A DNA stretch of 64,000 bases from Bacteroidota bacterium (GTDB lineage: Bacteria; Bacteroidota; Ignavibacteria; Kapaibacteriales; UBA2268), in contig SCSM01000007.1 of the NCBI GenBank assembly GCA_004322215.1, forward strand, positions 62,001 through 126,000. The letters run 5' to 3'. A program made the position numbers and the translations under genes. Positions 1-64,000 of this stretch are shown here, in pieces. The stretch's first letter is position 1, and each line of letters begins with the position of its first letter. Below the pieces are notes generated by a model. The model did no database searches, was not told the DNA's origin, and saw only the letters and a program-made list of their open reading frames with translations.

Positions 1-305
1 TCTTCCGATAAAGTAATAATATCAACATCAATTTTGCGGTTGAACATACCGAGAATTGCATCATATATTTTTCGGTTTGCTTCGCTGTAAAAGCTTTCGA
101 CATCGAGGATTTCAATCACCTTGGCAATCGAGGACTGCTCGAGCATCATAGAGCCGATTACAGCCATCTCCGCTTCGGGTGAATGAGGAGGAATTTTTGA
201 ACCGAAAGATTCAAAATCAATCTTTTGTGATTTTTCTCTCCCCCCGCCAAACTTTTTTGCATAAGGATATACATTGTCGAACTCGTTAATGTATGAACCG
301 CTCAT
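1..305 (-). CDS. dnaB: Replicative DNA helicase DnaB, N-terminal part (runs off the window)
   Basis: This is the first ~101 codons of the hexameric helicase that unwinds DNA at the replication fork. The start ATG is at 303-305, and reading leftward it gives MSGSYINEFDNVYPYAKK, then the family's N-terminal motif PPHSPEAEMAVIGSMMLE, followed by FYSEANRKIYDAI and a DVDIITLSEE segment. These match the DnaB N-terminal domain that contacts primase. The poorly conserved ~35-residue extension before PPHSPEAE is usual for this phylum. The helicase core lies outside the window, so completeness cannot be judged. The upstream 222 bp is shared with the divergent gene that starts at 529. Confidence 0.9.
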   Translation of the reverse strand, partial: MSGSYINEFDNVYPYAKKFGGGREKSQKIDFESFGSKIPPHSPEAEMAVIGSMMLEQSSIAKVIEILDVESFYSEANRKIYDAILGMFNRKIDVDIITLSE

Positions 306-528
306 ATTATTACCCTGATTTTTTATCTAATTTGAAAACTAATGGGAAACAAATGTAAGCATATTGAATAATCGAAAATAAACAAATTCTCAACACAGAT
401 TTTGTTTTCTGTGGAAAAATTTCCAATTTTATACTTGGATTCATAGCAAAATTTAATTATATAATTGAAAATTATTTGCTGCTTTGAAATAGACAGAGAG
501 TTTTATAAATTATTTTAGGAAGGTTAAA

Positions 529-1605
529 ATGAAAAGAATAGCTAATCTACTCATTGTGATTTTTACGGTTATTTTGTTTACCAATTTATTTTCACAGGAA
601 TACAGCCACCCGAAAAGCATGGTTTATGATGCAGCAAGAGATAGGTATTTGATTTCCAATGTTCAATCGGGACAAGTTCTTGCATTAAGCAATTCAAATG
701 AGCTTACTGTTTTTATTGATGGGCAAATGGCTCAACCGCGGGGAATGTTGATTGTCGAGGATACATTACTTGTCGTCGATGGCAGTGCTTTAGTTTGGTT
801 TAAATTAGATGATGGTTCGTTTATAAAGGATACTGTCATAGAAGGTGCTTCTAAATTAGTTGATTTGACAATTGATGATGAAAAATATATATATTTTACT
901 GACATTATTGAAAAAAAATTATTCATTTACAATCTTCTTGACAAATCTATGTTGATTTATAATTTTAAACAAAGCACCTGGCCCAATGGTATAATTTATG
1001 ATAAAAACAAATTATATGTAACTACTTATGGGGATTCTGCACAAATTGTCGTTTTTGATTTGAGTTCCTGGAGTGAAACTAAATATGATTATTCAAATTA
1101 TAAATATTTCGATGGTATTGTAACAGACGGGAATGGTACCTTTTATGTAGCATGTTGGGAAGATATGATGTCTTATGATAGCGTTGGTAAAATCCTAAAG
1201 TTCAGTGTTGAAGATATTAATAATCTTACCGTTTTTAAAACCGGTTTATGGGGACCGAGTGACATATACTTTAATCCAATTAAAAATGAAATAGCCGTAC
1301 CCAATTACACGGGTGATACTGTATCATTTATTCCGTTGGCAACCAATGTATTTGATAATCAGAATGAGAATGATTTGTTCCAGGTCGAGCATAATAAAAT
1401 AAATAATGCATTAAAAATTAGATTTAAGAAAAATTTAACAAGTAACGAATATTTATATGTCTATAATATTTATGGTCAATTGATGCAAAAAGTACAAATT
1501 TCATTAAATCAAAATGAATATAATCTTAATTTGAATGGTTATATTCAGGGAATTTATTTTATCAAAATCGGGAATAATATAAGTAAGTTCTTAATTTCTA
1601 ATTAA
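529..1605 (+). CDS. Secreted beta-propeller (NHL/SMP-30-like) protein with T9SS type A tail
   Basis: The 358-residue protein begins with a clear signal peptide (about residues 1-22, ending FTNLFSQ). Residues ~25-275 contain repeated short strands such as RYLISNVQSGQVLAL, KYIYFTDIIEKKLFIYN and FYVACWEDMMSYD, which read like NHL/SMP-30-type propeller blades. The last ~70 residues (LYVYNIYGQLMQKVQI ... GIYFIKIGNNISKFLISN) are a type IX secretion sorting tail, so the protein is probably exported through the outer membrane and anchored or released. A good ribosome binding site (AGGAAGG) precedes the ATG. No enzymatic motif was seen. A lactonase-like or purely binding role are both possible. Confidence 0.8.
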   Translation: MKRIANLLIVIFTVILFTNLFSQEYSHPKSMVYDAARDRYLISNVQSGQVLALSNSNELTVFIDGQMAQPRGMLIVEDTLLVVDGSALVWFKLDDGSFIKDTVIEGASKLVDLTIDDEKYIYFTDIIEKKLFIYNLLDKSMLIYNFKQSTWPNGIIYDKNKLYVTTYGDSAQIVVFDLSSWSETKYDYSNYKYFDGIVTDGNGTFYVACWEDMMSYDSVGKILKFSVEDINNLTVFKTGLWGPSDIYFNPIKNEIAVPNYTGDTVSFIPLATNVFDNQNENDLFQVEHNKINNALKIRFKKNLTSNEYLYVYNIYGQLMQKVQISLNQNEYNLNLNGYIQGIYFIKIGNNISKFLISN

Positions 1606-1733
1606 TTAACACTATAATACAAAAATTAATTTATTTTTAATTTTTTTGCAACCTTTTTATAAAAATTGTGTTATTCCTTATGTTATGAAGTGCAAATTCT
1701 TATAATTTAGTAATAAATAATCTTGAGGGACCT

Positions 1734-4547
1734 ATGAATTTCTTAAAAAATTTACCACGTTTCTTTTTACCGGTAATTTTTCTAACATTTATTTTTATTC
1801 TTGCTTGCACAAAAGACAATAACACAAATCCTACAAACAATAACCAGATTGCAGGGATTATAAAAGACGAGCAGGATAATGGTGTTCCAAATGCAATTAT
1901 CGAAGCAATTAACAGCGGTACTGCTATTCAGGGACTGCTTGGTTCGGATACAACTGACGAAGACGGGAAATTCCTTTTAAACGGAATGCCTGATGATGTC
2001 AGCAAAATTGATTTGAAAATATCGCATGATGATTTCAAACCGGTTCAGGCAAAAGCTTCCAACTTTATTGGTAAAAATGACAGGAAAAATGTTCCTATTA
2101 AAATTCTTCATGAGGACAGTTGCTGCGGTCAATTAACGATTAGGACTTTTAAGCACCTCGACAGTTCTGCTCTTTCGGGGGTGGAAGTCAGATTAAACCG
2201 GGGTGACAAATTAATCAGGAAAGCATATACGAATGACCAGGGGCACCTGGTATTTGAACATGTTTGTGCCGGAAACTATTGGATTAGATTGGCAAAGGAT
2301 GGTTACAAAGTAATTGAAAAAGCATTCGAGCTGAATGATTGCGACACTCTTGACTTTTCATATTTTCTACTGTCAAATGATGAGCATGACAGTTGCTGCA
2401 ACGGTGTTATCAGTCTTACTGTTATTGATTCGGCGACACAACAGCCATTGAACGAAGCTACAGTAAGGTTATGGAAAGGCAATCATAAATTAAGCGAATA
2501 TAAGACCAATGATGCAGGCAAAGTTACATTCACCGGAATTTGTGAATCTGATTATCAACTTTCAATATTCAAATACAAATACTATGGCAAGGAATTTCAA
2601 ATTCACATGGAATGTGATGATACAGTTGATATTCCTATTTTATTGAAGCCAACAGATGATTCCTGCTGCCATGGTATTTTTAGAATTTATCCGAAAGACA
2701 AGTCAAATGACCAGCCGTTGAACGGTGCTCTTGTTAAGCTTTGGAAAGATGGCCAATTAATAATGCAACAGAAATCTGAAAACGGTGTTGCGGAATTCAC
2801 TGGAATTTGTGAAGGAACTTATGGATTTGATATATTACTTGAAGGATACCAACACATCGAATTCAGTGCAGAAATAGGATGTAATGAAACAAAAGAAATC
2901 ACAAAACAGTTACAGACCAAGGCAAGTTTGGATTCATGTTGTAAAGGGGTCATTGAAGTTACCGTTCTCGATTCTGCATTCAACACACCGCTTCCGAATG
3001 TCTTAGTACGGCTTTGGAAAGGCGGGCAAAAAATTTCCGAGTATAAGACTAATGAACAGGGTTTGGTCGTATTCAGGGAAATTTGTGAAGGGGAATATGG
3101 AGTTTCTCTTCATAAAGAAGGCTGGCTCACACCTGAATTTTCTTTCAAAATGAATTGCAATGACACTATGCGATTTGAAAGGAAAATGGTCCCACATTCA
3201 GAACCATGTCAAAGCCAGATTAAAATTTGGGTTAAAGACAAAAAGAACGAGCAATTCTTAAATGGTGCCACCGTAAAGATGTGGAAGGGTGACGAGTATA
3301 AAGGACAAAAGACTGTAGAAAATGGTTTTGTCCTTTTCGGAGAGCTTTGTGCAGGAAAATATTCATTCGATATATTAATGGATGGTTACAAACACCAGGA
3401 ATTAGGTGTAGAAATTTCAGGCAATGAAGTTAAAGAGTTTACCAAATTATTGGAAAGCGAACATGATTCTTGCTGTAACGGAGCGATTTTCTTTAATGCA
3501 AAAGATTCTGCAACCGGTCTTCCCATACAAAATGTATCTGTTAGTTTATGGAAGGGGAACCAGAAGCTAAGTTTATATAAAACCAATGAAGAAGGAATGG
3601 TTGTATTCAGATTTATTTGCCCGGGTGATTATCAGATATCATACAACCATGAAAACTATAAGGGAAATGAATTTACATTCAGCATGGGTTGTGATGATAC
3701 CGTTTATTTCCACAAGCTTCTCGTTATGAAGGACACATGTTGCAGAGGTGTGATTAAAGTTTACCCGAAAGATAAAGACAATAATGAACCGTTGAACGGT
3801 GCAGTAGTAAAACTGTGGCATAACGGAACTTTGCTTTATCAGAAATCTGTACAGGAAGGTTTGGCAAAATTCGTTGAATTGTGTGAAGGTACTTATCATA
3901 TTACAATTTCCAAAGACCATTATCAATCTGATGAATTCGATGTAACGATGATTTGCAATCATACTATTGAAGAAACTCGTCTGATGCAAAGAGAGCAGGG
4001 ACAGGATTCTTGCTGCCACGGACAATTCCATGTTTTTCCGAAAGACAAGGATACACATGAGCCATTGAATGGGGCAACCGTTAAATTATGGCATAATGGA
4101 AATCTGATAGCGACAAAAGCAGTTGAAAACGGTGTTGCCATTTTCAGTGAACTTTGCGAAGGCAACTATGTAATGGATATTATTAAAGAAGGTTACCAGC
4201 ATATTGAATTCGAAATAGAACTCGGATGTAATCAAACAAAAGAAGTTGTCAAAGAACTTCAGCATAATTCCAATGATACATGCTGTACTGCTGTTTTCAA
4301 ACTCAAAGTAATCGATAATGAAACCGAACATCCGATTTCGGGTGCAACAGTAAAAGTATTTCTTGGCGATAATCTAAAAAACGAAGGCACAACAAACGAT
4401 GAGGGCTGGGTTATTTTCGAAGGTTTATGCCATCCTTCGACTTACAATGTTCACATAATCAAGGATGGTTATCAACCAAAAGGTATTGACGGAATTTACT
4501 TCCCTCAATGTGCAATGAAACAGGAAACTGTAAGATTGATTCACTAA
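1734..4547 (+). CDS. Large lipoprotein with nine ~90-residue cysteine-containing beta repeats
   Basis: The 937-residue protein starts with a lipoprotein signal peptide (lipobox ILAC, Cys about residue 25) and a TN-rich linker. A carboxypeptidase-regulatory-like domain follows (residues ~38-120), then nine tandem domains beginning near residues 128, 219, 309, 400, 490, 578, 667, 758 and 848. Each domain opens with D[ST]CC, continues with a PLNGA.VKLWK strand and a (L/I)CEG.Y turn, and ends with a third Cys position (GCN/GCD). This is a Cna-B/CarboxypepD_reg-type beta sandwich with probable disulfides. It is likely a rod-like, outer-membrane-anchored surface protein. A strong terminator follows. 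Function is unknown: scaffold, adhesin or polysaccharide-binding stalk are all possible. Confidence 0.8.
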   Translation: MNFLKNLPRFFLPVIFLTFIFILACTKDNNTNPTNNNQIAGIIKDEQDNGVPNAIIEAINSGTAIQGLLGSDTTDEDGKFLLNGMPDDVSKIDLKISHDDFKPVQAKASNFIGKNDRKNVPIKILHEDSCCGQLTIRTFKHLDSSALSGVEVRLNRGDKLIRKAYTNDQGHLVFEHVCAGNYWIRLAKDGYKVIEKAFELNDCDTLDFSYFLLSNDEHDSCCNGVISLTVIDSATQQPLNEATVRLWKGNHKLSEYKTNDAGKVTFTGICESDYQLSIFKYKYYGKEFQIHMECDDTVDIPILLKPTDDSCCHGIFRIYPKDKSNDQPLNGALVKLWKDGQLIMQQKSENGVAEFTGICEGTYGFDILLEGYQHIEFSAEIGCNETKEITKQLQTKASLDSCCKGVIEVTVLDSAFNTPLPNVLVRLWKGGQKISEYKTNEQGLVVFREICEGEYGVSLHKEGWLTPEFSFKMNCNDTMRFERKMVPHSEPCQSQIKIWVKDKKNEQFLNGATVKMWKGDEYKGQKTVENGFVLFGELCAGKYSFDILMDGYKHQELGVEISGNEVKEFTKLLESEHDSCCNGAIFFNAKDSATGLPIQNVSVSLWKGNQKLSLYKTNEEGMVVFRFICPGDYQISYNHENYKGNEFTFSMGCDDTVYFHKLLVMKDTCCRGVIKVYPKDKDNNEPLNGAVVKLWHNGTLLYQKSVQEGLAKFVELCEGTYHITISKDHYQSDEFDVTMICNHTIEETRLMQREQGQDSCCHGQFHVFPKDKDTHEPLNGATVKLWHNGNLIATKAVENGVAIFSELCEGNYVMDIIKEGYQHIEFEIELGCNQTKEVVKELQHNSNDTCCTAVFKLKVIDNETEHPISGATVKVFLGDNLKNEGTTNDEGWVIFEGLCHPSTYNVHIIKDGYQPKGIDGIYFPQCAMKQETVRLIH
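2115..4545 (+). repeat. Nine tandem ~270-bp coding repeats (two subtypes)
   Basis: The D[ST]CC codons recur at 2115, 2388, 2658, 2931, 3201 (degenerate EPCQ), 3465, 3732, 4005 and 4275, a spacing of 264-273 bp. Two subtypes are visible. Type A reads V.DSAT..PL with a YKTN..G strand. Type B reads YPKDK.N.EPLNGA with a .ENG.A.F strand. The order from the N-terminus is A A B A B A B B A. Confidence 0.85.
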
Positions 4548-4566
4548 TCGAAGTAAAATAAAAAAT

Positions 4567-4602
4567 AAAAGCGTGGTGACTTTTTGTTGCTACGCTTTTT
4601 TT
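4567..4602 (+). terminator. Intrinsic terminator after the cysteine-repeat lipoprotein
   Basis: An A-tract is followed by GCGTGGTGAC, a five-base loop and GTTGCTACGC, then a run of seven T. The ten-base stem includes a few G-U pairs. It lies 20 bp past the stop codon of the plus-strand gene. Confidence 0.8.
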
Positions 4603-4680
4603 ATTTTGATTACTATATTAATTTGTAATCCGATAAATTTTAAATAATATAAATAAGTATAAAATCAATCGTTAAATGTA

Positions 4681-5415
4681 ATGGAGAAATCTTTAGCAAT
4701 AAGCATAAATAATGTTTCAAAAACCTATAAGCCAAAATCTAAATATCCGACTCATGCTTTGAAGGATTTAACTATCGATATTAATAAGGATGAGATTACC
4801 GGATTAATCGGACCTAACGGTGCCGGGAAAACTACCTTACTGAAAATCATCCTGGGTTTTCTCAAATCAGATAAAGGAGATGTGAATATTTTCGGCGAAA
4901 AGCCGGATGATCTATCTGTAAGAAAAAAGCTCGGTTATCAGCCGGATATGCAATACATTTCCAAATCGGTAAATGTGGGAACATTCCTAAAAATTAATGC
5001 TCACTTGGCTGGTGTTAAAGATTCTGACTCCGAAATCAGGTATCTCCTCGAATCATTTCATTTGACTTCTTCTTATAAAAAAATGCTGCAATCACTGTCG
5101 AGAGGAATGAGACAAAAAGTTGAAATCATTCAGGCATTTCTTGGGACTCCGGAATTACTGGTTTTTGATGAACCGACTGCTTTCCTCGACCCTCCTTCTG
5201 TTTTTGAGCTTAGGGATTTTATCGAGGCAAAGAAAAGAGACGGCATAACAATACTTTTCAGCTCTCACAATCTTACTGAAGTAGAAAAAATCTGCGACCG
5301 CGTCTTATTCATTAACGAAGGAGTTTTAGTTGGAGATTATGATATGAAGACGATGGAAACCGGCTTTCTCGAAGAGGCATTCAGAAAATTCAAAGATGAA
5401 AGGATTTCACTATGA
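4681..5415 (+). CDS. ABC transporter ATP-binding protein
   Basis: The 244-residue cytoplasmic ATPase powers the adjacent ABC-2 permease. All motifs are intact: Walker A GPNGAGKT (44-51), Q-loop Gln87, signature LSRGM (139-143), Walker B LLVFDEP (Asp163, Glu164) and the switch His in SSHNLTEVE. The family includes drug, polysaccharide, lipid and Nos/Gld-type exporters, so the substrate cannot be told. It is the first gene of a tightly coupled four-gene operon, since its stop overlaps the permease start by four bases (ATGA). Confidence 0.92.
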   Translation: MEKSLAISINNVSKTYKPKSKYPTHALKDLTIDINKDEITGLIGPNGAGKTTLLKIILGFLKSDKGDVNIFGEKPDDLSVRKKLGYQPDMQYISKSVNVGTFLKINAHLAGVKDSDSEIRYLLESFHLTSSYKKMLQSLSRGMRQKVEIIQAFLGTPELLVFDEPTAFLDPPSVFELRDFIEAKKRDGITILFSSHNLTEVEKICDRVLFINEGVLVGDYDMKTMETGFLEEAFRKFKDERISL

Positions 5416-6194
5416 CCGGAATTTCATTAAAATTGCTTTTTCTCGAATTCAGAAAGATGTGGAATGTATCTGTAATCATCATATCTTCAGTTCTGTTATT
5501 CATCAGCTTGTTGGTCAATTTCATTCCCTATTTTGTGGGTGCCTACAGCATCGAGGGACCGATCCCAGCACTTAATATCAATGCACTATTGTCGCAGGGA
5601 TTTTCGATTCTTGTTCCATTGCTATCTCTCATATTCGGGGCTGGAATAATTTCAAACGATATAAAAAATCATTGGATAAGAACTATATTGAGCAGACCAA
5701 TAACAAGAGCCGATTACTTATTGACAAAAATCATCTCAACTTCACTGACAATTTTTATTTTAATGTTAATCATCGGAACTCTGCCTGTAACTATACTTTC
5801 ATTTCTTGTTCCAATAAGAATTGAGTTCAATTTCCCGGGATTCATCGGGATTCATGCCCTGTATCTCGGTGAAGCGTTTACATACATTACAATTTGTACA
5901 TTATTCAGTATGTGGATGCCCGGATTTGTCAATGTAATTATCCTGGTTATATGGATGCTTTCGAACAGCATATTATCATCAATCGTCAATAATTATTTTT
6001 GGGACAGTAACATCGCAATGCTCATTTCGGATTTTTATTTACCCGGTGGATTTCGTGAAGCAGCCGAATCTATTGCTTCTAATGCTAAATTTCCACTTGA
6101 AAAATTATTGTGGGGTTTTTCTTCCTTATTCGGTTTCATTGCCCTTGCCCTTTACAATTTTACATTTATCCAGATTGACAAGGGAGTAGATTGA
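5412..6194 (+). CDS. ABC-2 family permease
   Basis: The 260-residue integral membrane protein has about six hydrophobic segments (near residues 18-40, 62-82, 105-130, 145-168, 172-195 and 232-250). The motif LSRPITRADYLLTKIIS after the second segment is typical of ABC-2 permeases of the NosY/GldF type. It is the membrane partner of the ATPase just upstream, with which it overlaps by ATGA. Its own stop TGA overlaps the next start (TGATG). The transported molecule is unknown. Confidence 0.88.
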   Translation: MTGISLKLLFLEFRKMWNVSVIIISSVLLFISLLVNFIPYFVGAYSIEGPIPALNINALLSQGFSILVPLLSLIFGAGIISNDIKNHWIRTILSRPITRADYLLTKIISTSLTIFILMLIIGTLPVTILSFLVPIRIEFNFPGFIGIHALYLGEAFTYITICTLFSMWMPGFVNVIILVIWMLSNSILSSIVNNYFWDSNIAMLISDFYLPGGFREAAESIASNAKFPLEKLLWGFSSLFGFIALALYNFTFIQIDKGVD

Positions 6195-7006
6195 TGAAAC
6201 AAAATGATAAAACATATTCGAGGATTTTCGCTATTGCATTTTTAGCCGTTACCGTTTTTGCATTCATACTCTATTTCGTACCCGAACGACAGCCACTGAA
6301 CTGGCTCAGCTATGATGATGCATTAATCGTTGCCGCAAAAAAGAACAAGCCGGTTCTTCTCAATTTTTATTCCATCTGGAGCGAAGATTGCAAGCGGCTC
6401 GACAGGGATGTTTTCTCAAACGATTCCCTGAAAAACATGCTGAAATCGAAATACATACTTGCAAGAATCATTCTCGACAATAAGCAAAACAGTAAAATCG
6501 CCAAAGAACAATTCGATATAAAAGGAATTCCGGCTTTAGTTGAACTATCGCCCAAAGGAAAGGAAATCAGGAGATTTCCCGGTGCCGATGCGAGATTACT
6601 TTATTTATGGATGACAGATACCACTTATAAAATAATTGACTCATGGCTCAATTTTAATGATGCAAAAAACGAAGCAAATAATAACGGCAAAATTCTCTTA
6701 GTGTTCCTAAACACAAGTTTCAATCAACAGAATTATATTGCTAATGTACTGAATGATGACAGAATCAGATTGCTGATTGCCCAGGATTATATTCCTACAT
6801 ACTTAGTGGCGAGTAATAAGCAAGACAGGAATATAATTAAATCGCTTTTCGGCTCTTTCGATTCAGCACCTTTTGGTCAACTGCTGATGTTTTATTATAA
6901 AGGGAAGCAACTCGAACAATATTATCTGACAGAGGAGATGTACTTTAAAAAAGACGTCGTTTATAATAAAATGCTCGATGTAATCAAACAGAAAGACAGC
7001 AAGTAA
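6194..7006 (+). CDS. Membrane-anchored thioredoxin-like protein with an altered active site
   Basis: One N-terminal membrane segment (residues ~11-30) is followed by a thioredoxin-like fold of the DsbD-gamma/thioredoxin_7 kind: PVLLNFYSIWSEDCKRLD, a DIKGIPALVEL cis-Pro loop and a PGAD turn. The usual WCxxC is WSEDC (62-66), so only the second cysteine (Cys66) remains and ordinary dithiol oxidoreduction is unlikely. A second, poorly conserved thioredoxin-like half may occupy residues ~150-265. I chose the ATG at 6194, which overlaps the permease stop as TGATG; a TTG at 6191 is also in frame. Its place between an ABC permease and a CPBP protease suggests an accessory role in export. Confidence 0.75.
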   Translation: MKQNDKTYSRIFAIAFLAVTVFAFILYFVPERQPLNWLSYDDALIVAAKKNKPVLLNFYSIWSEDCKRLDRDVFSNDSLKNMLKSKYILARIILDNKQNSKIAKEQFDIKGIPALVELSPKGKEIRRFPGADARLLYLWMTDTTYKIIDSWLNFNDAKNEANNNGKILLVFLNTSFNQQNYIANVLNDDRIRLLIAQDYIPTYLVASNKQDRNIIKSLFGSFDSAPFGQLLMFYYKGKQLEQYYLTEEMYFKKDVVYNKMLDVIKQKDSK

Positions 7007-7876
7007 ATGCAGGAAAACATCGAACCGCAAAAGGAATTTCAATCTTTAGCTTTAGAGCCGAAATTCCCGAATGTAAAATTTGCAAACAAATATTTGGTCA
7101 TTATACTTTGCATTTACCTTTTCAGCGGCATTTTAATTGAACTTGTCAATCCGCTTCAACAAGGGAAATTTCTCGCTTACCTACAGGGTTCGGCACAGTT
7201 GCTGTTAATGTTTCTTCCCGCTTTGATATTTTCACGATTTTCTCCACTTACGTTCAAAACATTGTTCCGGCTCGAATCGAAGCCGTCACTCTTGATTATA
7301 ATATTATCTCTTACAGGAATCATTGTATTATCTTTATTTGAAACCTCATATCTTTTTTTGCAGGATAAATTAATCCCCGAATTCCTCCAGGAAATTTATA
7401 AAACAACAGAAAAAGCAATCGAAGATTTATACAATCAAATACTTGGAGGAAACGGATTTTTCGATATGATGAAAGCATTAGCCATAGGAGCAATAATACC
7501 CGCTTTATCCGAAGAAACTTTATTCAGGGGAATGTATCAGCGTTCGCTCGAAGAAGATTTGAAGCCCTCTTTCGCCATTTTGATATCAGGATTGGTTTTT
7601 GCTTTAGTACATCTGAATCCGATAAACATTATTCCACTTCTTACAATCGGTCTTTATCTCGGGGTTGTTGCTTACGGAACCAAATCGCTAATCATTCCAA
7701 TCATACTTCATTTCCTGAACAATGCCGTTGCTGTGCTCGTAATGTACACACCGTCCTTATCGCAATTAGATTCGCAATCCTACAATCTAAATATTCCCTC
7801 GGCAATCCTAATGTGTGTAATCAGCTTTTCATTTCTTATTATAATATCAATTGTTATTTATAGAAATGGGAAATAG
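7007..7876 (+). CDS. CPBP (CAAX-like) intramembrane metalloprotease
   Basis: The 289-residue polytopic protein carries the full CPBP/Abi signature: the glutamate pair EETLFRG (Glu169, Glu170, Arg174), FALVHLNP (His202) and HFLNN (His235, Asn239). The family includes Rce1-like endopeptidases and bacteriocin self-immunity proteins. The ATG follows the stop of the thioredoxin-like gene directly, with no gap, so it is the last gene of the ABC operon. Linked to an ABC-2 exporter, it may process or protect against an exported peptide, but no peptide gene was found nearby. Confidence 0.88.
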   Translation: MQENIEPQKEFQSLALEPKFPNVKFANKYLVIILCIYLFSGILIELVNPLQQGKFLAYLQGSAQLLLMFLPALIFSRFSPLTFKTLFRLESKPSLLIIILSLTGIIVLSLFETSYLFLQDKLIPEFLQEIYKTTEKAIEDLYNQILGGNGFFDMMKALAIGAIIPALSEETLFRGMYQRSLEEDLKPSFAILISGLVFALVHLNPINIIPLLTIGLYLGVVAYGTKSLIIPIILHFLNNAVAVLVMYTPSLSQLDSQSYNLNIPSAILMCVISFSFLIIISIVIYRNGK

Positions 7877-8413
7877 GAATTGGGATTTGTGAAATCGGAG
7901 GTGAAAGTAAATGTGAGTTGATTATTATTTCATAGAGATACGCTAAATATTATATGGATTTTCTCTGAATTTTTTTGGAATTGTCTTGTTTTGTCACTAT
8001 TTGTCTCACTTTTTTTTATTTTAGCATTACTCTTTAGAAATAAAATTGATTTGTAAGGAGTTAAATAATTACTAATTTGGAATATTTGTCCTATTTTGTC
8101 TCAATTTGTCCTATTGATGTCCTATTTGATGAGACAATTTAAGACAAGATTTTTGGTTATGCAATCATTAGGTCAATTCGTGAATTACCCCTACATTTTT
8201 CATTTGTTGGTTGTCAAAGAACGAACGGGGCAAAGATAAGAGGGGGGGATGATATAAAAATAAAATGGTTTTAAAAGGATTTTTATTTTGTGTTTTAAGT
8301 TTTGAGTAATGGTTTTATTTTATATCTCAAATTGTCTGAACAAGGATTTAGCGGATTAATCAGATTTCGCTGTTTATTTTTAGTAACAAATCCCAATTCA
8401 CTATTCCCAACTT
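7877..8413. other. Non-coding gap between convergent genes, holding phased TTTGTC repeats
   Basis: No convincing gene was found in this 537-bp stretch between the CPBP protease (plus) and the TonB receptor (minus), which converge here. It is AT-rich and contains the phased repeat array listed separately plus a G-rich run near 8240. No clear terminator hairpin was seen. Confidence 0.6.
7981..8147. repeat. Ten-base-phased TTGTC repeats with inverted copies
   Basis: TTGTC occurs at 7981, 7991 and 8001, exactly 10 bp apart, and again at 8086, 8096 and 8106, exactly 10 bp apart. The inverted form GACAA follows at 8133 and 8143, again 10 bp apart. Most copies are TTTGTC followed by C or T. Confidence 0.7.
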
Positions 8414-10621
8414 TCACCAATTTGCTTCAACCTGCAAGCTGATGTTTCTGAATGGTGCGAGGTTGCCGACCATATCCAAATAATAATAGTTCAGCAGATT
8501 TTTTATGTTGAATGTAAATGTTAACGGCAACGATGTGATTTTCGATAAATAAAAAATCACTCTTGCATCGAGGACATTCACAGGGACACGGGCATCGCTG
8601 TTTTTTATGAGAATCAATCCCTCATCTATGTTTTCGACTATGCTCAAATACCTGTGGTCGAGCTGAAATTCGAGGAAACCGAGAGGAAGCAGCATACGGT
8701 TATACCAAAGATATTTCGAACGGTATTTAAGTTTTTCGTTTTTTGTCAGGTCCATGGCATCCATGTAAGCCAGCGAGCTTTCAATACCGAGTTTACCGAA
8801 TAGCATTGTTTTAATGCTTGCCTCGATGCCGCGTATCCTCGCTTTGGTAATATTTTTGAAATTGATTACCCCCATGTTGCTGAAATCGAATTGCGGTTCA
8901 ATCAAATTCGAAAAATCATTTTCGAAAAAAGAAATATCGCAGTATATATGAGTTTTGCGAATATCGAAATATTGATTTGCACCTATTTCGTAGGACCAAC
9001 TTACTTCAGGGGTAAGTTTAGGATTCGGCTGGACAGAGAATCCGCTGTAGCGGAGAGTGGCATACTTTTCAGCAACGGTAGCAGCCCTGAAGCCCCTACC
9101 TACCGAAGACCTGAAAATTGTTCCCCAAGGAGATGTGAAAGACAATCCGATTTTAGGCGAGAATTCGAAATTATTAGTATCTTCTCCATTGATTTTTTCG
9201 TAATCAATTCTTCCGCCTGCAGTAATAACCAGCATATCAATATTTGAAAATTCCCCCTGGAAATAACCTGCGATAATGTTCTGTGATTTTTTTCCGTAGA
9301 TGTTTGCATCGACATTATTCAGGATGTGGTTAATACCATAGGTCAGCAAAACATTATGGAGGATTTTATTGCTGACCTGAGTTTCCGAATTAATTGAATT
9401 TGCCTTCGAAGCACGGTTCTCTTCGGGCTTATCGGGATTATTGCTGAAATCGGTTGAGTAAATTCCAGACCTGACGAGCATGAAATCGCCGTTATTAAAA
9501 ATGTGCCTGACTTCGGCAAACAAAGTTGATTTCAATGATATTATTCTCTCGTTTGTGTCTGTACCCGTCGGAGGAATTGTGGCACTGTCCAAACTGTTCC
9601 AATAAGCCCATGCATCGAATTTATCATAAGAATAAGAGCCGGTGATATTAAGATAAGTTTGAGCCGAAAAATCATATTTGATTTTTGAAAACAAATTCCA
9701 TTTGTTCGACTCATCGAAATTCCTGTATGAATCATCCTTTAATAATGCTCCCGACAGAACAATTCCCAAGGAATTAAACTTTTGAGAGAATCCGGCATTG
9801 ATACCTTCGAAAGTGGATGTTTTATCAGAATAGACCCACTGTTGAAATTTCGGCTTTGAATAAAATCCGCCGTGCAATTGAATTTTTGACTCGGGAATTT
9901 CTTTCGGTTCTTTTGTTATTATATTAATCACACCGCCCAAAGCACCGGAACCATACAAAGCAGAGCCGGCTCCTTTGACAACTTCGATTCTTTCGATGTC
10001 GAAAACGGGAACTGCATCAAATTTGATATCGCCCTGGTCACCCGAAACGAAAGGCATGCCGTCGAGAAGGAAGGCAACGCGGGAACCCAGACCAAAAGCA
10101 AATCCGGAAGAACCGCGAATGCTTACCTGGTCACCATTGAGATTAATACCGGGTATATATCTCAGTGCATCGTCAACGAGTATAATGTTCCTGTCTTTTA
10201 ATTCTTTATTGTCTAACACTGACATGGAAATCGGAACGTCCTGAACCGCCTGCAATCTCTTATTAGCAGAAACAACAATTTCGGAGGTATGTATGATTTC
10301 TTCTTGGAGTTCAACTGTAACGAATATGGAATCGGATTTACTTAAGTCAAGTGTTAATTTTTTTGTTTCATAACCTACATAAGAAATGATAGAATTGTAT
10401 TTTACACGCTTGACATTATTAATTTTAAAATCACCATACTTGTTTGCTAACGCACCGTAGCCGCTCCCTTCCAAGCGAATTGTCGCACCCGGCAAACCGG
10501 ATTTTGTTTTTCCATCAATTATTTTACCACATATAACACCTCTATTGCTGTCAGCAAAAATGCAGGCACAATTAAAAAGAAATATGAAAAGGATAATATT
10601 TGTAAATCTATTTGCTTTCAT
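8414..10621 (-). CDS. TonB-dependent outer membrane receptor
   Basis: The gene encodes a ~735-residue outer membrane receptor for a siderophore, vitamin or similar ligand. I chose the ATG at 10619-10621 because it opens a signal peptide (MKANRFTNIILFIFLFNC); an upstream in-frame start would add 31 non-signal residues. A carboxypeptidase-regulatory-like domain (GVICGKIIDGKTKSGLPGAT) comes first, then the plug (DVPISMSVLDNKEL ... GSSGFAFGLGSR ... VVKGAGSALYGSGALGGVINIIT), then a beta-barrel ending in a TLQVEANW-like strand. The start overlaps the end of the upstream lipoprotein gene by 14 bp, so the two are probably co-translated. The ligand cannot be read from the sequence. Confidence 0.9.
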   Translation of the reverse strand: MKANRFTNIILFIFLFNCACIFADSNRGVICGKIIDGKTKSGLPGATIRLEGSGYGALANKYGDFKINNVKRVKYNSIISYVGYETKKLTLDLSKSDSIFVTVELQEEIIHTSEIVVSANKRLQAVQDVPISMSVLDNKELKDRNIILVDDALRYIPGINLNGDQVSIRGSSGFAFGLGSRVAFLLDGMPFVSGDQGDIKFDAVPVFDIERIEVVKGAGSALYGSGALGGVINIITKEPKEIPESKIQLHGGFYSKPKFQQWVYSDKTSTFEGINAGFSQKFNSLGIVLSGALLKDDSYRNFDESNKWNLFSKIKYDFSAQTYLNITGSYSYDKFDAWAYWNSLDSATIPPTGTDTNERIISLKSTLFAEVRHIFNNGDFMLVRSGIYSTDFSNNPDKPEENRASKANSINSETQVSNKILHNVLLTYGINHILNNVDANIYGKKSQNIIAGYFQGEFSNIDMLVITAGGRIDYEKINGEDTNNFEFSPKIGLSFTSPWGTIFRSSVGRGFRAATVAEKYATLRYSGFSVQPNPKLTPEVSWSYEIGANQYFDIRKTHIYCDISFFENDFSNLIEPQFDFSNMGVINFKNITKARIRGIEASIKTMLFGKLGIESSLAYMDAMDLTKNEKLKYRSKYLWYNRMLLPLGFLEFQLDHRYLSIVENIDEGLILIKNSDARVPVNVLDARVIFYLSKITSLPLTFTFNIKNLLNYYYLDMVGNLAPFRNISLQVEANW

Positions 10622-11147
10622 TTTTCTTTCCCTTGAAAATTGCGGTATTACCCGGTTGGGGTGGGAGATTTTTGAAATCAACTTCAATCCTGATATTATA
10701 AGTTTTACCTTCACGAATCATGAGCGACGAAGGATTTGTTTTATCGCCGGATTCGGTATAGACACCGACAACCTGCTGATGATAAATCAACGAATCAAGC
10801 TGTCTTGCAACACCAATATATTTTATCAATTTGGGTGGCGGAGGATTAATTAATTCAAGAGAGAAGGTCGAAGAATCCACATACAGCGGTAATGAATCAA
10901 TAGTAAAATCTGCATTGCCATTTAAAATTTCCTTAATAATTCCTAATGAATCGGTGAAAGGATAATGAATAAATGCAGCTACATGAATTGCAATCATAGA
11001 ATCCTTAGGCCAGGCATCTTTTCCTCCTACATAAACGATAGTACCAGTGAGAAAAGATTTCTCCGATAAATTTTTCGGTGCAAGACCTTGGTCGCAACCG
11101 AAAAATATAATGAGTGAAATGATTGATATTAGAATTAATTGTTTTAT
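10608..11147 (-). CDS. Small lipoprotein upstream of the TonB receptor (apparent AUA start)
   Basis: The reading frame encodes ~179 residues beginning KQLILISIISLIIFFGCDQ after the first codon, an evident lipoprotein signal peptide with Cys near position 19. The only ATG in frame is at 10997, deep inside the domain, and an in-frame TGA lies at 11157-11159. The first codon that fits a signal peptide is ATA at 11145-11147, spaced correctly after a GAGG motif. The mature part contains GTIVYVGGKDAWPKDSMIAIHVAAF and a GKTYNIRIEVDF strand and looks like a beta-rich domain of unknown family. It overlaps the receptor start, so it may be a surface lipoprotein partner of the TonB receptor. Confidence 0.65.
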   Translation of the reverse strand: MKQLILISIISLIIFFGCDQGLAPKNLSEKSFLTGTIVYVGGKDAWPKDSMIAIHVAAFIHYPFTDSLGIIKEILNGNADFTIDSLPLYVDSSTFSLELINPPPPKLIKYIGVARQLDSLIYHQQVVGVYTESGDKTNPSSLMIREGKTYNIRIEVDFKNLPPQPGNTAIFKGKKNESK

Positions 11148-11230
11148 AAAGCAACCTCAATAAAATTATCGAAAAGTAAAATCAATTTAATTCAAATTCA
11201 AAATCTGAAAAAAAAAAGAAAAATCAAAAT

Positions 11231-11256
11231 AAAAAAGCCGATTATTATAAACCGGC
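11231..11256 (-). terminator. Possible terminator after tRNA-Leu
   Basis: Read on the minus strand, GCCG and CGGC form a short stem around an AT-rich loop, followed at once by six T. It lies 11 bp beyond the tRNA 3' end. The stem is short, so the call is moderate. Confidence 0.5.
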
Positions 11257-11266
11257 AGATTGATTG

Positions 11267-11349
11267 TGCGGAAGGGGGGACTCGAACCCCCACACCTGTA
11301 AGGCACCACCCCCTCAAGATGGCGTGTCTACCAGTTTCACCACTTCCGC
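11267..11349 (-). tRNA. tRNA-Leu (anticodon GAG)
   Basis: On the minus strand the acceptor stem GCGGAAG pairs with CTTCCGC, the D arm reads GTGGTGAAACTGGTAGAC, and the anticodon stem CCATC/GGTGG carries the loop TTGAGGG (anticodon GAG). A long variable arm follows, with a GGTTCGAGTCC T arm and discriminator A. The 83-nt length and long variable arm are those of tRNA-Leu. CCA is not encoded. Confidence 0.93.
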
Positions 11350-11414
11350 AGTTTTTGGGAATACAAATTTACCATTCTTTTGATTTCCGTGAAAATTTAT
11401 TTAATTAAGAAGAA

Positions 11415-13022
11415 TCATTCATAGTCGAATTCGGTACCGAACAATTGAGGTAAATTAAATTCATGTTTCTTAAAAACTGAGAATAGCTGGTCGGTAGTGA
11501 AAATAATGCTTCCGAATTTTTTCTCATCAAAATTAAAAGCAAAATCAATCCTGAAAATACTTGTGGAGCCGGTTGATTTCATATTTTGCAATCTCAACCC
11601 CAATCCCACAGAATTATGCCACTGTGCATTCATTAATTCTCTTTCCCTTTGCCAAACAGACCCTATATCCCAGAATAATGCTGCACCGACTTTCAGAAAC
11701 CAAATATTAAAATCCGGGAAATACCTGTATTCAAGATTTGCCATTATTCGGTTGTCACCACTTAGTTTATTTACTTCATATCCTCTCAATCCATAGTCAT
11801 TATCGAGAACGAGCTGTCTCAATCCATCCCAGTTCCAGACAGATTGCTGCCTTATTCTCGCAGCTATAATTGATTCGTGATTCGGTTTGAAAAAACATAA
11901 TCCCATGAATTCTTCATAAGTGTTAACACCAAAGCCACTGCTGAAACCACTTGCACCTGTCAACTGTCCGAAAAAATACCAATCTTTCCATAGGAAAGAT
12001 TTTTCGCCCTGCCCTGCAGCATAGTATAGACCATAGCTTCCGGGTTTGTACGCAAATGTTTTTCCGAGTATAGCAGTTCCCCACCCGCCAATCGGAAGGT
12101 CTTCATCCTGCCATTGATTAAGATTGTTTGTCTTGATATAATCTTCGGACACAGAGGAAAATGCGATGTAAAATCTCCCTGAATTATCATAAGCCCTGCC
12201 GAACTCCGGCTTTCCCCTGTTTACATCGTTCAACTCCAATGCTACCGTGGCAAATACCCTATCCATTCTTCTCCAAGAATGGGATAGCCAGCCGAGATAA
12301 TTCCTTTCGTGGAACTGCATCAATTCATAATTGCCGTCGTATTTAAATTCATTACCGAAATGATTTTTCCCGGTAAAACCATAGGACCATTCAGTTGATA
12401 ATGTCCTGAAAGGTTTGTAAAAGGATAAATCCTGTTCAGTTCTGTATTTGTGTGCAAGAATGTTCACGAGAATACTGAATTCAGTTCTGAATAATCTTCT
12501 CTGATATAGTTCAACTCTTCCCTGCCAACCGATGTTGTTTTCGGAACGGTGGAGTGCTTCGAGCAAAACACTCGTACCTGTTCCGACTAAGTTATTTTCT
12601 TCGATTTTTCCTCCCCAATTCGTCTGATTTCCACCGGAACCGAATAAAATATTTGGTGTAGTTGACCACCTGTCCTGGGTTTTTACAATCAAATCACATG
12701 AGTAATCATTGATTGTATCAATTTCAATTTTTACCGAAGTGAAAAGTTTCATCAATCGCAGGTTTCTTTCTGTTTCGTAAATATCATCGAAATCCAACTC
12801 ATCATCTTTATCGAATAAAAGTTCATCTTCGATAACATAATCTTTTGTCAAAACATGGAGAGAATTTGCAAGGGGAGCGGCAAAGAACCAATCGCTTTGC
12901 GATGAATCAAAAACATCCTGCTTATCAAGATAAATCTCATTAATTCTTTGTCTTGCAAAAGAATTGAAATGTAATGCAATTAAAATTGAACCAAAAATTA
13001 TAAATTTATATAATAATTTCAC
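11415..13022 (-). CDS. Omp85-superfamily outer membrane beta-barrel protein with one POTRA-like domain
   Basis: About 535 residues. A signal peptide follows a GTG start at 13020-13022 (VKLLYKFIIFGSILIAL, cleavage near FARQ); the ATG at 13103 would put 27 extra residues before it. Residues ~25-120 resemble a single POTRA repeat (INEIYLDKQDVFD ... ERNLRLMKLFTSVKIEI ... DLIVKTQDRW). The rest is a 16-strand-like barrel with alternating aromatic strands (WGGKIEENNLVGTGTSVLLE, RDNDYGLRGYEVNKLSGDNR). The LRGY motif is the conserved strand that reaches into Omp85 barrels. It could secrete a partner or help membrane assembly; it is too short for BamA itself. Confidence 0.72.
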   Translation of the reverse strand: MKLLYKFIIFGSILIALHFNSFARQRINEIYLDKQDVFDSSQSDWFFAAPLANSLHVLTKDYVIEDELLFDKDDELDFDDIYETERNLRLMKLFTSVKIEIDTINDYSCDLIVKTQDRWSTTPNILFGSGGNQTNWGGKIEENNLVGTGTSVLLEALHRSENNIGWQGRVELYQRRLFRTEFSILVNILAHKYRTEQDLSFYKPFRTLSTEWSYGFTGKNHFGNEFKYDGNYELMQFHERNYLGWLSHSWRRMDRVFATVALELNDVNRGKPEFGRAYDNSGRFYIAFSSVSEDYIKTNNLNQWQDEDLPIGGWGTAILGKTFAYKPGSYGLYYAAGQGEKSFLWKDWYFFGQLTGASGFSSGFGVNTYEEFMGLCFFKPNHESIIAARIRQQSVWNWDGLRQLVLDNDYGLRGYEVNKLSGDNRIMANLEYRYFPDFNIWFLKVGAALFWDIGSVWQRERELMNAQWHNSVGLGLRLQNMKSTGSTSIFRIDFAFNFDEKKFGSIIFTTDQLFSVFKKHEFNLPQLFGTEFDYE

Positions 13023-13045
13023 TTTTATGAAAAAGTTTTTTTTAT

Positions 13046-13080
13046 AAAAAAATGAGCGGAATGACAATTCATACCGCTCA
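13046..13080 (-). terminator. Terminator after the FnIII/T9SS gene
   Basis: On the minus strand GAGCGG and CCGCTC form a six-pair stem with an inner ATGA/TCAT stem, followed by a run of seven T. It sits between the FnIII gene stop (13109) and the next gene's start. Confidence 0.8.
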
Positions 13081-13108
13081 AAAATACGAACAATAAAATT
13101 CAATATAA

Positions 13109-15649
13109 TTAATTCCTGATTAATTTGATTGTTTTCGTTCTATTGCCTAATCTGAGTTTACAAATTAAAATGTTATTCCCTGCAATTGAATTCAGGGAGT
13201 TTAAGTTAATTTTAACTTTATGTTCACCCGGCTCGAACCAACTATTGACTAATCTTGAAATTTCCTGTCCGGAGATATTATATAAAGTGGCAGTTACATA
13301 TTCTTCCTGATTCAAATTGAACTTCAATTCAAAAGTATTGTAAACAGGATTGGGTGAAACAGAAAAATAATCATCAATATATTCATCTTCTACTGCAGTA
13401 AATTGTTCAGTGAAGAAATTGGAATAATCAGACCACTGTCCTTCCCCACCTACATTAACCGCTCTGACTCTCCAATAAAACTCCTTTAAATAATCGAGAG
13501 GATTTTCGAGAGTATAAGTAGTATCCGTTATACCTGTTTTGTTAACATATAAAATAAGAAATCTGAAATCATTAGAAACCTGTAATACGTATGAATCAGC
13601 ACCCGGAGTAGAATACCAGGTAAATGACGTCAGCACAGGAACAGAAGTATCTCCGGGAGGAGGAGTCACTAAAAGCGTTGCAGTTGGAGCCATTACTAAG
13701 GTCGTGAAACTTGCACTCGAAGTCCAATCGCTTTCACCTGCATAATTGATTGCTTTAAGCCGCCACCAATAAACCTGGTTTCGCTGAAAATCCAAATCAC
13801 CGGTGTATGAAGTATCCTGAACGATGACAATGTCATAAATTTTATTTGTGAAACCGGAATCATGAGAAACCTGTATTGGATATCTCTCAGCCCTTGTTGA
13901 AATATTCCATAAGAATTTAGGTCTCAGTTGAACATTAATATCTCCATCGGCAGGATAAACGAATACGGGTGCATCCGGTTTTGCCATGATTGTATGGAAT
14001 GCCCATGTTTGAGACCAAATTCCGGGTCCAGTGCTATTGAACGGTTTCACTCTCCAATAATAAGTCATATCATTTAATAAATCAGGAGTAACAGTATGGA
14101 GGGTATCTGTTACCGTACTGTCATTATTAACAATATCGGTAAATGAATTATCAGTAGCCAACTGGAATAAATATTTTGTAGCCAGCGAAGATTTATTCCA
14201 TCTGAATTGAGGCGATAAGTTCAGTTTAATTGTGTTATTCTCCGGCTCAACAAGAGTAACGATTCCCGGGTAAGCTGAAATGGTAGTAAAGCTCCAAACT
14301 TCAGACCAAGGGCTTTCACCTCCTATATTATTTGCCTTTACCCGCCAATAATAAGTATTCGAAGAATCAAGCTTATTCATCACAATAATCGAGGTAGCTG
14401 TAATATTTTGACTATCCAGTACCATACTGGTAAAATTAGAATTCCTGGCAAGCTGGAACCTGAATTTTTCAGCAGCAGGAACAGATTGAGACCATGAGAA
14501 AAACAAATTTACAGGTTGATTTGATTGTTCATCACCGGGTTGAATCAACCCCGGAATACCCGGAGGGGCAATTGATGTCGTAAAACTCCTTTTGACAGAC
14601 CAGTTGGTTTCTCCGCCATAGTTATAACATTTAACTCTCCAGAAATAGTTAGTATTATAATAGAGATTTGAAGCAGTGTAAAAAGTATCGAGGACACTAT
14701 TATCAGATTCGATTATACTGGTGAATCCGGAATCTAAAGCAATCTGTATTGAATATCTCGTTGCAAACTGAATTCTTCTCCATCTTAACGTTACATTCTT
14801 AGCCACATTTTTTGCAGTATCGTTCGGAGTAACCAAAACCGGTGTGGAAATCATATCAGGATTAAAATAATTTTCGAATAAGAGAATTGCATTGAAAGTC
14901 TCCGACACCAATGCCGGAGCAACAAGAGCAGTAGCTGCAGAATCGGGATAATTTACATTATCAGATGCCTGGTAGATGGTCTTTAATTTCCATTTTGAAT
15001 TAGCATCGGTTACTTTATGAAAATAATCGAATACATAAATGTTAAAAGGGAACTTTCCAAACACAAGGTCTTTGCCTGTGGCAAGAGTATCCTTTAACCA
15101 TTTGCAAAAATAATGAACAAGCAATGCCTGGGAATCAGGACAAGTTGCGAGCGGTGGGTTTGTCCATATCACAAAAAATTTATCGCTATTGACACTCATA
15201 CGCCCGACAATCTTTCTCAAATGCATCTTGTAATTATAAACCGATTTTATCGTTGGGTCTGCAGTATCGTCAACACTACCCCATGACGTCATTTCAGAGC
15301 CGAAGTAATTTGTTTTGATTATAAGAATCTTATTGGCGTCTATAAAGGGCCTGATGTCCGCTTCGGACCTGGTATTTTCAAAAATTTCCTTCCATCTGTA
15401 CCATTCATTATTTTGTTCGTCAGCCGGAAAGACTTCTCGAACCAGTTTGAATGAATCAACACCTGTAAAACCATGCGAGCTGTTATACAAGTGAATTTCG
15501 TTCGGAACACTCGTTGAACCGTGATTAGGTCCCCAAATTCTTTCACCGACTGTATAATGGAAAAATACGCCGTTTCTGAATTTTTGCCCTGCAGCATAAG
15601 CAGAAACAGTCAAAATCATAAGTAAAAAAAGTATAATAATTTTTCTCAT
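13109..15649 (-). CDS. Secreted five-FnIII protein with T9SS type A tail
   Basis: The 846-residue protein has a signal peptide (1-19, VSAYAAG). The N-terminal domain (~20-275) begins FRNGVFFHYTVGERIWGP and contains DANKILIIKTNYFGSEMTSWG and FVIWTNPPLATCPDS. It resembles SGNH/GDSL-type esterase folds only loosely, and I do not assign it. Five fibronectin type III domains follow, each with a (Y/F)YWRV(K/R)..N.GGE..WS strand. The C-terminal ~80 residues (VSPNPVYNTFELKFNL ... KTIKLIRN) are a T9SS sorting tail. It is probably a cell-surface or secreted carbohydrate- or protein-processing enzyme. Confidence 0.82.
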   Translation of the reverse strand: MRKIIILFLLMILTVSAYAAGQKFRNGVFFHYTVGERIWGPNHGSTSVPNEIHLYNSSHGFTGVDSFKLVREVFPADEQNNEWYRWKEIFENTRSEADIRPFIDANKILIIKTNYFGSEMTSWGSVDDTADPTIKSVYNYKMHLRKIVGRMSVNSDKFFVIWTNPPLATCPDSQALLVHYFCKWLKDTLATGKDLVFGKFPFNIYVFDYFHKVTDANSKWKLKTIYQASDNVNYPDSAATALVAPALVSETFNAILLFENYFNPDMISTPVLVTPNDTAKNVAKNVTLRWRRIQFATRYSIQIALDSGFTSIIESDNSVLDTFYTASNLYYNTNYFWRVKCYNYGGETNWSVKRSFTTSIAPPGIPGLIQPGDEQSNQPVNLFFSWSQSVPAAEKFRFQLARNSNFTSMVLDSQNITATSIIVMNKLDSSNTYYWRVKANNIGGESPWSEVWSFTTISAYPGIVTLVEPENNTIKLNLSPQFRWNKSSLATKYLFQLATDNSFTDIVNNDSTVTDTLHTVTPDLLNDMTYYWRVKPFNSTGPGIWSQTWAFHTIMAKPDAPVFVYPADGDINVQLRPKFLWNISTRAERYPIQVSHDSGFTNKIYDIVIVQDTSYTGDLDFQRNQVYWWRLKAINYAGESDWTSSASFTTLVMAPTATLLVTPPPGDTSVPVLTSFTWYSTPGADSYVLQVSNDFRFLILYVNKTGITDTTYTLENPLDYLKEFYWRVRAVNVGGEGQWSDYSNFFTEQFTAVEDEYIDDYFSVSPNPVYNTFELKFNLNQEEYVTATLYNISGQEISRLVNSWFEPGEHKVKINLNSLNSIAGNNILICKLRLGNRTKTIKLIRN

Positions 15650-15865
15650 ATTAATCTCAGGATTTATGAATAATCAATTTCTTTTCATATTGTGTTTATT
15701 TCCCGACGAAACAAAGAATAATAATATTGCCCATCAAATCTTATCAGAGAAATATACAGTTTTCTATTATAAAATAATATGCCAATTTATATAAACAAAT
15801 GGAATTTTTTCAATTCTTGTTTAATTTAATTTTTTATAATAGTGATATTATTGAAATAAAAACAT

Positions 15866-16453
15866 TTATTTACTTTTTTTACCGGATTTTTCAATTTCCC
15901 GATTAAGCTCGTTTTGTTTTCCCTGAATATTAAATTGTTTATAAAATTCCTGTTGAATAGTTTCAAATTCTTTATAAACAACCAATTCCGAATCCGCAAC
16001 TTTTTTTGTCAGGTCATTCATTCGTATAAGGTCATTTTCTGTTAATTCACCTTCGGGTTTTTTGGCAATATTCAATACTTCACGGTATTCGATGTCAAAA
16101 GCAGACCTGTAAAAGTTGAGCCACTTAATTGAAATTTCTTTTAGTTTCGAATTGCCGTAAAAAGGTGGTAATTGTTTCAGGATGGCAAGTGAATTATCAA
16201 TTTCTAATATTACATCATTAAGTTTTGCCTGCCTCTGAATGGTATCGAGCATTTGAAAATTATTTGAAAAGTCAAGTACTTTTTTAACAACACGTTCCTG
16301 GAATCCAACAATGGAATCGTTATATTCAGTCGGTGTTAACTTAATAACCTGCTGCACTTCTTTCTTCTGATTTTTCTTTTCATTGCAGGACTGGAAATTA
16401 AAAATCAGGATAATAAAAATAAATGCCGATACAAATTTTATCAAACTTTTCAT
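15866..16453 (-). CDS. Lipoprotein of unknown function, helical
   Basis: The ATG at 16451-16453 opens a lipoprotein signal peptide (MKSLIKFVSAFIFIILIF, lipobox FQSC), giving 195 residues; an upstream in-frame ATG at 16510 adds 19 residues and is less likely. The mature part is charged and mostly helical (FQERVVKKVLDFSNNFQMLDTIQRQAKLNDVI ... EFETIQQEFYKQFNIQGKQNELNREIEKS), ending in KSGKKSK. It resembles the LIC11966/DUF-type helical bundle lipoproteins common in Bacteroidota. No neighbour gives a clue to its role. Confidence 0.7.
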   Translation of the reverse strand: MKSLIKFVSAFIFIILIFNFQSCNEKKNQKKEVQQVIKLTPTEYNDSIVGFQERVVKKVLDFSNNFQMLDTIQRQAKLNDVILEIDNSLAILKQLPPFYGNSKLKEISIKWLNFYRSAFDIEYREVLNIAKKPEGELTENDLIRMNDLTKKVADSELVVYKEFETIQQEFYKQFNIQGKQNELNREIEKSGKKSK

Positions 16454-16632
16454 AAATTCTCTAAAAAAATTTTTATCTAAAACCAAAAAGAATAATTTAA
16501 ATAATTTCAAAATTAATAATATTGGAGAAACAATTTATTCATTTTATCATCATTCAATGAATATAAATTAAAACTTTAACCCAATAATCGCGAGAAATCC
16601 ATTTCATTCAATTTATTTCGCTAACCTTTTCG

Positions 16633-16640
16633 TAAATTTG
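16633..16640 (+). promoter_or_regulatory. Candidate -10 element (TAAATTTG) of leuS
   Basis: TAAATTTG matches the Bacteroidota TAnnTTTG consensus exactly and lies 34 bp before the leuS ATG. No clear TTG -33 element was found at the usual distance. Confidence 0.45.
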
Positions 16641-16673
16641 TAGTTTGTATTAGTTGTAAAGTAAAAAATCAAG

Positions 16674-19223
16674 ATGGCATCATACCCTTTTAATGATATA
16701 GAAAAAAAGTGGCAAAAAATATGGGAAAAAGAGCATGTTTATAAAATAGAAGATGATTTTTCCAAACCGAAGTACTATATTCTCGATATGTTTCCTTATC
16801 CGAGCGGACAGGGATTGCATATAGGCCATCCTGAAGGTTATACGGCAACCGATATAATTGCCAGGTATAAAAGAATGAAAGGATTTAATGTCCTTCATCC
16901 AATGGGATTCGATGCATTCGGATTGCCGACCGAAAGATATTCGATGCAAACAGGAATCCACCCAAGCGAAGCAACTAATACAAATGTTGAAGTATTCAGA
17001 AACCAGCTCAAGATGCTCGGATTGGGATACGACTGGTCAAGAGAAATAAATACGACAGACCCGGGTTATTATAAATGGACACAATGGATGTTCCTTCAAA
17101 TTTATAATTCATGGTTTGATGAAAAGCTGAATAAAGCCAGACATATTAGTGAATTACCAATTCCAAAGGAATACAGATTACAAAAAGAAATAGACGAATA
17201 TATTGACAGCAAGCGTCTGGCTTATATAGCTATGATACCTGTAAATTGGTGCGAGGAGCTTGGCACGGTACTCGCAAACGAAGAGGTTGACGAATGGCGT
17301 GAGAAAGGATATACGGTAGAAAGAAAGCCGATGAAACAGTGGATGATTCGCATTACAGCTTATGCACAACGGCTACTCGATGACCTTGAACTTGTTGATT
17401 GGCCTCACTCGACAAAAGAAATGCAGAAAAACTGGATTGGAAGAAGCGAGGGTGCTGAGATTCAATTTAAATTGAAGGGGCATAACGAATCAGTTTTAGT
17501 TTTTACTACACGACCAGATACAATTTTCGGGGCAACTTACATGGTTCTTGCACCGGAACACGAATTAGTAAAAAAAATAAGTTCCCAGGGAAATATTAAA
17601 AAGATTGAAGAATATATTTTCAAAGCTTCAATGAAAAGCGACCTTGAGAGGACAGAATTAAGCAAAGAAAAGACAGGGGAATTTACAGGTGCTTATGCCA
17701 TAAATCCTGCAACAAATAATGAAATCCCGATTTGGATAGCCGATTATGTTCTATCGCATTATGGGACCGGAGCAATCATGGCAGTACCCGGGCATGACGA
17801 AAGAGACCATGAATTTGCAAAGACTTTCGAATTGCCGATTGTAAAAGTAGTTGCTCCTCAGGATGGCTCTGATTGGGATATTAACGAATCTGCTTTTATC
17901 GAAAACGGGATTGGTTATAACTCTGAAAATGAAGAATTTTCTATTAATGGATTAATGACGACTGAAGCATTTGAAAAAACTATCGAATGGTTAGAGAAAA
18001 GGAAAATCGGTAGAAGAAAAATTCAATATAAACTTCGGGACTGGCTTTTTTCAAGACAAAGGTATTGGGGAGAACCTATACCTATAATGTTTTTTGAGGA
18101 TGGGACCAAACGTAATCTGGAATTGGATGAATTACCTTTGATGCTGCCTGAAGTTCCTGATTTCAAGCCATCGGGAACCGGCGAATCTCCATTGGCAAAA
18201 GTCGAATCGTGGATAAATTTCACAGATAAAAAAACCGGTAAAAAAGCAAGATTCGAGACAAATACGATGCCCCAATGGGCCGGCTCATGCTGGTATTACC
18301 TAAGATATATAGACCCGAATAATAATGAGATTTTCTGTGATAAAGAAAAAGAAAATTACTGGATGAAACCCGATGGCATTGATTTATATGTCGGCGGTGC
18401 GGAGCATGCAGTCCTGCATCTTCTATATGCAAGATTCTGGCATAAATTACTTTTCGATTATGGATATGTATCTACTATCGAACCCTTCAAAAAGTTATTC
18501 CACCAGGGATTGATTATAGGTGAAGACGGAAGAAAAATGTCGAAATCACTCGGAAATGTAATCAATCCTGATGATGTAGTCGAAGAATTCGGAGCAGATT
18601 CACTGAGAATGTTCGAAATGTTTCTTGGACCACTCCAGGATGCAAAACCCTGGTCAAAAAGTGGAATCGAAGGTGTAAACAGATTCCTAAATCGTGTTTG
18701 GAGAATGATTGCAAATGAGGATGGAAATCTTTCTGAGAATGTAAAGGACATTGAGCTTTCGCAGGAACAGGAACAAATACTGCACTTTACCATTAAAAAA
18801 GTAAGTGAGGACATAGAGGATTTGCATTTTAATACTGCCGTATCCCAGATGATGATTTTTGTAAATGAATTTACTAAATCGGATATAAAGCCACGTGCAG
18901 CCATGGAGAAATTTATTCTTTGCTTAACGCCTTTCGCACCACATATTGCAGAGGAATTATGGCATATAATGGGACATGATGATTCGGTTGTTCTTCAGCA
19001 GTATCCCGGTTTTGATGAAGAAAAAGCTACTAAGAAACAAATTGAATTTGTCGTACAGGTGCAAAGTAAAATCAGGGCAAAACTATTTGTTGCAATTGAT
19101 TTACCCCGGGATGATATACAAAAAATGGCTCTATCAGACGAAAAAGTTCAAAAGTTCATCGAAGGGAAAACAATAAAAAAGGTAGTTTTCGTTCCAAATA
19201 AATTGATAAATTTTATTATTTGA
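16674..19223 (+). CDS. leuS: Leucyl-tRNA synthetase
   Basis: The 849-residue class Ia synthetase charges tRNA-Leu with leucine in the cytoplasm. The HIGH motif is HIGH at 49-52 within PYPSGQGLHIGHPEGY, and KMSKS is at 621-625 (GRKMSKSLGNVINPDD). The CP1 editing domain contains TTRPDTIFGATYMVLAPEH and the conserved GTGAIMAVPGHDERDHEFA. A short insertion (ISELPIPKEYRLQKEIDEYID) sits in the catalytic domain around residues 160-180 and is not part of the E. coli form. Length is normal for the family. Confidence 0.97.
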   Translation: MASYPFNDIEKKWQKIWEKEHVYKIEDDFSKPKYYILDMFPYPSGQGLHIGHPEGYTATDIIARYKRMKGFNVLHPMGFDAFGLPTERYSMQTGIHPSEATNTNVEVFRNQLKMLGLGYDWSREINTTDPGYYKWTQWMFLQIYNSWFDEKLNKARHISELPIPKEYRLQKEIDEYIDSKRLAYIAMIPVNWCEELGTVLANEEVDEWREKGYTVERKPMKQWMIRITAYAQRLLDDLELVDWPHSTKEMQKNWIGRSEGAEIQFKLKGHNESVLVFTTRPDTIFGATYMVLAPEHELVKKISSQGNIKKIEEYIFKASMKSDLERTELSKEKTGEFTGAYAINPATNNEIPIWIADYVLSHYGTGAIMAVPGHDERDHEFAKTFELPIVKVVAPQDGSDWDINESAFIENGIGYNSENEEFSINGLMTTEAFEKTIEWLEKRKIGRRKIQYKLRDWLFSRQRYWGEPIPIMFFEDGTKRNLELDELPLMLPEVPDFKPSGTGESPLAKVESWINFTDKKTGKKARFETNTMPQWAGSCWYYLRYIDPNNNEIFCDKEKENYWMKPDGIDLYVGGAEHAVLHLLYARFWHKLLFDYGYVSTIEPFKKLFHQGLIIGEDGRKMSKSLGNVINPDDVVEEFGADSLRMFEMFLGPLQDAKPWSKSGIEGVNRFLNRVWRMIANEDGNLSENVKDIELSQEQEQILHFTIKKVSEDIEDLHFNTAVSQMMIFVNEFTKSDIKPRAAMEKFILCLTPFAPHIAEELWHIMGHDDSVVLQQYPGFDEEKATKKQIEFVVQVQSKIRAKLFVAIDLPRDDIQKMALSDEKVQKFIEGKTIKKVVFVPNKLINFII

Positions 19224-19306
19224 GGATTTGTTTAATTAGTTCAATTTCTTAAAAAAAGTTTAATAAAAGGATAAATTGGTTAGAGGCAAGTACACACTAA
19301 CAAACT

Positions 19307-20389
19307 ATGAAAAAATATATTAAAAATCTTACAATTACTGAGCTGCAGGAATACCTTGTTTCTGTGGGCCAGCCGAAATACAGGGCAAAGCAGATATTCC
19401 ATGAAATATTTGTAGGAAGGATTAATACTTTTGACGAGATTTCCAATATACCTAAAGCATTACGTCAAAAACTAATTGAAGATTTTAATTTATTTTCATT
19501 TAAAAGTACAAGAACACAACACTCATCCGACGGAACAATAAAATTTCTTTTTGAATTAAACGATGGCTCTGCAATCGAATCGGTTCTAATTCCCTGCGAA
19601 TATACAGATGAAGATAAAAGAAACAGGAGAACATTGTGCGTCTCTTCCCAGGCAGGATGTGCTTTGGATTGCTCTTTTTGTGCCACAGGAAAGCTTAAAT
19701 TCAAAAGGAATCTTACTGCCTCTGAAATAGTTGACCAGGTATTGGCAGTAGAAAAACAAACAAGGCATAAGCTCACAAACATTGTATTTATGGGTATGGG
19801 AGAACCGCTTCTGAATTATGATAATGTCAAAACGGCAGTAGAAATTCTCACAAACCCGGAGCTTCAATTAATAAAAAAGAGAAAAATTACAATTTCCACA
19901 TCAGGTGTGACACCAAAGATAATTAAGCTTGCAGATGATAATCTTCCGGTTAAGCTCGCACTGTCACTTCATGCCCCCGAGCAGGAACTGAGAAAGCAAT
20001 TAATGCCTTCTGCAGAAAAATGGAAATTCGATAAATTAATAGAATCCGTTGAATATTATTACAAGAAAACCAAGACCCCCATAACATTTGAATACATTTT
20101 ATTCGAGGGATTGAATGACAGGGCTGAAGACATAAAACGTTTATCAAAACTTGCAAAAAGAGTTCCCACGAAAGTAAACCTGATTCCGTTCCATACAATC
20201 GAATTCACACATCCGACAGGTTTTGCAGCAGGATTGAAGCCGGCATCAAAAGGAAAGATACAATGGTTCAGGATGGAATTGCTTAAAAACGGAGTTCAGT
20301 CATTCCAACGTACATCAAGCGGATTAGATATTGATGCTGCATGCGGACAGCTTGCATTGAAAAGTCAAGTTCAAATAATTCAACAATAA
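19307..20389 (+). CDS. rlmN: 23S rRNA (A2503)/tRNA (A37) methyltransferase RlmN
   Basis: This radical-SAM enzyme makes 2-methyladenosine in 23S rRNA and some tRNAs. The 4Fe-4S motif is Cys118-x3-Cys122-x2-Cys125 (GCALDCSFCATG). The second catalytic cysteine that forms the methyl-RNA intermediate is Cys346 (DAACGQLA). GEPLLNYDN (MGMGEPLLN) and SLHAPEQELR are family motifs. At 360 residues it has the usual size. It lies 83 bp after leuS and may share its transcript. Confidence 0.95.
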   Translation: MKKYIKNLTITELQEYLVSVGQPKYRAKQIFHEIFVGRINTFDEISNIPKALRQKLIEDFNLFSFKSTRTQHSSDGTIKFLFELNDGSAIESVLIPCEYTDEDKRNRRTLCVSSQAGCALDCSFCATGKLKFKRNLTASEIVDQVLAVEKQTRHKLTNIVFMGMGEPLLNYDNVKTAVEILTNPELQLIKKRKITISTSGVTPKIIKLADDNLPVKLALSLHAPEQELRKQLMPSAEKWKFDKLIESVEYYYKKTKTPITFEYILFEGLNDRAEDIKRLSKLAKRVPTKVNLIPFHTIEFTHPTGFAAGLKPASKGKIQWFRMELLKNGVQSFQRTSSGLDIDAACGQLALKSQVQIIQQ

Positions 20390-20444
20390 ATATCATTATT
20401 ATCCATTTTTGCTTATTTTGGAAAAAAAATTTACCGGAGGAAAT

Positions 20445-21362
20445 TTGAAAATAATAAGGTATTCGATATACTTATTGCTATTTATATTGTTGTCATCATT
20501 TTTATACTCTGAAAATGACATACTCAAAGGGATTCTTCCAAACAGGGACCAGGAATATATCTTAAGATTGAATAACGGTGATATTATTTCCGGTTTTGTG
20601 ATTGAAATGGTTAATGACCCGGAAGACGGGGAAGGAATTAAATTAAAAACTGTTGTCGGAAATGCAATTATTTTTGCTAATCAAATTGTCGAGATAACAG
20701 CAAAAGAAGAGCATTACAGACATGGTCACAGTGTTTACCTGCTTCCGTCAGCAGAGCCAATAAGCAATAATCATTTCATAGGGATGTATGAGTTGATGTT
20801 TTTGTATGCGGGTGTAGGTATCGGAGATATAGTATCGATAACTGCCGGTCATTCATTTTTACCGGGGATTTCATCAAATCAGCAAATATCTGTTATGAAT
20901 GTCAAGTTGTCTTTATTATCGCTCGAATTTGAGGATGTCGCAAGAAAAATGACTTTAGCAATCGGAGGAAACCTGGCTTTTGTCAATAGTTATAACCGTT
21001 TCATTCATCTTTATGGAGTCGGAACGGTAGAATTGAGTAGAACTAAACTAACTGCATCTGTCTTTGCAAAAACAGGGAGCAAGGATGTATATGACTTATA
21101 TTTCGGTAGTAACAGGATTAATTTAATATATGAGGACGGTTCATTTGGGATAGCGTTAGGGTTAGACACGAAATTGACAAAGCGACATGACTTTCATTTA
21201 ATCGGTGAACTTTGGAACAGCAACGTAGCAAAACCGATAAATACTGCTGTACTGCTCGGTTTCCGGCTATGCAATTCGAGCTTTTCATCGGATTTCGGAA
21301 TAACCTTTGTAACAGTTCCATATATGATACCTTTTGTCAGTTTTAAATGGACACCCTTTTAG
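20445..21362 (+). CDS. Exported protein, probable outer-membrane beta-barrel
   Basis: The frame has no ATG near its beginning. I chose the TTG at 20445 because a strong GGAGG lies just before it and the protein then starts with a signal peptide (KIIRYSIYLLLFILLSSFLYS). The ~305-residue product has a short N-terminal domain (LRLNNGDIISGFVIEM ... VVGNAIIFANQIVEIT, an Sm-like or barrel-like beta fold), followed by repeated amphipathic strands (KLTASVFAKTGSKDVYDLYFG, DFHLIGELWNSNV, PYMIPFVSFKWTPF). The final strand ends in Phe, as in outer membrane proteins. No named family was recognised. Confidence 0.65.
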   Translation: MKIIRYSIYLLLFILLSSFLYSENDILKGILPNRDQEYILRLNNGDIISGFVIEMVNDPEDGEGIKLKTVVGNAIIFANQIVEITAKEEHYRHGHSVYLLPSAEPISNNHFIGMYELMFLYAGVGIGDIVSITAGHSFLPGISSNQQISVMNVKLSLLSLEFEDVARKMTLAIGGNLAFVNSYNRFIHLYGVGTVELSRTKLTASVFAKTGSKDVYDLYFGSNRINLIYEDGSFGIALGLDTKLTKRHDFHLIGELWNSNVAKPINTAVLLGFRLCNSSFSSDFGITFVTVPYMIPFVSFKWTPF

Positions 21363-21443
21363 AAGTGTTGGGTGTTGAGGGTTGAGTGTTGAATGATATT
21401 GAAAAATGCAGGATGTAAAATCAGATGAAAGTTATGGATAAAT

Positions 21444-22211
21444 ATGAATGTGAAAACAATTAAGAAAAAAGCAATATGTATTATACCTGCAAGGTATGAA
21501 TCAACAAGATTACCCGGGAAGCCGTTGATAAATATTGCAGGAAAACCATTAATTCAATGGGTGTGGGAATCTGCAATTAAATCTACGACTCTAAGCAGAA
21601 CCGTTATAGCTACCGATGATGAACGGATTGCTGAATTTTGTAATAAAACCGGTGCAGAATGGCTGATGACTCCTACGAATATCCAGAGCGGTTCCGACAG
21701 GATTGCATATACGTATAAAATTCTGAATGAAGATGCAGATATAATTTTAAACCTGCAAGGCGATGAGCCATTAATAAAAGCGGAAGTGATTGATTCACTG
21801 ATACATGATTTTTCAAATTCAAATGCTGACGTCGGGACACTGATAAAAAAGATAAATTCCAATAAAGAATTATTTGATGCATCTGTTGTAAAAGTAGTTG
21901 TAGATTCTGCAGGCAAAGCACTATATTTTTCGAGAAGTCCGATTCCTTATTTAAGGGATATTAATCAGGAAAATTGGTTGACAAATCGAACATATTGGAA
22001 GCATATTGGGATTTACGCATATTCGAGTAAATCATTGCAGGAATTTTCCAATCTTAATCCATCAGAATTAGAATTATCTGAAAAGCTCGAACAACTGCGG
22101 CTTTTGGAGAATGGGGCAAAATACCTTTGCATGGAAACCGATTTGAATCTTATCGGAGTTGATACAAAAGAGGATATAGTAAAAGTTGAGAAAATATTAA
22201 ATAAGATTTAG
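21444..22211 (+). CDS. kdsB: 3-deoxy-manno-octulosonate cytidylyltransferase (CMP-Kdo synthetase)
   Basis: The enzyme activates Kdo with CTP for lipid A core synthesis. The 255-residue protein opens with the nucleotidyltransferase loop CIIPARYESTRLPGKPL, has the LQGDEPLI metal-site motif and contains RSPIPYLRD and KHIGIYAYSS. All are diagnostic of KdsB. Its end overlaps the end of the convergent GT9 gene by 15 bp. The neighbourhood (Kdo activation plus a heptosyltransferase-like GT9) fits LPS core synthesis. Confidence 0.95.
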   Translation: MNVKTIKKKAICIIPARYESTRLPGKPLINIAGKPLIQWVWESAIKSTTLSRTVIATDDERIAEFCNKTGAEWLMTPTNIQSGSDRIAYTYKILNEDADIILNLQGDEPLIKAEVIDSLIHDFSNSNADVGTLIKKINSNKELFDASVVKVVVDSAGKALYFSRSPIPYLRDINQENWLTNRTYWKHIGIYAYSSKSLQEFSNLNPSELELSEKLEQLRLLENGAKYLCMETDLNLIGVDTKEDIVKVEKILNKI

Positions 22212-23183
22212 TAATTCCAGCGAATTGTTTACTACATTCATAATAGGAATTGAATTCATATTATCCCTCTCATTCTCGTTTTCATTGTCAGGCGGACAAA
22301 CAACTCTGGACTTCGCTGAATAGGGTCCCCACCTTTTGGGGGATAAATGTGGAGAATTAGGGTATATACCAACCACAGGGATATCAAGAGCTGCGGCAAT
22401 ATGCAGAACACCGGTCGAATTTGCCAATAATAATTTGGATAAGGATATTAAAGCGAGCATTTCCCACAAATCAAACTTACCACATAAATTGATTGAACCA
22501 GGACAATACTTTGTAACTTTCTCACAAATTTCAAATTCTTCTTTTATGCCGGTAATTATAATATTATAATTAGTTGCGGTGTTAAGAATATTACTAACTT
22601 CACCGAAATTTTCAGGTTTCCAATTAAATGCAGACCCACCGCTACCGGGATGAATAATTATTATTTCCTTATCAATGTTATAATAATTAAGAATATTATT
22701 TACCTTTTCTTTTGCAGCATTATTAATAAACGGCTTGACTAATTCTGTTCTGACATCTTTCTTCAGTACCGAAGCAACAAGGCGGGTATTATATTCGGCT
22801 TCGTGATATTCGGCAGTTTTCCTATGGTCATATACTTTGTGATTAAACAAAAGTGAATAATACCTGTAAGCTGTACCTACTCTTAATGGGATTCGGTTCA
22901 TGTAAGCTGAAAAACACTCGTTCAACCGGGGTCTTGGGAAATAAGCCACATCAAATATATTTTTTTTGAATATCTCCTTAATTCCATTTTCATAATCATC
23001 TATAAAAAAAACATTATCAATGACGGGGCAATTCTCAAGTAAGGGCTTTACATATCTTCTTGCAATTATTGACACTTCCGAATTCGGACAATTATCCTTC
23101 AGAGCTTTGCACATAGGAAGAGTTAAAACCATATCACCCAGACGGTCAGTTCTGACTACACAAATTTTTATTTTACCTGCCAT
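22197..23183 (-). CDS. Glycosyltransferase family 9 (LPS heptosyltransferase-like)
   Basis: I chose the ATG at 23181-23183, which puts the family's first strand at the N-terminus (KIKICVVRTDRLGDMVLTLPMCKAL); the longer frame to 23270 adds 29 unconserved residues. The ~328-residue protein shows GT9 features: RTDRLGD near residue 10, IIIHPGSGGSAFNWKPENF in the second Rossmann domain, and LLANSTGVLHIAAALDIPVVGIYPNSPHLSPKRWGP near the C-terminus. It probably adds ADP-heptose or a similar sugar to the LPS core. It overlaps kdsB tail to tail. Confidence 0.88.
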   Translation of the reverse strand: MAGKIKICVVRTDRLGDMVLTLPMCKALKDNCPNSEVSIIARRYVKPLLENCPVIDNVFFIDDYENGIKEIFKKNIFDVAYFPRPRLNECFSAYMNRIPLRVGTAYRYYSLLFNHKVYDHRKTAEYHEAEYNTRLVASVLKKDVRTELVKPFINNAAKEKVNNILNYYNIDKEIIIIHPGSGGSAFNWKPENFGEVSNILNTATNYNIIITGIKEEFEICEKVTKYCPGSINLCGKFDLWEMLALISLSKLLLANSTGVLHIAAALDIPVVGIYPNSPHLSPKRWGPYSAKSRVVCPPDNENENERDNMNSIPIMNVVNNSLELLNLI

Positions 23184-23282
23184 TAAAATATTCTTGCGAT
23201 AACTATTGTAAAAATCTCTGATAACACTTAAATTTGACACGCTTTTTTTTAAGCAATCAAAAATAAGCATAAGTTTTGAAAA

Positions 23283-24200
23283 ATGAATTTTAATATAAAG
23301 TTTCTGATATTAATTCCAATAGTATTTTTGCTATCTGTCTGTCTTATGACACCGGGTTTAGTACGAAATGACAATTTTGAAATAAATACAAAATATATAG
23401 GTACACCACTAATTCCATCATATCCTGTTGCAAAAGACACAATATTCATTCTTAGCGACTATTATATCATATTATCATTAAAACATCAAAACGTTGAAAT
23501 TGTATTTCGTAATGACAGTTGTGTCAGTTTTAATATTTCATCAGGAACAAGCAGATTGGAAAAAGGTAAAGATACACCGACCGGAATTTATACAGTGCAA
23601 TCAAAATCTCCTGTGGCAATATCCAAGCAATTTGAAAATGCAGAATTGATAAACTGGATAGGATTCAACGGTAATATTGGATTTCACGGCTTGAATGGAA
23701 ATAAATATTACTGGCGTCTTGGAAAAGCACCCTCTTCTCACGGATGTATCAGAATCAGCAGAGAAGACGGAGCTAAACTTTATTCAGTAGTAAAAAGGGG
23801 AACTCCCATAATGGTTGTTGACAACGAACCGGCAAGAATTTTCGCTTTTGCAAATCCGTCTGATTACGACCCAAATACTGATATTTTACTTAACAAAAAC
23901 GGCTCATATCAGTCGAAGATTTTAAACAAGAGATTAGATTATTTATATAAGGGAAAGAGCCAGGAAATTAATTTCGGAAAAGTTATCCTCGATGGAAATA
24001 CAGTCCTCAAACCGGGGGGCTATTCGATAGGTGAAGCAAACAGAATTACGATAACAACTCTACCCCATATAATAGACCGATTCGAATATACTAAGAAGGA
24101 TATTTCAATAATTAATAAATACGTGTATTTTAATAAAAAGGATTCTCTGGCAAAATCTATTTACAAAGACGCTCGTAATCATCAGCATAACGTGCAATAG
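23283..24200 (+). CDS. L,D-transpeptidase (YkuD domain), exported
   Basis: The 305-residue protein has a hydrophobic N-terminal signal or anchor (residues 5-24). The YkuD catalytic domain follows (residues ~60-185), with the HG (135-136) and SSHGCIRIS (151-159) motifs; the nucleophile is Cys155. L,D-transpeptidases form 3-3 cross-links in peptidoglycan or attach lipoproteins to it. The C-terminal ~100 residues are unassigned. It is transcribed divergently from the GT9 gene, and its 3' end overlaps the opposing amidase gene by 44 bp. Confidence 0.87.
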   Translation: MNFNIKFLILIPIVFLLSVCLMTPGLVRNDNFEINTKYIGTPLIPSYPVAKDTIFILSDYYIILSLKHQNVEIVFRNDSCVSFNISSGTSRLEKGKDTPTGIYTVQSKSPVAISKQFENAELINWIGFNGNIGFHGLNGNKYYWRLGKAPSSHGCIRISREDGAKLYSVVKRGTPIMVVDNEPARIFAFANPSDYDPNTDILLNKNGSYQSKILNKRLDYLYKGKSQEINFGKVILDGNTVLKPGGYSIGEANRITITTLPHIIDRFEYTKKDISIINKYVYFNKKDSLAKSIYKDARNHQHNVQ

Positions 24201-26229
24201 CATTATATATTCCTTTTGCAATTGCATCTATACCTTTCTTAGAATTAACATAATCTTCGTTTTCCTGGTTCGAAAGAAATGCAACTTCAAACAGCACATT
24301 TGGCATAGATGCACCGACAAGCACATAAAATCCCGCCTGGTTCACTCCCCTGTTTTTCATAGGAGTAGTATTTTCAACTTCCGATTGCAATATTTTAGCA
24401 AAAAGCTCGCTGAATTTTACGAATGCACTTTGAGCCATTGTTGCAATAATCAATTCCTCTTCAGTCAATGTCTTGTATTTTTCATGCTTTTTCTCCAGTT
24501 TAATCACTGAATTTTCAAAATTCGCCACCCTGACTGCATCATCATTTCTTCCCGGTCTCAAAATATAGGTTTCGAATCCATTCGACGCAGAGGGTTTCGT
24601 TGGTGCAGAATTGAGATGTATGCTAAGGAAAAGTTTCCCTTTATTTTTATTTGCGATTTGTCTTCGTTGGTATAATTCTATAAAAGTATCATCATCACGT
24701 GTCATTATTACTTTTGTATCGGGCATATTTTCTTTCAACAAATCCCTTACCTTCAATCCGATTTCAAGAGTGAAATCCTTTTCTTTATATCCGTTTATAC
24801 TTATTGCGCCCGGGTCGTGTCCTCCGTGTCCCGGGTCAAGTACTATAACATCCAAAGCCCATTTCTTTTTTTCATTCTCGAAACCTGTTCCTACCGGCTT
24901 TACATCTTCGGTACTTGTTGATTCTACATCTGTTTTATTATTAACAACATCTTTCGGTTTATTTAAGAGTAAAGAATAAATAATTTCTTTAGAACCATTT
25001 CTTTTCGATGAACAACTAATTAAATTATATTCAGTTTTTATTCGGTAAATAAGTAAATCATTTTTAACTTCAGAATTGACCCTTTCAATTCCATTTAAAT
25101 TTTTGTAATCATCTATGGAATTAACAGCATTTTTTATTCTCAAAGTCAAATTTTTTCCGGCACATTCAGGTGCCTGGTACGACTCTATAAATCCATCAGC
25201 GAAAAGATGTATGATTAGTGTATCATCAACTAATTCTGATGTGATTTTTATAAACTGAGGAAGTGCAAACATGGAGAACATTGATGTCGAGGCAAATAAG
25301 TCATAATCGGTTTTTAGTGATTTTATTTCATTCAAATCATTTTTTTTTAAACTGTCGTTTTCAATTCCTTCCTCCAATTCTTTCCTGATAAGATTTTGAG
25401 GTAAAACATACAGGTTTGGTGGATATTTTTTTTCGATTGGTTTAACCTTTCCCTTAAAGACAGGTTTATCTTCCCGGACACTTTTTTTCATCGGAGGATT
25501 TAATGACTTATCATTATACTCTTTTAAATTCTGTTTGCTATCCGGAATTTGTAGTTCATAAACTCGTTTACCGGATATTTCCTTTTCATTCAAATTCTTT
25601 ATTGCAAGCAATCCTTTCTTTAATCTATCAGAACTCTCATTGAAAAATTTTTTAAAATTTACATTTTGAATTTTATTAAACTTAATTGGTAACTTTTCAT
25701 CAATTAAGTCATTTTCAAATTGCTTTTTCCCGGAAATTGTTTCCGGCTCAAATAATTCAGTAACCTGATTAGAATCACCTTTGATATTAAAATAAAAGGT
25801 TTCATTTTTTTGTGCAACTGCAAATAATTCGATAGTTTCAAGTGATTTGAAAAATGAAACGGCAGGTACATAAAGTTCTGATTTAATGATAATTGCAGGT
25901 GTATTCATCTGAGCGGCTTTGACGCTTATACCTTTATCAAAAACAATGTAAAATGATAATGGTGTAATTTTTAATAAGCCATTTTTAAGTTTTATTTCTC
26001 CTTTTGATTCATCATATTGACCTGCCGGAAACAGAACCGGAGATATTTGTGACAAGGGTAAATATGAAATGTTGTTTAATACTTCAGAATTATGAATGGT
26101 TCTTATTCCCTGCGTATTGACAATATTATATTTTATTTGAGAAAAAGTGGTGTGTGGGAAAATGAAAAAAAATAACAGAATTAAAATTTTGAGTGAATTT
26201 TGTCTTAATATATTAATAAAACTTGCCAT
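24157..26229 (-). CDS. N-acetylmuramoyl-L-alanine amidase (Amidase_3) with N-terminal beta domain
   Basis: The ATG at 26227-26229 opens a signal peptide (ASFINILRQNSLKILILLFFF); a TTG at 26256 is also in frame. The ~690-residue protein starts with a copper-amine-oxidase-N-like domain (NNISYLPLSQISPVLFPAGQ ... ELYVPAVSFFKSL), has a long charged linker and an AMIN-like region, and ends in an Amidase_3 domain (~residues 465-690). Zinc-site motifs are LDPGHGGHDPGA, the SIHLNSAP histidine and the FEVAFLSN glutamate. It cleaves stem peptides from septal peptidoglycan in the periplasm. It is the last gene of the GT2-recA-recX run. Confidence 0.9.
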   Translation of the reverse strand: MASFINILRQNSLKILILLFFFIFPHTTFSQIKYNIVNTQGIRTIHNSEVLNNISYLPLSQISPVLFPAGQYDESKGEIKLKNGLLKITPLSFYIVFDKGISVKAAQMNTPAIIIKSELYVPAVSFFKSLETIELFAVAQKNETFYFNIKGDSNQVTELFEPETISGKKQFENDLIDEKLPIKFNKIQNVNFKKFFNESSDRLKKGLLAIKNLNEKEISGKRVYELQIPDSKQNLKEYNDKSLNPPMKKSVREDKPVFKGKVKPIEKKYPPNLYVLPQNLIRKELEEGIENDSLKKNDLNEIKSLKTDYDLFASTSMFSMFALPQFIKITSELVDDTLIIHLFADGFIESYQAPECAGKNLTLRIKNAVNSIDDYKNLNGIERVNSEVKNDLLIYRIKTEYNLISCSSKRNGSKEIIYSLLLNKPKDVVNNKTDVESTSTEDVKPVGTGFENEKKKWALDVIVLDPGHGGHDPGAISINGYKEKDFTLEIGLKVRDLLKENMPDTKVIMTRDDDTFIELYQRRQIANKNKGKLFLSIHLNSAPTKPSASNGFETYILRPGRNDDAVRVANFENSVIKLEKKHEKYKTLTEEELIIATMAQSAFVKFSELFAKILQSEVENTTPMKNRGVNQAGFYVLVGASMPNVLFEVAFLSNQENEDYVNSKKGIDAIAKGIYNAIARYADDYERLCK

Positions 26230-26271
26230 TACTTTATCTCGATAATTGAATATCAATATTCAATAAATAAT

Positions 26272-27621
26272 TCATGCTTCAGGTGTATTGACAATAGTAA
26301 AGAAATTAATCTCCCTGTATTGATTGCAGACCATTTCTGCAAATTTTTTAGAATAGAAAGAATCAATCATATAAGCCATGCCGCCTGATGTATAAATTTT
26401 CTCGGCATTCGGCAAAAGTTCCAGGATAGATTCTTCCTGCTCTGGCTTTTGCGGTACAATTAATACAAGATACTGAATCGTACCTTCATCGCCTTTCAGG
26501 TAATTTTCAATCATAGGCAGAAGTTCGGAACTAATCATTTCTTCTTCATAAGTAATTTTTTCATCTGCCTGTATCATTGTAGTAATCATATCCTTCAATT
26601 GAGCAACCTGTTCGAGAGGCGGTTCACGGTCTAAATATTTTTCAACTGTTTTTCTGAGCCGTATATAATTATCTTCGGTATCCTTATGCCTTTCTAGATT
26701 CATTTTATCGGGATTATATTCGATATTCCATTCTTTTGCAAATGCTTTTATTAATTCTGCTTCTTTAGGGTCGTATTCTTCATCAATCATTGCAATCTGG
26801 TGAAGAATACCTATGATTGCTTCAGCATTTGCAGGACGGAACCATTTTTTTAATAAATAGTCAGCTTCTTTACGTTCCAACCTTAGAGCTTGTTTAATCA
26901 AATTCCACAAGCCCAATCTCCTTTGTCCCTTAACAAAAATTCCAGTACCAATCATGAATAAAATAGAACCCTGGAATATATATATTGAAGTATCAGCCAG
27001 ACTTTTTTCATCTAATTGAACAAATGCATAATAAAATACCCAAAGTACGCAGTTTGCAATATATATAGATAACCCTACTAAAGATTGACTTTCCGCAACT
27101 TCCCGTTCGTGCTTACGTTTCCAAATTTTGTTGATTTGCAAGTAAATGAAAATCACTGAAATTAACAGTGAAATTTGCACAAAATAACTTATCACACTTT
27201 CATACCAAGGCCTAATCACCTCATAACTCAGTTGATTGCTTTCTTTGTTGATAATATAAATATTACCAAAATTTGATAAAGATAAATTAATCAGCCCGGT
27301 TTCGGCAGACAAATTAATGGCATCCTCCGGTACTTTTACAGCGATTGTACTATCGTTCCAGTTCAAATAGCCGTTATCGGGTACTTCAGTTCCGTCAAAA
27401 ACAACGACCTTACTCCCTCTTTTTGCACCGAAATTCTTACCATAAATTTCAATCGTATCGCCAATAGAAAATTCCAGTTTCGATAATTTAATTATTTTTA
27501 TTCCAAAATTCTTTTGGGATGATTCCTGTTGATTAAAATCTTCTTTGCAAGAAAATAAAATAAGAGTCAGAGAAATTATAATTAAGAATTTAAAATTAGA
27601 GATTTCGGTCATCATAAACAT
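26272..27621 (-). CDS. TIG-domain lipoprotein fused to membrane segments and a TerB-like cytoplasmic domain
   Basis: The 449-residue protein has a lipoprotein-type start (LILFSC), then an IPT/TIG beta domain (~residues 40-130: EFSIGDTIEIYGKNFGAKRGSKVVVFDG). Three hydrophobic segments follow (~147-165, ~181-203, ~212-228), with positive residues after the first. The C-terminal half has TerB-like helical motifs (AIIGILHQIAMIDEEYDPKEAELIKAFAKEW; MIQADEKITYEEE) carrying the acidic metal-binding residues of that family. The layout suggests an external TIG sensor linked to a cytoplasmic TerB domain. The exact family was not recognised. Confidence 0.68.
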   Translation of the reverse strand: MFMMTEISNFKFLIIISLTLILFSCKEDFNQQESSQKNFGIKIIKLSKLEFSIGDTIEIYGKNFGAKRGSKVVVFDGTEVPDNGYLNWNDSTIAVKVPEDAINLSAETGLINLSLSNFGNIYIINKESNQLSYEVIRPWYESVISYFVQISLLISVIFIYLQINKIWKRKHEREVAESQSLVGLSIYIANCVLWVFYYAFVQLDEKSLADTSIYIFQGSILFMIGTGIFVKGQRRLGLWNLIKQALRLERKEADYLLKKWFRPANAEAIIGILHQIAMIDEEYDPKEAELIKAFAKEWNIEYNPDKMNLERHKDTEDNYIRLRKTVEKYLDREPPLEQVAQLKDMITTMIQADEKITYEEEMISSELLPMIENYLKGDEGTIQYLVLIVPQKPEQEESILELLPNAEKIYTSGGMAYMIDSFYSKKFAEMVCNQYREINFFTIVNTPEA

Positions 27622-27795
27622 AAAACAATAAATTTAAATTAATTACTAACATTGTATTTTATATGTAACATACATAATACAATAATTTATAACGAAACTG
27701 CAAATTACTAAACAATTACAGAATTTGAAAATATTGCTTAATAAAATCAATATTATTATTAATTTGGCAATGATTGTTTAATTGAATAATATCAT

Positions 27796-29304
27796 TCACT
27801 TAATAAGTATTACGACTCTTCTGTTTTGAGAATTATCGGTAGAAATAGGTTCTTTTTCTCCTTTAGCTGAAATGAAAATGTGGTTTTTATTAAACCCTTT
27901 CCGAATCAAATAATCACGGACAATATTTGCTCTTTTTTTAGATAATTCAAAATTATAATGTTCAGTGCCGGAAGTATCCGTATGCCCTATAATTTCAATT
28001 TTCCCTGTATGTAATTTCTCTGGAATTAATTCATCTAATTTCTTTTTATTTCCATTATTAATATCAAAGGAATCATAATCAAAATAAATAGTAGGAATTT
28101 TATTTGAAATTACCTGTTTGTGAAAAATTAAATCATGTTTAATAATTTGAGATTTCTTGTTATTTTTTAAATCTAATTCATATTCAATTATACCACAATT
28201 TATAGCTTCGAATCTAATATTATAAAATATATTATCAGCCAGTACAATTGCATAATTCTTTAATTTTCCAATATTGATTTTTTGCTTTGGTTTATCATTC
28301 ACAAATATCAAGACTATATTATCAGAATCAACAGAATTTTCTAATGCTATTTTTCCTGTTAAAATTGTATATGGTTCCGGTTGAAATTCCCTGGGTAAGC
28401 ATATACTATACAGACCTTTTCTTTTGCTTACAGTATCATAAGAAACAATAATAGCCGAATCTCCGAGCGAATTCAGACAAATACCATGTTCACCAAATTT
28501 TGTATTAATTTTCTTTCCCAGGTTGACAGGTTTGCTCCATTTTTTCCAGCTATCATCCAAACGCCGCGTCATATATAAATCCTGCTCTCCTTCACCTTTA
28601 AGTCCATTTGATGAAAAATATAATGTTTTATTATCATAAGCAAGGAATGGAGCTTCATCATCAAATTTTGTATTAATATCCCTGCCTAAATTCTGAGGTG
28701 TGGAATACTCATCTTTCTTTTCATCGAGGAAAGAAACATAAAGGTCTAAGCCGCCAAAGCCGTCCTTTCTGCTGACAGCAATAATCAGTACATTCTCATC
28801 TGCAGACATAGTCGCATAAAAATTCAAAGAGTCATTGTAAAAATCTTTAATATTTAATGGAAGGGTTTTAGACCAATTTTCTCCATCAAATTCTGAAAAT
28901 GAAAAACCTTGTTTTTTATTTTTATAATCATCAGAATATATTCCATAAACAAGTCCTTTTCTTTCATCAGGAGAAATCCAAAACAACACATCGGATTCGG
29001 GTGTATTTAATTCAAGCAGGTTTTTGGGTTCAGTCCAGCTATTCGAAGATAATCTGTCAGAATACCAAATATCATCGAAATCTTTTACGCCATTTCTGTT
29101 TGCGGGATGAGATTTCCTGTCTAAGTACAACCTGTTCCCATCAGGAGTAAGAACCGGAACAAGAACCGGTTGATAGCCATTAATCTCATTCGGTAGTCTT
29201 TCCTTGCAGGTATTAACTGTATCTGTATCGGAAATTGAAAGTAAACCTGAATAACTAATCACAAAAAGAATTATAATAATATTTATCATTTTTATTTTTA
29301 TCAT
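27796..29304 (-). CDS. OmpA-family protein with PD40 (WD40-like) beta-propeller
   Basis: The 502-residue exported protein has a signal peptide (residues 1-22). A PD40/TolB-type propeller follows (~45-290), with repeats such as PVLTPDGNRLYLDRKSH, ATMSADENVLIIAVSRKDGFGGLDLYVSF and PFLAYDNKTLYFSSNGLKGEGEQDLYMTRR. The last ~100 residues form an OmpA peptidoglycan-binding domain (YFDYDSFDINNGNKKKLDEL ... GHTDTSGTEHYNFELSKKRAN ... RRVVILIK). It likely tethers the outer membrane to the cell wall. Its ATG overlaps the recX stop (ATGA), so the two are translationally coupled. Confidence 0.88.
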   Translation of the reverse strand: MIKIKMINIIIILFVISYSGLLSISDTDTVNTCKERLPNEINGYQPVLVPVLTPDGNRLYLDRKSHPANRNGVKDFDDIWYSDRLSSNSWTEPKNLLELNTPESDVLFWISPDERKGLVYGIYSDDYKNKKQGFSFSEFDGENWSKTLPLNIKDFYNDSLNFYATMSADENVLIIAVSRKDGFGGLDLYVSFLDEKKDEYSTPQNLGRDINTKFDDEAPFLAYDNKTLYFSSNGLKGEGEQDLYMTRRLDDSWKKWSKPVNLGKKINTKFGEHGICLNSLGDSAIIVSYDTVSKRKGLYSICLPREFQPEPYTILTGKIALENSVDSDNIVLIFVNDKPKQKINIGKLKNYAIVLADNIFYNIRFEAINCGIIEYELDLKNNKKSQIIKHDLIFHKQVISNKIPTIYFDYDSFDINNGNKKKLDELIPEKLHTGKIEIIGHTDTSGTEHYNFELSKKRANIVRDYLIRKGFNKNHIFISAKGEKEPISTDNSQNRRVVILIK

Positions 29305-29945
29305 TCATCAACACCGAATTTAATTTCTTTTAATACAATTCTGATAATATCCCAGTCAAATCCAGAAGCAAACAAAAATCTTATTAATGAATCCCTTTGC
29401 TTTTCTAATGGTTTATGACGGATAACCCTCAATTTTTTATTAACGGCTTTCATCGCGTATTCTAATGTATCATCCTTCGAAAAAAATTTCTCGACGGAAT
29501 CCTCCGCTAATGCTTTGTCAATTCCTTTCCTGAGCAATTCGGATATTAATTTTGATTTACCCACTGATTTTCTTTTTAAATAATCAGCGATGAATTGCTT
29601 TGAATATTTTTCATCATCAACAAGGTCAAATTTGGATAGGAACCCGATTGCAGAGTCAGACTCTACTTTTTCAAATCCCTTTTCTTTCAGACGCTGCCTG
29701 ATTTGCTTTTCAGTTCTGGGTTTGTATGAAACATAGTTGAAAGCAACCTGTTTAACATCGTAAATTCTTTGTTCTTTTTTTATTTCTGAAAATAAATCCG
29801 AAGAAATAATACTGTTATTTCCTAATTTATATTTCAGAACAATATCATAAGAACATTTAAAAGTATCATCATTACTAAAAATGATAATACAGTTTTGTCG
29901 GTTCTTTTTTGCTTTTACAGATATTATCCTGATTTCATCATCCAT
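29301..29945 (-). CDS. recX: Regulatory protein RecX
   Basis: The 214-residue helical protein has the three-helix repeats of RecX (YKPRTEKQIRQRLKEKGFEKVESDSAIGFLSKFDLVDDEKYSKQFIADYLKRKSVGKSKLISELLRKGI ...). RecX binds RecA filaments and usually restrains them. It sits 36 bp after recA on the same strand, the standard position. The C-terminal ATGA overlap with an OmpA-family gene is unusual for recX. Confidence 0.9.
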   Translation of the reverse strand: MDDEIRIISVKAKKNRQNCIIIFSNDDTFKCSYDIVLKYKLGNNSIISSDLFSEIKKEQRIYDVKQVAFNYVSYKPRTEKQIRQRLKEKGFEKVESDSAIGFLSKFDLVDDEKYSKQFIADYLKRKSVGKSKLISELLRKGIDKALAEDSVEKFFSKDDTLEYAMKAVNKKLRVIRHKPLEKQRDSLIRFLFASGFDWDIIRIVLKEIKFGVDE

Positions 29946-29981
29946 TTCAGAATCAGATTATTCAAATATTGAAAGTGAAAC

Positions 29982-31049
29982 TCATTCTTTTTCACTCAGC
30001 ACTTTTTCGATGGATTTATCAACCTGCATATTTAAGGCGGATTTTACCTGCGATTCGAGGTCTTCCAAGAGCTTCGGGTCCTCGCCAAGTACCTTTTTCA
30101 AACCCTCTCTACCCTGCATTCTTTCTCCCTTGAAGGTATACCATGAGCCACTTTTTGAGATTATACCGTATTCGGTGGCTGTGTCAATCATATCACCGAT
30201 TTTCGAGATACCTTCATTATATAAAATATCAAATTCGACTTCTTTAAATGGAGGTGCAATTTTATTCTTTACTATTTTAACTTTTACTCTGTTACCGATA
30301 ATTTCCTGGCCTTCTTTTATAATTTCTTTCCTTCTGATGTCAATTCTTACAGATGCATAAAACTTTAAAGCATTGCCACCTGTTGTTGTTTCCGGGTTAC
30401 CGTAAACAACACCGATTTTGCTTCTCAATTGGTTAGTGAACATCACACATGTATTCGATTTCCCGATAGCAGCATTCAGTTTTCTCATTGCCTGAGACAT
30501 TAATCTTGCCTGTGAACCCATCTGTGCATCGCCCATATCGCCTTCAATTTCGACCCTGGGGGTTAATGCAGCAACAGAATCAATGACAATCACATCAATT
30601 GCTCCACTTCTGACAAGTGTGTCGACGATTTCGAGTGCCTGTTCTCCAAATTCCGGCTGGGATAACAGAAGGTTATTTAAATCAATACCGACTCTTTTCG
30701 CATAGTTAACATCCAAAGCATGCTCAGTATCAATAAATGCTGCAATTCCTCCCTGCTTTTGTGCTTCGGCAATTACATGGAGACAGACAGTTGTTTTACC
30801 CGAAGATTCGGGACCGAAAATTTCGGTAATTCTTCCTCTCGGAACCCCGCCTATACCGATAGCCGCATCGAATGAGAAACAACCTGTTGGGATTGAACCA
30901 ACCTGGACGACATTTTTATCGCTAAGTCGCATAATTGATCCCTTGCCATGCTGTTTCTCAATTTGTTCCATCGCAAATTTAACGGCTTTGAGTTTTTCTT
31001 CGGGTACGGTGTGTTCCACCACAGATGTTTGTTCTGTCTTTGTTTTCAT
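29982..31049 (-). CDS. recA: Recombinase RecA
   Basis: The 355-residue ATPase drives homologous strand exchange and SOS induction. Walker A is GPESSGKT at 79-86, the DNA-binding loops contain [23 protein letters not shown] and [30 protein letters not shown], and [10 protein letters not shown] is Walker B. The N-terminal extension of ~20 residues is ordinary for the phylum. Its ATG overlaps the stop of the upstream glycosyltransferase (ATGA), which suggests a shared transcript. No LexA-box-like site was identified. Confidence 0.98.
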
Positions 31050-32059
31050 ATATTTTCTTTCTTCAATTTATTACTTGTAATTTTATTTTCAATTAATTCA
31101 CTTCTTAAATATTTGCCGAGAACTTCATTCCAAGTCAGGGCAAGAACTTTATACACTTTAATTTTAGATTTAATATATTGTTTTTCACGCTTAACAAAAA
31201 GCAAATTTATCAGTTTCCAAAATAAAATCATCGAATAATTATGCACAATTTCTAACCCTGCATAAATCCTTGTTCTTAGAGACGAAAAATGCTTGATACA
31301 ATATATGAATTTACTTGTTATAAATTGATGAACCTTTTTTTCATCAAAACCCATACGTGCAGAACTACCTCCCCTGATATGTGTTACAACAGCATCTGGT
31401 ATAAACTTGACTATATAACCCAAATCCCAAACTCTTTTGCAGAAATCAGCTTCTTCCGTATAGAAAAAATAGTCTTCATCGAATCCATTTAATTCATCAA
31501 ACACAACTTTTTTGATTGCCATTACAGCTCCGTCAATATACCCGGTTTTTATCGGCTTCATACCTGCATTTTTCTTTTTCCATTTTAATCGTTGCCAATT
31601 CTGCTGAATTGATGTAATAAGTAACAGATTTTTTAATCCAAGAATTATTCCCGGAAGCCGGCCATAGCAATACTCCCAGCTTTCATCGGGATACACCTGC
31701 TGCGGACCTGTTACTGCAGTTTCGGGATCATTTTTTAAATATGTAATTAGCTTTTCAATTGAATTTTCATGATAAATTACATCATTATTCGAAACTATAA
31801 TAAATTCAGCATCTTTATCCTTAGCTCCTGCATTGACTGCATAAGAATAACCCCGATTCGATTCATTCGATATAATATTGACAAGCGGGTAATTTTTTCT
31901 GACTTCGTTTAATGTTTCATCGGTAGAGGCATTGTCAACAAGTGTGATTCCAATATCCATGCCATTTGATGTATTGTAAACAGACCCAATACAATCGAGC
32001 GTCATTTTGCATGAGTTATATGATATAATTATTACTTCTATTTTATCTTTTACAGCCAA
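31046..32059 (-). CDS. Glycosyltransferase family 2 (rhamnosyltransferase-like)
   Basis: The frame begins with TTG at 32057-32059; no ATG lies near the conserved first strand ([22 protein letters not shown]). The 337-residue protein has GT-A features: [10 protein letters not shown], the SNNDVIYHE metal-site region, [43 protein letters not shown], and a C-terminal helix. This form is common in rhamnosyl- and other surface-polysaccharide transferases. It is the first gene of the recA operon. Confidence 0.85.
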
Positions 32060-32215
32060 AACAAATTAAATTATCTGAAACATAAGATTTGAAGAAATTA
32101 ATTTATCTAAATTCAGTGACTATTTAAAGAAAAAATTAATTTAGAATTTGTCTTATCAATAAAAATCAATATTATTGTATTTCAAAATGTACAAACAATC
32201 AATTGTGAGGTTAAA

Positions 32216-33508
32216 ATGCAATCCTTAAGAAGAGATTTCTTTAAATATCTTGGTGTTTTCCTTACGGCTGCACCGTTTTTTTCTTTTTTTGATGCAAAAG
32301 CAAAGGAAACTGTGGAAGGTGCATATAGCAAATTCATGGGTGCAACACCTGAAGAATCCGCAACGGATGAGGACTTTTGGGCGTGGGTACAGCAATCATA
32401 CACGGTTAATCCAAATATAATCAATCTGAATAACGGTGGTGTCAGCCCTCAGCCCAAAGTTGTCCAGGATGCATTCGATACATTCAATCGTATGTGTAAC
32501 GAGGGACCATCTTATTATATGTGGAGGATTCTTGACCAAGGGAGGGAGATGTTAAGAAAACGGCTCTCTGATTTGGCAGGATGTTCAATCGAAGAAATTT
32601 CGATATGCAGAAACACTACCGAAGCACTGGATACTGTGATTTTCGGTTTGAATCTTCTAAAAGGTGATGAGATTGTACTGACAAAGCAGGATTACCCCAA
32701 TGTCATCAACGCATGGAAGCAAAGAGAAAAACGTGATGGTATAGTAATCAAATGGGTAAATCTTAATCTCCCGTTAGATAATGATGATGAAATCGTAAAA
32801 CAGTTCAAAAACGCATTTACCCCGAAAACAAAAGCTGTCAATATTACACATATGATTAACTGGAGCGGACAGATTCTCCCCGCAAGAAAAATTGCAGATG
32901 AGTCGCATAAGATGGGTATTGAGGCAATTGTTGATGCTGCACATACGTTTGCTCATATTGATTATAGAATTGACGATCTGAATTGCGATTATCTCGGAAC
33001 AAGCTTGCACAAATGGCTTTGCGCCCCATTCGGCACAGGAATGTTATATGTCAGGAAAAATAACATTAAAAATATCTGGCCACTATATCCAAACGATAAG
33101 CCAGAAAGTGAGGATATAAGAAAATTCGAATCATTAGGAACACGTTCCTTTCCAGCAGAACATGGTATCGGATATGCAATCAATTTTCATAATGCAATTA
33201 CTACAAAGAGAAAAGAAGAACGCTTGCGTTATCTTAAAAATTATTGGGCATCACAGGCAATTAAAATTGACAGGGTAAAACTTCAGACTTCACTCGAACC
33301 GAATTACTCCTGCGCATTGGCTATATTCTCGATTGATGGAATGAAACCGGGTGATATCGAAAGCACTTTATTGAATAAATACAAAATCCATACGACACCG
33401 ATTGACTGGGAAAATATAAAGGGGGTGCGTGTAACTCCGCATGTTTACACGTCAACCAAAGACCTCGATATTCTTGTCGAAGCAATTACGGAAATGTCAA
33501 AATCTTAA
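32216..33508 (+). CDS. Aminotransferase class V, Tat-exported
   Basis: The 430-residue PLP enzyme starts with a twin-arginine signal (SLRRDFFKYLGVFLTAAPFFSFF), so it is probably folded with its cofactor and then exported. The class V fold follows: NNGGVSPQPKVVQ, CRNTTEALDTVIFGL, VDAAHTFAHID (cofactor Asp) and the PLP lysine Lys266 in TSLHKWLCAPFGTGMLY. It is closest in style to isopenicillin-N-epimerase-like or cysteine-desulfurase-like members; the substrate is unknown. An exported RidA gene follows 15 bp later. Confidence 0.87.
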   Translation: MQSLRRDFFKYLGVFLTAAPFFSFFDAKAKETVEGAYSKFMGATPEESATDEDFWAWVQQSYTVNPNIINLNNGGVSPQPKVVQDAFDTFNRMCNEGPSYYMWRILDQGREMLRKRLSDLAGCSIEEISICRNTTEALDTVIFGLNLLKGDEIVLTKQDYPNVINAWKQREKRDGIVIKWVNLNLPLDNDDEIVKQFKNAFTPKTKAVNITHMINWSGQILPARKIADESHKMGIEAIVDAAHTFAHIDYRIDDLNCDYLGTSLHKWLCAPFGTGMLYVRKNNIKNIWPLYPNDKPESEDIRKFESLGTRSFPAEHGIGYAINFHNAITTKRKEERLRYLKNYWASQAIKIDRVKLQTSLEPNYSCALAIFSIDGMKPGDIESTLLNKYKIHTTPIDWENIKGVRVTPHVYTSTKDLDILVEAITEMSKS

Positions 33509-33523
33509 ATTAGTGAGGAAGAA

Positions 33524-33958
33524 ATGAAATATTTAATTTTTATATTATGCTTGATTTTAACAATCAACTTATCTGCAAAAGATAAAAAGGTTATATTGAC
33601 TGATAAGTCGCCAAAGCCAATCGGACCTTACAGCCAGGCAATCAAAGCAGGCAGTACTATTTATTTATCCGGGCAAATTGCACTCGATACTGCTACAGGA
33701 AAGATTGCCGAAGGAGGAGCTTCTAAAGAAGCAGAAATTATATTAAATAACATAAAATATATTCTTGAAGTTGCAAATTGTACATTTGAAAATATTGTTA
33801 AAACAACAATCTATTTAACCGACATCAAAGATTTTAATCCTGTGAATAAAGTATATGCGACATACTTCACAGCAGATTTCCCTGCACGCGAAACAATACA
33901 GGTAGCGGGATTACCAATGGGGGCGCATATAGAAATCTCGGTGATAGCAGTGAAGTAG
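33524..33958 (+). CDS. RidA (YjgF/YER057c/UK114) family enamine/imine deaminase, exported
   Basis: The 144-residue protein is a full RidA domain (PKPIGPYSQAIKAGSTIYLSGQIALD ... VVKTTIYLTDIKDFNPVNKVYATYF ... PARETIQVAGLPMGAHIEISVIAVK) preceded by a signal peptide (MKYLIFILCLILTINLSA). The substrate-binding Arg in PARET is present. RidA hydrolyses reactive enamines and imines made by PLP enzymes. The export signal and the position right after a Tat-exported PLP enzyme suggest both act in the periplasm. Confidence 0.92.
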   Translation: MKYLIFILCLILTINLSAKDKKVILTDKSPKPIGPYSQAIKAGSTIYLSGQIALDTATGKIAEGGASKEAEIILNNIKYILEVANCTFENIVKTTIYLTDIKDFNPVNKVYATYFTADFPARETIQVAGLPMGAHIEISVIAVK

Positions 33959-34390
33959 ATTACAATTTGAATGTCAGAATAAACTTCAATAATAGAATAT
34001 TAAAGAGGAAATACAAGCAAATAAAATTTTTGCATAAAAGTAAAAAAATCTTTAAGTTTAAAATAATGTAATATCATATAAATAAATAAAGGACAAATTA
34101 AATTTCCGAAATACTATTCTTGATAAAACACAATAAATATAAATTCTGCATCATTATTAAATTATTTTTAATAAGCAGTGCTATAAATAAATTTAAAAAT
34201 TATAAAATATTTAAAGATTACCGGACGAAATATAATATCAAATTATCATTCTAATAATTCATCCGGATTAATATAAATTATATTGAAGAAACGGATTTCT
34301 CACCGGAGTAATTCTTTCAGTTTCTATTATTTAAATGCAATTAATTGTATCAGTTATACATATTATTTCATTCAAAAAAAATAATAAAAT
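33959..34390. other. 432-bp AT-rich gap without a recognisable gene
   Basis: No ORF with coding character was found. The stretch is very AT-rich, with scattered poly-A and poly-T tracts, and probably holds the end of the RidA transcript and the promoter of the PEGA lipoprotein. Nothing more specific was seen. Confidence 0.5.
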
Positions 34391-34402
34391 TTGGAGGTTT
34401 TT

Positions 34403-34873
34403 ATGTTTAAAAAAATATCTTGTTTATTAATTGTAGTTTTTCTCCTGTTAACATCATGTGCATCAATTATTAATGGTAGCCGGGACGATGTAAAAATTAT
34501 TTCTGAACCATCTGAGGCAAGCATTAAAGTTGATGGAAGAGATGTAGGAAAAACACCTTCTTCATTGAAATTACAAAGAGGAAAAGCGCATTATTTTGAA
34601 ATATCAAAATCCGGATATGAGACTTATAAAATAACGACGGGAAAATCGTTATCCGGCTGGTTTTGGGGAAATATTCTTTGTGGCGGTCTTATTGGAATTA
34701 TAGTAGATTTAGCGACCGGAAACGCTTATGACATCGACCCAGACAGAATAAATGTTATTCTGGTAAAAGGTGTCGGAATGAATGAGCGTAATTATTTCGA
34801 TAATTTCGGAGGAATAAATATCTTCGATGAGGATGGCAATTCGATTGCTTCTGTCAACATTACCTGGGAATAA
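34403..34873 (+). CDS. PEGA-domain lipoprotein
   Basis: The ATG at 34403 follows GGAGG at the right distance and starts a lipoprotein signal (LLLTSC, Cys about residue 19); a TTG at 34391 would add four residues. A PEGA domain occupies ~residues 30-75 (VKIISEPSEASIKVDGRDVGKTPSSLKLQRGKAHYFEISKSGYE). A short hydrophobic Gly-rich segment follows (FWGNILCGGLIGIIVDLATGNAYDI), and the tail is acidic. Similar lipoproteins are common in Bacteroidota, but their role is unknown. Confidence 0.78.
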   Translation: MFKKISCLLIVVFLLLTSCASIINGSRDDVKIISEPSEASIKVDGRDVGKTPSSLKLQRGKAHYFEISKSGYETYKITTGKSLSGWFWGNILCGGLIGIIVDLATGNAYDIDPDRINVILVKGVGMNERNYFDNFGGINIFDEDGNSIASVNITWE

Positions 34874-34900
34874 CTGATAGGGACAAAGGGAGATTAAAAC

Positions 34901-36097
34901 GTGTTAAAAATATTTATTTTTTTTTTAGTTGTGGCGAATGTTTTCTCACAGAGTTATTTTAGTGATGTATCAAAAATTTACTTTAATTCTTATCATGAAT
35001 TAATCTCCCCTGTCAAATCGCCTATCGGTCATTGTCAATTCGAACCCTCATGTTCGGAGTATTCAAGAGAAGCAATTAATGAATATGGCTTTTTTGCCGG
35101 TATCACGATGACCGGAGACAGATTAATCAGGTGCAGTGGAGGAAAAGCCGACCCCAGCTTTTATCCTGTATCAAATAACAAATTATTAGACCCTGCTTCA
35201 AAAAATTATATTATTGGCGATGGCAATCTTTGGGCATTAGGTTTATCTCAATCAACAAACCCACAGAATGATATTATAATAAAATCCGATTCTGTTCTCG
35301 GATATTCAAAATTTTTGTTCAGTAAAAAAGAATTTTTATTGTCAATCTCAGAATTGTATAAACAGCAATATAATTGCAATGATTCTGAATTCTGTAAATA
35401 TTTGGATGTTTTAATTGCTGTAAATTATACTTGTCTAAATAATTTCAACAAAGCGATGAATTCTTATGATTATGAAAATACTTTTAAGAATAAAAATAAA
35501 AACTGGAATACCTTTTTTATTACATATCTAATAAATGATTTCCAGGATGCAAACTTATGGAATATTGAATACTGTAAAAGAAATCTACCGGTAAGTATTG
35601 AAGAAAAGAGAATCATAAAAAAGTTAATGTTATATTCAATGATTAAAGATAATAATTTTGAAGAGCCGATTGACCTGGCAGATGAAGTATTCAACTATAA
35701 AACAGCAAAAGATTCCATCGAATTAATAAAAAAAATGATTATGGATTGCAGCGATTATAGGACCAAGTCTCCTTTTATGGCAGGTTTGCTCAGTACTGTT
35801 CTCCCCGGAACCGGGTATATGTATTGTGGATATTACAAAGAAGGTATTTCATCGCTAATTGTAAACGGATTATTTGGCTTAGGAATTTATTCTCTTTTCA
35901 GGAATAACAATACTCCTTCAGGGATTCTCCTTTCGGCAATTGCTTTTCCTTTCTATCTGGGGAATATAGTAGGTTCAGCAAATTGCGCCGAATCAATAAA
36001 TGATAAGAACAAAGAATTAAATTTATTGAAAATCAGGAAGTCATTCGAAATAAATTATTTATTTTCAGTTGAAAATTTATTATCCTTTTGGGATTAA
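34901..36097 (+). CDS. Exported YidD-like domain fused to a C-terminal membrane domain
   Basis: A GTG start with AAAGGGAGATT upstream gives 398 residues with a signal peptide (1-16). Residues ~25-75 are a YidD domain (YHELISPVKSPIGHCQFEPSCSEYSREAINEYGFFAGITMTGDRLIRC), with the three conserved cysteines. YidD normally is a small cytoplasmic-face factor that helps YidC insert proteins; here it carries a signal peptide. The middle ~200 residues are helical and unassigned. The C-terminus (SPFMAGLLSTVLPGTGYMYCGYYKEGISSLIVNGLFGL) is a DUF5683/TM2-like hairpin with two or three membrane segments. Confidence 0.75.
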   Translation: MLKIFIFFLVVANVFSQSYFSDVSKIYFNSYHELISPVKSPIGHCQFEPSCSEYSREAINEYGFFAGITMTGDRLIRCSGGKADPSFYPVSNNKLLDPASKNYIIGDGNLWALGLSQSTNPQNDIIIKSDSVLGYSKFLFSKKEFLLSISELYKQQYNCNDSEFCKYLDVLIAVNYTCLNNFNKAMNSYDYENTFKNKNKNWNTFFITYLINDFQDANLWNIEYCKRNLPVSIEEKRIIKKLMLYSMIKDNNFEEPIDLADEVFNYKTAKDSIELIKKMIMDCSDYRTKSPFMAGLLSTVLPGTGYMYCGYYKEGISSLIVNGLFGLGIYSLFRNNNTPSGILLSAIAFPFYLGNIVGSANCAESINDKNKELNLLKIRKSFEINYLFSVENLLSFWD

Positions 36098-36103
36098 TAC
36101 CAG

Positions 36104-36134
36104 ATAAAAAAACAGGGGTAATCAATTCACCCCC
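36104..36134 (-). terminator. Terminator of the malic enzyme gene
   Basis: On the minus strand GGGGT and ACCCC form a stem around a nine-base loop, followed by TGTTTTTTT. It lies between two convergent genes. Confidence 0.65.
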
Positions 36135-36172
36135 ATTTCAATAAAATATAATTCAACATCCAGTATTCTATT

Positions 36173-37921
36173 TTAGTACATCGGCTCAGAAAAAGAGACC
36201 GGTTTCGGTCCCCCATACCTGTAATGCAGGTAATTCGGCTTCCACTGGGCTTTTTTGACTAACTTGTCTATTTCAACATCTTCAATCATTCTTCCTAAGC
36301 CGGAATCGCGTGCTTCTATTACAACAGCCCTTGCTACTCTGTATGACACATAACGTATATCATCCAATGGAGGAAGGAGCAATCCCTGGTGACGCTGGTC
36401 CCAGGTAACCATACTGCTCAGTTCCTTGCTTGCGGCAACAAACATCCTGAACGTGATTTTCGGTGTTTTGGCAATCAAAGCACCCAAGCCGATTCCGGGA
36501 AATATATACATGTTGTTGCACTGTGAAGTATAAAATTTACCATATTCATTTTCAATCGAAGGGAAGGGACTGCCGAATGCCATCATGGCTTTTCCTTTTG
36601 TGATGTTAATCACATCTTCTGGCTTACATTCGCTTTTTGATGTTGGATTTGATAAAGCAAAGATAATCGGGCGTTCTGTGTTTTGTGCCATCTGTGAAAT
36701 TATTTCCTTGTCGAACATTCCAGTTTGGGCTGTAACTCCTATAAGAACAGTTGCACCTGAATTTTTAACAACATCTTTCAAGGTGATAACATTTTCATTC
36801 TTTAATTTCCATACGGTAAGATTTTCTCTTTTTTGAGCGAATACTTTCATCTGTGGCTCGAGTGTCGGTATATCATCCGTAATTAATCCGAACTGGTCAA
36901 CAGCGTATATAAGTCCGGTTGCTTCTTCATCACTCAAACCCTCTTCCATCAGCATTGATTTAATATTGAATGCAATACCTGAACCTGCCTGTCCCATGCC
37001 GACAATTACGAATTTCTGCTCTTTGAAACTGCTCTCTTTAATTTTCATAGCAGTCATCAGTGCAGATAGTGCAGTGGCACCTGTACCCTGTATATCGTCA
37101 TTAAAAGAAAGGATACGGTCACGGTAACGTTCCATCAGCATGAATGCTTTGTGCTTTGCGAAATCTTCCCACTGGAGAAGTGCATTCGTGAAATTACGTT
37201 TAACACCAAGAACAAATTTTTCAATAAAATCATCATATTCTTTTCCAACAAGACGTGGCTTCCTGTAACCGAGATAGAGAGGGTCATTCAGGAGTCGTTC
37301 ATTATTTGTACCTACATCCAGCGATATAGGTAGTGTCGTAATCGGATGTATGCCTCCTGCCGCAACGTACAGATTCACCTTGCCTATGGGTATTCCCATA
37401 CCATCCGACCCCAAGTCCCCAAGCCCCAAAATCCGCTCTCCGTCTGTAACGACAATAAGATATATATCCGGCTGGTTTATATTCTGGAAAATTCTGTCAA
37501 TAGCTGAAATGTTTTCGGGATTTATGTAAATACCCCTGTACCGCCTCATAATATGGCTCATCTCGAGGCAGGCAGTTCCGACTGTTGGTGTATAGACTAT
37601 AGGGAGCATTTCGTTCAGATGTTCAAGTAAAAACCTGTAAAACAGTGTTTCGTTTCTGTTCAGAAGCCCTTGCAGGTAAATGTATTTTTCGAGGTCAGTC
37701 GGCTTTTTCAGGTACGCTTCGTAGGTGCGTTCCACCTGCACATCAATATTTGAAATTTCGTAACGTAAAAATCCCTCGAGGTTGAGCGACATTCTTTCTT
37801 CCTGTGTGAAAGCGGATGCCTTGTTCAGAAAAGGGTCATTCAAAAGCTTTTGCCCGCGTAAATAAACTTCGTAATACTCTTCACTCGTCAGAGGGTCAAT
37901 TTTAATCGCAAAATTCTTCAT
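36173..37921 (-). CDS. NAD-dependent malic enzyme
   Basis: The 582-residue enzyme oxidatively decarboxylates malate to pyruvate and CO2. The N-terminal domain has SLNLEGFLRYEIS and MLPIVYTPTVGTACLEMS, with the catalytic Tyr in VYTPTVG. GLGDLGSDGMGIPIGKVNLYVAAGGI holds the substrate and metal region, and FNDDIQGTGATALSALMTA is the metal-binding segment. The nucleotide-binding loop is VIVGMGQAGSGIAF. It is the large (SfcA/MaeA-type, ~60 kDa) form rather than the MaeB type. Confidence 0.94.
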   Translation of the reverse strand: MKNFAIKIDPLTSEEYYEVYLRGQKLLNDPFLNKASAFTQEERMSLNLEGFLRYEISNIDVQVERTYEAYLKKPTDLEKYIYLQGLLNRNETLFYRFLLEHLNEMLPIVYTPTVGTACLEMSHIMRRYRGIYINPENISAIDRIFQNINQPDIYLIVVTDGERILGLGDLGSDGMGIPIGKVNLYVAAGGIHPITTLPISLDVGTNNERLLNDPLYLGYRKPRLVGKEYDDFIEKFVLGVKRNFTNALLQWEDFAKHKAFMLMERYRDRILSFNDDIQGTGATALSALMTAMKIKESSFKEQKFVIVGMGQAGSGIAFNIKSMLMEEGLSDEEATGLIYAVDQFGLITDDIPTLEPQMKVFAQKRENLTVWKLKNENVITLKDVVKNSGATVLIGVTAQTGMFDKEIISQMAQNTERPIIFALSNPTSKSECKPEDVINITKGKAMMAFGSPFPSIENEYGKFYTSQCNNMYIFPGIGLGALIAKTPKITFRMFVAASKELSSMVTWDQRHQGLLLPPLDDIRYVSYRVARAVVIEARDSGLGRMIEDVEIDKLVKKAQWKPNYLHYRYGGPKPVSFSEPMY

Positions 37922-38062
37922 AACAAACTCATAATTATACTCAAATCATTTATGGCTCGTAGCCAAACTCAAAATTACGTGGGATTGGGGAGGTAGGCAA
38001 ATTGGGGGGTATTGTTTTGAATGTTATTATTTAAAAAATAAAAATTATTATTTGAAAAATAA

Positions 38063-38088
38063 GGCGTCAAATTTGTTAATTTGACGCC
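38063..38088 (-). terminator. Strong terminator of the ECF-sigma locus
   Basis: A perfect 11-bp stem (GGCGTCAAATT / AATTTGACGCC) with a four-base loop is followed on the minus strand by TTATTTTT. It lies 23 bp after the Cys/His repeat gene. Confidence 0.85.
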
Positions 38089-38110
38089 TGATAAAATCAT
38101 ATAAATAATT

Positions 38111-38551
38111 TTATTTCATACATCCCGGTCCGCAAACATGACCTTTTTCACCATGCTTGTAATCATGTTTACCTTCCTTACATCCTTCATTGCATAAATG
38201 TTCCTTTAATACGGTTTTTATTTGATTTTTTCCTATGTCAGTTTTACATTCCGTTCCACAAACATGACCTATTTCTCCATGTTTGTAAACATGATTACCA
38301 TCTTTACATTCTGAGGTACAGGTATGCTCCTTTAAAATTATATTAGTTTGATTGTTCTTAATACCAGCTTTACATTCTGCTCCACAGACATGACCTTTTT
38401 CATCATGTATGTTTACAATATTACTGTCTTTGCATACTCCTTTACAAAATTGTTCCTTCAATTCTTTTTTTGTTTTTGCATAAGATTTCTGAGGATAACC
38501 TAATACAGTTATCAGTGCAAGAAATACCGTGACCATTAATACTTTTATCAT
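38111..38551 (-). CDS. Exported protein of three 42-residue Cys/His repeats
   Basis: The 146-residue protein has a signal peptide (1-25). Three repeats follow, with first cysteines at 36, 78 and 120, each reading C-x3-C-x13-H-x-C-x3-C. The motif HG/DE.GHVCG..C recurs, giving twelve cysteines and several histidines in ~110 residues. This arrangement suits metal binding (Zn, Cu, Ni or heme-related) or disulfide storage. No named family was recognised. It is the last gene of the locus headed by an ECF sigma factor, and an AGGTGG site precedes it. Confidence 0.75.
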   Translation of the reverse strand: MIKVLMVTVFLALITVLGYPQKSYAKTKKELKEQFCKGVCKDSNIVNIHDEKGHVCGAECKAGIKNNQTNIILKEHTCTSECKDGNHVYKHGEIGHVCGTECKTDIGKNQIKTVLKEHLCNEGCKEGKHDYKHGEKGHVCGPGCMK

Positions 38552-38602
38552 AAAACCACCTGTTATTAAATTATTTTAAAATATTTATTTACTTATTTAA
38601 AA

Positions 38603-39118
38603 TTATTTAGAAAAAACAAAATCTTTAATTTTATTGGCGCTGTGACATCCAACACACATACCATTCATTAAATTAGCACCACGTGTTTTCATCCCGTCTT
38701 TTGTTGCAATAGTTCCATCGGGCATTAACATGAACCATTCCCAATCGTTACCATTTGGATTGAAATTATTTCCCCTTTTAACCATTGCAGTAAATTCATT
38801 AACCGTACCAGCCGGATTGCTTGAATGTTTTACAAGTATTGTACCTATGGGAAAAGAACCATTGACTCTATCCTGATTATTTTTAATATATGTCTTTCTT
38901 GTTACGGTCGAGTCATTACCTGCATGAGCTGTACCTAATAATGGATCAGGTCCCTGGTTAGTTTTTATCAATTGCCAACTCATAAAATCACCAAATGAGT
39001 TGTCATCGGCAATAAATTCTTGTGTCAACGGTGATGATGTATTATCCTTGCTGCATGAACTTAATCCTATGATAAGTCCAATGCTTATTATTAGTAGAGA
39101 TAAATAATATTTTTTCAT
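38603..39118 (-). CDS. Cytochrome P460-type lipoprotein
   Basis: The 171-residue protein starts with a lipoprotein signal (LSSCSKD). The domain contains VRKTYIKN-like strands (TVTRKTYIKNNQDRVNGSFPIGTILVKH ... DWEWFMLMPDGTIATKDG) and ends with a single heme c site, CVGCH at 155-159. This matches the cytochrome P460 family, which includes hydroxylamine- and nitric-oxide-oxidising proteins and cytochrome c'-beta. The enzymatic substrate cannot be inferred. It sits between the Cys/His protein and a membrane protein in the ECF locus. Confidence 0.88.
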   Translation of the reverse strand: MKKYYLSLLIISIGLIIGLSSCSKDNTSSPLTQEFIADDNSFGDFMSWQLIKTNQGPDPLLGTAHAGNDSTVTRKTYIKNNQDRVNGSFPIGTILVKHSSNPAGTVNEFTAMVKRGNNFNPNGNDWEWFMLMPDGTIATKDGMKTRGANLMNGMCVGCHSANKIKDFVFSK

Positions 39119-39170
39119 AAAACACCTTTAATATTTTTTTAAAAATTAGTTAATTAAAATTTTTTTAATC

Positions 39171-39623
39171 TCAGCTTAAAGCAGTTTGTAATAAATGTTC
39201 TCTTGATTCTTTTAGAATTAAAGCGACAACAATACCATAAACAACATGCCCCAAAATGCTACCTATCATTGTCAGTAAAATACTTCCACTCATTTTCGGC
39301 ATATTGAATATAAAACCCATCATAATCATGGTAATCTGTGTAAAAACAAAAATGGCTAAACCGAAAATGGCTCCTTTTATAATCTTATTATTTATTTTCT
39401 CAAGTACATTTAAGTTAATCAATGCATAAACAATAGCGAAAATGGCACCAATCATAAAATGCATTAACCATCCTACAATAGATGGCACTCCTATCATTCC
39501 GGATAGCATTGCTGCCGGATTCATTTTGGGTATTCCCATCATTGGTGCAATAAACATAACCGATGTCATCACAGCGGTTGCAAGAATACCTCCTAATATT
39601 GCTTTAATAAATAAATTTTTCAT
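39171..39623 (-). CDS. Four-helix membrane protein (DUF6789/YagU-like)
   Basis: The 150-residue protein has four hydrophobic segments (about 8-28, 47-70, 81-105, 114-138). Its start, MKNLFIKAILGGILATAVMTSVMFIAPMMGIP, with the G-ATA.MT motif, is typical of small YagU/DUF6789-type membrane proteins often found with heme and nitrosative-stress genes. It has its own ribosome binding site (GAGGAG) and a 78-bp gap upstream, so a separate promoter is possible. Function unknown. Confidence 0.75.
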   Translation of the reverse strand: MKNLFIKAILGGILATAVMTSVMFIAPMMGIPKMNPAAMLSGMIGVPSIVGWLMHFMIGAIFAIVYALINLNVLEKINNKIIKGAIFGLAIFVFTQITMIMMGFIFNMPKMSGSILLTMIGSILGHVVYGIVVALILKESREHLLQTALS

Positions 39624-39701
39624 AACAACTCCTCGATAAATGTGAATAAATAATTACTTTACCGAATAGTCGCTGTTTTAAGTAATTCCTGACAAAAATT
39701 T

Positions 39702-39968
39702 TTATCTTTTTAAATTTTTGATGATTATATCTTTAAAATCCTCTGACAAGAGTTCAGATTGGTGTTTGTGGAGCTTATTTATATGGTTATGTAGAGATTC
39801 ATCAATGATCTTGCTTTGCTTCTGGTATGTCCTGCAGGCATTGCACATACTAACATGAAAATGCAACTTAAATTTTTCTGTTTTTGTTAATTTAAAAGAA
39901 AATTCCTTTTCAATTAATTCCGTTGCCTTCTTGCAGGATAACATAAATATGTTCATTAACTTTTTCAT
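39702..39968 (-). CDS. Putative zinc-binding anti-sigma factor
   Basis: The 88-residue cytoplasmic protein has the anti-sigma zinc motif H38-x3-C42-x2-C45 (FHVSMCNACRTYQKQ), with an additional Cys12 in the helix LSCKKATELIEK. It has no membrane segment, so it resembles soluble ZAS-type anti-ECF factors that release sigma on thiol oxidation. It starts 3 bp after the ECF sigma stop, the usual arrangement for a sigma/anti-sigma pair. Confidence 0.85.
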   Translation of the reverse strand: MKKLMNIFMLSCKKATELIEKEFSFKLTKTEKFKLHFHVSMCNACRTYQKQSKIIDESLHNHINKLHKHQSELLSEDFKDIIIKNLKR

Positions 39969-39971
39969 TTA

Positions 39972-40571
39972 TTATCTTTTAAACCAATTATTTTCTAAAC
40001 ATTCCCTAAGCTGTAATTTTGCTCTATGCAATATCTGCCAATAATTAGACGGTGAAATTCCCAATTCCTTACAAATATCTTTTCCTTCCTGTTCATTTAT
40101 ATATTTCAATTGAATTACGGAAAAGCAATTAGGTGGTAATTTTTCTATACATTTATGTAAAACATCATTGAATTCAGTATCATCTAATAAGATTTCATCA
40201 GAATTACTCCACACACCGGGTTTTCTTTCATCTTTCCATTTATCATCATCATCAAAGAAATAATCATAGAAATTGTTATCGTTTTCTTTTAAAAAATGGC
40301 TTTCAATCTTATAAGTTGAACGGAATCTTTTTCTGTGGTAGTCGTTTATTTTATTATTCAGTATTGATATGAGCCATGTCTTAGGTGAGCTGTTTCCAAT
40401 AAAACTATCGTAAGACTGATAAGCAGCCATGAATGTTTCCTGGACAAGGTCTTCTGCTGTTTCTCTATCAGATGTTTTATAAATAGCCCATGAAAATAAT
40501 TCATCTGAAAAAAGCTTAACCCATGATGAAATTATTTCTGTGCGTTTATTTTCTTGTTGCTGATAATTCAT
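39972..40571 (-). CDS. ECF-family RNA polymerase sigma factor
   Basis: The 199-residue protein has sigma region 2 (WAIYKTSDRETAEDLVQETFMAAYQSYDSF ... SPKTWLISILNNKINDYHRKR) and region 4 (DVLHKCIEKLPPNCFSVIQLKYINEQEGKDICKELGISPSNYWQILHRAKLQLRECLENNWF). An acidic linker of ~40 residues separates them. Together with the adjacent soluble ZAS anti-sigma it probably controls the downstream P460 and Cys/His genes in response to oxidative, nitrosative or metal stress; that part is inference. Confidence 0.93.
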   Translation of the reverse strand: MNYQQQENKRTEIISSWVKLFSDELFSWAIYKTSDRETAEDLVQETFMAAYQSYDSFIGNSSPKTWLISILNNKINDYHRKRFRSTYKIESHFLKENDNNFYDYFFDDDDKWKDERKPGVWSNSDEILLDDTEFNDVLHKCIEKLPPNCFSVIQLKYINEQEGKDICKELGISPSNYWQILHRAKLQLRECLENNWFKR

Positions 40572-40840
40572 TTCTAACTATGTTATTTCACAACTTTAAT
40601 TTTAATTATTTTATTTTCACATACTAATATGTTTAAATCTGATATCATAACTTTACAAATTTAAAATAATCAAATTTATTATCTATTGTATGTAGTATAA
40701 TCATGAAAAGCAATACAAATGGTATTTAAAAATAAATTAAATTCCCTTACATTCCTTCCCGGCAATAATAATTATTTATAATCTCCGTCAATAGATTAAA
40801 TTAATTTGTATTTTGAAATTATTATAGATTTGGAGTAAAA

Positions 40841-41215
40841 ATGGAATATTTGAATAAGCAGACTTTTTTGGAAAAAGTGTTTGACTTTGAGAAGAAATCG
40901 GAATGGCAGTTCCAAGGGGATAAACCCTGTATTATAGATTTTTATGCCGACTGGTGCGGTCCCTGCAAGATGGTAGGACCTATTATGGAGGAACTTTCCA
41001 AGGAATACGACGGAATGGTTGATATATACAAAATTGATACAGACAAGGAGCAGGAGCTTGCCGCTGCATTTGGAATTCGTAGCATACCTTCTGTACTTTT
41101 CTGCCCTTTGAACGATAAGCCGCAGATGTCTGTAGGAGCATTGCCGAAGGAAGGGTATATGCAGGCAATCGAGCAGGTTCTTGGTGTTGCGAGACCACTT
41201 GTTGTAGTAAATTGA
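40841..41215 (+). CDS. trxA: Thioredoxin
   Basis: The 124-residue cytoplasmic dithiol reductase has the classic active site WCGPCK (Trp38, Cys39, Cys42), the cis-Pro loop RSIPSVLF and a DTDKEQELAAAFGI helix. A short N-terminal extension (TFLEKVFDFEKKSEWQFQG) is usual for Bacteroidota thioredoxins. It is divergent from the ECF sigma gene. Confidence 0.95.
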   Translation: MEYLNKQTFLEKVFDFEKKSEWQFQGDKPCIIDFYADWCGPCKMVGPIMEELSKEYDGMVDIYKIDTDKEQELAAAFGIRSIPSVLFCPLNDKPQMSVGALPKEGYMQAIEQVLGVARPLVVVN

Positions 41216-41235
41216 TTTTTTAACCTCACCCTTTA

Positions 41236-41257
41236 TCCCTCTCCGAGCGGAGAGGGA
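41236..41257. repeat. REP-like palindrome (TCCCTCTCC ... GGAGAGGGA)
   Basis: A nine-bp perfect stem with a GAGC loop lies in TAACCTCACCCTTTATCCCTCTCC, a sequence type seen as a short interspersed palindrome in many unrelated genomes. It could also act as a terminator for trxA, though no T-run follows. Confidence 0.6.
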
Positions 41258-41277
41258 CTTTAATATTTGGAATTATA

Positions 41278-41487
41278 TTGAATAAATATATTAAAATCGG
41301 ATTATTCGCCGCTATTGGTGCGGGATTAGGGTATGCTTATTATTATTTTGTAGGATGCCGCAGTGGTTCTTGTCCGATAACCTCCAATGGGTATATGACA
41401 ACCTTGTATGGTGCGTTGATGGGATTGGTCTTGGGATTTCCGACAAAAAAGAAATCAAAAGTGGATTCTGAACCGAATTCAGAATGA
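41278..41487 (+). CDS. Small membrane protein (DUF6132-like)
   Basis: A TTG start gives 69 residues with two membrane segments (7-24, 40-56). The loop YYFVGCRSGSCPITSNGYMTTLYGALMG is the signature of the DUF6132 family, in which GC.SG.CPI is conserved; the CxxxxC pair could bind a metal or form a disulfide. These proteins commonly follow thioredoxin genes in Bacteroidota, as here. Confidence 0.75.
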   Translation: MNKYIKIGLFAAIGAGLGYAYYYFVGCRSGSCPITSNGYMTTLYGALMGLVLGFPTKKKSKVDSEPNSE

Positions 41488-41587
41488 CAATAGGAAATTG
41501 AATTTTTGAAAGTCCTCAAATTGAAAGATTATTCAATGTGGGGGCTTTTTTTTATTTTGCAAGATTATTTTTCACAGTTTGGAATAA

Positions 41588-43057
41588 ATGAAGAGCAGAA
41601 TAAAGTCGCTTGCTTCCGATACATTGATTTACGGCGTTTCAACAATTGTTGGACGCTTTCTTACTTTTCTTTTGACACCAATATATTCCAATTACCTCTC
41701 AGGAACTGAATACGGGGATGTTATCTACATATTCTCAATGGTGGCATTCATCAATATTGTTTATTCCGTTGGAATGGACTCTGCTTTTTTCCGCTTCTAT
41801 AAGAAAGATGATATTAATGAAACAAAAAAGGTATTTACATTATCATATATGTCAATAGCGTTTGTAAGCGGAATAATATCTCTTACAATTATAATTTTAT
41901 CGGCAAGGATAGCACCAATCTTCACTAACCTAAAAGAAGGACCGGAATTAATAAGAATCGCCGCATTGATTCCTTTTCTGGATGCTATAATGTTCATTCC
42001 TTATGCATATCTGCGGATGACGAGAAAAGCGATGAGGTTTGCTTATACGAAACTAGTGCTGATAGTTATAGCAGTTGTTTCGAATGCAATTTTTGTTGTG
42101 ATAATGAAACTTGGAGCGAGAGGAGTTTTTTATTCCCAATTTGCTGCCAATATAATAGGTGCTGTGATTTTCATTCCTTTAATCATCAGGCACATTATTT
42201 TGAAGATAGATTGGGGTCTGATGAAGAAGATGCTCAAATTCGGATTACCAACACTTCCCGCAACTTTATCAATGATGGTGCTTCAGATTGCAGACAGGCC
42301 AATCCTAAAACTATTGACAAATTCAGAATCCGTGGCGATGTACACTGTAAATTACCGGCTCGGAATCCCGATGATGTTGTTTGTAGGTGTCTTCGAATAT
42401 GCCTGGAAGCCATTCTATCTTAGCAGGTACGAGGACAAGGATGCTAAGGAACTGTATTCGAGAGTGTTGACATATTTCACTTTAGTATGTGCGGTAGTAT
42501 TTATTTTGACAGGATTTTTTATAGGATTCATTATAAGAATGCCATTTGTCGGAGGAAAATTCATTAATCCTGTTTATTGGAGTGGAGTGGGGATTATTCC
42601 TATAATTTTGGGTGCATATTATTTCAATGGTGTATATAATAATTTTGCAGCGGGATTTCACATTGAAAAGAAAACAGAATATCTTCCTATAGCAATTGGT
42701 GTAGCCGCTCTTGCAAATATTGGATTGAATTTAATACTGATACCAATATTCAGTTATTGGGGGGCAGCATTTGCGACGCTGGGAGCATACATAATCAGTG
42801 CAGTGTTACTTTATATATTCCTAAGAAAAGTATATCCAATGACTTATGATTGGAAAAGGATTTTGATGATTCTCGGAACAATGCTTGTTATTTATTTTGG
42901 TGTAGATTTTATAACAAAAAATTTAACTTTGTTCACTTCATTTACAATCAGGCTAGGCGGATTAATTTTATTTTTTGTGCTACTTTGGTTATTGGGATTT
43001 TTTACAAAAAAAGAGATAAAGCAAATCAAATTGATATTCAGTAAAAGTGATAAATAG
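41588..43057 (+). CDS. Polysaccharide flippase (Wzx/MOP family)
   Basis: The 489-residue polytopic protein has about 14 hydrophobic segments and begins KSRIKSLASDTLIYGVSTIVGRFLTFLLTPIYSNYLSGTEYG, the usual MOP-superfamily start. LPTLPATLSMMVLQIADRPIL and GVFEYAWKPFYLSRY are further motifs. It probably flips undecaprenyl-linked O-antigen or other surface repeat units across the inner membrane. No other polysaccharide genes are adjacent. Confidence 0.88.
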   Translation: MKSRIKSLASDTLIYGVSTIVGRFLTFLLTPIYSNYLSGTEYGDVIYIFSMVAFINIVYSVGMDSAFFRFYKKDDINETKKVFTLSYMSIAFVSGIISLTIIILSARIAPIFTNLKEGPELIRIAALIPFLDAIMFIPYAYLRMTRKAMRFAYTKLVLIVIAVVSNAIFVVIMKLGARGVFYSQFAANIIGAVIFIPLIIRHIILKIDWGLMKKMLKFGLPTLPATLSMMVLQIADRPILKLLTNSESVAMYTVNYRLGIPMMLFVGVFEYAWKPFYLSRYEDKDAKELYSRVLTYFTLVCAVVFILTGFFIGFIIRMPFVGGKFINPVYWSGVGIIPIILGAYYFNGVYNNFAAGFHIEKKTEYLPIAIGVAALANIGLNLILIPIFSYWGAAFATLGAYIISAVLLYIFLRKVYPMTYDWKRILMILGTMLVIYFGVDFITKNLTLFTSFTIRLGGLILFFVLLWLLGFFTKKEIKQIKLIFSKSDK

Positions 43058-43098
43058 TCAAATAATAAAAAGAACTTTTTATTTTACAAATAATTACG

Positions 43099-43106
43099 TA
43101 TATTTG
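43099..43106 (+). promoter_or_regulatory. Candidate -10 element (TATATTTG) of the RRM gene
   Basis: TATATTTG matches TAnnTTTG and lies 155 bp before the RRM start, implying a long leader that contains an 8-bp inverted repeat (AATAGATT at 43132, AATCTATT at 43151). Confidence 0.4.
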
Positions 43107-43260
43107 AATCGTTGAAATCCTGAGCTTACTGAATAGATTCCTCTTTTGTTAATCTATTAGAGCAAACCAAGGTTTTATTTTTTAATATTTGGATTTTAGA
43201 TTTATAGTTTTTTCAGGCATTGCCTGTGATTTTTTAATATTATTTTTTTTTGGAGTTTTT

Positions 43261-43548
43261 ATGAATATCTATGTAGGAAACCTCCCGTTTGCAACAACTG
43301 ATGAGGATTTAAAACAATTATTCACCGAGTACGGTGAAGTACAAAAAGCCAGGGTGATTATTGATCGCGAATCAGGAAGGTCGCGTGGTTTTGGTTTTGT
43401 CGAGATGAGCGATAATGCAGCAAGGACAGCTATCAGCAAACTAAACGAAACCGAATTCGATGGAAAACAAATTTCGGTTAACGAAGCCAGAGACAAAAGC
43501 AACGGCACCGGCACCGGCGGATATGGAAACAGGAGACGTTCCTGGTAA
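43261..43548 (+). CDS. RRM-domain RNA-binding protein
   Basis: The ATG at 43261 follows TTTGGAG and gives 95 residues; an upstream in-frame start would add 24 non-conserved residues. The protein is one RNA-recognition motif with RNP2 IYVGNL (3-8) and RNP1 RGFGFVEM (42-49), then a short Gly/Arg tail (GTGTGGYGNRRRSW). Such small bacterial RRM proteins bind single-stranded RNA, and cyanobacterial homologues respond to cold. Its long leader may be regulatory. Confidence 0.93.
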   Translation: MNIYVGNLPFATTDEDLKQLFTEYGEVQKARVIIDRESGRSRGFGFVEMSDNAARTAISKLNETEFDGKQISVNEARDKSNGTGTGGYGNRRRSW

Positions 43549-43619
43549 TTGATTTGATTATTTAATTTGAAAATGAAATTCTGGAAACAGAAATTACAGA
43601 GTTAATTCATCATTTTTTT

Positions 43620-43645
43620 AAGGAGGTAAATTTTACCTCCTTTTT
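43620..43645 (+). terminator. Terminator after the RRM gene
   Basis: AAGGAGGTA and TACCTCCTT form a perfect stem followed by five T. The stem happens to contain a full Shine-Dalgarno sequence, but no start codon follows. Confidence 0.88.
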
Positions 43646-43699
43646 CATTAATTGTAATTGAATTTGAAATAAAAGAAATAAACTTTAATTTTGAATAAT

Positions 43700-43773
43700 G
43701 CACCCGTAGCTCAATTGGACAGAGCATCTGACTTCGGATCAGAGGGCTGGGGGTTCGAGTCCCTCCGGGTGTA
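43700..43773 (+). tRNA. tRNA-Arg (anticodon TCG)
   Basis: Acceptor GCACCCG pairs with CGGGTGT (one G-U), the D arm is TAGCTCAATTGGACAGAGCA, the anticodon arm CTGAC/ATCAG carries loop TTCGG with TCG, and the T arm is GGGGGTTCGAGTCCCTC. Length is 74 nt, and CCA is not encoded. It lies 167 bp from a decayed tyrosine integrase, a usual integration target. Confidence 0.94.
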
Positions 43774-43800
43774 CTTAATTCTTTATTTAGGTTAATCTTC

Positions 43801-43855
43801 TTTTACCTCTTTTTACTTTAATCTCTGAAATTACTTGATTTTACTTGCTTTACTC
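43801..43855. repeat. Phased TTAC repeats between tRNA-Arg and integrase
   Basis: TTAC recurs at 43803, 43813, 43831, 43841 and 43850, mostly 10 bp apart, within TTTTACC, TTTTACT and TTACTTG contexts. The position beside a tRNA and an integrase with an arm-type DNA-binding domain suggests recombination arm sites. Confidence 0.5.
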
Positions 43856-43893
43856 ATTCATCAAAATAAAATGAAATTAAAACAATATACAAT

Positions 43894-43938
43894 AAAGTGC
43901 CCGTTACTAAAATTTTAAAAAAATTTAACGGACACTTT
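43894..43938 (+). promoter_or_regulatory. Palindrome with T-run just before the integrase start
   Basis: AAAGTGCCCGTTA (43894-43906) and TAACGGACACTTT (43926-43938) pair at 12 of 13 positions around a 19-base AT-rich loop. A T-run reaches to the integrase ATG at 43941. It could be a terminator or attenuator, or an operator. Confidence 0.55.
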
Positions 43939-43940
43939 TT

Positions 43941-45147
43941 ATGGCAAATATTGGCTTTTACCTCAATAAACCTTCGAGTAATAATTGAACAGTCATATTT
44001 TTAAGAATCATTATTGATGGAAAAAGAACAAAAATTTCAACCGGAGAAAAGATACATCCTAAGTTTTGGAATATTGAAAAACAAGAAGCCCCATAGGAAT
44101 ACAACCGGTTCATCTGAACTCAATGACCTTTTTAAATCAATTAAATCATCTGTCGAGGCAACTATTTGAGATGCAAAAGCAAGAAATATTGAAATAACAT
44201 CTGATTACTTGAAGGAAAATTTTGATAAGAAATTTAAGAAAGGAAAACTTGAAAAAGTTTCTTTTTTTGAACAATTTGAAAATTTCATTGAATCCAGTAA
44301 GACAACTAAAAAATCTAATGTTATCAAAGCGTATCGGACAACTTTAAATAAATTGAAAGAGTTTGAATCGTTATATAAAAATAAAATTACTTTCACAAGT
44401 ATTGATATTTCATTCTACGATAAGTTCTTAAGTTACTTAATAAATAAAAATCAATATTTAAATAATACAGCCGGAAATTACATAAAGCATATTAAAACTT
44501 TTATGAATTTCTGTTATCAACGAAAAATTCATGATAATAATGAATATAAAAATTTTAAAGTATTTAAAGAAGAGAGCCAATCAATATATTTAACCGATGC
44601 CGAATTAAAGAAAATCGAAAATTTAGACCTATCATTTGGTGATAGACTAAATAATATCAAAAATGTCTTTCTATTACAATGTTATACCGGGCTTAGATAT
44701 TCTGATTTAATTAAATTGACTCAGGAAGATATTAAAAACGATTTTATTATTATCAGAACTGTTAAAACCAAAGATGAAATCAATATACCGATAAGCCCCA
44801 AAGCAAGAAAATTACTTGACAATTTAGATGGGTTGAACTTTAAATTTGTATCAAATCAAAAGATGAACAGTTACCTTACAGAAATTGGTATCAGAGCCGG
44901 AATTGATGAACCATTTAAAAACATTCTTTATAGAGGGAGTGAAAGAATCGAAAAGATTTTACCCAAGTATGAAATGCTTTCAACACATACTGCACGCAGA
45001 ACCTTCATAACATTATCTCTTGAGAAAGGGATGAGACCTGAAGTTGTAATGAAAATAACCGGACATAAAGATTATAAATCATTTAAAAGGTATGTAAAAC
45101 TTACGGATAATGTTGCAAAAGAGGAAGTAACAAGAGCTTGGATATAA
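43941..45147 (+). pseudogene. Tyrosine integrase, broken by two stops and a frameshift
   Basis: Read through its lesions, the gene encodes ~400 residues. An arm-binding N-terminus (ANIGFYLNKPSSNN, VIFLRIIIDGKRTKISTGE, HPKFWNIEKQEA) is followed by a core-binding domain and a catalytic domain with Arg (CYTGLRYSDL), His-x2-Arg (THTARRTF), His (ITGHKDY) and Tyr (FKRYVKL) all present. Lesions are a TGA at 43986-43988, a one-base frame change in the C run at 44089-44092, and a TGA at 44167-44169. From 44209 on, the frame is open. Both stops could come from CGA by a single C-to-T change. It lies beside tRNA-Arg, so it is probably the remains of an integrated element. Confidence 0.88.
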
Positions 45148-45158
45148 GATTCCAATGG

Positions 45159-45184
45159 TAGTGTAAACTAAACTCTGTCCTTTA
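45159..45184. repeat. Probable IS256-family terminal inverted repeat
   Basis: TAGTGTAAACTAAACTCTGTCC resembles the ends of IS256-family elements and lies downstream of the transposase remnant, 12 bp after the integrase stop. The other end of the element was not found. Confidence 0.45.
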
Positions 45185-45337
45185 TGAATATTATTAAAAA
45201 AATATATCCGATTAATAAAATTAATAAAATAAACCTTTAAAAGAAAATCCGATTATAATTTAATGTGTCGGATAATGAGTTCGCAAAACGAATGATAAAA
45301 GCACTTTAAACTATAATCAAAATACCCGTGACTATTC

Positions 45338-45750
45338 TTATACCTCTAAGTTGTATTTAAATCTGTCTCCAAATCTGATTGCCAACTGTTGAGCAGTAGT
45401 ACCCCAATTCTGCATTGGTTGTGTCCACTTATTCATAACTTCCATTGATGTAGGCCAGACTAATTTGACTAATGCCATATCACTGGTGAATGGTCCCTTT
45501 GTCTTGCTCCCCTTGAGGATCTTCCTGTGGAATCCTTCTACCGTATTTGTTGTGTAGATAAGCCTGCGAATCTCGGCTGTATAAGCAAAATAGGTCGTTA
45601 AATTATCCCAGTTATTCCTCCAGGATTTAATAACAATTGGTATTTCTTAACCCATTTTTCTTCTAAGTTATTCATCTCTTCTTCGGCTATTGATTTAGTA
45701 TCCGCCTTATAGACAAGCTTCAGGCCAGCCATGAATGCCTTATGGTCTTT
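45338..45750 (-). pseudogene. IS256-family transposase, C-terminal remnant with a frameshift
   Basis: On the minus strand the sequence encodes KDHKAFMAGLKLVYKADTK ... LEEKWVKKYQLLL, then after a one-base loss near 45625 continues as KSWRNNWDNLTTYFAYTAEI, RRLIYTTNTVEGFHRKI and SKTKGPFTSDMALVKLVW, ending at a TAA (45338-45340). This is the C-terminal part of an IS256 (mutator-type) transposase, including the region with the last catalytic Glu (TVEGFHR). The N-terminal half is missing, replaced in frame by a type I restriction fragment. Confidence 0.85.
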
Positions 45751-46062
45751 GCTTGTGGATTCATAGATAAAAGGAAGTGGTTTACTATTTACAAACCATT
45801 TTATTCTACCTGAAGCATAACGGATAGCTTGTTCATGCACAGCAGTTAGTAGTGTGCTTTCTTTTTTTGCTTCGATTACCCCGACAGGGCTGTCCTCAAT
45901 AAAGAGCATATAATCAGCTGCCCCGGAGTCAGTAGGATACTCACGGACAGCAATACCAATAGAAGCATTCAAATTGATATGCTTATAAACTTGAATCGCC
46001 CAGCCGATCTGTATCAGTTGAGCATCAATATTCTGTCTGGCATATTCTTCCGGGAGTATCAT
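45751..46062 (-). pseudogene. HsdR (type I restriction endonuclease) N-terminal fragment
   Basis: The first ~104 codons encode the HsdR nuclease domain start: PEEYARQNIDAQLIQIGWAI, NASIGIAVREYPTDSG, AADYMLFIEDSPVGVIEAKKE and SGRIKWFVNSKPLPFIYEST. The PD-(D/E)xK residues (Asp in AADYM, Glu-x-Lys in IEAKKE) are intact. After FIYESTS the frame runs straight into transposase sequence, so the helicase and C-terminal domains are gone. No hsdM or hsdS lies nearby. The fragment cannot encode a working restriction subunit. Confidence 0.83.
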
Positions 46063-46287
46063 AAGTTATATGTCATAAGTTGAATTTCCAATTCATAAAT
46101 TTAGTATAATTTTCAGGTTATTGCAAATAATTACTAATTGTCAATTTATTGTCTATTTTGATTATTATAGTAGGATTATGTCAAATTACATATTTAACAA
46201 TACCAATTCTTTGATGAACTAATATAATTATTTAGTTTATGGCTCTTAAAATATTCAATTTTTATGCCTTTCTTTCTTGTCCACTTT
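46063..46287. other. AT-rich gap in the mobile-element scar
   Basis: No gene is visible. CATAAGTT occurs twice near 46063-46085 as a direct repeat. The stretch lies between the HsdR fragment and the IS3 remnant. Confidence 0.4.
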
Positions 46288-46485
46288 TTAGGTACAATTC
46301 AACCTCATATCAAGTAAATTTTGAGCTACCCTAAGATTACGCTTAGAATCAGTTTTTAATTTGAATTCACGTTTCGTATTTGCCTTTTTTCCATTCTTTG
46401 TCATCATCTTCGATATTTGATTCTAGTAACAATAAGGCCCATTGATCTTAAAGCTCTTGTTATCCTGCGGCTCTCGTATACACTT
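46288..46485 (-). pseudogene. IS3-family (IS150 group) OrfB remnant
   Basis: On the minus strand, ESRRITRALRSMGLIVTRIK is followed, after a frame change, by KMMTKNGKKANTKREFKLK and TDSKRNLRVAQNLLD. This aligns with the region before the DDE core of IS3-family OrfB, where the usual text is Y.SRRI...L...G..VSRK.V.RLM...GL.AK..R.FK.TTDSKH.LPVAPNLL. Stops interrupt both ends, and the rve catalytic core is absent. Confidence 0.8.
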
Positions 46486-46578
46486 ATGTTCTACTCATAT
46501 TCTTCTTTAATATTAAATAACAGTTATTTCTCATATACTTTCCCCGAATGTTTCTTCAACCAACGATAAAAACCACTC

Positions 46579-48954
46579 TTACTTGCAATATTTTTTAATA
46601 TAAAAAAAAACTTCCATATATCCCAATTCACCGGCTTTACTCCAATCTTTACATGCTCCTTCTTTATCTCCCAATTCATACCTGGCAACTCCACGATTAA
46701 TGTAAGCTGAATGGTTAGGATTAAGTTCAATAACATAGTCGAAATCGGAAATAGCACCATGCTTATAATCTAATTTATACTTTGCTTGCCCACGATAGAA
46801 ATAAGCTTCAGTATAATTTGAGTTAATCTCAATTACTTTTGTGAAATCATCTATAGAACCACGCATATCTTCTAAATAATATTTCACAATTCCCCGATTG
46901 CAATAAGCTTCGGCAGACTTAGGATTAATCTCAATTGCTTTGTTAAAATCTACAATAGCACCACGATTATCTTTTAATTTGTACTTTGCAAGTCCGCGAT
47001 TGTAATAATAATCAGCATTGTTTGAATCAAGTTTAATCGCTTTATTAAAATCTGGAATAGTACCTCTATTATCTTTTAAGTTAAACTTTGCAATCCCGCG
47101 ATAGTAATAATACTCAGCTATATTTGAATCAAGCTTAATTGCTTTATTGAAATCTGCAAGAGCACCTTTGTAATCATCAATTAATAATAATGCACTTCCA
47201 TGTTGGAAATAGGGATGAGCATGATCAGGATTTCTACGTATCGCTTTTGTAAATTTATCAAGATAACATTCGAAACAATCCAAATCACGCTTTACTTTCT
47301 CAGGTTTCCTATTAACATTTTCTCTTTTCTCATTTAGTGAAAAAGCTTTGTTGTATTCAATATCTTTGCCCAAATCAATTCCTTTTCTGATATCAGCATT
47401 ACCGCCACCTTTATCTTCAACTTTATATTTTGCAATCCCTCGATAATAATAAGCTTGAGAGTACTCTGAATCAATCTCAATTGATTTTGTGAAATCATCA
47501 ATAGCTCCCCAATAGTCTTTTAAAATATATTTAGCAAGTCCCCGATTTAAAAATGCTTCAGCATACCCCGGATTTAATTGAATCGCATGAGTGAAATCAT
47601 CAATAGCACCTTCGCAATTACTTAAATCATTTTTTGCTCGCCCTCGTTTATAATAAGTTTTAGCATTTTCCATGTTTTTATTAATCGCTTTGGTGAAATC
47701 ATCAACAGCACTTTTGCAATCACCTAATTCATTTTTTACACAACCTCTCTTATAGTAAGTCTTAGAAATTTCCTGATTTTTATAAATCGCTTTTGTGAAA
47801 TCATCTATAGCACCTTTACAATTGTCTAATTCATATTTTATCTCTCCACTTTTATAATTTGCAACAGCATAATTCGAATCGATCTCTATCGCCTTTGTGA
47901 AATCATTGATAGCATCTTCATATTTCGCTAATTCATATTTCAGAAATCCCTGTGAGTAGAAAGCCTCAGCAAGTTTCGGATTATACTTAATTGATTCCGT
48001 AAAATCGGTGATAGCATCTTCGTATTTGCCTAATTTATTTTTCGTAACCCCCCGGCTGTAGTATGCAAGTGCAAAAGTAATACTAATATCTATTGATTTT
48101 GTATAATCAGAAATAGCCTCTTTATATTTGCCTAATTTATCTTGAGCAATCCCCCGAAGGAAGTAAGCATTAGCAAACTCCGGATTAATCTTAATTGCTT
48201 TTGTATAATCGTAAATAGCATCTTCGTATTTGTTTAAAAATACTTTCATATTCCCACGATTGACTAAAGCCTCTAAATACTTCGGATTAATATCACCTGC
48301 TCTTGTGAAATCTGATATAGCCCCTATATAATCTTTTTTAAAATCTGCTTTTGCAATCCCTATGTAATTATATACTCCACTTTTGGACTTATTATAATCT
48401 AATGCACTTAAATAAGCAAGAGTTGATATAGCTTCTTCACTGATATGATATGAATTTATATAATGTTGCTTTGATGTCTCCTTATGCGATGTTACATCCC
48501 AGTAAATTTCAGTATTATCATTCCAACAAACAAAAACATGATTAGGAGCTAACATACTGAATAATGGTAAAGATAAATTTTCAGCTATAGTTAGGTAAGT
48601 TAAAGTTAAAAATTGGCAATCCATCTTCCTTTTTTCCAATGCTTTTGAAAATAGTTTTAGAGTATCATATACAATATTATAGCTTCTGATTACAGAGTCT
48701 ATTGTTTCAAGGATAGCTATTGCTTCTTCATAATAACAGGGTGTCTTGATTTGAATTTTAGACTTACAGGTATTCACTATGCTATCAAGTAGTAAATATG
48801 CATCATCACTAACTTCAAAGCCGCTTTCCTTTTCTTTGTCGAGCGCCCAGAATCCGATGCCTTTATAGTCGTTCTTTTTGGGCTGTGCATCTAAATTAAA
48901 TGAGAATGAACATAAAAAAAGGAAAATTAAAAATAATAAAGAATATTTTTTCAT
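46579..48954 (-). CDS. Exported transglutaminase-like domain with ~16 TPR repeats
   Basis: The 791-residue protein has a signal peptide (1-23). Residues ~45-160 form a transglutaminase-like domain of the SirB1/TPR type, with a plausible triad Cys113 (KRKMDCQFLT), His139 (APNHVFVCW) and Asp153 (YWDVTS). From ~195 to 785 there are about 16 TPR units of 34 residues (for example YYYRGIAKFNLKDNRGTIPDFNKAIKLDSN), one of them degenerate around 525-575. TPRs mediate protein binding, so it may be a scaffold or a modifying enzyme acting on partners of the secreted cluster. It is the downstream-most intact gene of that cluster. Confidence 0.82.
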   Translation of the reverse strand: MKKYSLLFLIFLFLCSFSFNLDAQPKKNDYKGIGFWALDKEKESGFEVSDDAYLLLDSIVNTCKSKIQIKTPCYYEEAIAILETIDSVIRSYNIVYDTLKLFSKALEKRKMDCQFLTLTYLTIAENLSLPLFSMLAPNHVFVCWNDNTEIYWDVTSHKETSKQHYINSYHISEEAISTLAYLSALDYNKSKSGVYNYIGIAKADFKKDYIGAISDFTRAGDINPKYLEALVNRGNMKVFLNKYEDAIYDYTKAIKINPEFANAYFLRGIAQDKLGKYKEAISDYTKSIDISITFALAYYSRGVTKNKLGKYEDAITDFTESIKYNPKLAEAFYSQGFLKYELAKYEDAINDFTKAIEIDSNYAVANYKSGEIKYELDNCKGAIDDFTKAIYKNQEISKTYYKRGCVKNELGDCKSAVDDFTKAINKNMENAKTYYKRGRAKNDLSNCEGAIDDFTHAIQLNPGYAEAFLNRGLAKYILKDYWGAIDDFTKSIEIDSEYSQAYYYRGIAKYKVEDKGGGNADIRKGIDLGKDIEYNKAFSLNEKRENVNRKPEKVKRDLDCFECYLDKFTKAIRRNPDHAHPYFQHGSALLLIDDYKGALADFNKAIKLDSNIAEYYYYRGIAKFNLKDNRGTIPDFNKAIKLDSNNADYYYNRGLAKYKLKDNRGAIVDFNKAIEINPKSAEAYCNRGIVKYYLEDMRGSIDDFTKVIEINSNYTEAYFYRGQAKYKLDYKHGAISDFDYVIELNPNHSAYINRGVARYELGDKEGACKDWSKAGELGYMEVFFYIKKYCK

Positions 48955-49117
48955 TACAACTCCTAAAAAATATTTAAAATTTATTTTTTAAAATCGCCAT
49001 TTATTTTTGTCGGGCACCAGTGAAAAACAATATTATTTTTTTCAAATTTTAACCTTACAATATCCTAGAATTTATCTTATAACTAATAAAATTTTTGCAA
49101 AGGATTGCATCTTTGTT

Positions 49118-49768
49118 TCAAATGTTATCTTTTTCTTTAATTAATTCCTGAAACTCATCTGAGTTTACAAATTTTTCATATTTATTAAAAAGATAAGTTT
49201 CAAATCCGGATAAAGTTTTAACCAGATATATTGTTGATGATATAGCTATCATTGTTAATAAATTAGAAAATAAGTTATATGTTAGATATTCACTGATGCT
49301 GAAAGAATTACTAAATCTCATTAAAATTATTGGTAAAATATTACTTATTAAAAAAAGACTCCACCAAATTGTCACATAAGTAGTTGGTTTAATATAATTT
49401 TGGTCACTTGAAACTTGTGTGTTTGTCCAGATTTCATTCATTATTACTTTTGGATAGAAAAAGCTTATTATGGGAATAAACCATCCTCCTATTGCCCAAC
49501 TTTTTTTATATTGCAATGGTGTATCAATATTTTCCAGATTTTTATAAGCCCGATAAAACCAAATAATAAAAATAATTGATGTTATAAAGTATAGCAGAAT
49601 TCTTATTACTATAAATGCTTCATAAGTCTCATTTCTTGAATAACTATTCAATAGATCATCAGATTTGAAAGACTCCCAAATAGTAATAATAATTACAGTA
49701 ACAAGCAATCCTATGAAACTTGAAATTAATATTTTAGCTAATATTTTGTTTGATTTGACAGGATTCAT
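49118..49768 (-). CDS. DUF4328-family membrane protein
   Basis: The 216-residue protein has about five hydrophobic segments (12-32, 52-75, 90-108, 128-150, 165-185). FIIWFYRAYKNLENIDTPLQYKKSWAIGGWFIPIISFFYPKVIMNEIW is the DUF4328 signature. These proteins are of unknown function and are often linked to signalling or envelope genes. Its leader shares a ~20-bp block with that of the TPR gene. Confidence 0.85.
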   Translation of the reverse strand: MNPVKSNKILAKILISSFIGLLVTVIIITIWESFKSDDLLNSYSRNETYEAFIVIRILLYFITSIIFIIWFYRAYKNLENIDTPLQYKKSWAIGGWFIPIISFFYPKVIMNEIWTNTQVSSDQNYIKPTTYVTIWWSLFLISNILPIILMRFSNSFSISEYLTYNLFSNLLTMIAISSTIYLVKTLSGFETYLFNKYEKFVNSDEFQELIKEKDNI

Positions 49769-49938
49769 TATTATTCTCCTAAAAAATATTTAAAATTAAT
49801 TTTTAATGATAAAGAATAATTCATTAGTAATTTATCCCTCACATAACGCACAGAAAAGCCATTTTTTTCATTAACTCCTTTTCTTTTTAAAAAAGAAAAG
49901 AAATAAAAGAAAAAGAATAAAAGTGCTAAGAGTAAAGG

Positions 49939-51026
49939 TTAATAAGTCCGCATTACCCGAAAACCGCCGCTGCCGAGCTGGGTGCTCGGGCGCGCGTAGC
50001 CGCGCCAAGCTGAACGACAATCGCTTGCATGATAGCCAAAGTGACTACCACGCACAACACTGTTATACCTTTTTGTCTCACACTTAGGGTCTGTTACCGC
50101 TGTCTCGGTATAGTAAGCTAAATTATACGAATCCCAGCACCACTCCCATACATTACCGCTCATATCAAATAGACCAAAATTATTCGGCTCTTTTTGACCT
50201 ACCTCATGTGTGCTGCCTTCTGCATTACCACAATACCACCCTATCCTGTCCAAATTCGCATCTATTGGTTTACAATATTCATTAGTTAGAATTCCACTGT
50301 AAAAGTCCGTTGTTGTTCCCGCCTTTCCCATTCAGCTTCTGTCGGGAGCCGCCAGCCGTTTGCATTCCAATTGCAGGTAACATCTGTTCCGATTATTGTA
50401 TAGCATTTCGTAAGTCCATCCTTTTCCGATAATTTGTTGCAAAATTCAACCGCTTCATACCAGTTTATCCTTTCAACAGGAAGATTGTCCCCTTTGAATT
50501 TGCTGGGTTCTGTTCCCATTATTTTTTTCCATTGGTTCTGTGTTATTTCATATTTTCCCATATAAAATGATTTAGTCAATGTAACAGTATGTTCCGGTAT
50601 TTCAGTATATTCAACATAATATAACCCCATGTTGCCCATTTGAAATGAACCTGCAGGGATAAGAACTGATTCGATTAGGGATATGACAGAAAAATCAACA
50701 TCATTACTTTTCTTCTCATTCACCATAACCGCAACTTTTCCGCTTATGGCTCCTTCAGGCACTTTTACTTTGATTTCCGTTTCGCTCCAGCTTGAGTATT
50801 CGCTTGCTTGTATATTGTTAAAGGATACAAAGCTTGTGTCTTGTGTGGAACCGAAGCCGAAACCGGAAATTGTAATAATATCTCCGATATTAGCAGAGTC
50901 AGTATTTATACTTATGATTTTCAATGTTGAATCAGGGAGATTATCTTTATTTCCCGAACCTCCTGCATGTAAATATAAAGGAAGAATGGTTAAGATGATT
51001 ATTAAATTCAATAATTGCTTTTTCAT
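49939..51026 (-). pseudogene. IPT/TIG plus SUMF1 (formylglycine-generating-like) protein, split by a frameshift
   Basis: The first frame (51026 to 50286) has a signal peptide, a TIG domain (SANIGDIITISGFGFGSTQDTSFVSF) and the start of a SUMF1 domain (VLIPAGSFQMGN, YEITQNQWKKIMG, WRLPTEAEWE). The second frame (to 49939) carries on with AGTTTDFYSG, NNFGLFDMSGNVWEWCWD, VVRGSHFGYHASDCRSAWRG and GGFRVMRTY. Between EAEWE and AGTTT about three residues are missing, and the frame shifts near 50320-50330, consistent with a ~10-bp deletion. The first of the two catalytic FGE cysteines is absent, so it is likely a binding or non-FGE SUMF1 protein. Confidence 0.82.
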
Positions 51027-51073
51027 AACATTTTATTGCTATAGAAATTTTTATTAGATAACATCAATTTTAT

Positions 51074-54000
51074 TTAATAGTAAAAAATAGGAAAATCCTG
51101 CTCATAGTTTTCCTGCCGCACATTAGGCGTTTGTTTGAATACCTCACGATATTTATCAAATTCTTTAATTATAAATTTTCGTAATTCAGATACTGTTACC
51201 TTGCTGTCCTTGTCATAATCGGCAAAAAGTGAATTAGTAGTTATGTCCTTTGAAAATCCTTTCAATACAGCAAAAGTGAACAGTCCGTTTTGCTTTTCTG
51301 CAGTTTCTTTTGCTGTCTCGACTCCTTTAGATGCTGAAATTATTATCGTTCCTGAGCCTCTGTTCAAATTAATGAATAATTCATTCAGATAGTCTGCTGT
51401 AATGCTTGTTCCAAGCTTCTTTTTTGTCTTTTTCGGACATATTGCCTTTACATCACCTCTGTAGTAAATATCTTTTATATTATCCTTCGGCGCTGGTTTA
51501 TTCTCATCCATTGCTAAAATATCTTCTTTATCAACTTCTCCCGAATGACAGGCATCGAGAAATAATAGCTTCTGTCGGGCTGGTATGGAATCCAAAATAT
51601 TCTCAAGCTCATCGAATGCTAATCCATTTTGTTCAGGCTCACAAGGGTTTATATTATATGTTGATAAATAATAGTCAAGACTATCATTTAAAAGCCCATG
51701 CCCGGAAAATGAAATTAAGACAACATCATCGGGTTTGGTTTTTAGTAGTGTGTCTTTGAGTTTTAAAATATTTTCTCTTGTGGCATTCTGATTTAGCATT
51801 GGTATAATATGTATTTGATTGTAAAATTTAGCTTGGTTTTTAAATATACTGCATAAATCGTTTGCATCTTTATGGGCAAATTTCAAATCAATGGATTTAA
51901 AGTTAGTCATTGAATATTCATAATTTGAAATTCCAATAGCTATTACATATAAATCTGGCTTTTTCTCTTTGACTTTATATTCAATGTATTTAGTATCGAA
52001 GAGGCTTTCGACACCTATTTCGTTCAGAACAGATACCTGGATTTTATTTGAGCCTTGAGATAATGTCAATTCTACATCTTTTTGTATTTGCTTAACTTTT
52101 TGGTTTCTTACATCGAGTCCGTTTCTCCCATAAATCGGAACATTATTCACATAAACATTGACTCTGTCGAGTGTGTAGTTTTCATCTGTAGCTTTTATTT
52201 TGAGAGTTACCTTTTTTTTGTCATATAGATATTCGATGCCGTCTTTATTTGTAATTTCGGCAGTTGGCAGGTTATAATCTTCTTTCAGCCATTCTTCTTT
52301 GAATTTCATTTTCCTTAATCTTTTCAAGTAAGCATCATGGTAAGCATCAATTAGCTCTTGCGAAGCATAACCTAATCTTGACAGCACAATATCAGGTCTG
52401 TTCAATCTCAAATCGAACTGCTCGAATGGATATGCGTGCATCCCGATACGGAAAGCTACACCTTTGTAACCGCCTTTTGAGCAAGTGTAGTAGTTGTCTG
52501 GGGTTGTGATTATATAGTCAGTTGAATCAATTGAAAATAATGATGTGATTTCTTTATTTAATTTATCAAAATATATTAATCGATTTTTTGTTGAGTAATC
52601 ATATTTTCTTGGTTTAAATAATCTATCATTATTTTCAATAATTATATTATCATTTTCAAACCGATAATAATAACCTAAAATTCGACCCCATTGATTCATT
52701 TTATAATAATAACTAAAATTTTCCAAATTATTATTGAAATCTAGAGCCCACTCTCTAATAAAATCATCATATTCTCTTAATTTTAACTCCAAGTATTCTT
52801 TAGCTAAATAGTAATCACCATCTTCTTCCCATGCAAAAATGCTAATGCATTCATGGGTCTTAAGATTCAATAAGTAAATATAGCCATTTCTTTCCTCATG
52901 AGGAATTGGTTTTCCATAATTGAAATCTTTCCCGAAAGTAATAAGATAATTTCTATCAGGACTCAGTTTACTGAATAAATAAAACTCTGAATAATGTTCA
53001 CAAAAACCATTTGTCAATGAAAAACATTTGTCTTCTTTTAAATCCCAATGTACTATTTCCTTTGTTCCTATTCCAATTATTGAGGAATTTTCACCAATGA
53101 ATTCAATAGATATATCTGCTTTAATCTTTTTATTTTTTAATTCTGCTCTATTTTTCAAATCCCAAAGACATAATATTGTATCTGATGAACTGCATGCTAA
53201 AAAGCGACCATTATTACTTAATGAAATAGTCAAAATTTCACTTTTAAGCCCTTTTATTTGTAGACGTTCATTAAACTTATCAATATCATATAATTTTATT
53301 GTTCCGTTTCCCATCCCAATAATTAGAGTATTATTTTTTGGACTATAATAAAATGATGAAATCGGGGTTGTATCATTGTAAAGTTTTTTAATTCTAATAT
53401 CATTTACAATGTTCCAAATTCTTATACTATTATCGTTATTAAAACAAGCTATAGAATGTCCGTCTTCTTTTACACTTATATCCACGATTTTATTAATAAA
53501 TCCTTTAAGCTTTTGCACAATATTTTCAGTTGAATAATTCCAGATAATTATGTCAGGATCCAAATAACTTGCAGTTGCTACATTTGATTCGAAGGGAGAG
53601 AATGAGATTGATGATATAATTCTTTTATTTCCTCTAACCACCCCGATTACTTTACCAGTGGTTATTTCTTTAATACATAATATGTTTCTTTCTTTAACAT
53701 AACCGATATATTTTGAATCATAACTAAATGAAAACGATGATATATCTTCAACATTTAGTAATGATTTAGTTATTGAGGGTTTTGTAATAGCTAGATATCT
53801 TTCTGGAAATTTAAAAGCAGAATCGAATGTTGGAAATGGTGCTAAAATTAAATTATCTATATCCCAAATTTTTAAAGAACCCGAATGATTATGAGCTACA
53901 TATTTACCGTTTGGACTAAAAACTATATAGGATTCTGCATCTTCGGGTTGTAAATTTATTTCATAACATTTCTTAGTTAAAAAATCTTCCCATACCAAAA

Positions 54001-54577
54001 TTGAACCATATTTACTTCCAAATAAGATCTTATTACTATTTGGAACAAATGTTATAGAGTTCAATACTAAAAAATTACTATCTAATGAATTTATTAAAGT
54101 GCCACTTTTTATATCCCATAGTTTTATTATTGATTTTTCAAGATAACTACCTATTTCACAATTAACACTTGCAAGATACATTCCGTCCGGGCTAAGTTTT
54201 AAATTTAATTCTCCTTCTTCTTTTATTAAAATAGTTCTTATTTCTTTGCCTTTTAATATATCCCATATTTTGATTTCATTGTAAGAACTACTTGCTAGTA
54301 AATTTCCATCAGGACTAATTTCCAAAGAATGAATCTTCCCTTCATGCCCTTTAATCTCAAATAGTTCTTTATTTTGTGAAATATCCCATAAAATGATTAA
54401 TCCGTCAATGTCACCACTTGCTAAATATCTTCCATTAGGACTATAGCATATTTTTGATATAAGGGCTGTATGTCCCGTCTGTACCACCAACTCCGGCTTC
54501 ACTATCTTCTTCTCTTCTGCTTGCAGGTTGAAGTATAATAAGAATACAATTGACGAGATATAAAGAAATTTTTTCAT
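51074..54577 (-). CDS. Exported WD40-repeat protein with C-terminal caspase (peptidase C14) domain
   Basis: The 1167-residue protein has a signal peptide (1-20). Residues ~25-600 are WD40 repeats (for example TGHTALISKICYSPNGRYLASGDIDGLIILWDI and KGHEGKIHSLEISPDGNLLASSSYNEIKIWDI). A beta linker follows (~760-880). The caspase-fold domain (~885-1160) starts LYVIAIGISNYEY and has the catalytic dyad His960 (SFSGHG) and Cys1010 (LDACHSG). The family (metacaspase/orthocaspase) cleaves after basic residues or Asp. The signal peptide places it outside the cytoplasm, which is unlike intracellular metacaspases. A GLFTFAVLKGF and EF-hand-like DYDKDSKVTVSEL segment suggests calcium control. Confidence 0.9.
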   Translation of the reverse strand: MKKFLYISSIVFLLYFNLQAEEKKIVKPELVVQTGHTALISKICYSPNGRYLASGDIDGLIILWDISQNKELFEIKGHEGKIHSLEISPDGNLLASSSYNEIKIWDILKGKEIRTILIKEEGELNLKLSPDGMYLASVNCEIGSYLEKSIIKLWDIKSGTLINSLDSNFLVLNSITFVPNSNKILFGSKYGSILVWEDFLTKKCYEINLQPEDAESYIVFSPNGKYVAHNHSGSLKIWDIDNLILAPFPTFDSAFKFPERYLAITKPSITKSLLNVEDISSFSFSYDSKYIGYVKERNILCIKEITTGKVIGVVRGNKRIISSISFSPFESNVATASYLDPDIIIWNYSTENIVQKLKGFINKIVDISVKEDGHSIACFNNDNSIRIWNIVNDIRIKKLYNDTTPISSFYYSPKNNTLIIGMGNGTIKLYDIDKFNERLQIKGLKSEILTISLSNNGRFLACSSSDTILCLWDLKNRAELKNKKIKADISIEFIGENSSIIGIGTKEIVHWDLKEDKCFSLTNGFCEHYSEFYLFSKLSPDRNYLITFGKDFNYGKPIPHEERNGYIYLLNLKTHECISIFAWEEDGDYYLAKEYLELKLREYDDFIREWALDFNNNLENFSYYYKMNQWGRILGYYYRFENDNIIIENNDRLFKPRKYDYSTKNRLIYFDKLNKEITSLFSIDSTDYIITTPDNYYTCSKGGYKGVAFRIGMHAYPFEQFDLRLNRPDIVLSRLGYASQELIDAYHDAYLKRLRKMKFKEEWLKEDYNLPTAEITNKDGIEYLYDKKKVTLKIKATDENYTLDRVNVYVNNVPIYGRNGLDVRNQKVKQIQKDVELTLSQGSNKIQVSVLNEIGVESLFDTKYIEYKVKEKKPDLYVIAIGISNYEYSMTNFKSIDLKFAHKDANDLCSIFKNQAKFYNQIHIIPMLNQNATRENILKLKDTLLKTKPDDVVLISFSGHGLLNDSLDYYLSTYNINPCEPEQNGLAFDELENILDSIPARQKLLFLDACHSGEVDKEDILAMDENKPAPKDNIKDIYYRGDVKAICPKKTKKKLGTSITADYLNELFINLNRGSGTIIISASKGVETAKETAEKQNGLFTFAVLKGFSKDITTNSLFADYDKDSKVTVSELRKFIIKEFDKYREVFKQTPNVRQENYEQDFPIFYY

Positions 54578-54603
54578 TTTAACTCCATTTTATTATTTTA
54601 TTT

Positions 54604-57600
54604 CTATTTCATCACAATAAATTTTACTGTTTCAATCTTATCTCCTGCTTTTAGTGTACAGAAATACACACCCGATGACAAACCACTTGCATCAAAAGTT
54701 ATCCTATTTGTACCTTGCTCAATGAAAACATTATCAATTAGATTTAATATTTTATTACCAAGTAAGTTATAAACATTTATTGAAACGATACTTGATTCTT
54801 TTAGACTATATTGAATAAATGCTTTATCATCAGTGGGATTTGGTGATATAATAAAACTAAATATGCTATTGAAGTTGTTAATCACATCAGTTGTTTCTAA
54901 AACCTTGATTTCTTTAGCGTATTTTCTACTTGAATAGAACCCACTACGTGAAGCATTAAAATAAAAATGATAATTTCCTGGTACCGCATTTTTTGGTATA
55001 TAAGATTTGAAAATTGTTTCACCACTTTCATTAGTTTGCAAATTGTCTGTAATATCATTTAAGCTATCAATAACAAAAATTTTTGCATCTTTAACCAAAT
55101 TTCCTTTGAAATCCAAAACATATAAATTAAAAACTATTGAGTCGCCCTGTTGAAAAATGTTTGTATTTGATTTTATCTTTAAGAATAAAGGAATTTTGTC
55201 ATGATACATTGTTCTAAAAATGCACTCTTGACCAACATACCAACCATCAAGTTCATTTAAAAAGAAAGTTGAATTTACACCATCACCAGTTAATCCATAA
55301 TTTTTCCAATTTTTTCCACCATCTGTGGTATAACAATAAAATTGGTTATAACTATCAAATATCCAACCTTTAAGACTAGATATAAAACTACCATTCCATG
55401 AACGAATACTTTCTCCTTCTTCATCGAATTGTTCTATCCAATTCTTTCCATCATTTGAGGTATAATATACCCCTTCTCCTGTTAACCACCCTATATTATT
55501 ATCTACAAAAAAAACGTTACCAAAATGTTTATCTAAATTTGTTTTTATTTCGTTCCAGCTTGAGCCTCCATCAGTTGTTTTATATAATGTGTCTCTATAA
55601 TTGAGCCAAGGTTTTTCAACATTTTGGCTTCCAGCAACTATTATCCATCCTTGATTACTGTCTCGAAAATAACCGGTTGTTATTTTTTTATTTAATATAT
55701 TATTCCATTTATTTCCAAAATCTGTTGATTTTAAAACACCTCTTTCACCGAATATATATCCAACATTATCGTTAGTAAAAATAATTTTATTATAGTCAAA
55801 TCCCCATTCTCCTTTTTTAATAATATCCCAGGTTTCACCTGTATCAGTTGATTTAGCAATTTTTTCTTCAAAACCAACTCCATAAATTATTGAATCATTT
55901 AAAAACGATAGAGAATTAAAACTCATATAATCATTAATTGAGATAATATCATTCCATGAATTCCCACTATTTATTGTCTTTAAAATTTTATTTGAACCAA
56001 CAATAATACCTGTTGAATCATTTATAAAAGAAATATCAGAAAAATTTTCCTGGTATTTATTTGGAAAATATTGAGAAATCCAAACATGTTGTTTGTTTTC
56101 TAAATTTCCTCCCCCATTTTCAGTTTTTAATATAGCATTATCATTAGCGATAATCCAACCCTCGTTCTCATTAAGAAAAAATATTTTCTTTAGAGAATAA
56201 ACATAATCATTTATTTTCTGATTATACCATGATAAACCACCATCTGTTGTTTTATATATAGATCTACCTCCAATAATCCAACCGATTGTATCGTTTACAA
56301 AAAATATATTAGAAAAACCACGACGAGTGTTATCTTGAGAGGACCAAGGAATAAAACTGGAATTCCAAGATTCACCTTCATCCAAAGTCTTTGATATATA
56401 ATAACCGCACATCCATCCTGTATTGTCTTTAAAAATAATGTCAGTAACATATCCATTATTTGGTAAATTCATTTGTTGCCATGTTAAACCACCATCTGTT
56501 GTTTTCAGGACTAAATATAATATTGATGCAGAAGAACCATACCAAATTTGTTTTTCCAAAGAAATATAACCATTTAACGGATTATAAAAGAATACTTTTT
56601 TACAATTATTAACAATATTGTTGCTATCATTAAATATATTAACATTAAACCATGACTCACCACTATTACTTGTTTTAATAACAACACCAGAGTCTCCTAC
56701 TGCCCAACCAATATCATTATTAATAAAATAAATTGATTTTAAAGATTCTTTAAAATTATTTTCTAATAAAGACCAGGAATCTCCTGAATCAGTAGATTTT
56801 AAAATTAATCCTTTAACACCTATAAAATCACCTAATTGAAATTCAACAAAACTAAAACCTGCAACATAACCTACTTGATCGTTAACAAAATAAATTGATT
56901 TTAAAGATAAATATGCTCCTTCATTTTTTTTAACCCAAGAAATACCCTTATCAGTTGTCTTAATTATTATCCCAGAGCTACCGACAATAAATCCTGTATT
57001 ATTGTTAGAAAAAAATATAGATTTTAAAGATTTTGAAGTGTCAATTATTATTTTATTCCAGTTCTTACCGGCATCCGATGTATTAAAACAGTTCCCCTTG
57101 TATGTAACTGCAAATCCATCATTTGTGTTTAAAAAATAAATAGATTCAATACTTTCACCTAAATCTTTTTTATCAACCCAGGATGACCCTCCATCAGATG
57201 TATAAAATAATTGAGAGTTTTTTGTAATCCATCCTATCTTATCAGTAATGAAGAAAATATTATCAATCCATTTATCGCCTTCTATATTTAACTTAATCCA
57301 ATCTTTACCTCCATTTGTGGTCCTCCATATTGCCGACTTTTGATTATCTATATCAATACTTATATCTCCCCAAATATCTTCACTAATTGAAATTCTTGAT
57401 GCTGATATACCTGAAGCCCATCCATTCAGTCTATTAATAAAATGAACATCTTTAATCCATCCTACACCCAAAGATATTTTAGCAAAATTTTGACCTCCGT
57501 CGGCTGTTATATAAATATCTTCCAATCCAACTATTATTCCTTCATCATTATTAAAGAAATAAACATCTTCTAAAAAGACATGCCTTTCATTTTCGACCAA

Positions 57601-58050
57601 TTGTTCCCAATTCATACCACCATTGGTTGTCTTTAATATTGTTTTATTATCCCCAACAATCCAACCTCTATTCTTATCTATAAAAAAAACTGATTTCAAC
57701 TCACTTGTAACATTTGTATTTTGTCTTTTCCATGCTTCACCTCCAGATTCTGAATAAAATACTGCACCATCGTCGCCGACTGCCCAAGCAAAATTGTCTT
57801 TTACATAAACGCAGTTTAAATTTTCAGATAGGTTATCTTTAACAATATTCCATATTTTACCATCATCATTTGTTTTGATTATCCTTCCATCATCAGTTGT
57901 AATAATCATTTTATTTTTATCAAAAATGTGAAAATCTGTAAAACGAGAAGATTCGAATCCTTCTACACTTTTTAAATTCCATCCGCTTTGAGCAGAAGCA
58001 GTAGTAAATAAAACACAAATTAAGTTGAAAAATAAAATATAATATTTCAT
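54604..58050 (-). CDS. Giant secreted YCF48-repeat protein with T9SS type A tail
   Basis: The 1148-residue protein has a signal peptide (1-20). Some twenty YCF48/BNR-like blades follow, each with a (S/F)..(F)....GW(I/A)VG and (T/S)TDGG..W core (for example FIDKNRGWIVGDNKTILKTTNGGMNWEQL). Residues ~1000-1065 form a beta domain (GDSIVFNLYVLDFKGNLVKDAKIFVID), and the end (ISPNPTDDKAFIQYSL ... IETVKFIVMK) is a T9SS sorting tail. YCF48 propellers bind proteins or pigments, and BNR-type repeats occur in surface proteins. The role is unknown; size and secretion suggest a surface binder or sensor. Confidence 0.85.
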   Translation of the reverse strand: MKYYILFFNLICVLFTTASAQSGWNLKSVEGFESSRFTDFHIFDKNKMIITTDDGRIIKTNDDGKIWNIVKDNLSENLNCVYVKDNFAWAVGDDGAVFYSESGGEAWKRQNTNVTSELKSVFFIDKNRGWIVGDNKTILKTTNGGMNWEQLVENERHVFLEDVYFFNNDEGIIVGLEDIYITADGGQNFAKISLGVGWIKDVHFINRLNGWASGISASRISISEDIWGDISIDIDNQKSAIWRTTNGGKDWIKLNIEGDKWIDNIFFITDKIGWITKNSQLFYTSDGGSSWVDKKDLGESIESIYFLNTNDGFAVTYKGNCFNTSDAGKNWNKIIIDTSKSLKSIFFSNNNTGFIVGSSGIIIKTTDKGISWVKKNEGAYLSLKSIYFVNDQVGYVAGFSFVEFQLGDFIGVKGLILKSTDSGDSWSLLENNFKESLKSIYFINNDIGWAVGDSGVVIKTSNSGESWFNVNIFNDSNNIVNNCKKVFFYNPLNGYISLEKQIWYGSSASILYLVLKTTDGGLTWQQMNLPNNGYVTDIIFKDNTGWMCGYYISKTLDEGESWNSSFIPWSSQDNTRRGFSNIFFVNDTIGWIIGGRSIYKTTDGGLSWYNQKINDYVYSLKKIFFLNENEGWIIANDNAILKTENGGGNLENKQHVWISQYFPNKYQENFSDISFINDSTGIIVGSNKILKTINSGNSWNDIISINDYMSFNSLSFLNDSIIYGVGFEEKIAKSTDTGETWDIIKKGEWGFDYNKIIFTNDNVGYIFGERGVLKSTDFGNKWNNILNKKITTGYFRDSNQGWIIVAGSQNVEKPWLNYRDTLYKTTDGGSSWNEIKTNLDKHFGNVFFVDNNIGWLTGEGVYYTSNDGKNWIEQFDEEGESIRSWNGSFISSLKGWIFDSYNQFYCYTTDGGKNWKNYGLTGDGVNSTFFLNELDGWYVGQECIFRTMYHDKIPLFLKIKSNTNIFQQGDSIVFNLYVLDFKGNLVKDAKIFVIDSLNDITDNLQTNESGETIFKSYIPKNAVPGNYHFYFNASRSGFYSSRKYAKEIKVLETTDVINNFNSIFSFIISPNPTDDKAFIQYSLKESSIVSINVYNLLGNKILNLIDNVFIEQGTNRITFDASGLSSGVYFCTLKAGDKIETVKFIVMK

Positions 58051-58084
58051 GACATCCTCCTAAAATTATTTGTTAATAAAATCA

Positions 58085-58870
58085 TTAATATTCTGTCGTA
58101 ATAATTAATTTGGGAATTATATTTTCTTTTACGCTCCATAGCTTCATTACCTCATCATTGCTGATGTTTGACCAATCATGTTTTTTAATCGTCTCTTTGG
58201 ATATATTGACCTTAAATAAAGTTTTCGCCTCGTCTCTTATCTTTTGTCTTGTTACCGGGTCAATTAATCTCACACCATGCCTCATTTCAACAGATAAAAT
58301 ACATTCTTTCGGAAAAGTTGCTTTTGTAATAACTGCACTCAGTATCTTTGAACAGCGTGACTTGACAAGCTCTTCTAATTTTTCCAGAGTATTATAATCT
58401 CCCCTTACTATTGGGTCAGGGTCTTCAGATGAATGTTCCTCGAGGATATGCTCAAATATTACAAATTCGGATTTATTTGTATAAAGGTTAACCAAATCAA
58501 CATCTAATTTAGCGATTGGAAGAGTATTGGAAACTGCATCCTGTACAGATTTTGAATAAAGATATTGCAATTTATTCAAGGCGGAATCTTTAAAGATAGT
58601 TACCGGATTCTTCACGATGAAAGCATCATAAGCGTCAATAGTATTGATAGATAGAGTTTCTTCCCATTCTTCTTTTGAATTAAGATATTGCAATCTTATT
58701 ATAGCGGAGTCTGCAAATAAAGTTCCCCGGTGATTTTCAATGAAAGCATTATAGGCGTCAATAGTGTTGATGGATTTTGCCTTTTCCCATTCGCTACTTA
58801 TGGTAGCACAGGATGATATAATCACCGATATATATAATAGGATAAACAATGCAGTAAAATATTTTTTCAT
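58085..58870 (-). CDS. Lipoprotein with a duplicated ~42-residue segment
   Basis: The 261-residue protein starts with a lipoprotein signal (ISSC, Cys about residue 21). Residues ~28-64 (EWEKAKSINTIDAYNAFIENHRGTLFADSA) and ~72-108 (EWEETLSINTIDAYDAFIVKNPVTIFKDSA) are close copies. These resemble helical repeats of TPR-like lipoproteins (ITAYNAFI motifs). The C-terminal ~150 residues are unassigned, with a KSRCSK and a MRHGVRL strand. An AGGAGG site precedes the ATG. Confidence 0.75.
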   Translation of the reverse strand: MKKYFTALFILLYISVIISSCATISSEWEKAKSINTIDAYNAFIENHRGTLFADSAIIRLQYLNSKEEWEETLSINTIDAYDAFIVKNPVTIFKDSALNKLQYLYSKSVQDAVSNTLPIAKLDVDLVNLYTNKSEFVIFEHILEEHSSEDPDPIVRGDYNTLEKLEELVKSRCSKILSAVITKATFPKECILSVEMRHGVRLIDPVTRQKIRDEAKTLFKVNISKETIKKHDWSNISNDEVMKLWSVKENIIPKLIITTEY

Positions 58871-58912
58871 AATAACCTCCTATAATTTTTTTTTAAAATT
58901 ATGACTTATTAT

Positions 58913-59971
58913 TTAATCAAAATCATTTAGTTTATAATATTCCTTACAAATTGCTTTTTCTGTTTTGCTGTCAATGATTCCTGTCTCCTTCAGCTTTTTG
59001 GATTTTTGGAATTTCTTTATGGCTGAGTTTGTCACATCATCTAGAATCCCATTTGGGACACCGCTGTAAAATTTAAGCTCAGTAAGAATTTCCTGATATT
59101 TTAGCGTGGTCAAATACCATGCAAGTCCCTGGTCATTTACTATCCGATTGCTCAATATATCCTGATGTACACAACCTAAAGTTTCCTCATCTTCACCTAC
59201 AATAACAAAGCTCCTGAATTCAATTTCAATACTGTCTGAAGTATTATTGGTAATTTCCATAGTTCTGAAGTCAGATAGATTGCTAATGATTTTTTGAATG
59301 TCATTCTGAATTTTCCTTATTGTAGGGTCATACTTATACTCATAATCTTCCTTAAAATATTCAGAATTACTTATATTACAGTCAGAATTAACAATACTTT
59401 TATTTTGATTCCTGAAATAATTACTTAGTCCAAGACTCTCGAGCTGTTTTGGAGTTAATATCATATTGCTATTATTATTAACCCTAATCCAGCCTGCTTT
59501 TTTCAGTCTTGTGAAAGTAAAGAAATCACTAACACTTTCCTTATCTTCTTCAGGAGCTTCCTTCCAGTAGCAAACCAATTTACTCCAAATTTTCTTTTCG
59601 CCGTCAGGCAGTTTACCCTTATCAATCTTATCCTCCATTAATTTCATAAATTCGTTCAAAGTCATTTTATTACCTGAAACTGATATCAGCTTTTTCTTTA
59701 TGGCTATCTGCAAGGACATTATCTGATTACCAACTTTAATGGTGGCGGAACTATCTCCCTAAATAACATATTTGTAATAGTTATTACCTGACGGAGCATT
59801 TCTTGTTTGGTCAATACATGTTGCATCCACTCTTACAGAAGATTTTCCGGGAGCCTTATAAATACCTGTACGAATGCCCATGCGTTGTGCCTGTGCAAGA
59901 GCTTCATACTGCATAAAAGTTATTAAACATGCACAAACAATTAAGACGGCGAAAAAAGACGTTGTTTTCAT
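58913..59971 (-). pseudogene. Secreted peptidoglycan-binding-like protein, split by an in-frame UAG
   Basis: The ATG at 59969-59971 opens a signal peptide (MKTTSFFAVLIVCACLITF) and AQRMGIRTGIYKAPGKSSVRVDA. The frame meets TAG at 59759-59761 after YYKYVI, then continues without shift as GDSSATIKVGNQIMSLQIAI. The complete sequence is ~352 codons. The C-terminus (YSGVPNGILDDVTNSAIKKFQKSKKL ... GIIDSKTEKAI) is a PG_binding_1 domain. It is a paralogue of the gene at 61246-62049. Other genes end in TAG, so UAG is a normal stop here. Confidence 0.82.
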
Positions 59972-60053
59972 AATATCCCTTAATGAATTAAAAATTAAGT
60001 GGTTAATTATTTTATTTTTATTATATTTAATTCTTATACAATAAAGCGAAAAA

Positions 60054-60509
60054 TTATTCCGATACAATTACAATTTTTGTATTCTTATTCCAGTATTTCT
60101 TATACTCACTCCCCAAAAAGCAATGTATTCCATCGTCCCAATAATAGACCCTCCTTCCACCCGAACCTTCATATGAATGGTCACCTGCCGGGAGATATGC
60201 TAATAACTCAATTTCCCATTCTCCCGATGATTTTGGACACAACTTAATCCAAGTTCCACCGTTAAAGCTATTATTGAATTCTGATTCAATAATAGCAGAT
60301 GAATAGCCTGTATTTCCTAATGATACCGACCAATGGTATTTTAAATTATTAATCCCGGCGGTTTTGACTGAAACCATTACAGTATCACCTGCTTTTATAT
60401 TTGTTCCTGAAACAACGATTTCTGGTACTTTTACCGTTTCATCAGAATCTGACGAATTACTGCATGAAAGGAAAAGCAGAATAAATAATAACAATAATAT
60501 TAATTTCAT
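60054..60509 (-). CDS. Small lipoprotein, beta-rich
   Basis: The ATG at 60507-60509 gives 151 residues with a lipoprotein signal (LLLLFILLFLSC). The mature region has a VVSGTNIKAGDTVMVSVKTAGINNLKYHWSVS PKD/Ig-like strand set and an SGEWEIELLAYLPAGDHSYEG turn. No named family was recognised. It lies between the barrel protein and the UAG-split gene in the secreted cluster. Confidence 0.68.
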   Translation of the reverse strand: MKLILLLLFILLFLSCSNSSDSDETVKVPEIVVSGTNIKAGDTVMVSVKTAGINNLKYHWSVSLGNTGYSSAIIESEFNNSFNGGTWIKLCPKSSGEWEIELLAYLPAGDHSYEGSGGRRVYYWDDGIHCFLGSEYKKYWNKNTKIVIVSE

Positions 60510-60532
60510 AATGCACACATTTTTATTAAAAA

Positions 60533-61135
60533 TTATAGTTCAAAAGATAATCCGGCTGAAAAAGTTAAATACATAGCTGTACCCTCATCTAAATCAATAT
60601 TAAGCATTGGGGAAATATCTAATGATAATTTTTCAGAAATTGGTTGATTAATACCTAATCCAAAATTTATACCGATACTCGTCCAATTACCAACATAAGT
60701 ATAATGATTAAATTCATTCTCCTGAGTAAAATTTTTATCCCATATATTTAACATAAAACCAAGTTGATAATATGGTTGAAGTGAGCTTTTTGAAGTGAAA
60801 TTTCCTTTTAATATTAAATTAATTGGAATATTTGAGACGCCACCGGATGTAGTATAAGAAACATCATTATTGCTTCTTGGAATGAAGTTATATGATATTC
60901 TTAAGCCAATATAAGTTGATGAAGATATTGGATAATTGACACCACATCCTGCTTGATAACCAAATCCATATTGTTCTCCTAAGTCACTAATTGGTAACAC
61001 ACCTCCTAAGAAGGGAACTAAAGTTGTTCGGTTTGCACTTTTACCTGTCAAGGAAGTTGGTCCCGTTTGACAAAAAATATTGCTATTCATAGATATAAAA
61101 AATAATACTGCTGTGATAATTAGGGTTTTTTTCAT
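60533..61135 (-). CDS. Small outer-membrane beta-barrel protein
   Basis: The 200-residue protein has a signal peptide (1-22, IFCQ). Alternating strands such as GVLPISDLGEQYGFGYQAGCGVNYPI, TYIGLRISYNFIP, SLQPYYQLGFMLNIW, SIGINFGLGIN and MYLTFSAGLSFEL fit an eight-strand porin-like barrel of the OmpW/OMP_b-brl kind. The last residues are SFEL. It is likely an outer membrane component of the cluster. Confidence 0.78.
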   Translation of the reverse strand: MKKTLIITAVLFFISMNSNIFCQTGPTSLTGKSANRTTLVPFLGGVLPISDLGEQYGFGYQAGCGVNYPISSSTYIGLRISYNFIPRSNNDVSYTTSGGVSNIPINLILKGNFTSKSSLQPYYQLGFMLNIWDKNFTQENEFNHYTYVGNWTSIGINFGLGINQPISEKLSLDISPMLNIDLDEGTAMYLTFSAGLSFEL

Positions 61136-61245
61136 ATTAGTCTTTATAAAGTAAAGAATTAGTTAATTAGTGATTAAATTTTATTATAAAATTTCCGCCA
61201 TTTAAATGAATTGAGATTTTTGAACATAAAACAACACCAAATATC

Positions 61246-62049
61246 TTACTTTCTCAAATCCCAAATATTACTTTGATGAATTGTCATATTGTTTAAATCA
61301 TCCTTACTTAAATTATTCAAATAGTCAATAACTTTATTCAATTCATCAATACCTTCAGAATCTTCACCCAATATTATACTTTCTGATAATTCAATTCTTA
61401 TCGGTTTATTTGTTTTATTAATAAAACGTAGTCCTGAATAATCACCCGATATTCTTAATTCTTGAATTAATGGTTCAAGGAACATTGACATCCAAGCAGA
61501 TAAAAATGAATCCATCATGGTTTTTTCAACTGAAGACATTGATTCATACTCGGTTTTTACCTCATCTATCATTTGAAGTTCTTCATCCGAAATCGCTCTT
61601 CTCATTAATGGATAATCATATATTTTAAGTAATTTTTTAAAAGTAATTTTACCTGGATTTTCAATAATATCCACAGCAAAAAGGAAATAGGCTCTGTCTT
61701 CTTCTGATAATGATTTAATCAGTACTGTATCCTTTATGCTTCCCATTAAATTTATACCTCTTATTTCAATCAGATAACCATTGATTGCATCCTGAAGACT
61801 CATTGTACGTTTACTAAAAATCACTTTGGCTTTTTGATCAGGTAATAATGAATGCGAAAATGAAGAAGTTTCAGAAGGTACACTTCTATCCGGGTCAACA
61901 CAAAACGTTTTGACCCTTATTGAACTACTTGGACCAATATTATAATTACCATGTAATATTCCCATCCGCTGTACTTGAGCTGTCGTTTCGCTGTTCATTA
62001 TAGATATTAAAACTACAATTAATGTGATAACTATCAATTTGCTTTTCAT
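61246..62049 (-). CDS. Secreted protein, paralogue of the UAG-split gene
   Basis: The 267-residue protein has a signal peptide (1-24, ETTAQ). The start AQVQRMGILHGNYNIGPSSSIRVKTFCVD is similar to AQAQRMGIRTGIYKAPGKSSVRVDATCID in the gene at 58913. Later segments also match (FINKTNKPIRIELSESIILGEDSEG against EITNNTSDSIEIEFRSFVIVGEDEE). It lacks the peptidoglycan-binding tail of that paralogue. The function is unknown. Confidence 0.75.
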   Translation of the reverse strand: MKSKLIVITLIVVLISIMNSETTAQVQRMGILHGNYNIGPSSSIRVKTFCVDPDRSVPSETSSFSHSLLPDQKAKVIFSKRTMSLQDAINGYLIEIRGINLMGSIKDTVLIKSLSEEDRAYFLFAVDIIENPGKITFKKLLKIYDYPLMRRAISDEELQMIDEVKTEYESMSSVEKTMMDSFLSAWMSMFLEPLIQELRISGDYSGLRFINKTNKPIRIELSESIILGEDSEGIDELNKVIDYLNNLSKDDLNNMTIHQSNIWDLRK

Positions 62050-62079
62050 ATATCCTCCGTTATAATATTATTCTTTTTA

Positions 62080-63474
62080 TTATTTAGTTACAAAAAGTTT
62101 AACAGTTTGAGTGTATCCATCTGTTTTTAAGGTACAGTAATAGACACCTGAAGGTAGGCCACTTGCATCAAAAGCTAAACTATTTGTACCTTGCTCTATG
62201 AAAACATTATCAATTAATCTTTTAACTTCAATTCCCAGATTATTCGAAATAGAAATTGTAACACTTGATGGTTTATTAATTTTATATTTAATTTCTACAA
62301 AGTTATGAGTTGGATTCGGAGATAAACTTAGAATTTGATTTGAAAAAGTTATTTTATCATCAACACCAACAAATAGTCTGTCTAATACAACAATAATATC
62401 ATATTGAGGCTTTTCTTGATCATTTGAAAAAATAGAAATTTTCCCATAATTTAATCCCAAGGATGCTTTAGAATAATCAAAGGAAAAATTAACCGTTTTT
62501 TCTGATTTGTAAGGGATTATTAATGTATCAGGATTTATATCTGTAATCCAATCCTTATCAGATATGATTTTAGTGATATTAAGATTTTCTAAACCAATAT
62601 TTTTAAGGCTAATAGTACCTATTTCACTTAATGGAACATTATATTTAACTATTGTATTAATGAAATATGTTTCAGAGGAATTAAACCAATCAGTCCCATC
62701 ATAAAGCCATGCTCTTCCAAAAGGGAACCACTTATTATATCCTAAAGTTGCAATAGTATCAATCATATTAAAAGATGCAACAAAATCCTTATCAACTTCA
62801 ATGTTATTATTTGAAATATCTACTGTAAACCAGCCTTCATCTTTTGATGTTAAGATTTGAGATTCGAAAAGCCTAATACCCGGTTTATTATTTTTAAATT
62901 CATAGATGCCAATTTTGAAATCTTGTTTTTTTGAACCACAATAAACCTGAACTTTTTGGATTTTACAAAGAGCGAGTGGGCTCATCAGCATACCCATTCT
63001 AGTATTTGGATACCAATAATGAAAACCATCTAATTCTCCACGGAATGGAGAAGTATCATAATACAACGTATCAAATTGAACTGGTCCTATGAAATTTAAT
63101 GTATCTTCGGATACAACAATTTTGGGAGAAGGATTGGCACCGGTAACTTTAATAAATCCTCCTAATGTTGTATGTTTACATGTAATTGGTATTGGATAAT
63201 CATCAGACATTATCTCAAATTCAGCAACAACATTATATGAACCTGAATCATTATAAGTATGAATTGGGTAATCTAATGAAGAAGTATAACCATCTCCGAA
63301 TTTCCAATATGAGGAAATAAGTGTACCACCGGTAATAATAGGTGTAAATTGTACACTAAGAGGTTCTGGTCCTTCCCTTGGAGTTGCTGAAATATCACAT
63401 TTTTGACAAAGAGCTATATTTGTCATAAAACCTAATAAAAAGAATGCTAATAAAGTAATTATACCCTTTTTCAT
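62080..63474 (-). CDS. Secreted PKD-domain protein with T9SS type A tail
   Basis: The ATG at 63472-63474 opens a signal peptide (KKGIITLLAFFLLGFMTNIALC), giving 464 residues; the longer frame to 63555 adds 27 residues. A PKD domain comes first (GPEPLSVQFTPII ... YWKFGDGYTSSLDYPIHTYNDSGSYNVVAEFE). A middle region (~125-370) has a choice-of-anchor-like segment (GTISLKNIGLENLNITKI, VNFSFDYSKASLGLNYGKISIFSND). The end (LSPNPTHNFVEIKYKI ... YTQTVKLFVTK) is a T9SS sorting tail almost identical to that of the YCF48 protein. Confidence 0.83.
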   Translation of the reverse strand: MKKGIITLLAFFLLGFMTNIALCQKCDISATPREGPEPLSVQFTPIITGGTLISSYWKFGDGYTSSLDYPIHTYNDSGSYNVVAEFEIMSDDYPIPITCKHTTLGGFIKVTGANPSPKIVVSEDTLNFIGPVQFDTLYYDTSPFRGELDGFHYWYPNTRMGMLMSPLALCKIQKVQVYCGSKKQDFKIGIYEFKNNKPGIRLFESQILTSKDEGWFTVDISNNNIEVDKDFVASFNMIDTIATLGYNKWFPFGRAWLYDGTDWFNSSETYFINTIVKYNVPLSEIGTISLKNIGLENLNITKIISDKDWITDINPDTLIIPYKSEKTVNFSFDYSKASLGLNYGKISIFSNDQEKPQYDIIVVLDRLFVGVDDKITFSNQILSLSPNPTHNFVEIKYKINKPSSVTISISNNLGIEVKRLIDNVFIEQGTNSLAFDASGLPSGVYYCTLKTDGYTQTVKLFVTK

Positions 63475-63649
63475 GATACTCTCCTTAATTAATTTTTTAA
63501 AATCTGTTACCTTGCCTTTAATATGTATGTTCCACAAAAGGGCATTATCTTGCATATAAATTTTAAAATATTTTTAAATGAGTATAATTATTTTATTCAA
63601 TCAATTATTATTATTCGATTTAAAGTAATCAAAATGATTTAAATATCTT

Positions 63650-64000
63650 TCAATGTTGACCCACTAAGATAAATGGAGCCCAAAGAAATGGATGCGAGAA
63701 AGATATACCGTTCTCCCTTGTTTTGATGAGCATCAGCTTTGCTTGTCTTAATGCTTCGGATTTTGAAAGTCCATTAATAATATTTTGATAAAAGTATTTC
63801 ATTATTGTTGAAGTTGTTTCATCTACACTCCATAAACTGACGAGTACTGATGTTGCACCGGAATATAGGAATGCTCTTGTCAAACCAATAAGACCTTCTC
63901 CTCTGCTTAGCTTTCCTAAACCTGTTTCACAAGCACTCAGAGTAACAAGGTCAGCATTTAATTGTAAATTATATACTTCATAAGTGTGTAGCAATCCGTC
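63650..64000 (-). CDS. CHAT-domain (caspase-like) protein, C-terminal part
   Basis: The gene enters from the right edge; codons run GAC GGA TTG at 64000 with no start inside the window. The visible 116 residues are the C-terminal CHAT core (HTYEVYNLQLNADLVTLSACETGLGKLSRGEGLIGLTRAFLYSGATSVLVSLWSVDETTSTIMKYFYQN). SACETG holds the catalytic cysteine, and HPFLWAPFILVG is the usual end. CHAT proteins are caspase-like proteases, usually after TPR repeats. The histidine motif and the N-terminus lie outside the window. It heads the secreted cluster. Confidence 0.9.
   Translation of the reverse strand, partial: DGLLHTYEVYNLQLNADLVTLSACETGLGKLSRGEGLIGLTRAFLYSGATSVLVSLWSVDETTSTIMKYFYQNIINGLSKSEALRQAKLMLIKTRENGISFSHPFLWAPFILVGQH

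Follow-up and report, generated by a model that had tools for sequence, protein, structure and literature searches.

What does a caspase-type protease do behind a signal peptide and WD40 propellers, and is it controlled by calcium there? The question is raised by a gene in a 64,000-nucleotide stretch of contig SCSM01000007.1 (Bacteroidota; Ignavibacteria; Kapaibacteriales), here called the window. According to the original prediction, extracytoplasmic location and calcium control would set the encoded WD40-C14 protein apart from those already known.

Gene and domain order

The gene (51074-54577, minus strand, as are all its features given below) is complete. It forms one intact reading frame of 1167 aa with an ATG start and no internal stops. 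An in-frame stop directly 5´ of the ATG rules out a longer form, and an A-rich stretch 5´ of it fits a normal start. The product is an exported bacterial caspase relative fused to WD40 propellers, in the order signal peptide, WD40, RPD block, Ig-like domain, C14 domain and EF-type loop.

The WD40 beta-propeller region spans about residues 29-690 (52508..54493). It is recognized by Pfam WD40 and propeller models, with propeller repeats starting at residue 33, and in the full-length model (pLDDT 76.1) repeated beta strands continue to about residue 690, residues ~585-664 being poorly modelled and of low confidence. Then comes a conserved block, DYIITTPDNYY...YPFEQFDLRLNRPDIVLSRLGYAS, with a helix (about residues 686-759; 52301..52522), in which RPD at 727-729 is invariant in 77 sequences. 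The Ig-like domain of about residues 770-870 (51968..52270) is seen as beta strands in the model and as a weak Big_7 match (E 0.056).

Export signal and genomic neighbourhood

Residues 1-20 (MKKFLYISSIVFLLYFNLQA; 54518..54577) make up a Sec-type signal peptide, MKKFLYISSIVFLLYFNLQA|EE, with a predicted cut at A20|E21. N, H and C regions and a signal peptidase I site are present by a rule-based test and a conserved cleavage column, and residues 2-19 are one helix in the full-length model. Our signal peptide calls come from a simple self-written rule, not a trained predictor. By this rule, 65 of the 71 relatives with intact 5´ end (from 78 fetched from other genomes) carry a signal peptide. When the window protein is aligned with 44 full-length relatives, the column before the cut is A/S/G in 44/45 and the column after it is Q in 44/45; those 44 were picked for having a signal peptide under the same rule, so that 65/71 stands as the unselected figure. 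The cleavage column is immediately N-terminal to the first WD40 blade.

Secretion by T9SS was considered and rejected, since the C-terminal sorting domain is absent from the window protein. Its C-terminus is the C14 domain itself (...QDFPIFYY), and TIGR04183 reaches only 15.4 bits, within the WD40 region, against a cut-off of 23. The same genome encodes at least 150 proteins with such a sorting tail; as the window protein has none, we infer that the periplasm is its most likely place of residence.

The upstream gene, whose stop codon lies 26 nt before the ATG, encodes an exported Ycf48-like propeller with a T9SS sorting tail (54604..58050, minus strand), and the next one a lipoprotein with no Pfam match and a signal ending in SSC|A (58085..58870, minus strand). 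On the other side, an exported gene with TIG and FGE-sulfatase-fold domains is split in two ORFs (49939-51026, minus strand). Between the two, about 40 positions of the profile are lacking, which points either to a deletion with frameshift or to faulty assembly; elsewhere the genome has three intact FGE genes. A link to a diversity-generating retroelement through this FGE-fold neighbour was rejected, as the genome has no reverse transcriptase family match. Farther off, at 44209-46062, an integrase-like ORF on the plus strand and a short minus-strand ORF resembling, by eye, the N-terminal part of a type I restriction subunit were noticed.

Across relatives, exported genes make up 93/165 of same-chain neighbours vs 177/506 of other nearby genes (p 1.7e-6, with rule-based export calls and non-independent loci). 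A single conserved operon partner was sought and rejected: none is family-wide, and subgroups have their own partners, namely exported proteins of unknown fold (8 loci) or vWA-like, partly lipoprotein-like genes (at least 3 loci). At L066 2169-3134, L068 5404-6318 and L083 4528-5658, a vWA-type gene precedes the WD40-C14 gene, either directly or with one gene in between; one of the three is clearly a lipoprotein gene. Two order-level relatives (L032 3656-10230 and L034 4584-11791) have, directly after the WD40-C14 gene, a metacaspase-type C14 gene weakly similar to DUF4384, and next to it a small gene encoding hydrophobic, membrane-type stretches; they also appear to share three upstream genes of unknown function.

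The predicted extracytoplasmic location of the window protein is well supported by the conserved signal peptide, the exported neighbours and the exported paralogues described below. On this point, as on the signal peptide itself, the original prediction holds.

Caspase domain and active site

The C14 caspase domain covers residues 872-1167 (51077..51964). Peptidase_C14 (PF00656) matches at 879-1159 with E 4.6e-15 and 56.4 bits, compared with a curated cut-off of 21.4. The C-terminal 488-residue model (pLDDT 85.8, pTM 0.88) has a predicted caspase fold across the whole of residues 872-1167 (model residues 193-488), with Z 19-22 against caspases, MALT1 and metacaspases. Its structural neighbours are GSU0716 (3bij, Z 21.9), AtMC4 (6w8r, Z 21.2), MALT1 (Z ~20) and caspases (Z ~19). 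Orthocaspases are classed as prokaryotic C14 proteins without a recognized p10 domain; the model here has the full caspase fold including its C-terminal half.

The catalytic dyad is intact, as had been proposed: His960 in SGHG (codon 51698..51700) and Cys1010 in DACHSG (codon 51548..51550) are present in 77/77 relatives. Asp904 and Asp1008 are equally invariant in the 77 aligned relatives. In the alignment to AtMC4 they correspond to TbMCA2 Asp95 and Asp211, respectively, which accommodate basic residues (PMC6426788, PMC4357240), and because of this correspondence the window C14 domain is predicted to cleave after Arg or Lys. The dyad together with the Arg/Lys-type pocket supports a putative metacaspase-like protease function. 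The comparison with metacaspases that the original prediction called for thus gave a caspase fold and both pocket acids in register, but no metacaspase calcium site.

EF-type loop and calcium

An EF-hand-type loop, DYDKDSKVTVSE, lies at residues 1120-1131 (51185..51220), 110 residues C-terminal to Cys1010 (89-114 in relatives). It fits D-x-[DN]-x-[DN]-x-x-[IV]-x-x-x-E and is followed by a helix. In whole-protein shuffles the strict pattern appeared anywhere in 170/5000 and at its own place in 2/5000. The ligands are kept in most aligned relatives (D1120 in 72/77, D/N1122 in 71/77, D/N1124 in 75/77, E1131 in 74/77), and the loop as such is present in 74 of 78, the exceptions being four Chitinophagaceae. 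These four (L100, L113, L123 and L130) have lost the loop and provide a natural control for its role. In the C-terminal model a short strand at loop positions 7-9 passes at once into a helix, as in an EF-hand (model residues 450-463). The closest preceding helix stops 12 residues before the loop, which is a single copy with no second hand, and the EF-hand models of Pfam score it below cut-off (13.4 vs 25.4 bits).

The calcium site of metacaspases is formed in TbMCA2 by Asp173, 189, 190 and 220 (PMC4357240), and Yca1 has an aspartate-rich stretch, GQTEDLDGDEEDGMDD, after its catalytic His. In the window protein this stretch is replaced by GHGLLNDSLDYYLSTYN and, judged by sequence and not by structure superposition, the site is absent. 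Calcium binding, if any, would then take place elsewhere. Conservation of the ligands argues for binding by the EF-type loop, and regulation finds no support beyond that. In a calcium-rich compartment, a single loop is more likely structural than controlling. Of the proposed calcium control, the EF-hand-like segment is borne out by its conserved motif, whereas the control itself loses ground to a structural role and to the missing metacaspase site.

Family and distribution

When genome contigs were searched with the C-terminal half, 316 relatives came up, and we retained 78 loci. They are mostly from Bacteroidota, with a few Ignavibacteria, Chlorobiota and Delongbacteria and one Spirochaetota bin; since most come from metagenome bins, the origin of contigs is uncertain. 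A signal peptide and an EF-type loop are the norm in this family. The window genome alone encodes five C14 proteins. Four of them, the window protein and three exported paralogues, have both features, and the fifth has neither. One paralogue (L055 4273-5862, minus strand, on contig C5 of the same genome) combines signal peptide, C14 domain and EF-type loop with an end that resembles the C-terminus of an outer-membrane beta-barrel. The idea that the loop is tied to export holds within the window genome and was rejected for C14 proteins of the phylum, where the loop was found in a minority of sampled proteins, with and without a detected signal peptide. Export is also seen in other WD40-C14 proteins of the order, most of which lack the loop.

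The distribution is patchy: a similar C-terminal half occurs in 20/123 genomes of the order and in 1/4 of the genus. The best identity of the window protein, 47%, is to a Bacteroidetes bin. In the tree, two order-mates (G103 and G105) fall outside the clade of the window protein and Bacteroidota rows. Vertical inheritance within the order was set aside, because this placement hints at transfer; the tree does not fix the window protein's own position, and a horizontal origin of the window gene is possible.

With a signal peptide in 65/71 and a loop in 74/78 relatives, and both in four of the five C14 proteins of its genome, the window protein is not set apart by export and calcium as had been supposed. 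Since it follows the family pattern, the surprise is small for the gene itself; the family is the mildly interesting point. Our literature search found no functional study of an exported WD40-caspase family, and this large, exported, loop-bearing, Bacteroidota-centred family is apparently unstudied.

A possible role and its alternatives

We suggest that the window protein is a periplasmic, Arg/Lys-specific orthocaspase of a Bacteroidota-centred family, whose propellers dock partners and whose p10 side is stabilized by calcium; we would give this reading a probability of roughly 0.6. The Sec system would carry the protein over the inner membrane, the signal peptide would be removed at A20|E21 and, without a T9SS sorting tail, the protein would stay in the periplasm. 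There, a partner or substrate in the envelope might dock on the WD40 propellers, and the C14 domain would cut after Arg or Lys by means of His960/Cys1010 and the acidic pocket Asp904/Asp1008. One calcium ion in the EF-type loop would stabilize the p10-side helix; at envelope calcium levels it would probably be always bound and not act as a switch. Activity, specificity, calcium binding, retention and docking are all what we infer from computed features: the sequence, the conserved export signal, dyad, pocket and loop, and the predicted fold. Against our reading speak the single unpaired loop, which can bind weakly or not at all and scores below the Pfam cut-off, the four Chitinophagaceae relatives, which imply that the loop is not strictly needed, and the propellers, which are less usual outside the cytoplasm.

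The same loop might instead sense a change of calcium, for example upon lost outer-membrane integrity, and toggle the enzyme. It runs into the helix of the p10 side, close to where the caspase fold ends, its ligands are conserved in 71-75 of 77 sequences, and a need for calcium is known from metacaspases and several other peptidases of clan CD (PMC4357240). Such a switch nevertheless appears unlikely to us: the periplasm normally has enough calcium to fill the loop, four relatives dispense with it, and the site known from TbMCA2 (Asp173/189/190/220) and Yca1 (GQTEDLDGDEEDGMDD) is missing, with GHGLLNDSLDYYLSTYN in its place. The most far-reaching version, a large unstudied branch of caspase homologues outside the Bacteroidota cytoplasm, switched by a p10-side calcium loop unlike the metacaspase site and reporting envelope integrity, is doubtful and we would not count on it.

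One can also imagine an effector of conflict or cell death, whose propellers would detect a signal that is foreign or tells of stress and then unleash the protease on the cell's own envelope or on rivals. Known prokaryotic conflict proteins combine WD40 with C14, a PADLOC caspase model matches, the distribution is patchy, and at related loci a second C14 gene, of metacaspase type, adjoins. We still consider this a poor candidate, as the export signal takes the protein out of the cytoplasm, the place where phage sensing acts, there is no T9SS tail for delivery to rivals, and a partial Pfam check found no conserved defence genes among recurring neighbours. A reading as defence system was likewise rejected, because PADLOC gave a general caspase model only and the recurring neighbours lacked defence genes in the families checked. 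Pseudo-orthocaspases are known (PMC6426788), so that a non-proteolytic scaffold is conceivable, an exported WD40 adaptor whose caspase domain has decayed; dyad and pocket invariant in 77/77 make it highly improbable. Still harder to believe is that the protein is cytoplasmic and its N-terminus misread. Translation could begin at the GTG/TTG codons of V31 and L30, and the signal peptide was called by rule, but both signal and cleavage column are conserved across relatives, and the A-rich stretch before the ATG speaks for the start as annotated. The misplaced start that might have undone the original prediction is thus not borne out.

Most discussion of caspase homologues in bacteria treats them as death or defence proteins inside the cell. 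An exported group that is conserved and has an intact dyad, an Arg/Lys-type pocket and a calcium-type loop of its own suggests a separate role in the envelope. Cultured carriers (Winogradskyella thalassocola, Reichenbachiella agariperforans and Aureispira sp.) make the family testable.

Comparison with known systems

Among exported bacterial proteases, gingipain R (C25) and clostripain (C11) are clan CD enzymes with Arg/Lys specificity linked to calcium (PMC4357240); they belong to families different from C14 and were not retrieved in our searches. The best fold match, GSU0716 of Geobacter, aligns over 230 residues with 21% identity; it is a 285-aa chain without a propeller, uncharacterized in its PDB entry. 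Metacaspases (AtMC4, Yca1, TbMCA2) have the fold and the two acidic pocket positions in common with the window protein, which differs from them by lacking the aspartate-rich calcium site after the catalytic His and by an extra EF-type loop on the p10 side. In the MALT1 paracaspase, a caspase fold adjoins an Ig-like domain, as in the window protein. MALT1 has its Ig3 after the caspase domain, contains neither WD40 nor an EF loop, and is cytoplasmic.

The nearest counterparts are prokaryotic orthocaspases, and exported or EF-bearing ones had already been reported, which also weakens the claim that the window protein stands apart (PMC3501461, PMC6426788, PMC3355149). WD40 is the commonest partner domain of prokaryotic C14 (10.9%; Asplund-Samuelsson 2012, PMC3501461), and N-terminal helices, likely signal peptides, were described in other C14 proteins (PMC3501461). 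EF-hand and Big_7 Ig-like motifs are on record for archaeal orthocaspases (Klemencic 2019, PMC6426788), and a secreted C14 protein was named in Bradyrhizobium (Coggill and Bateman, PMC3355149). Orthocaspases and bacterial WD40-C14 proteins share with the window protein the C14 domain, the His-Cys dyad and the acidic pocket. What distinguishes the window family from them is that it unites all these features in one order and conserves them as a family.
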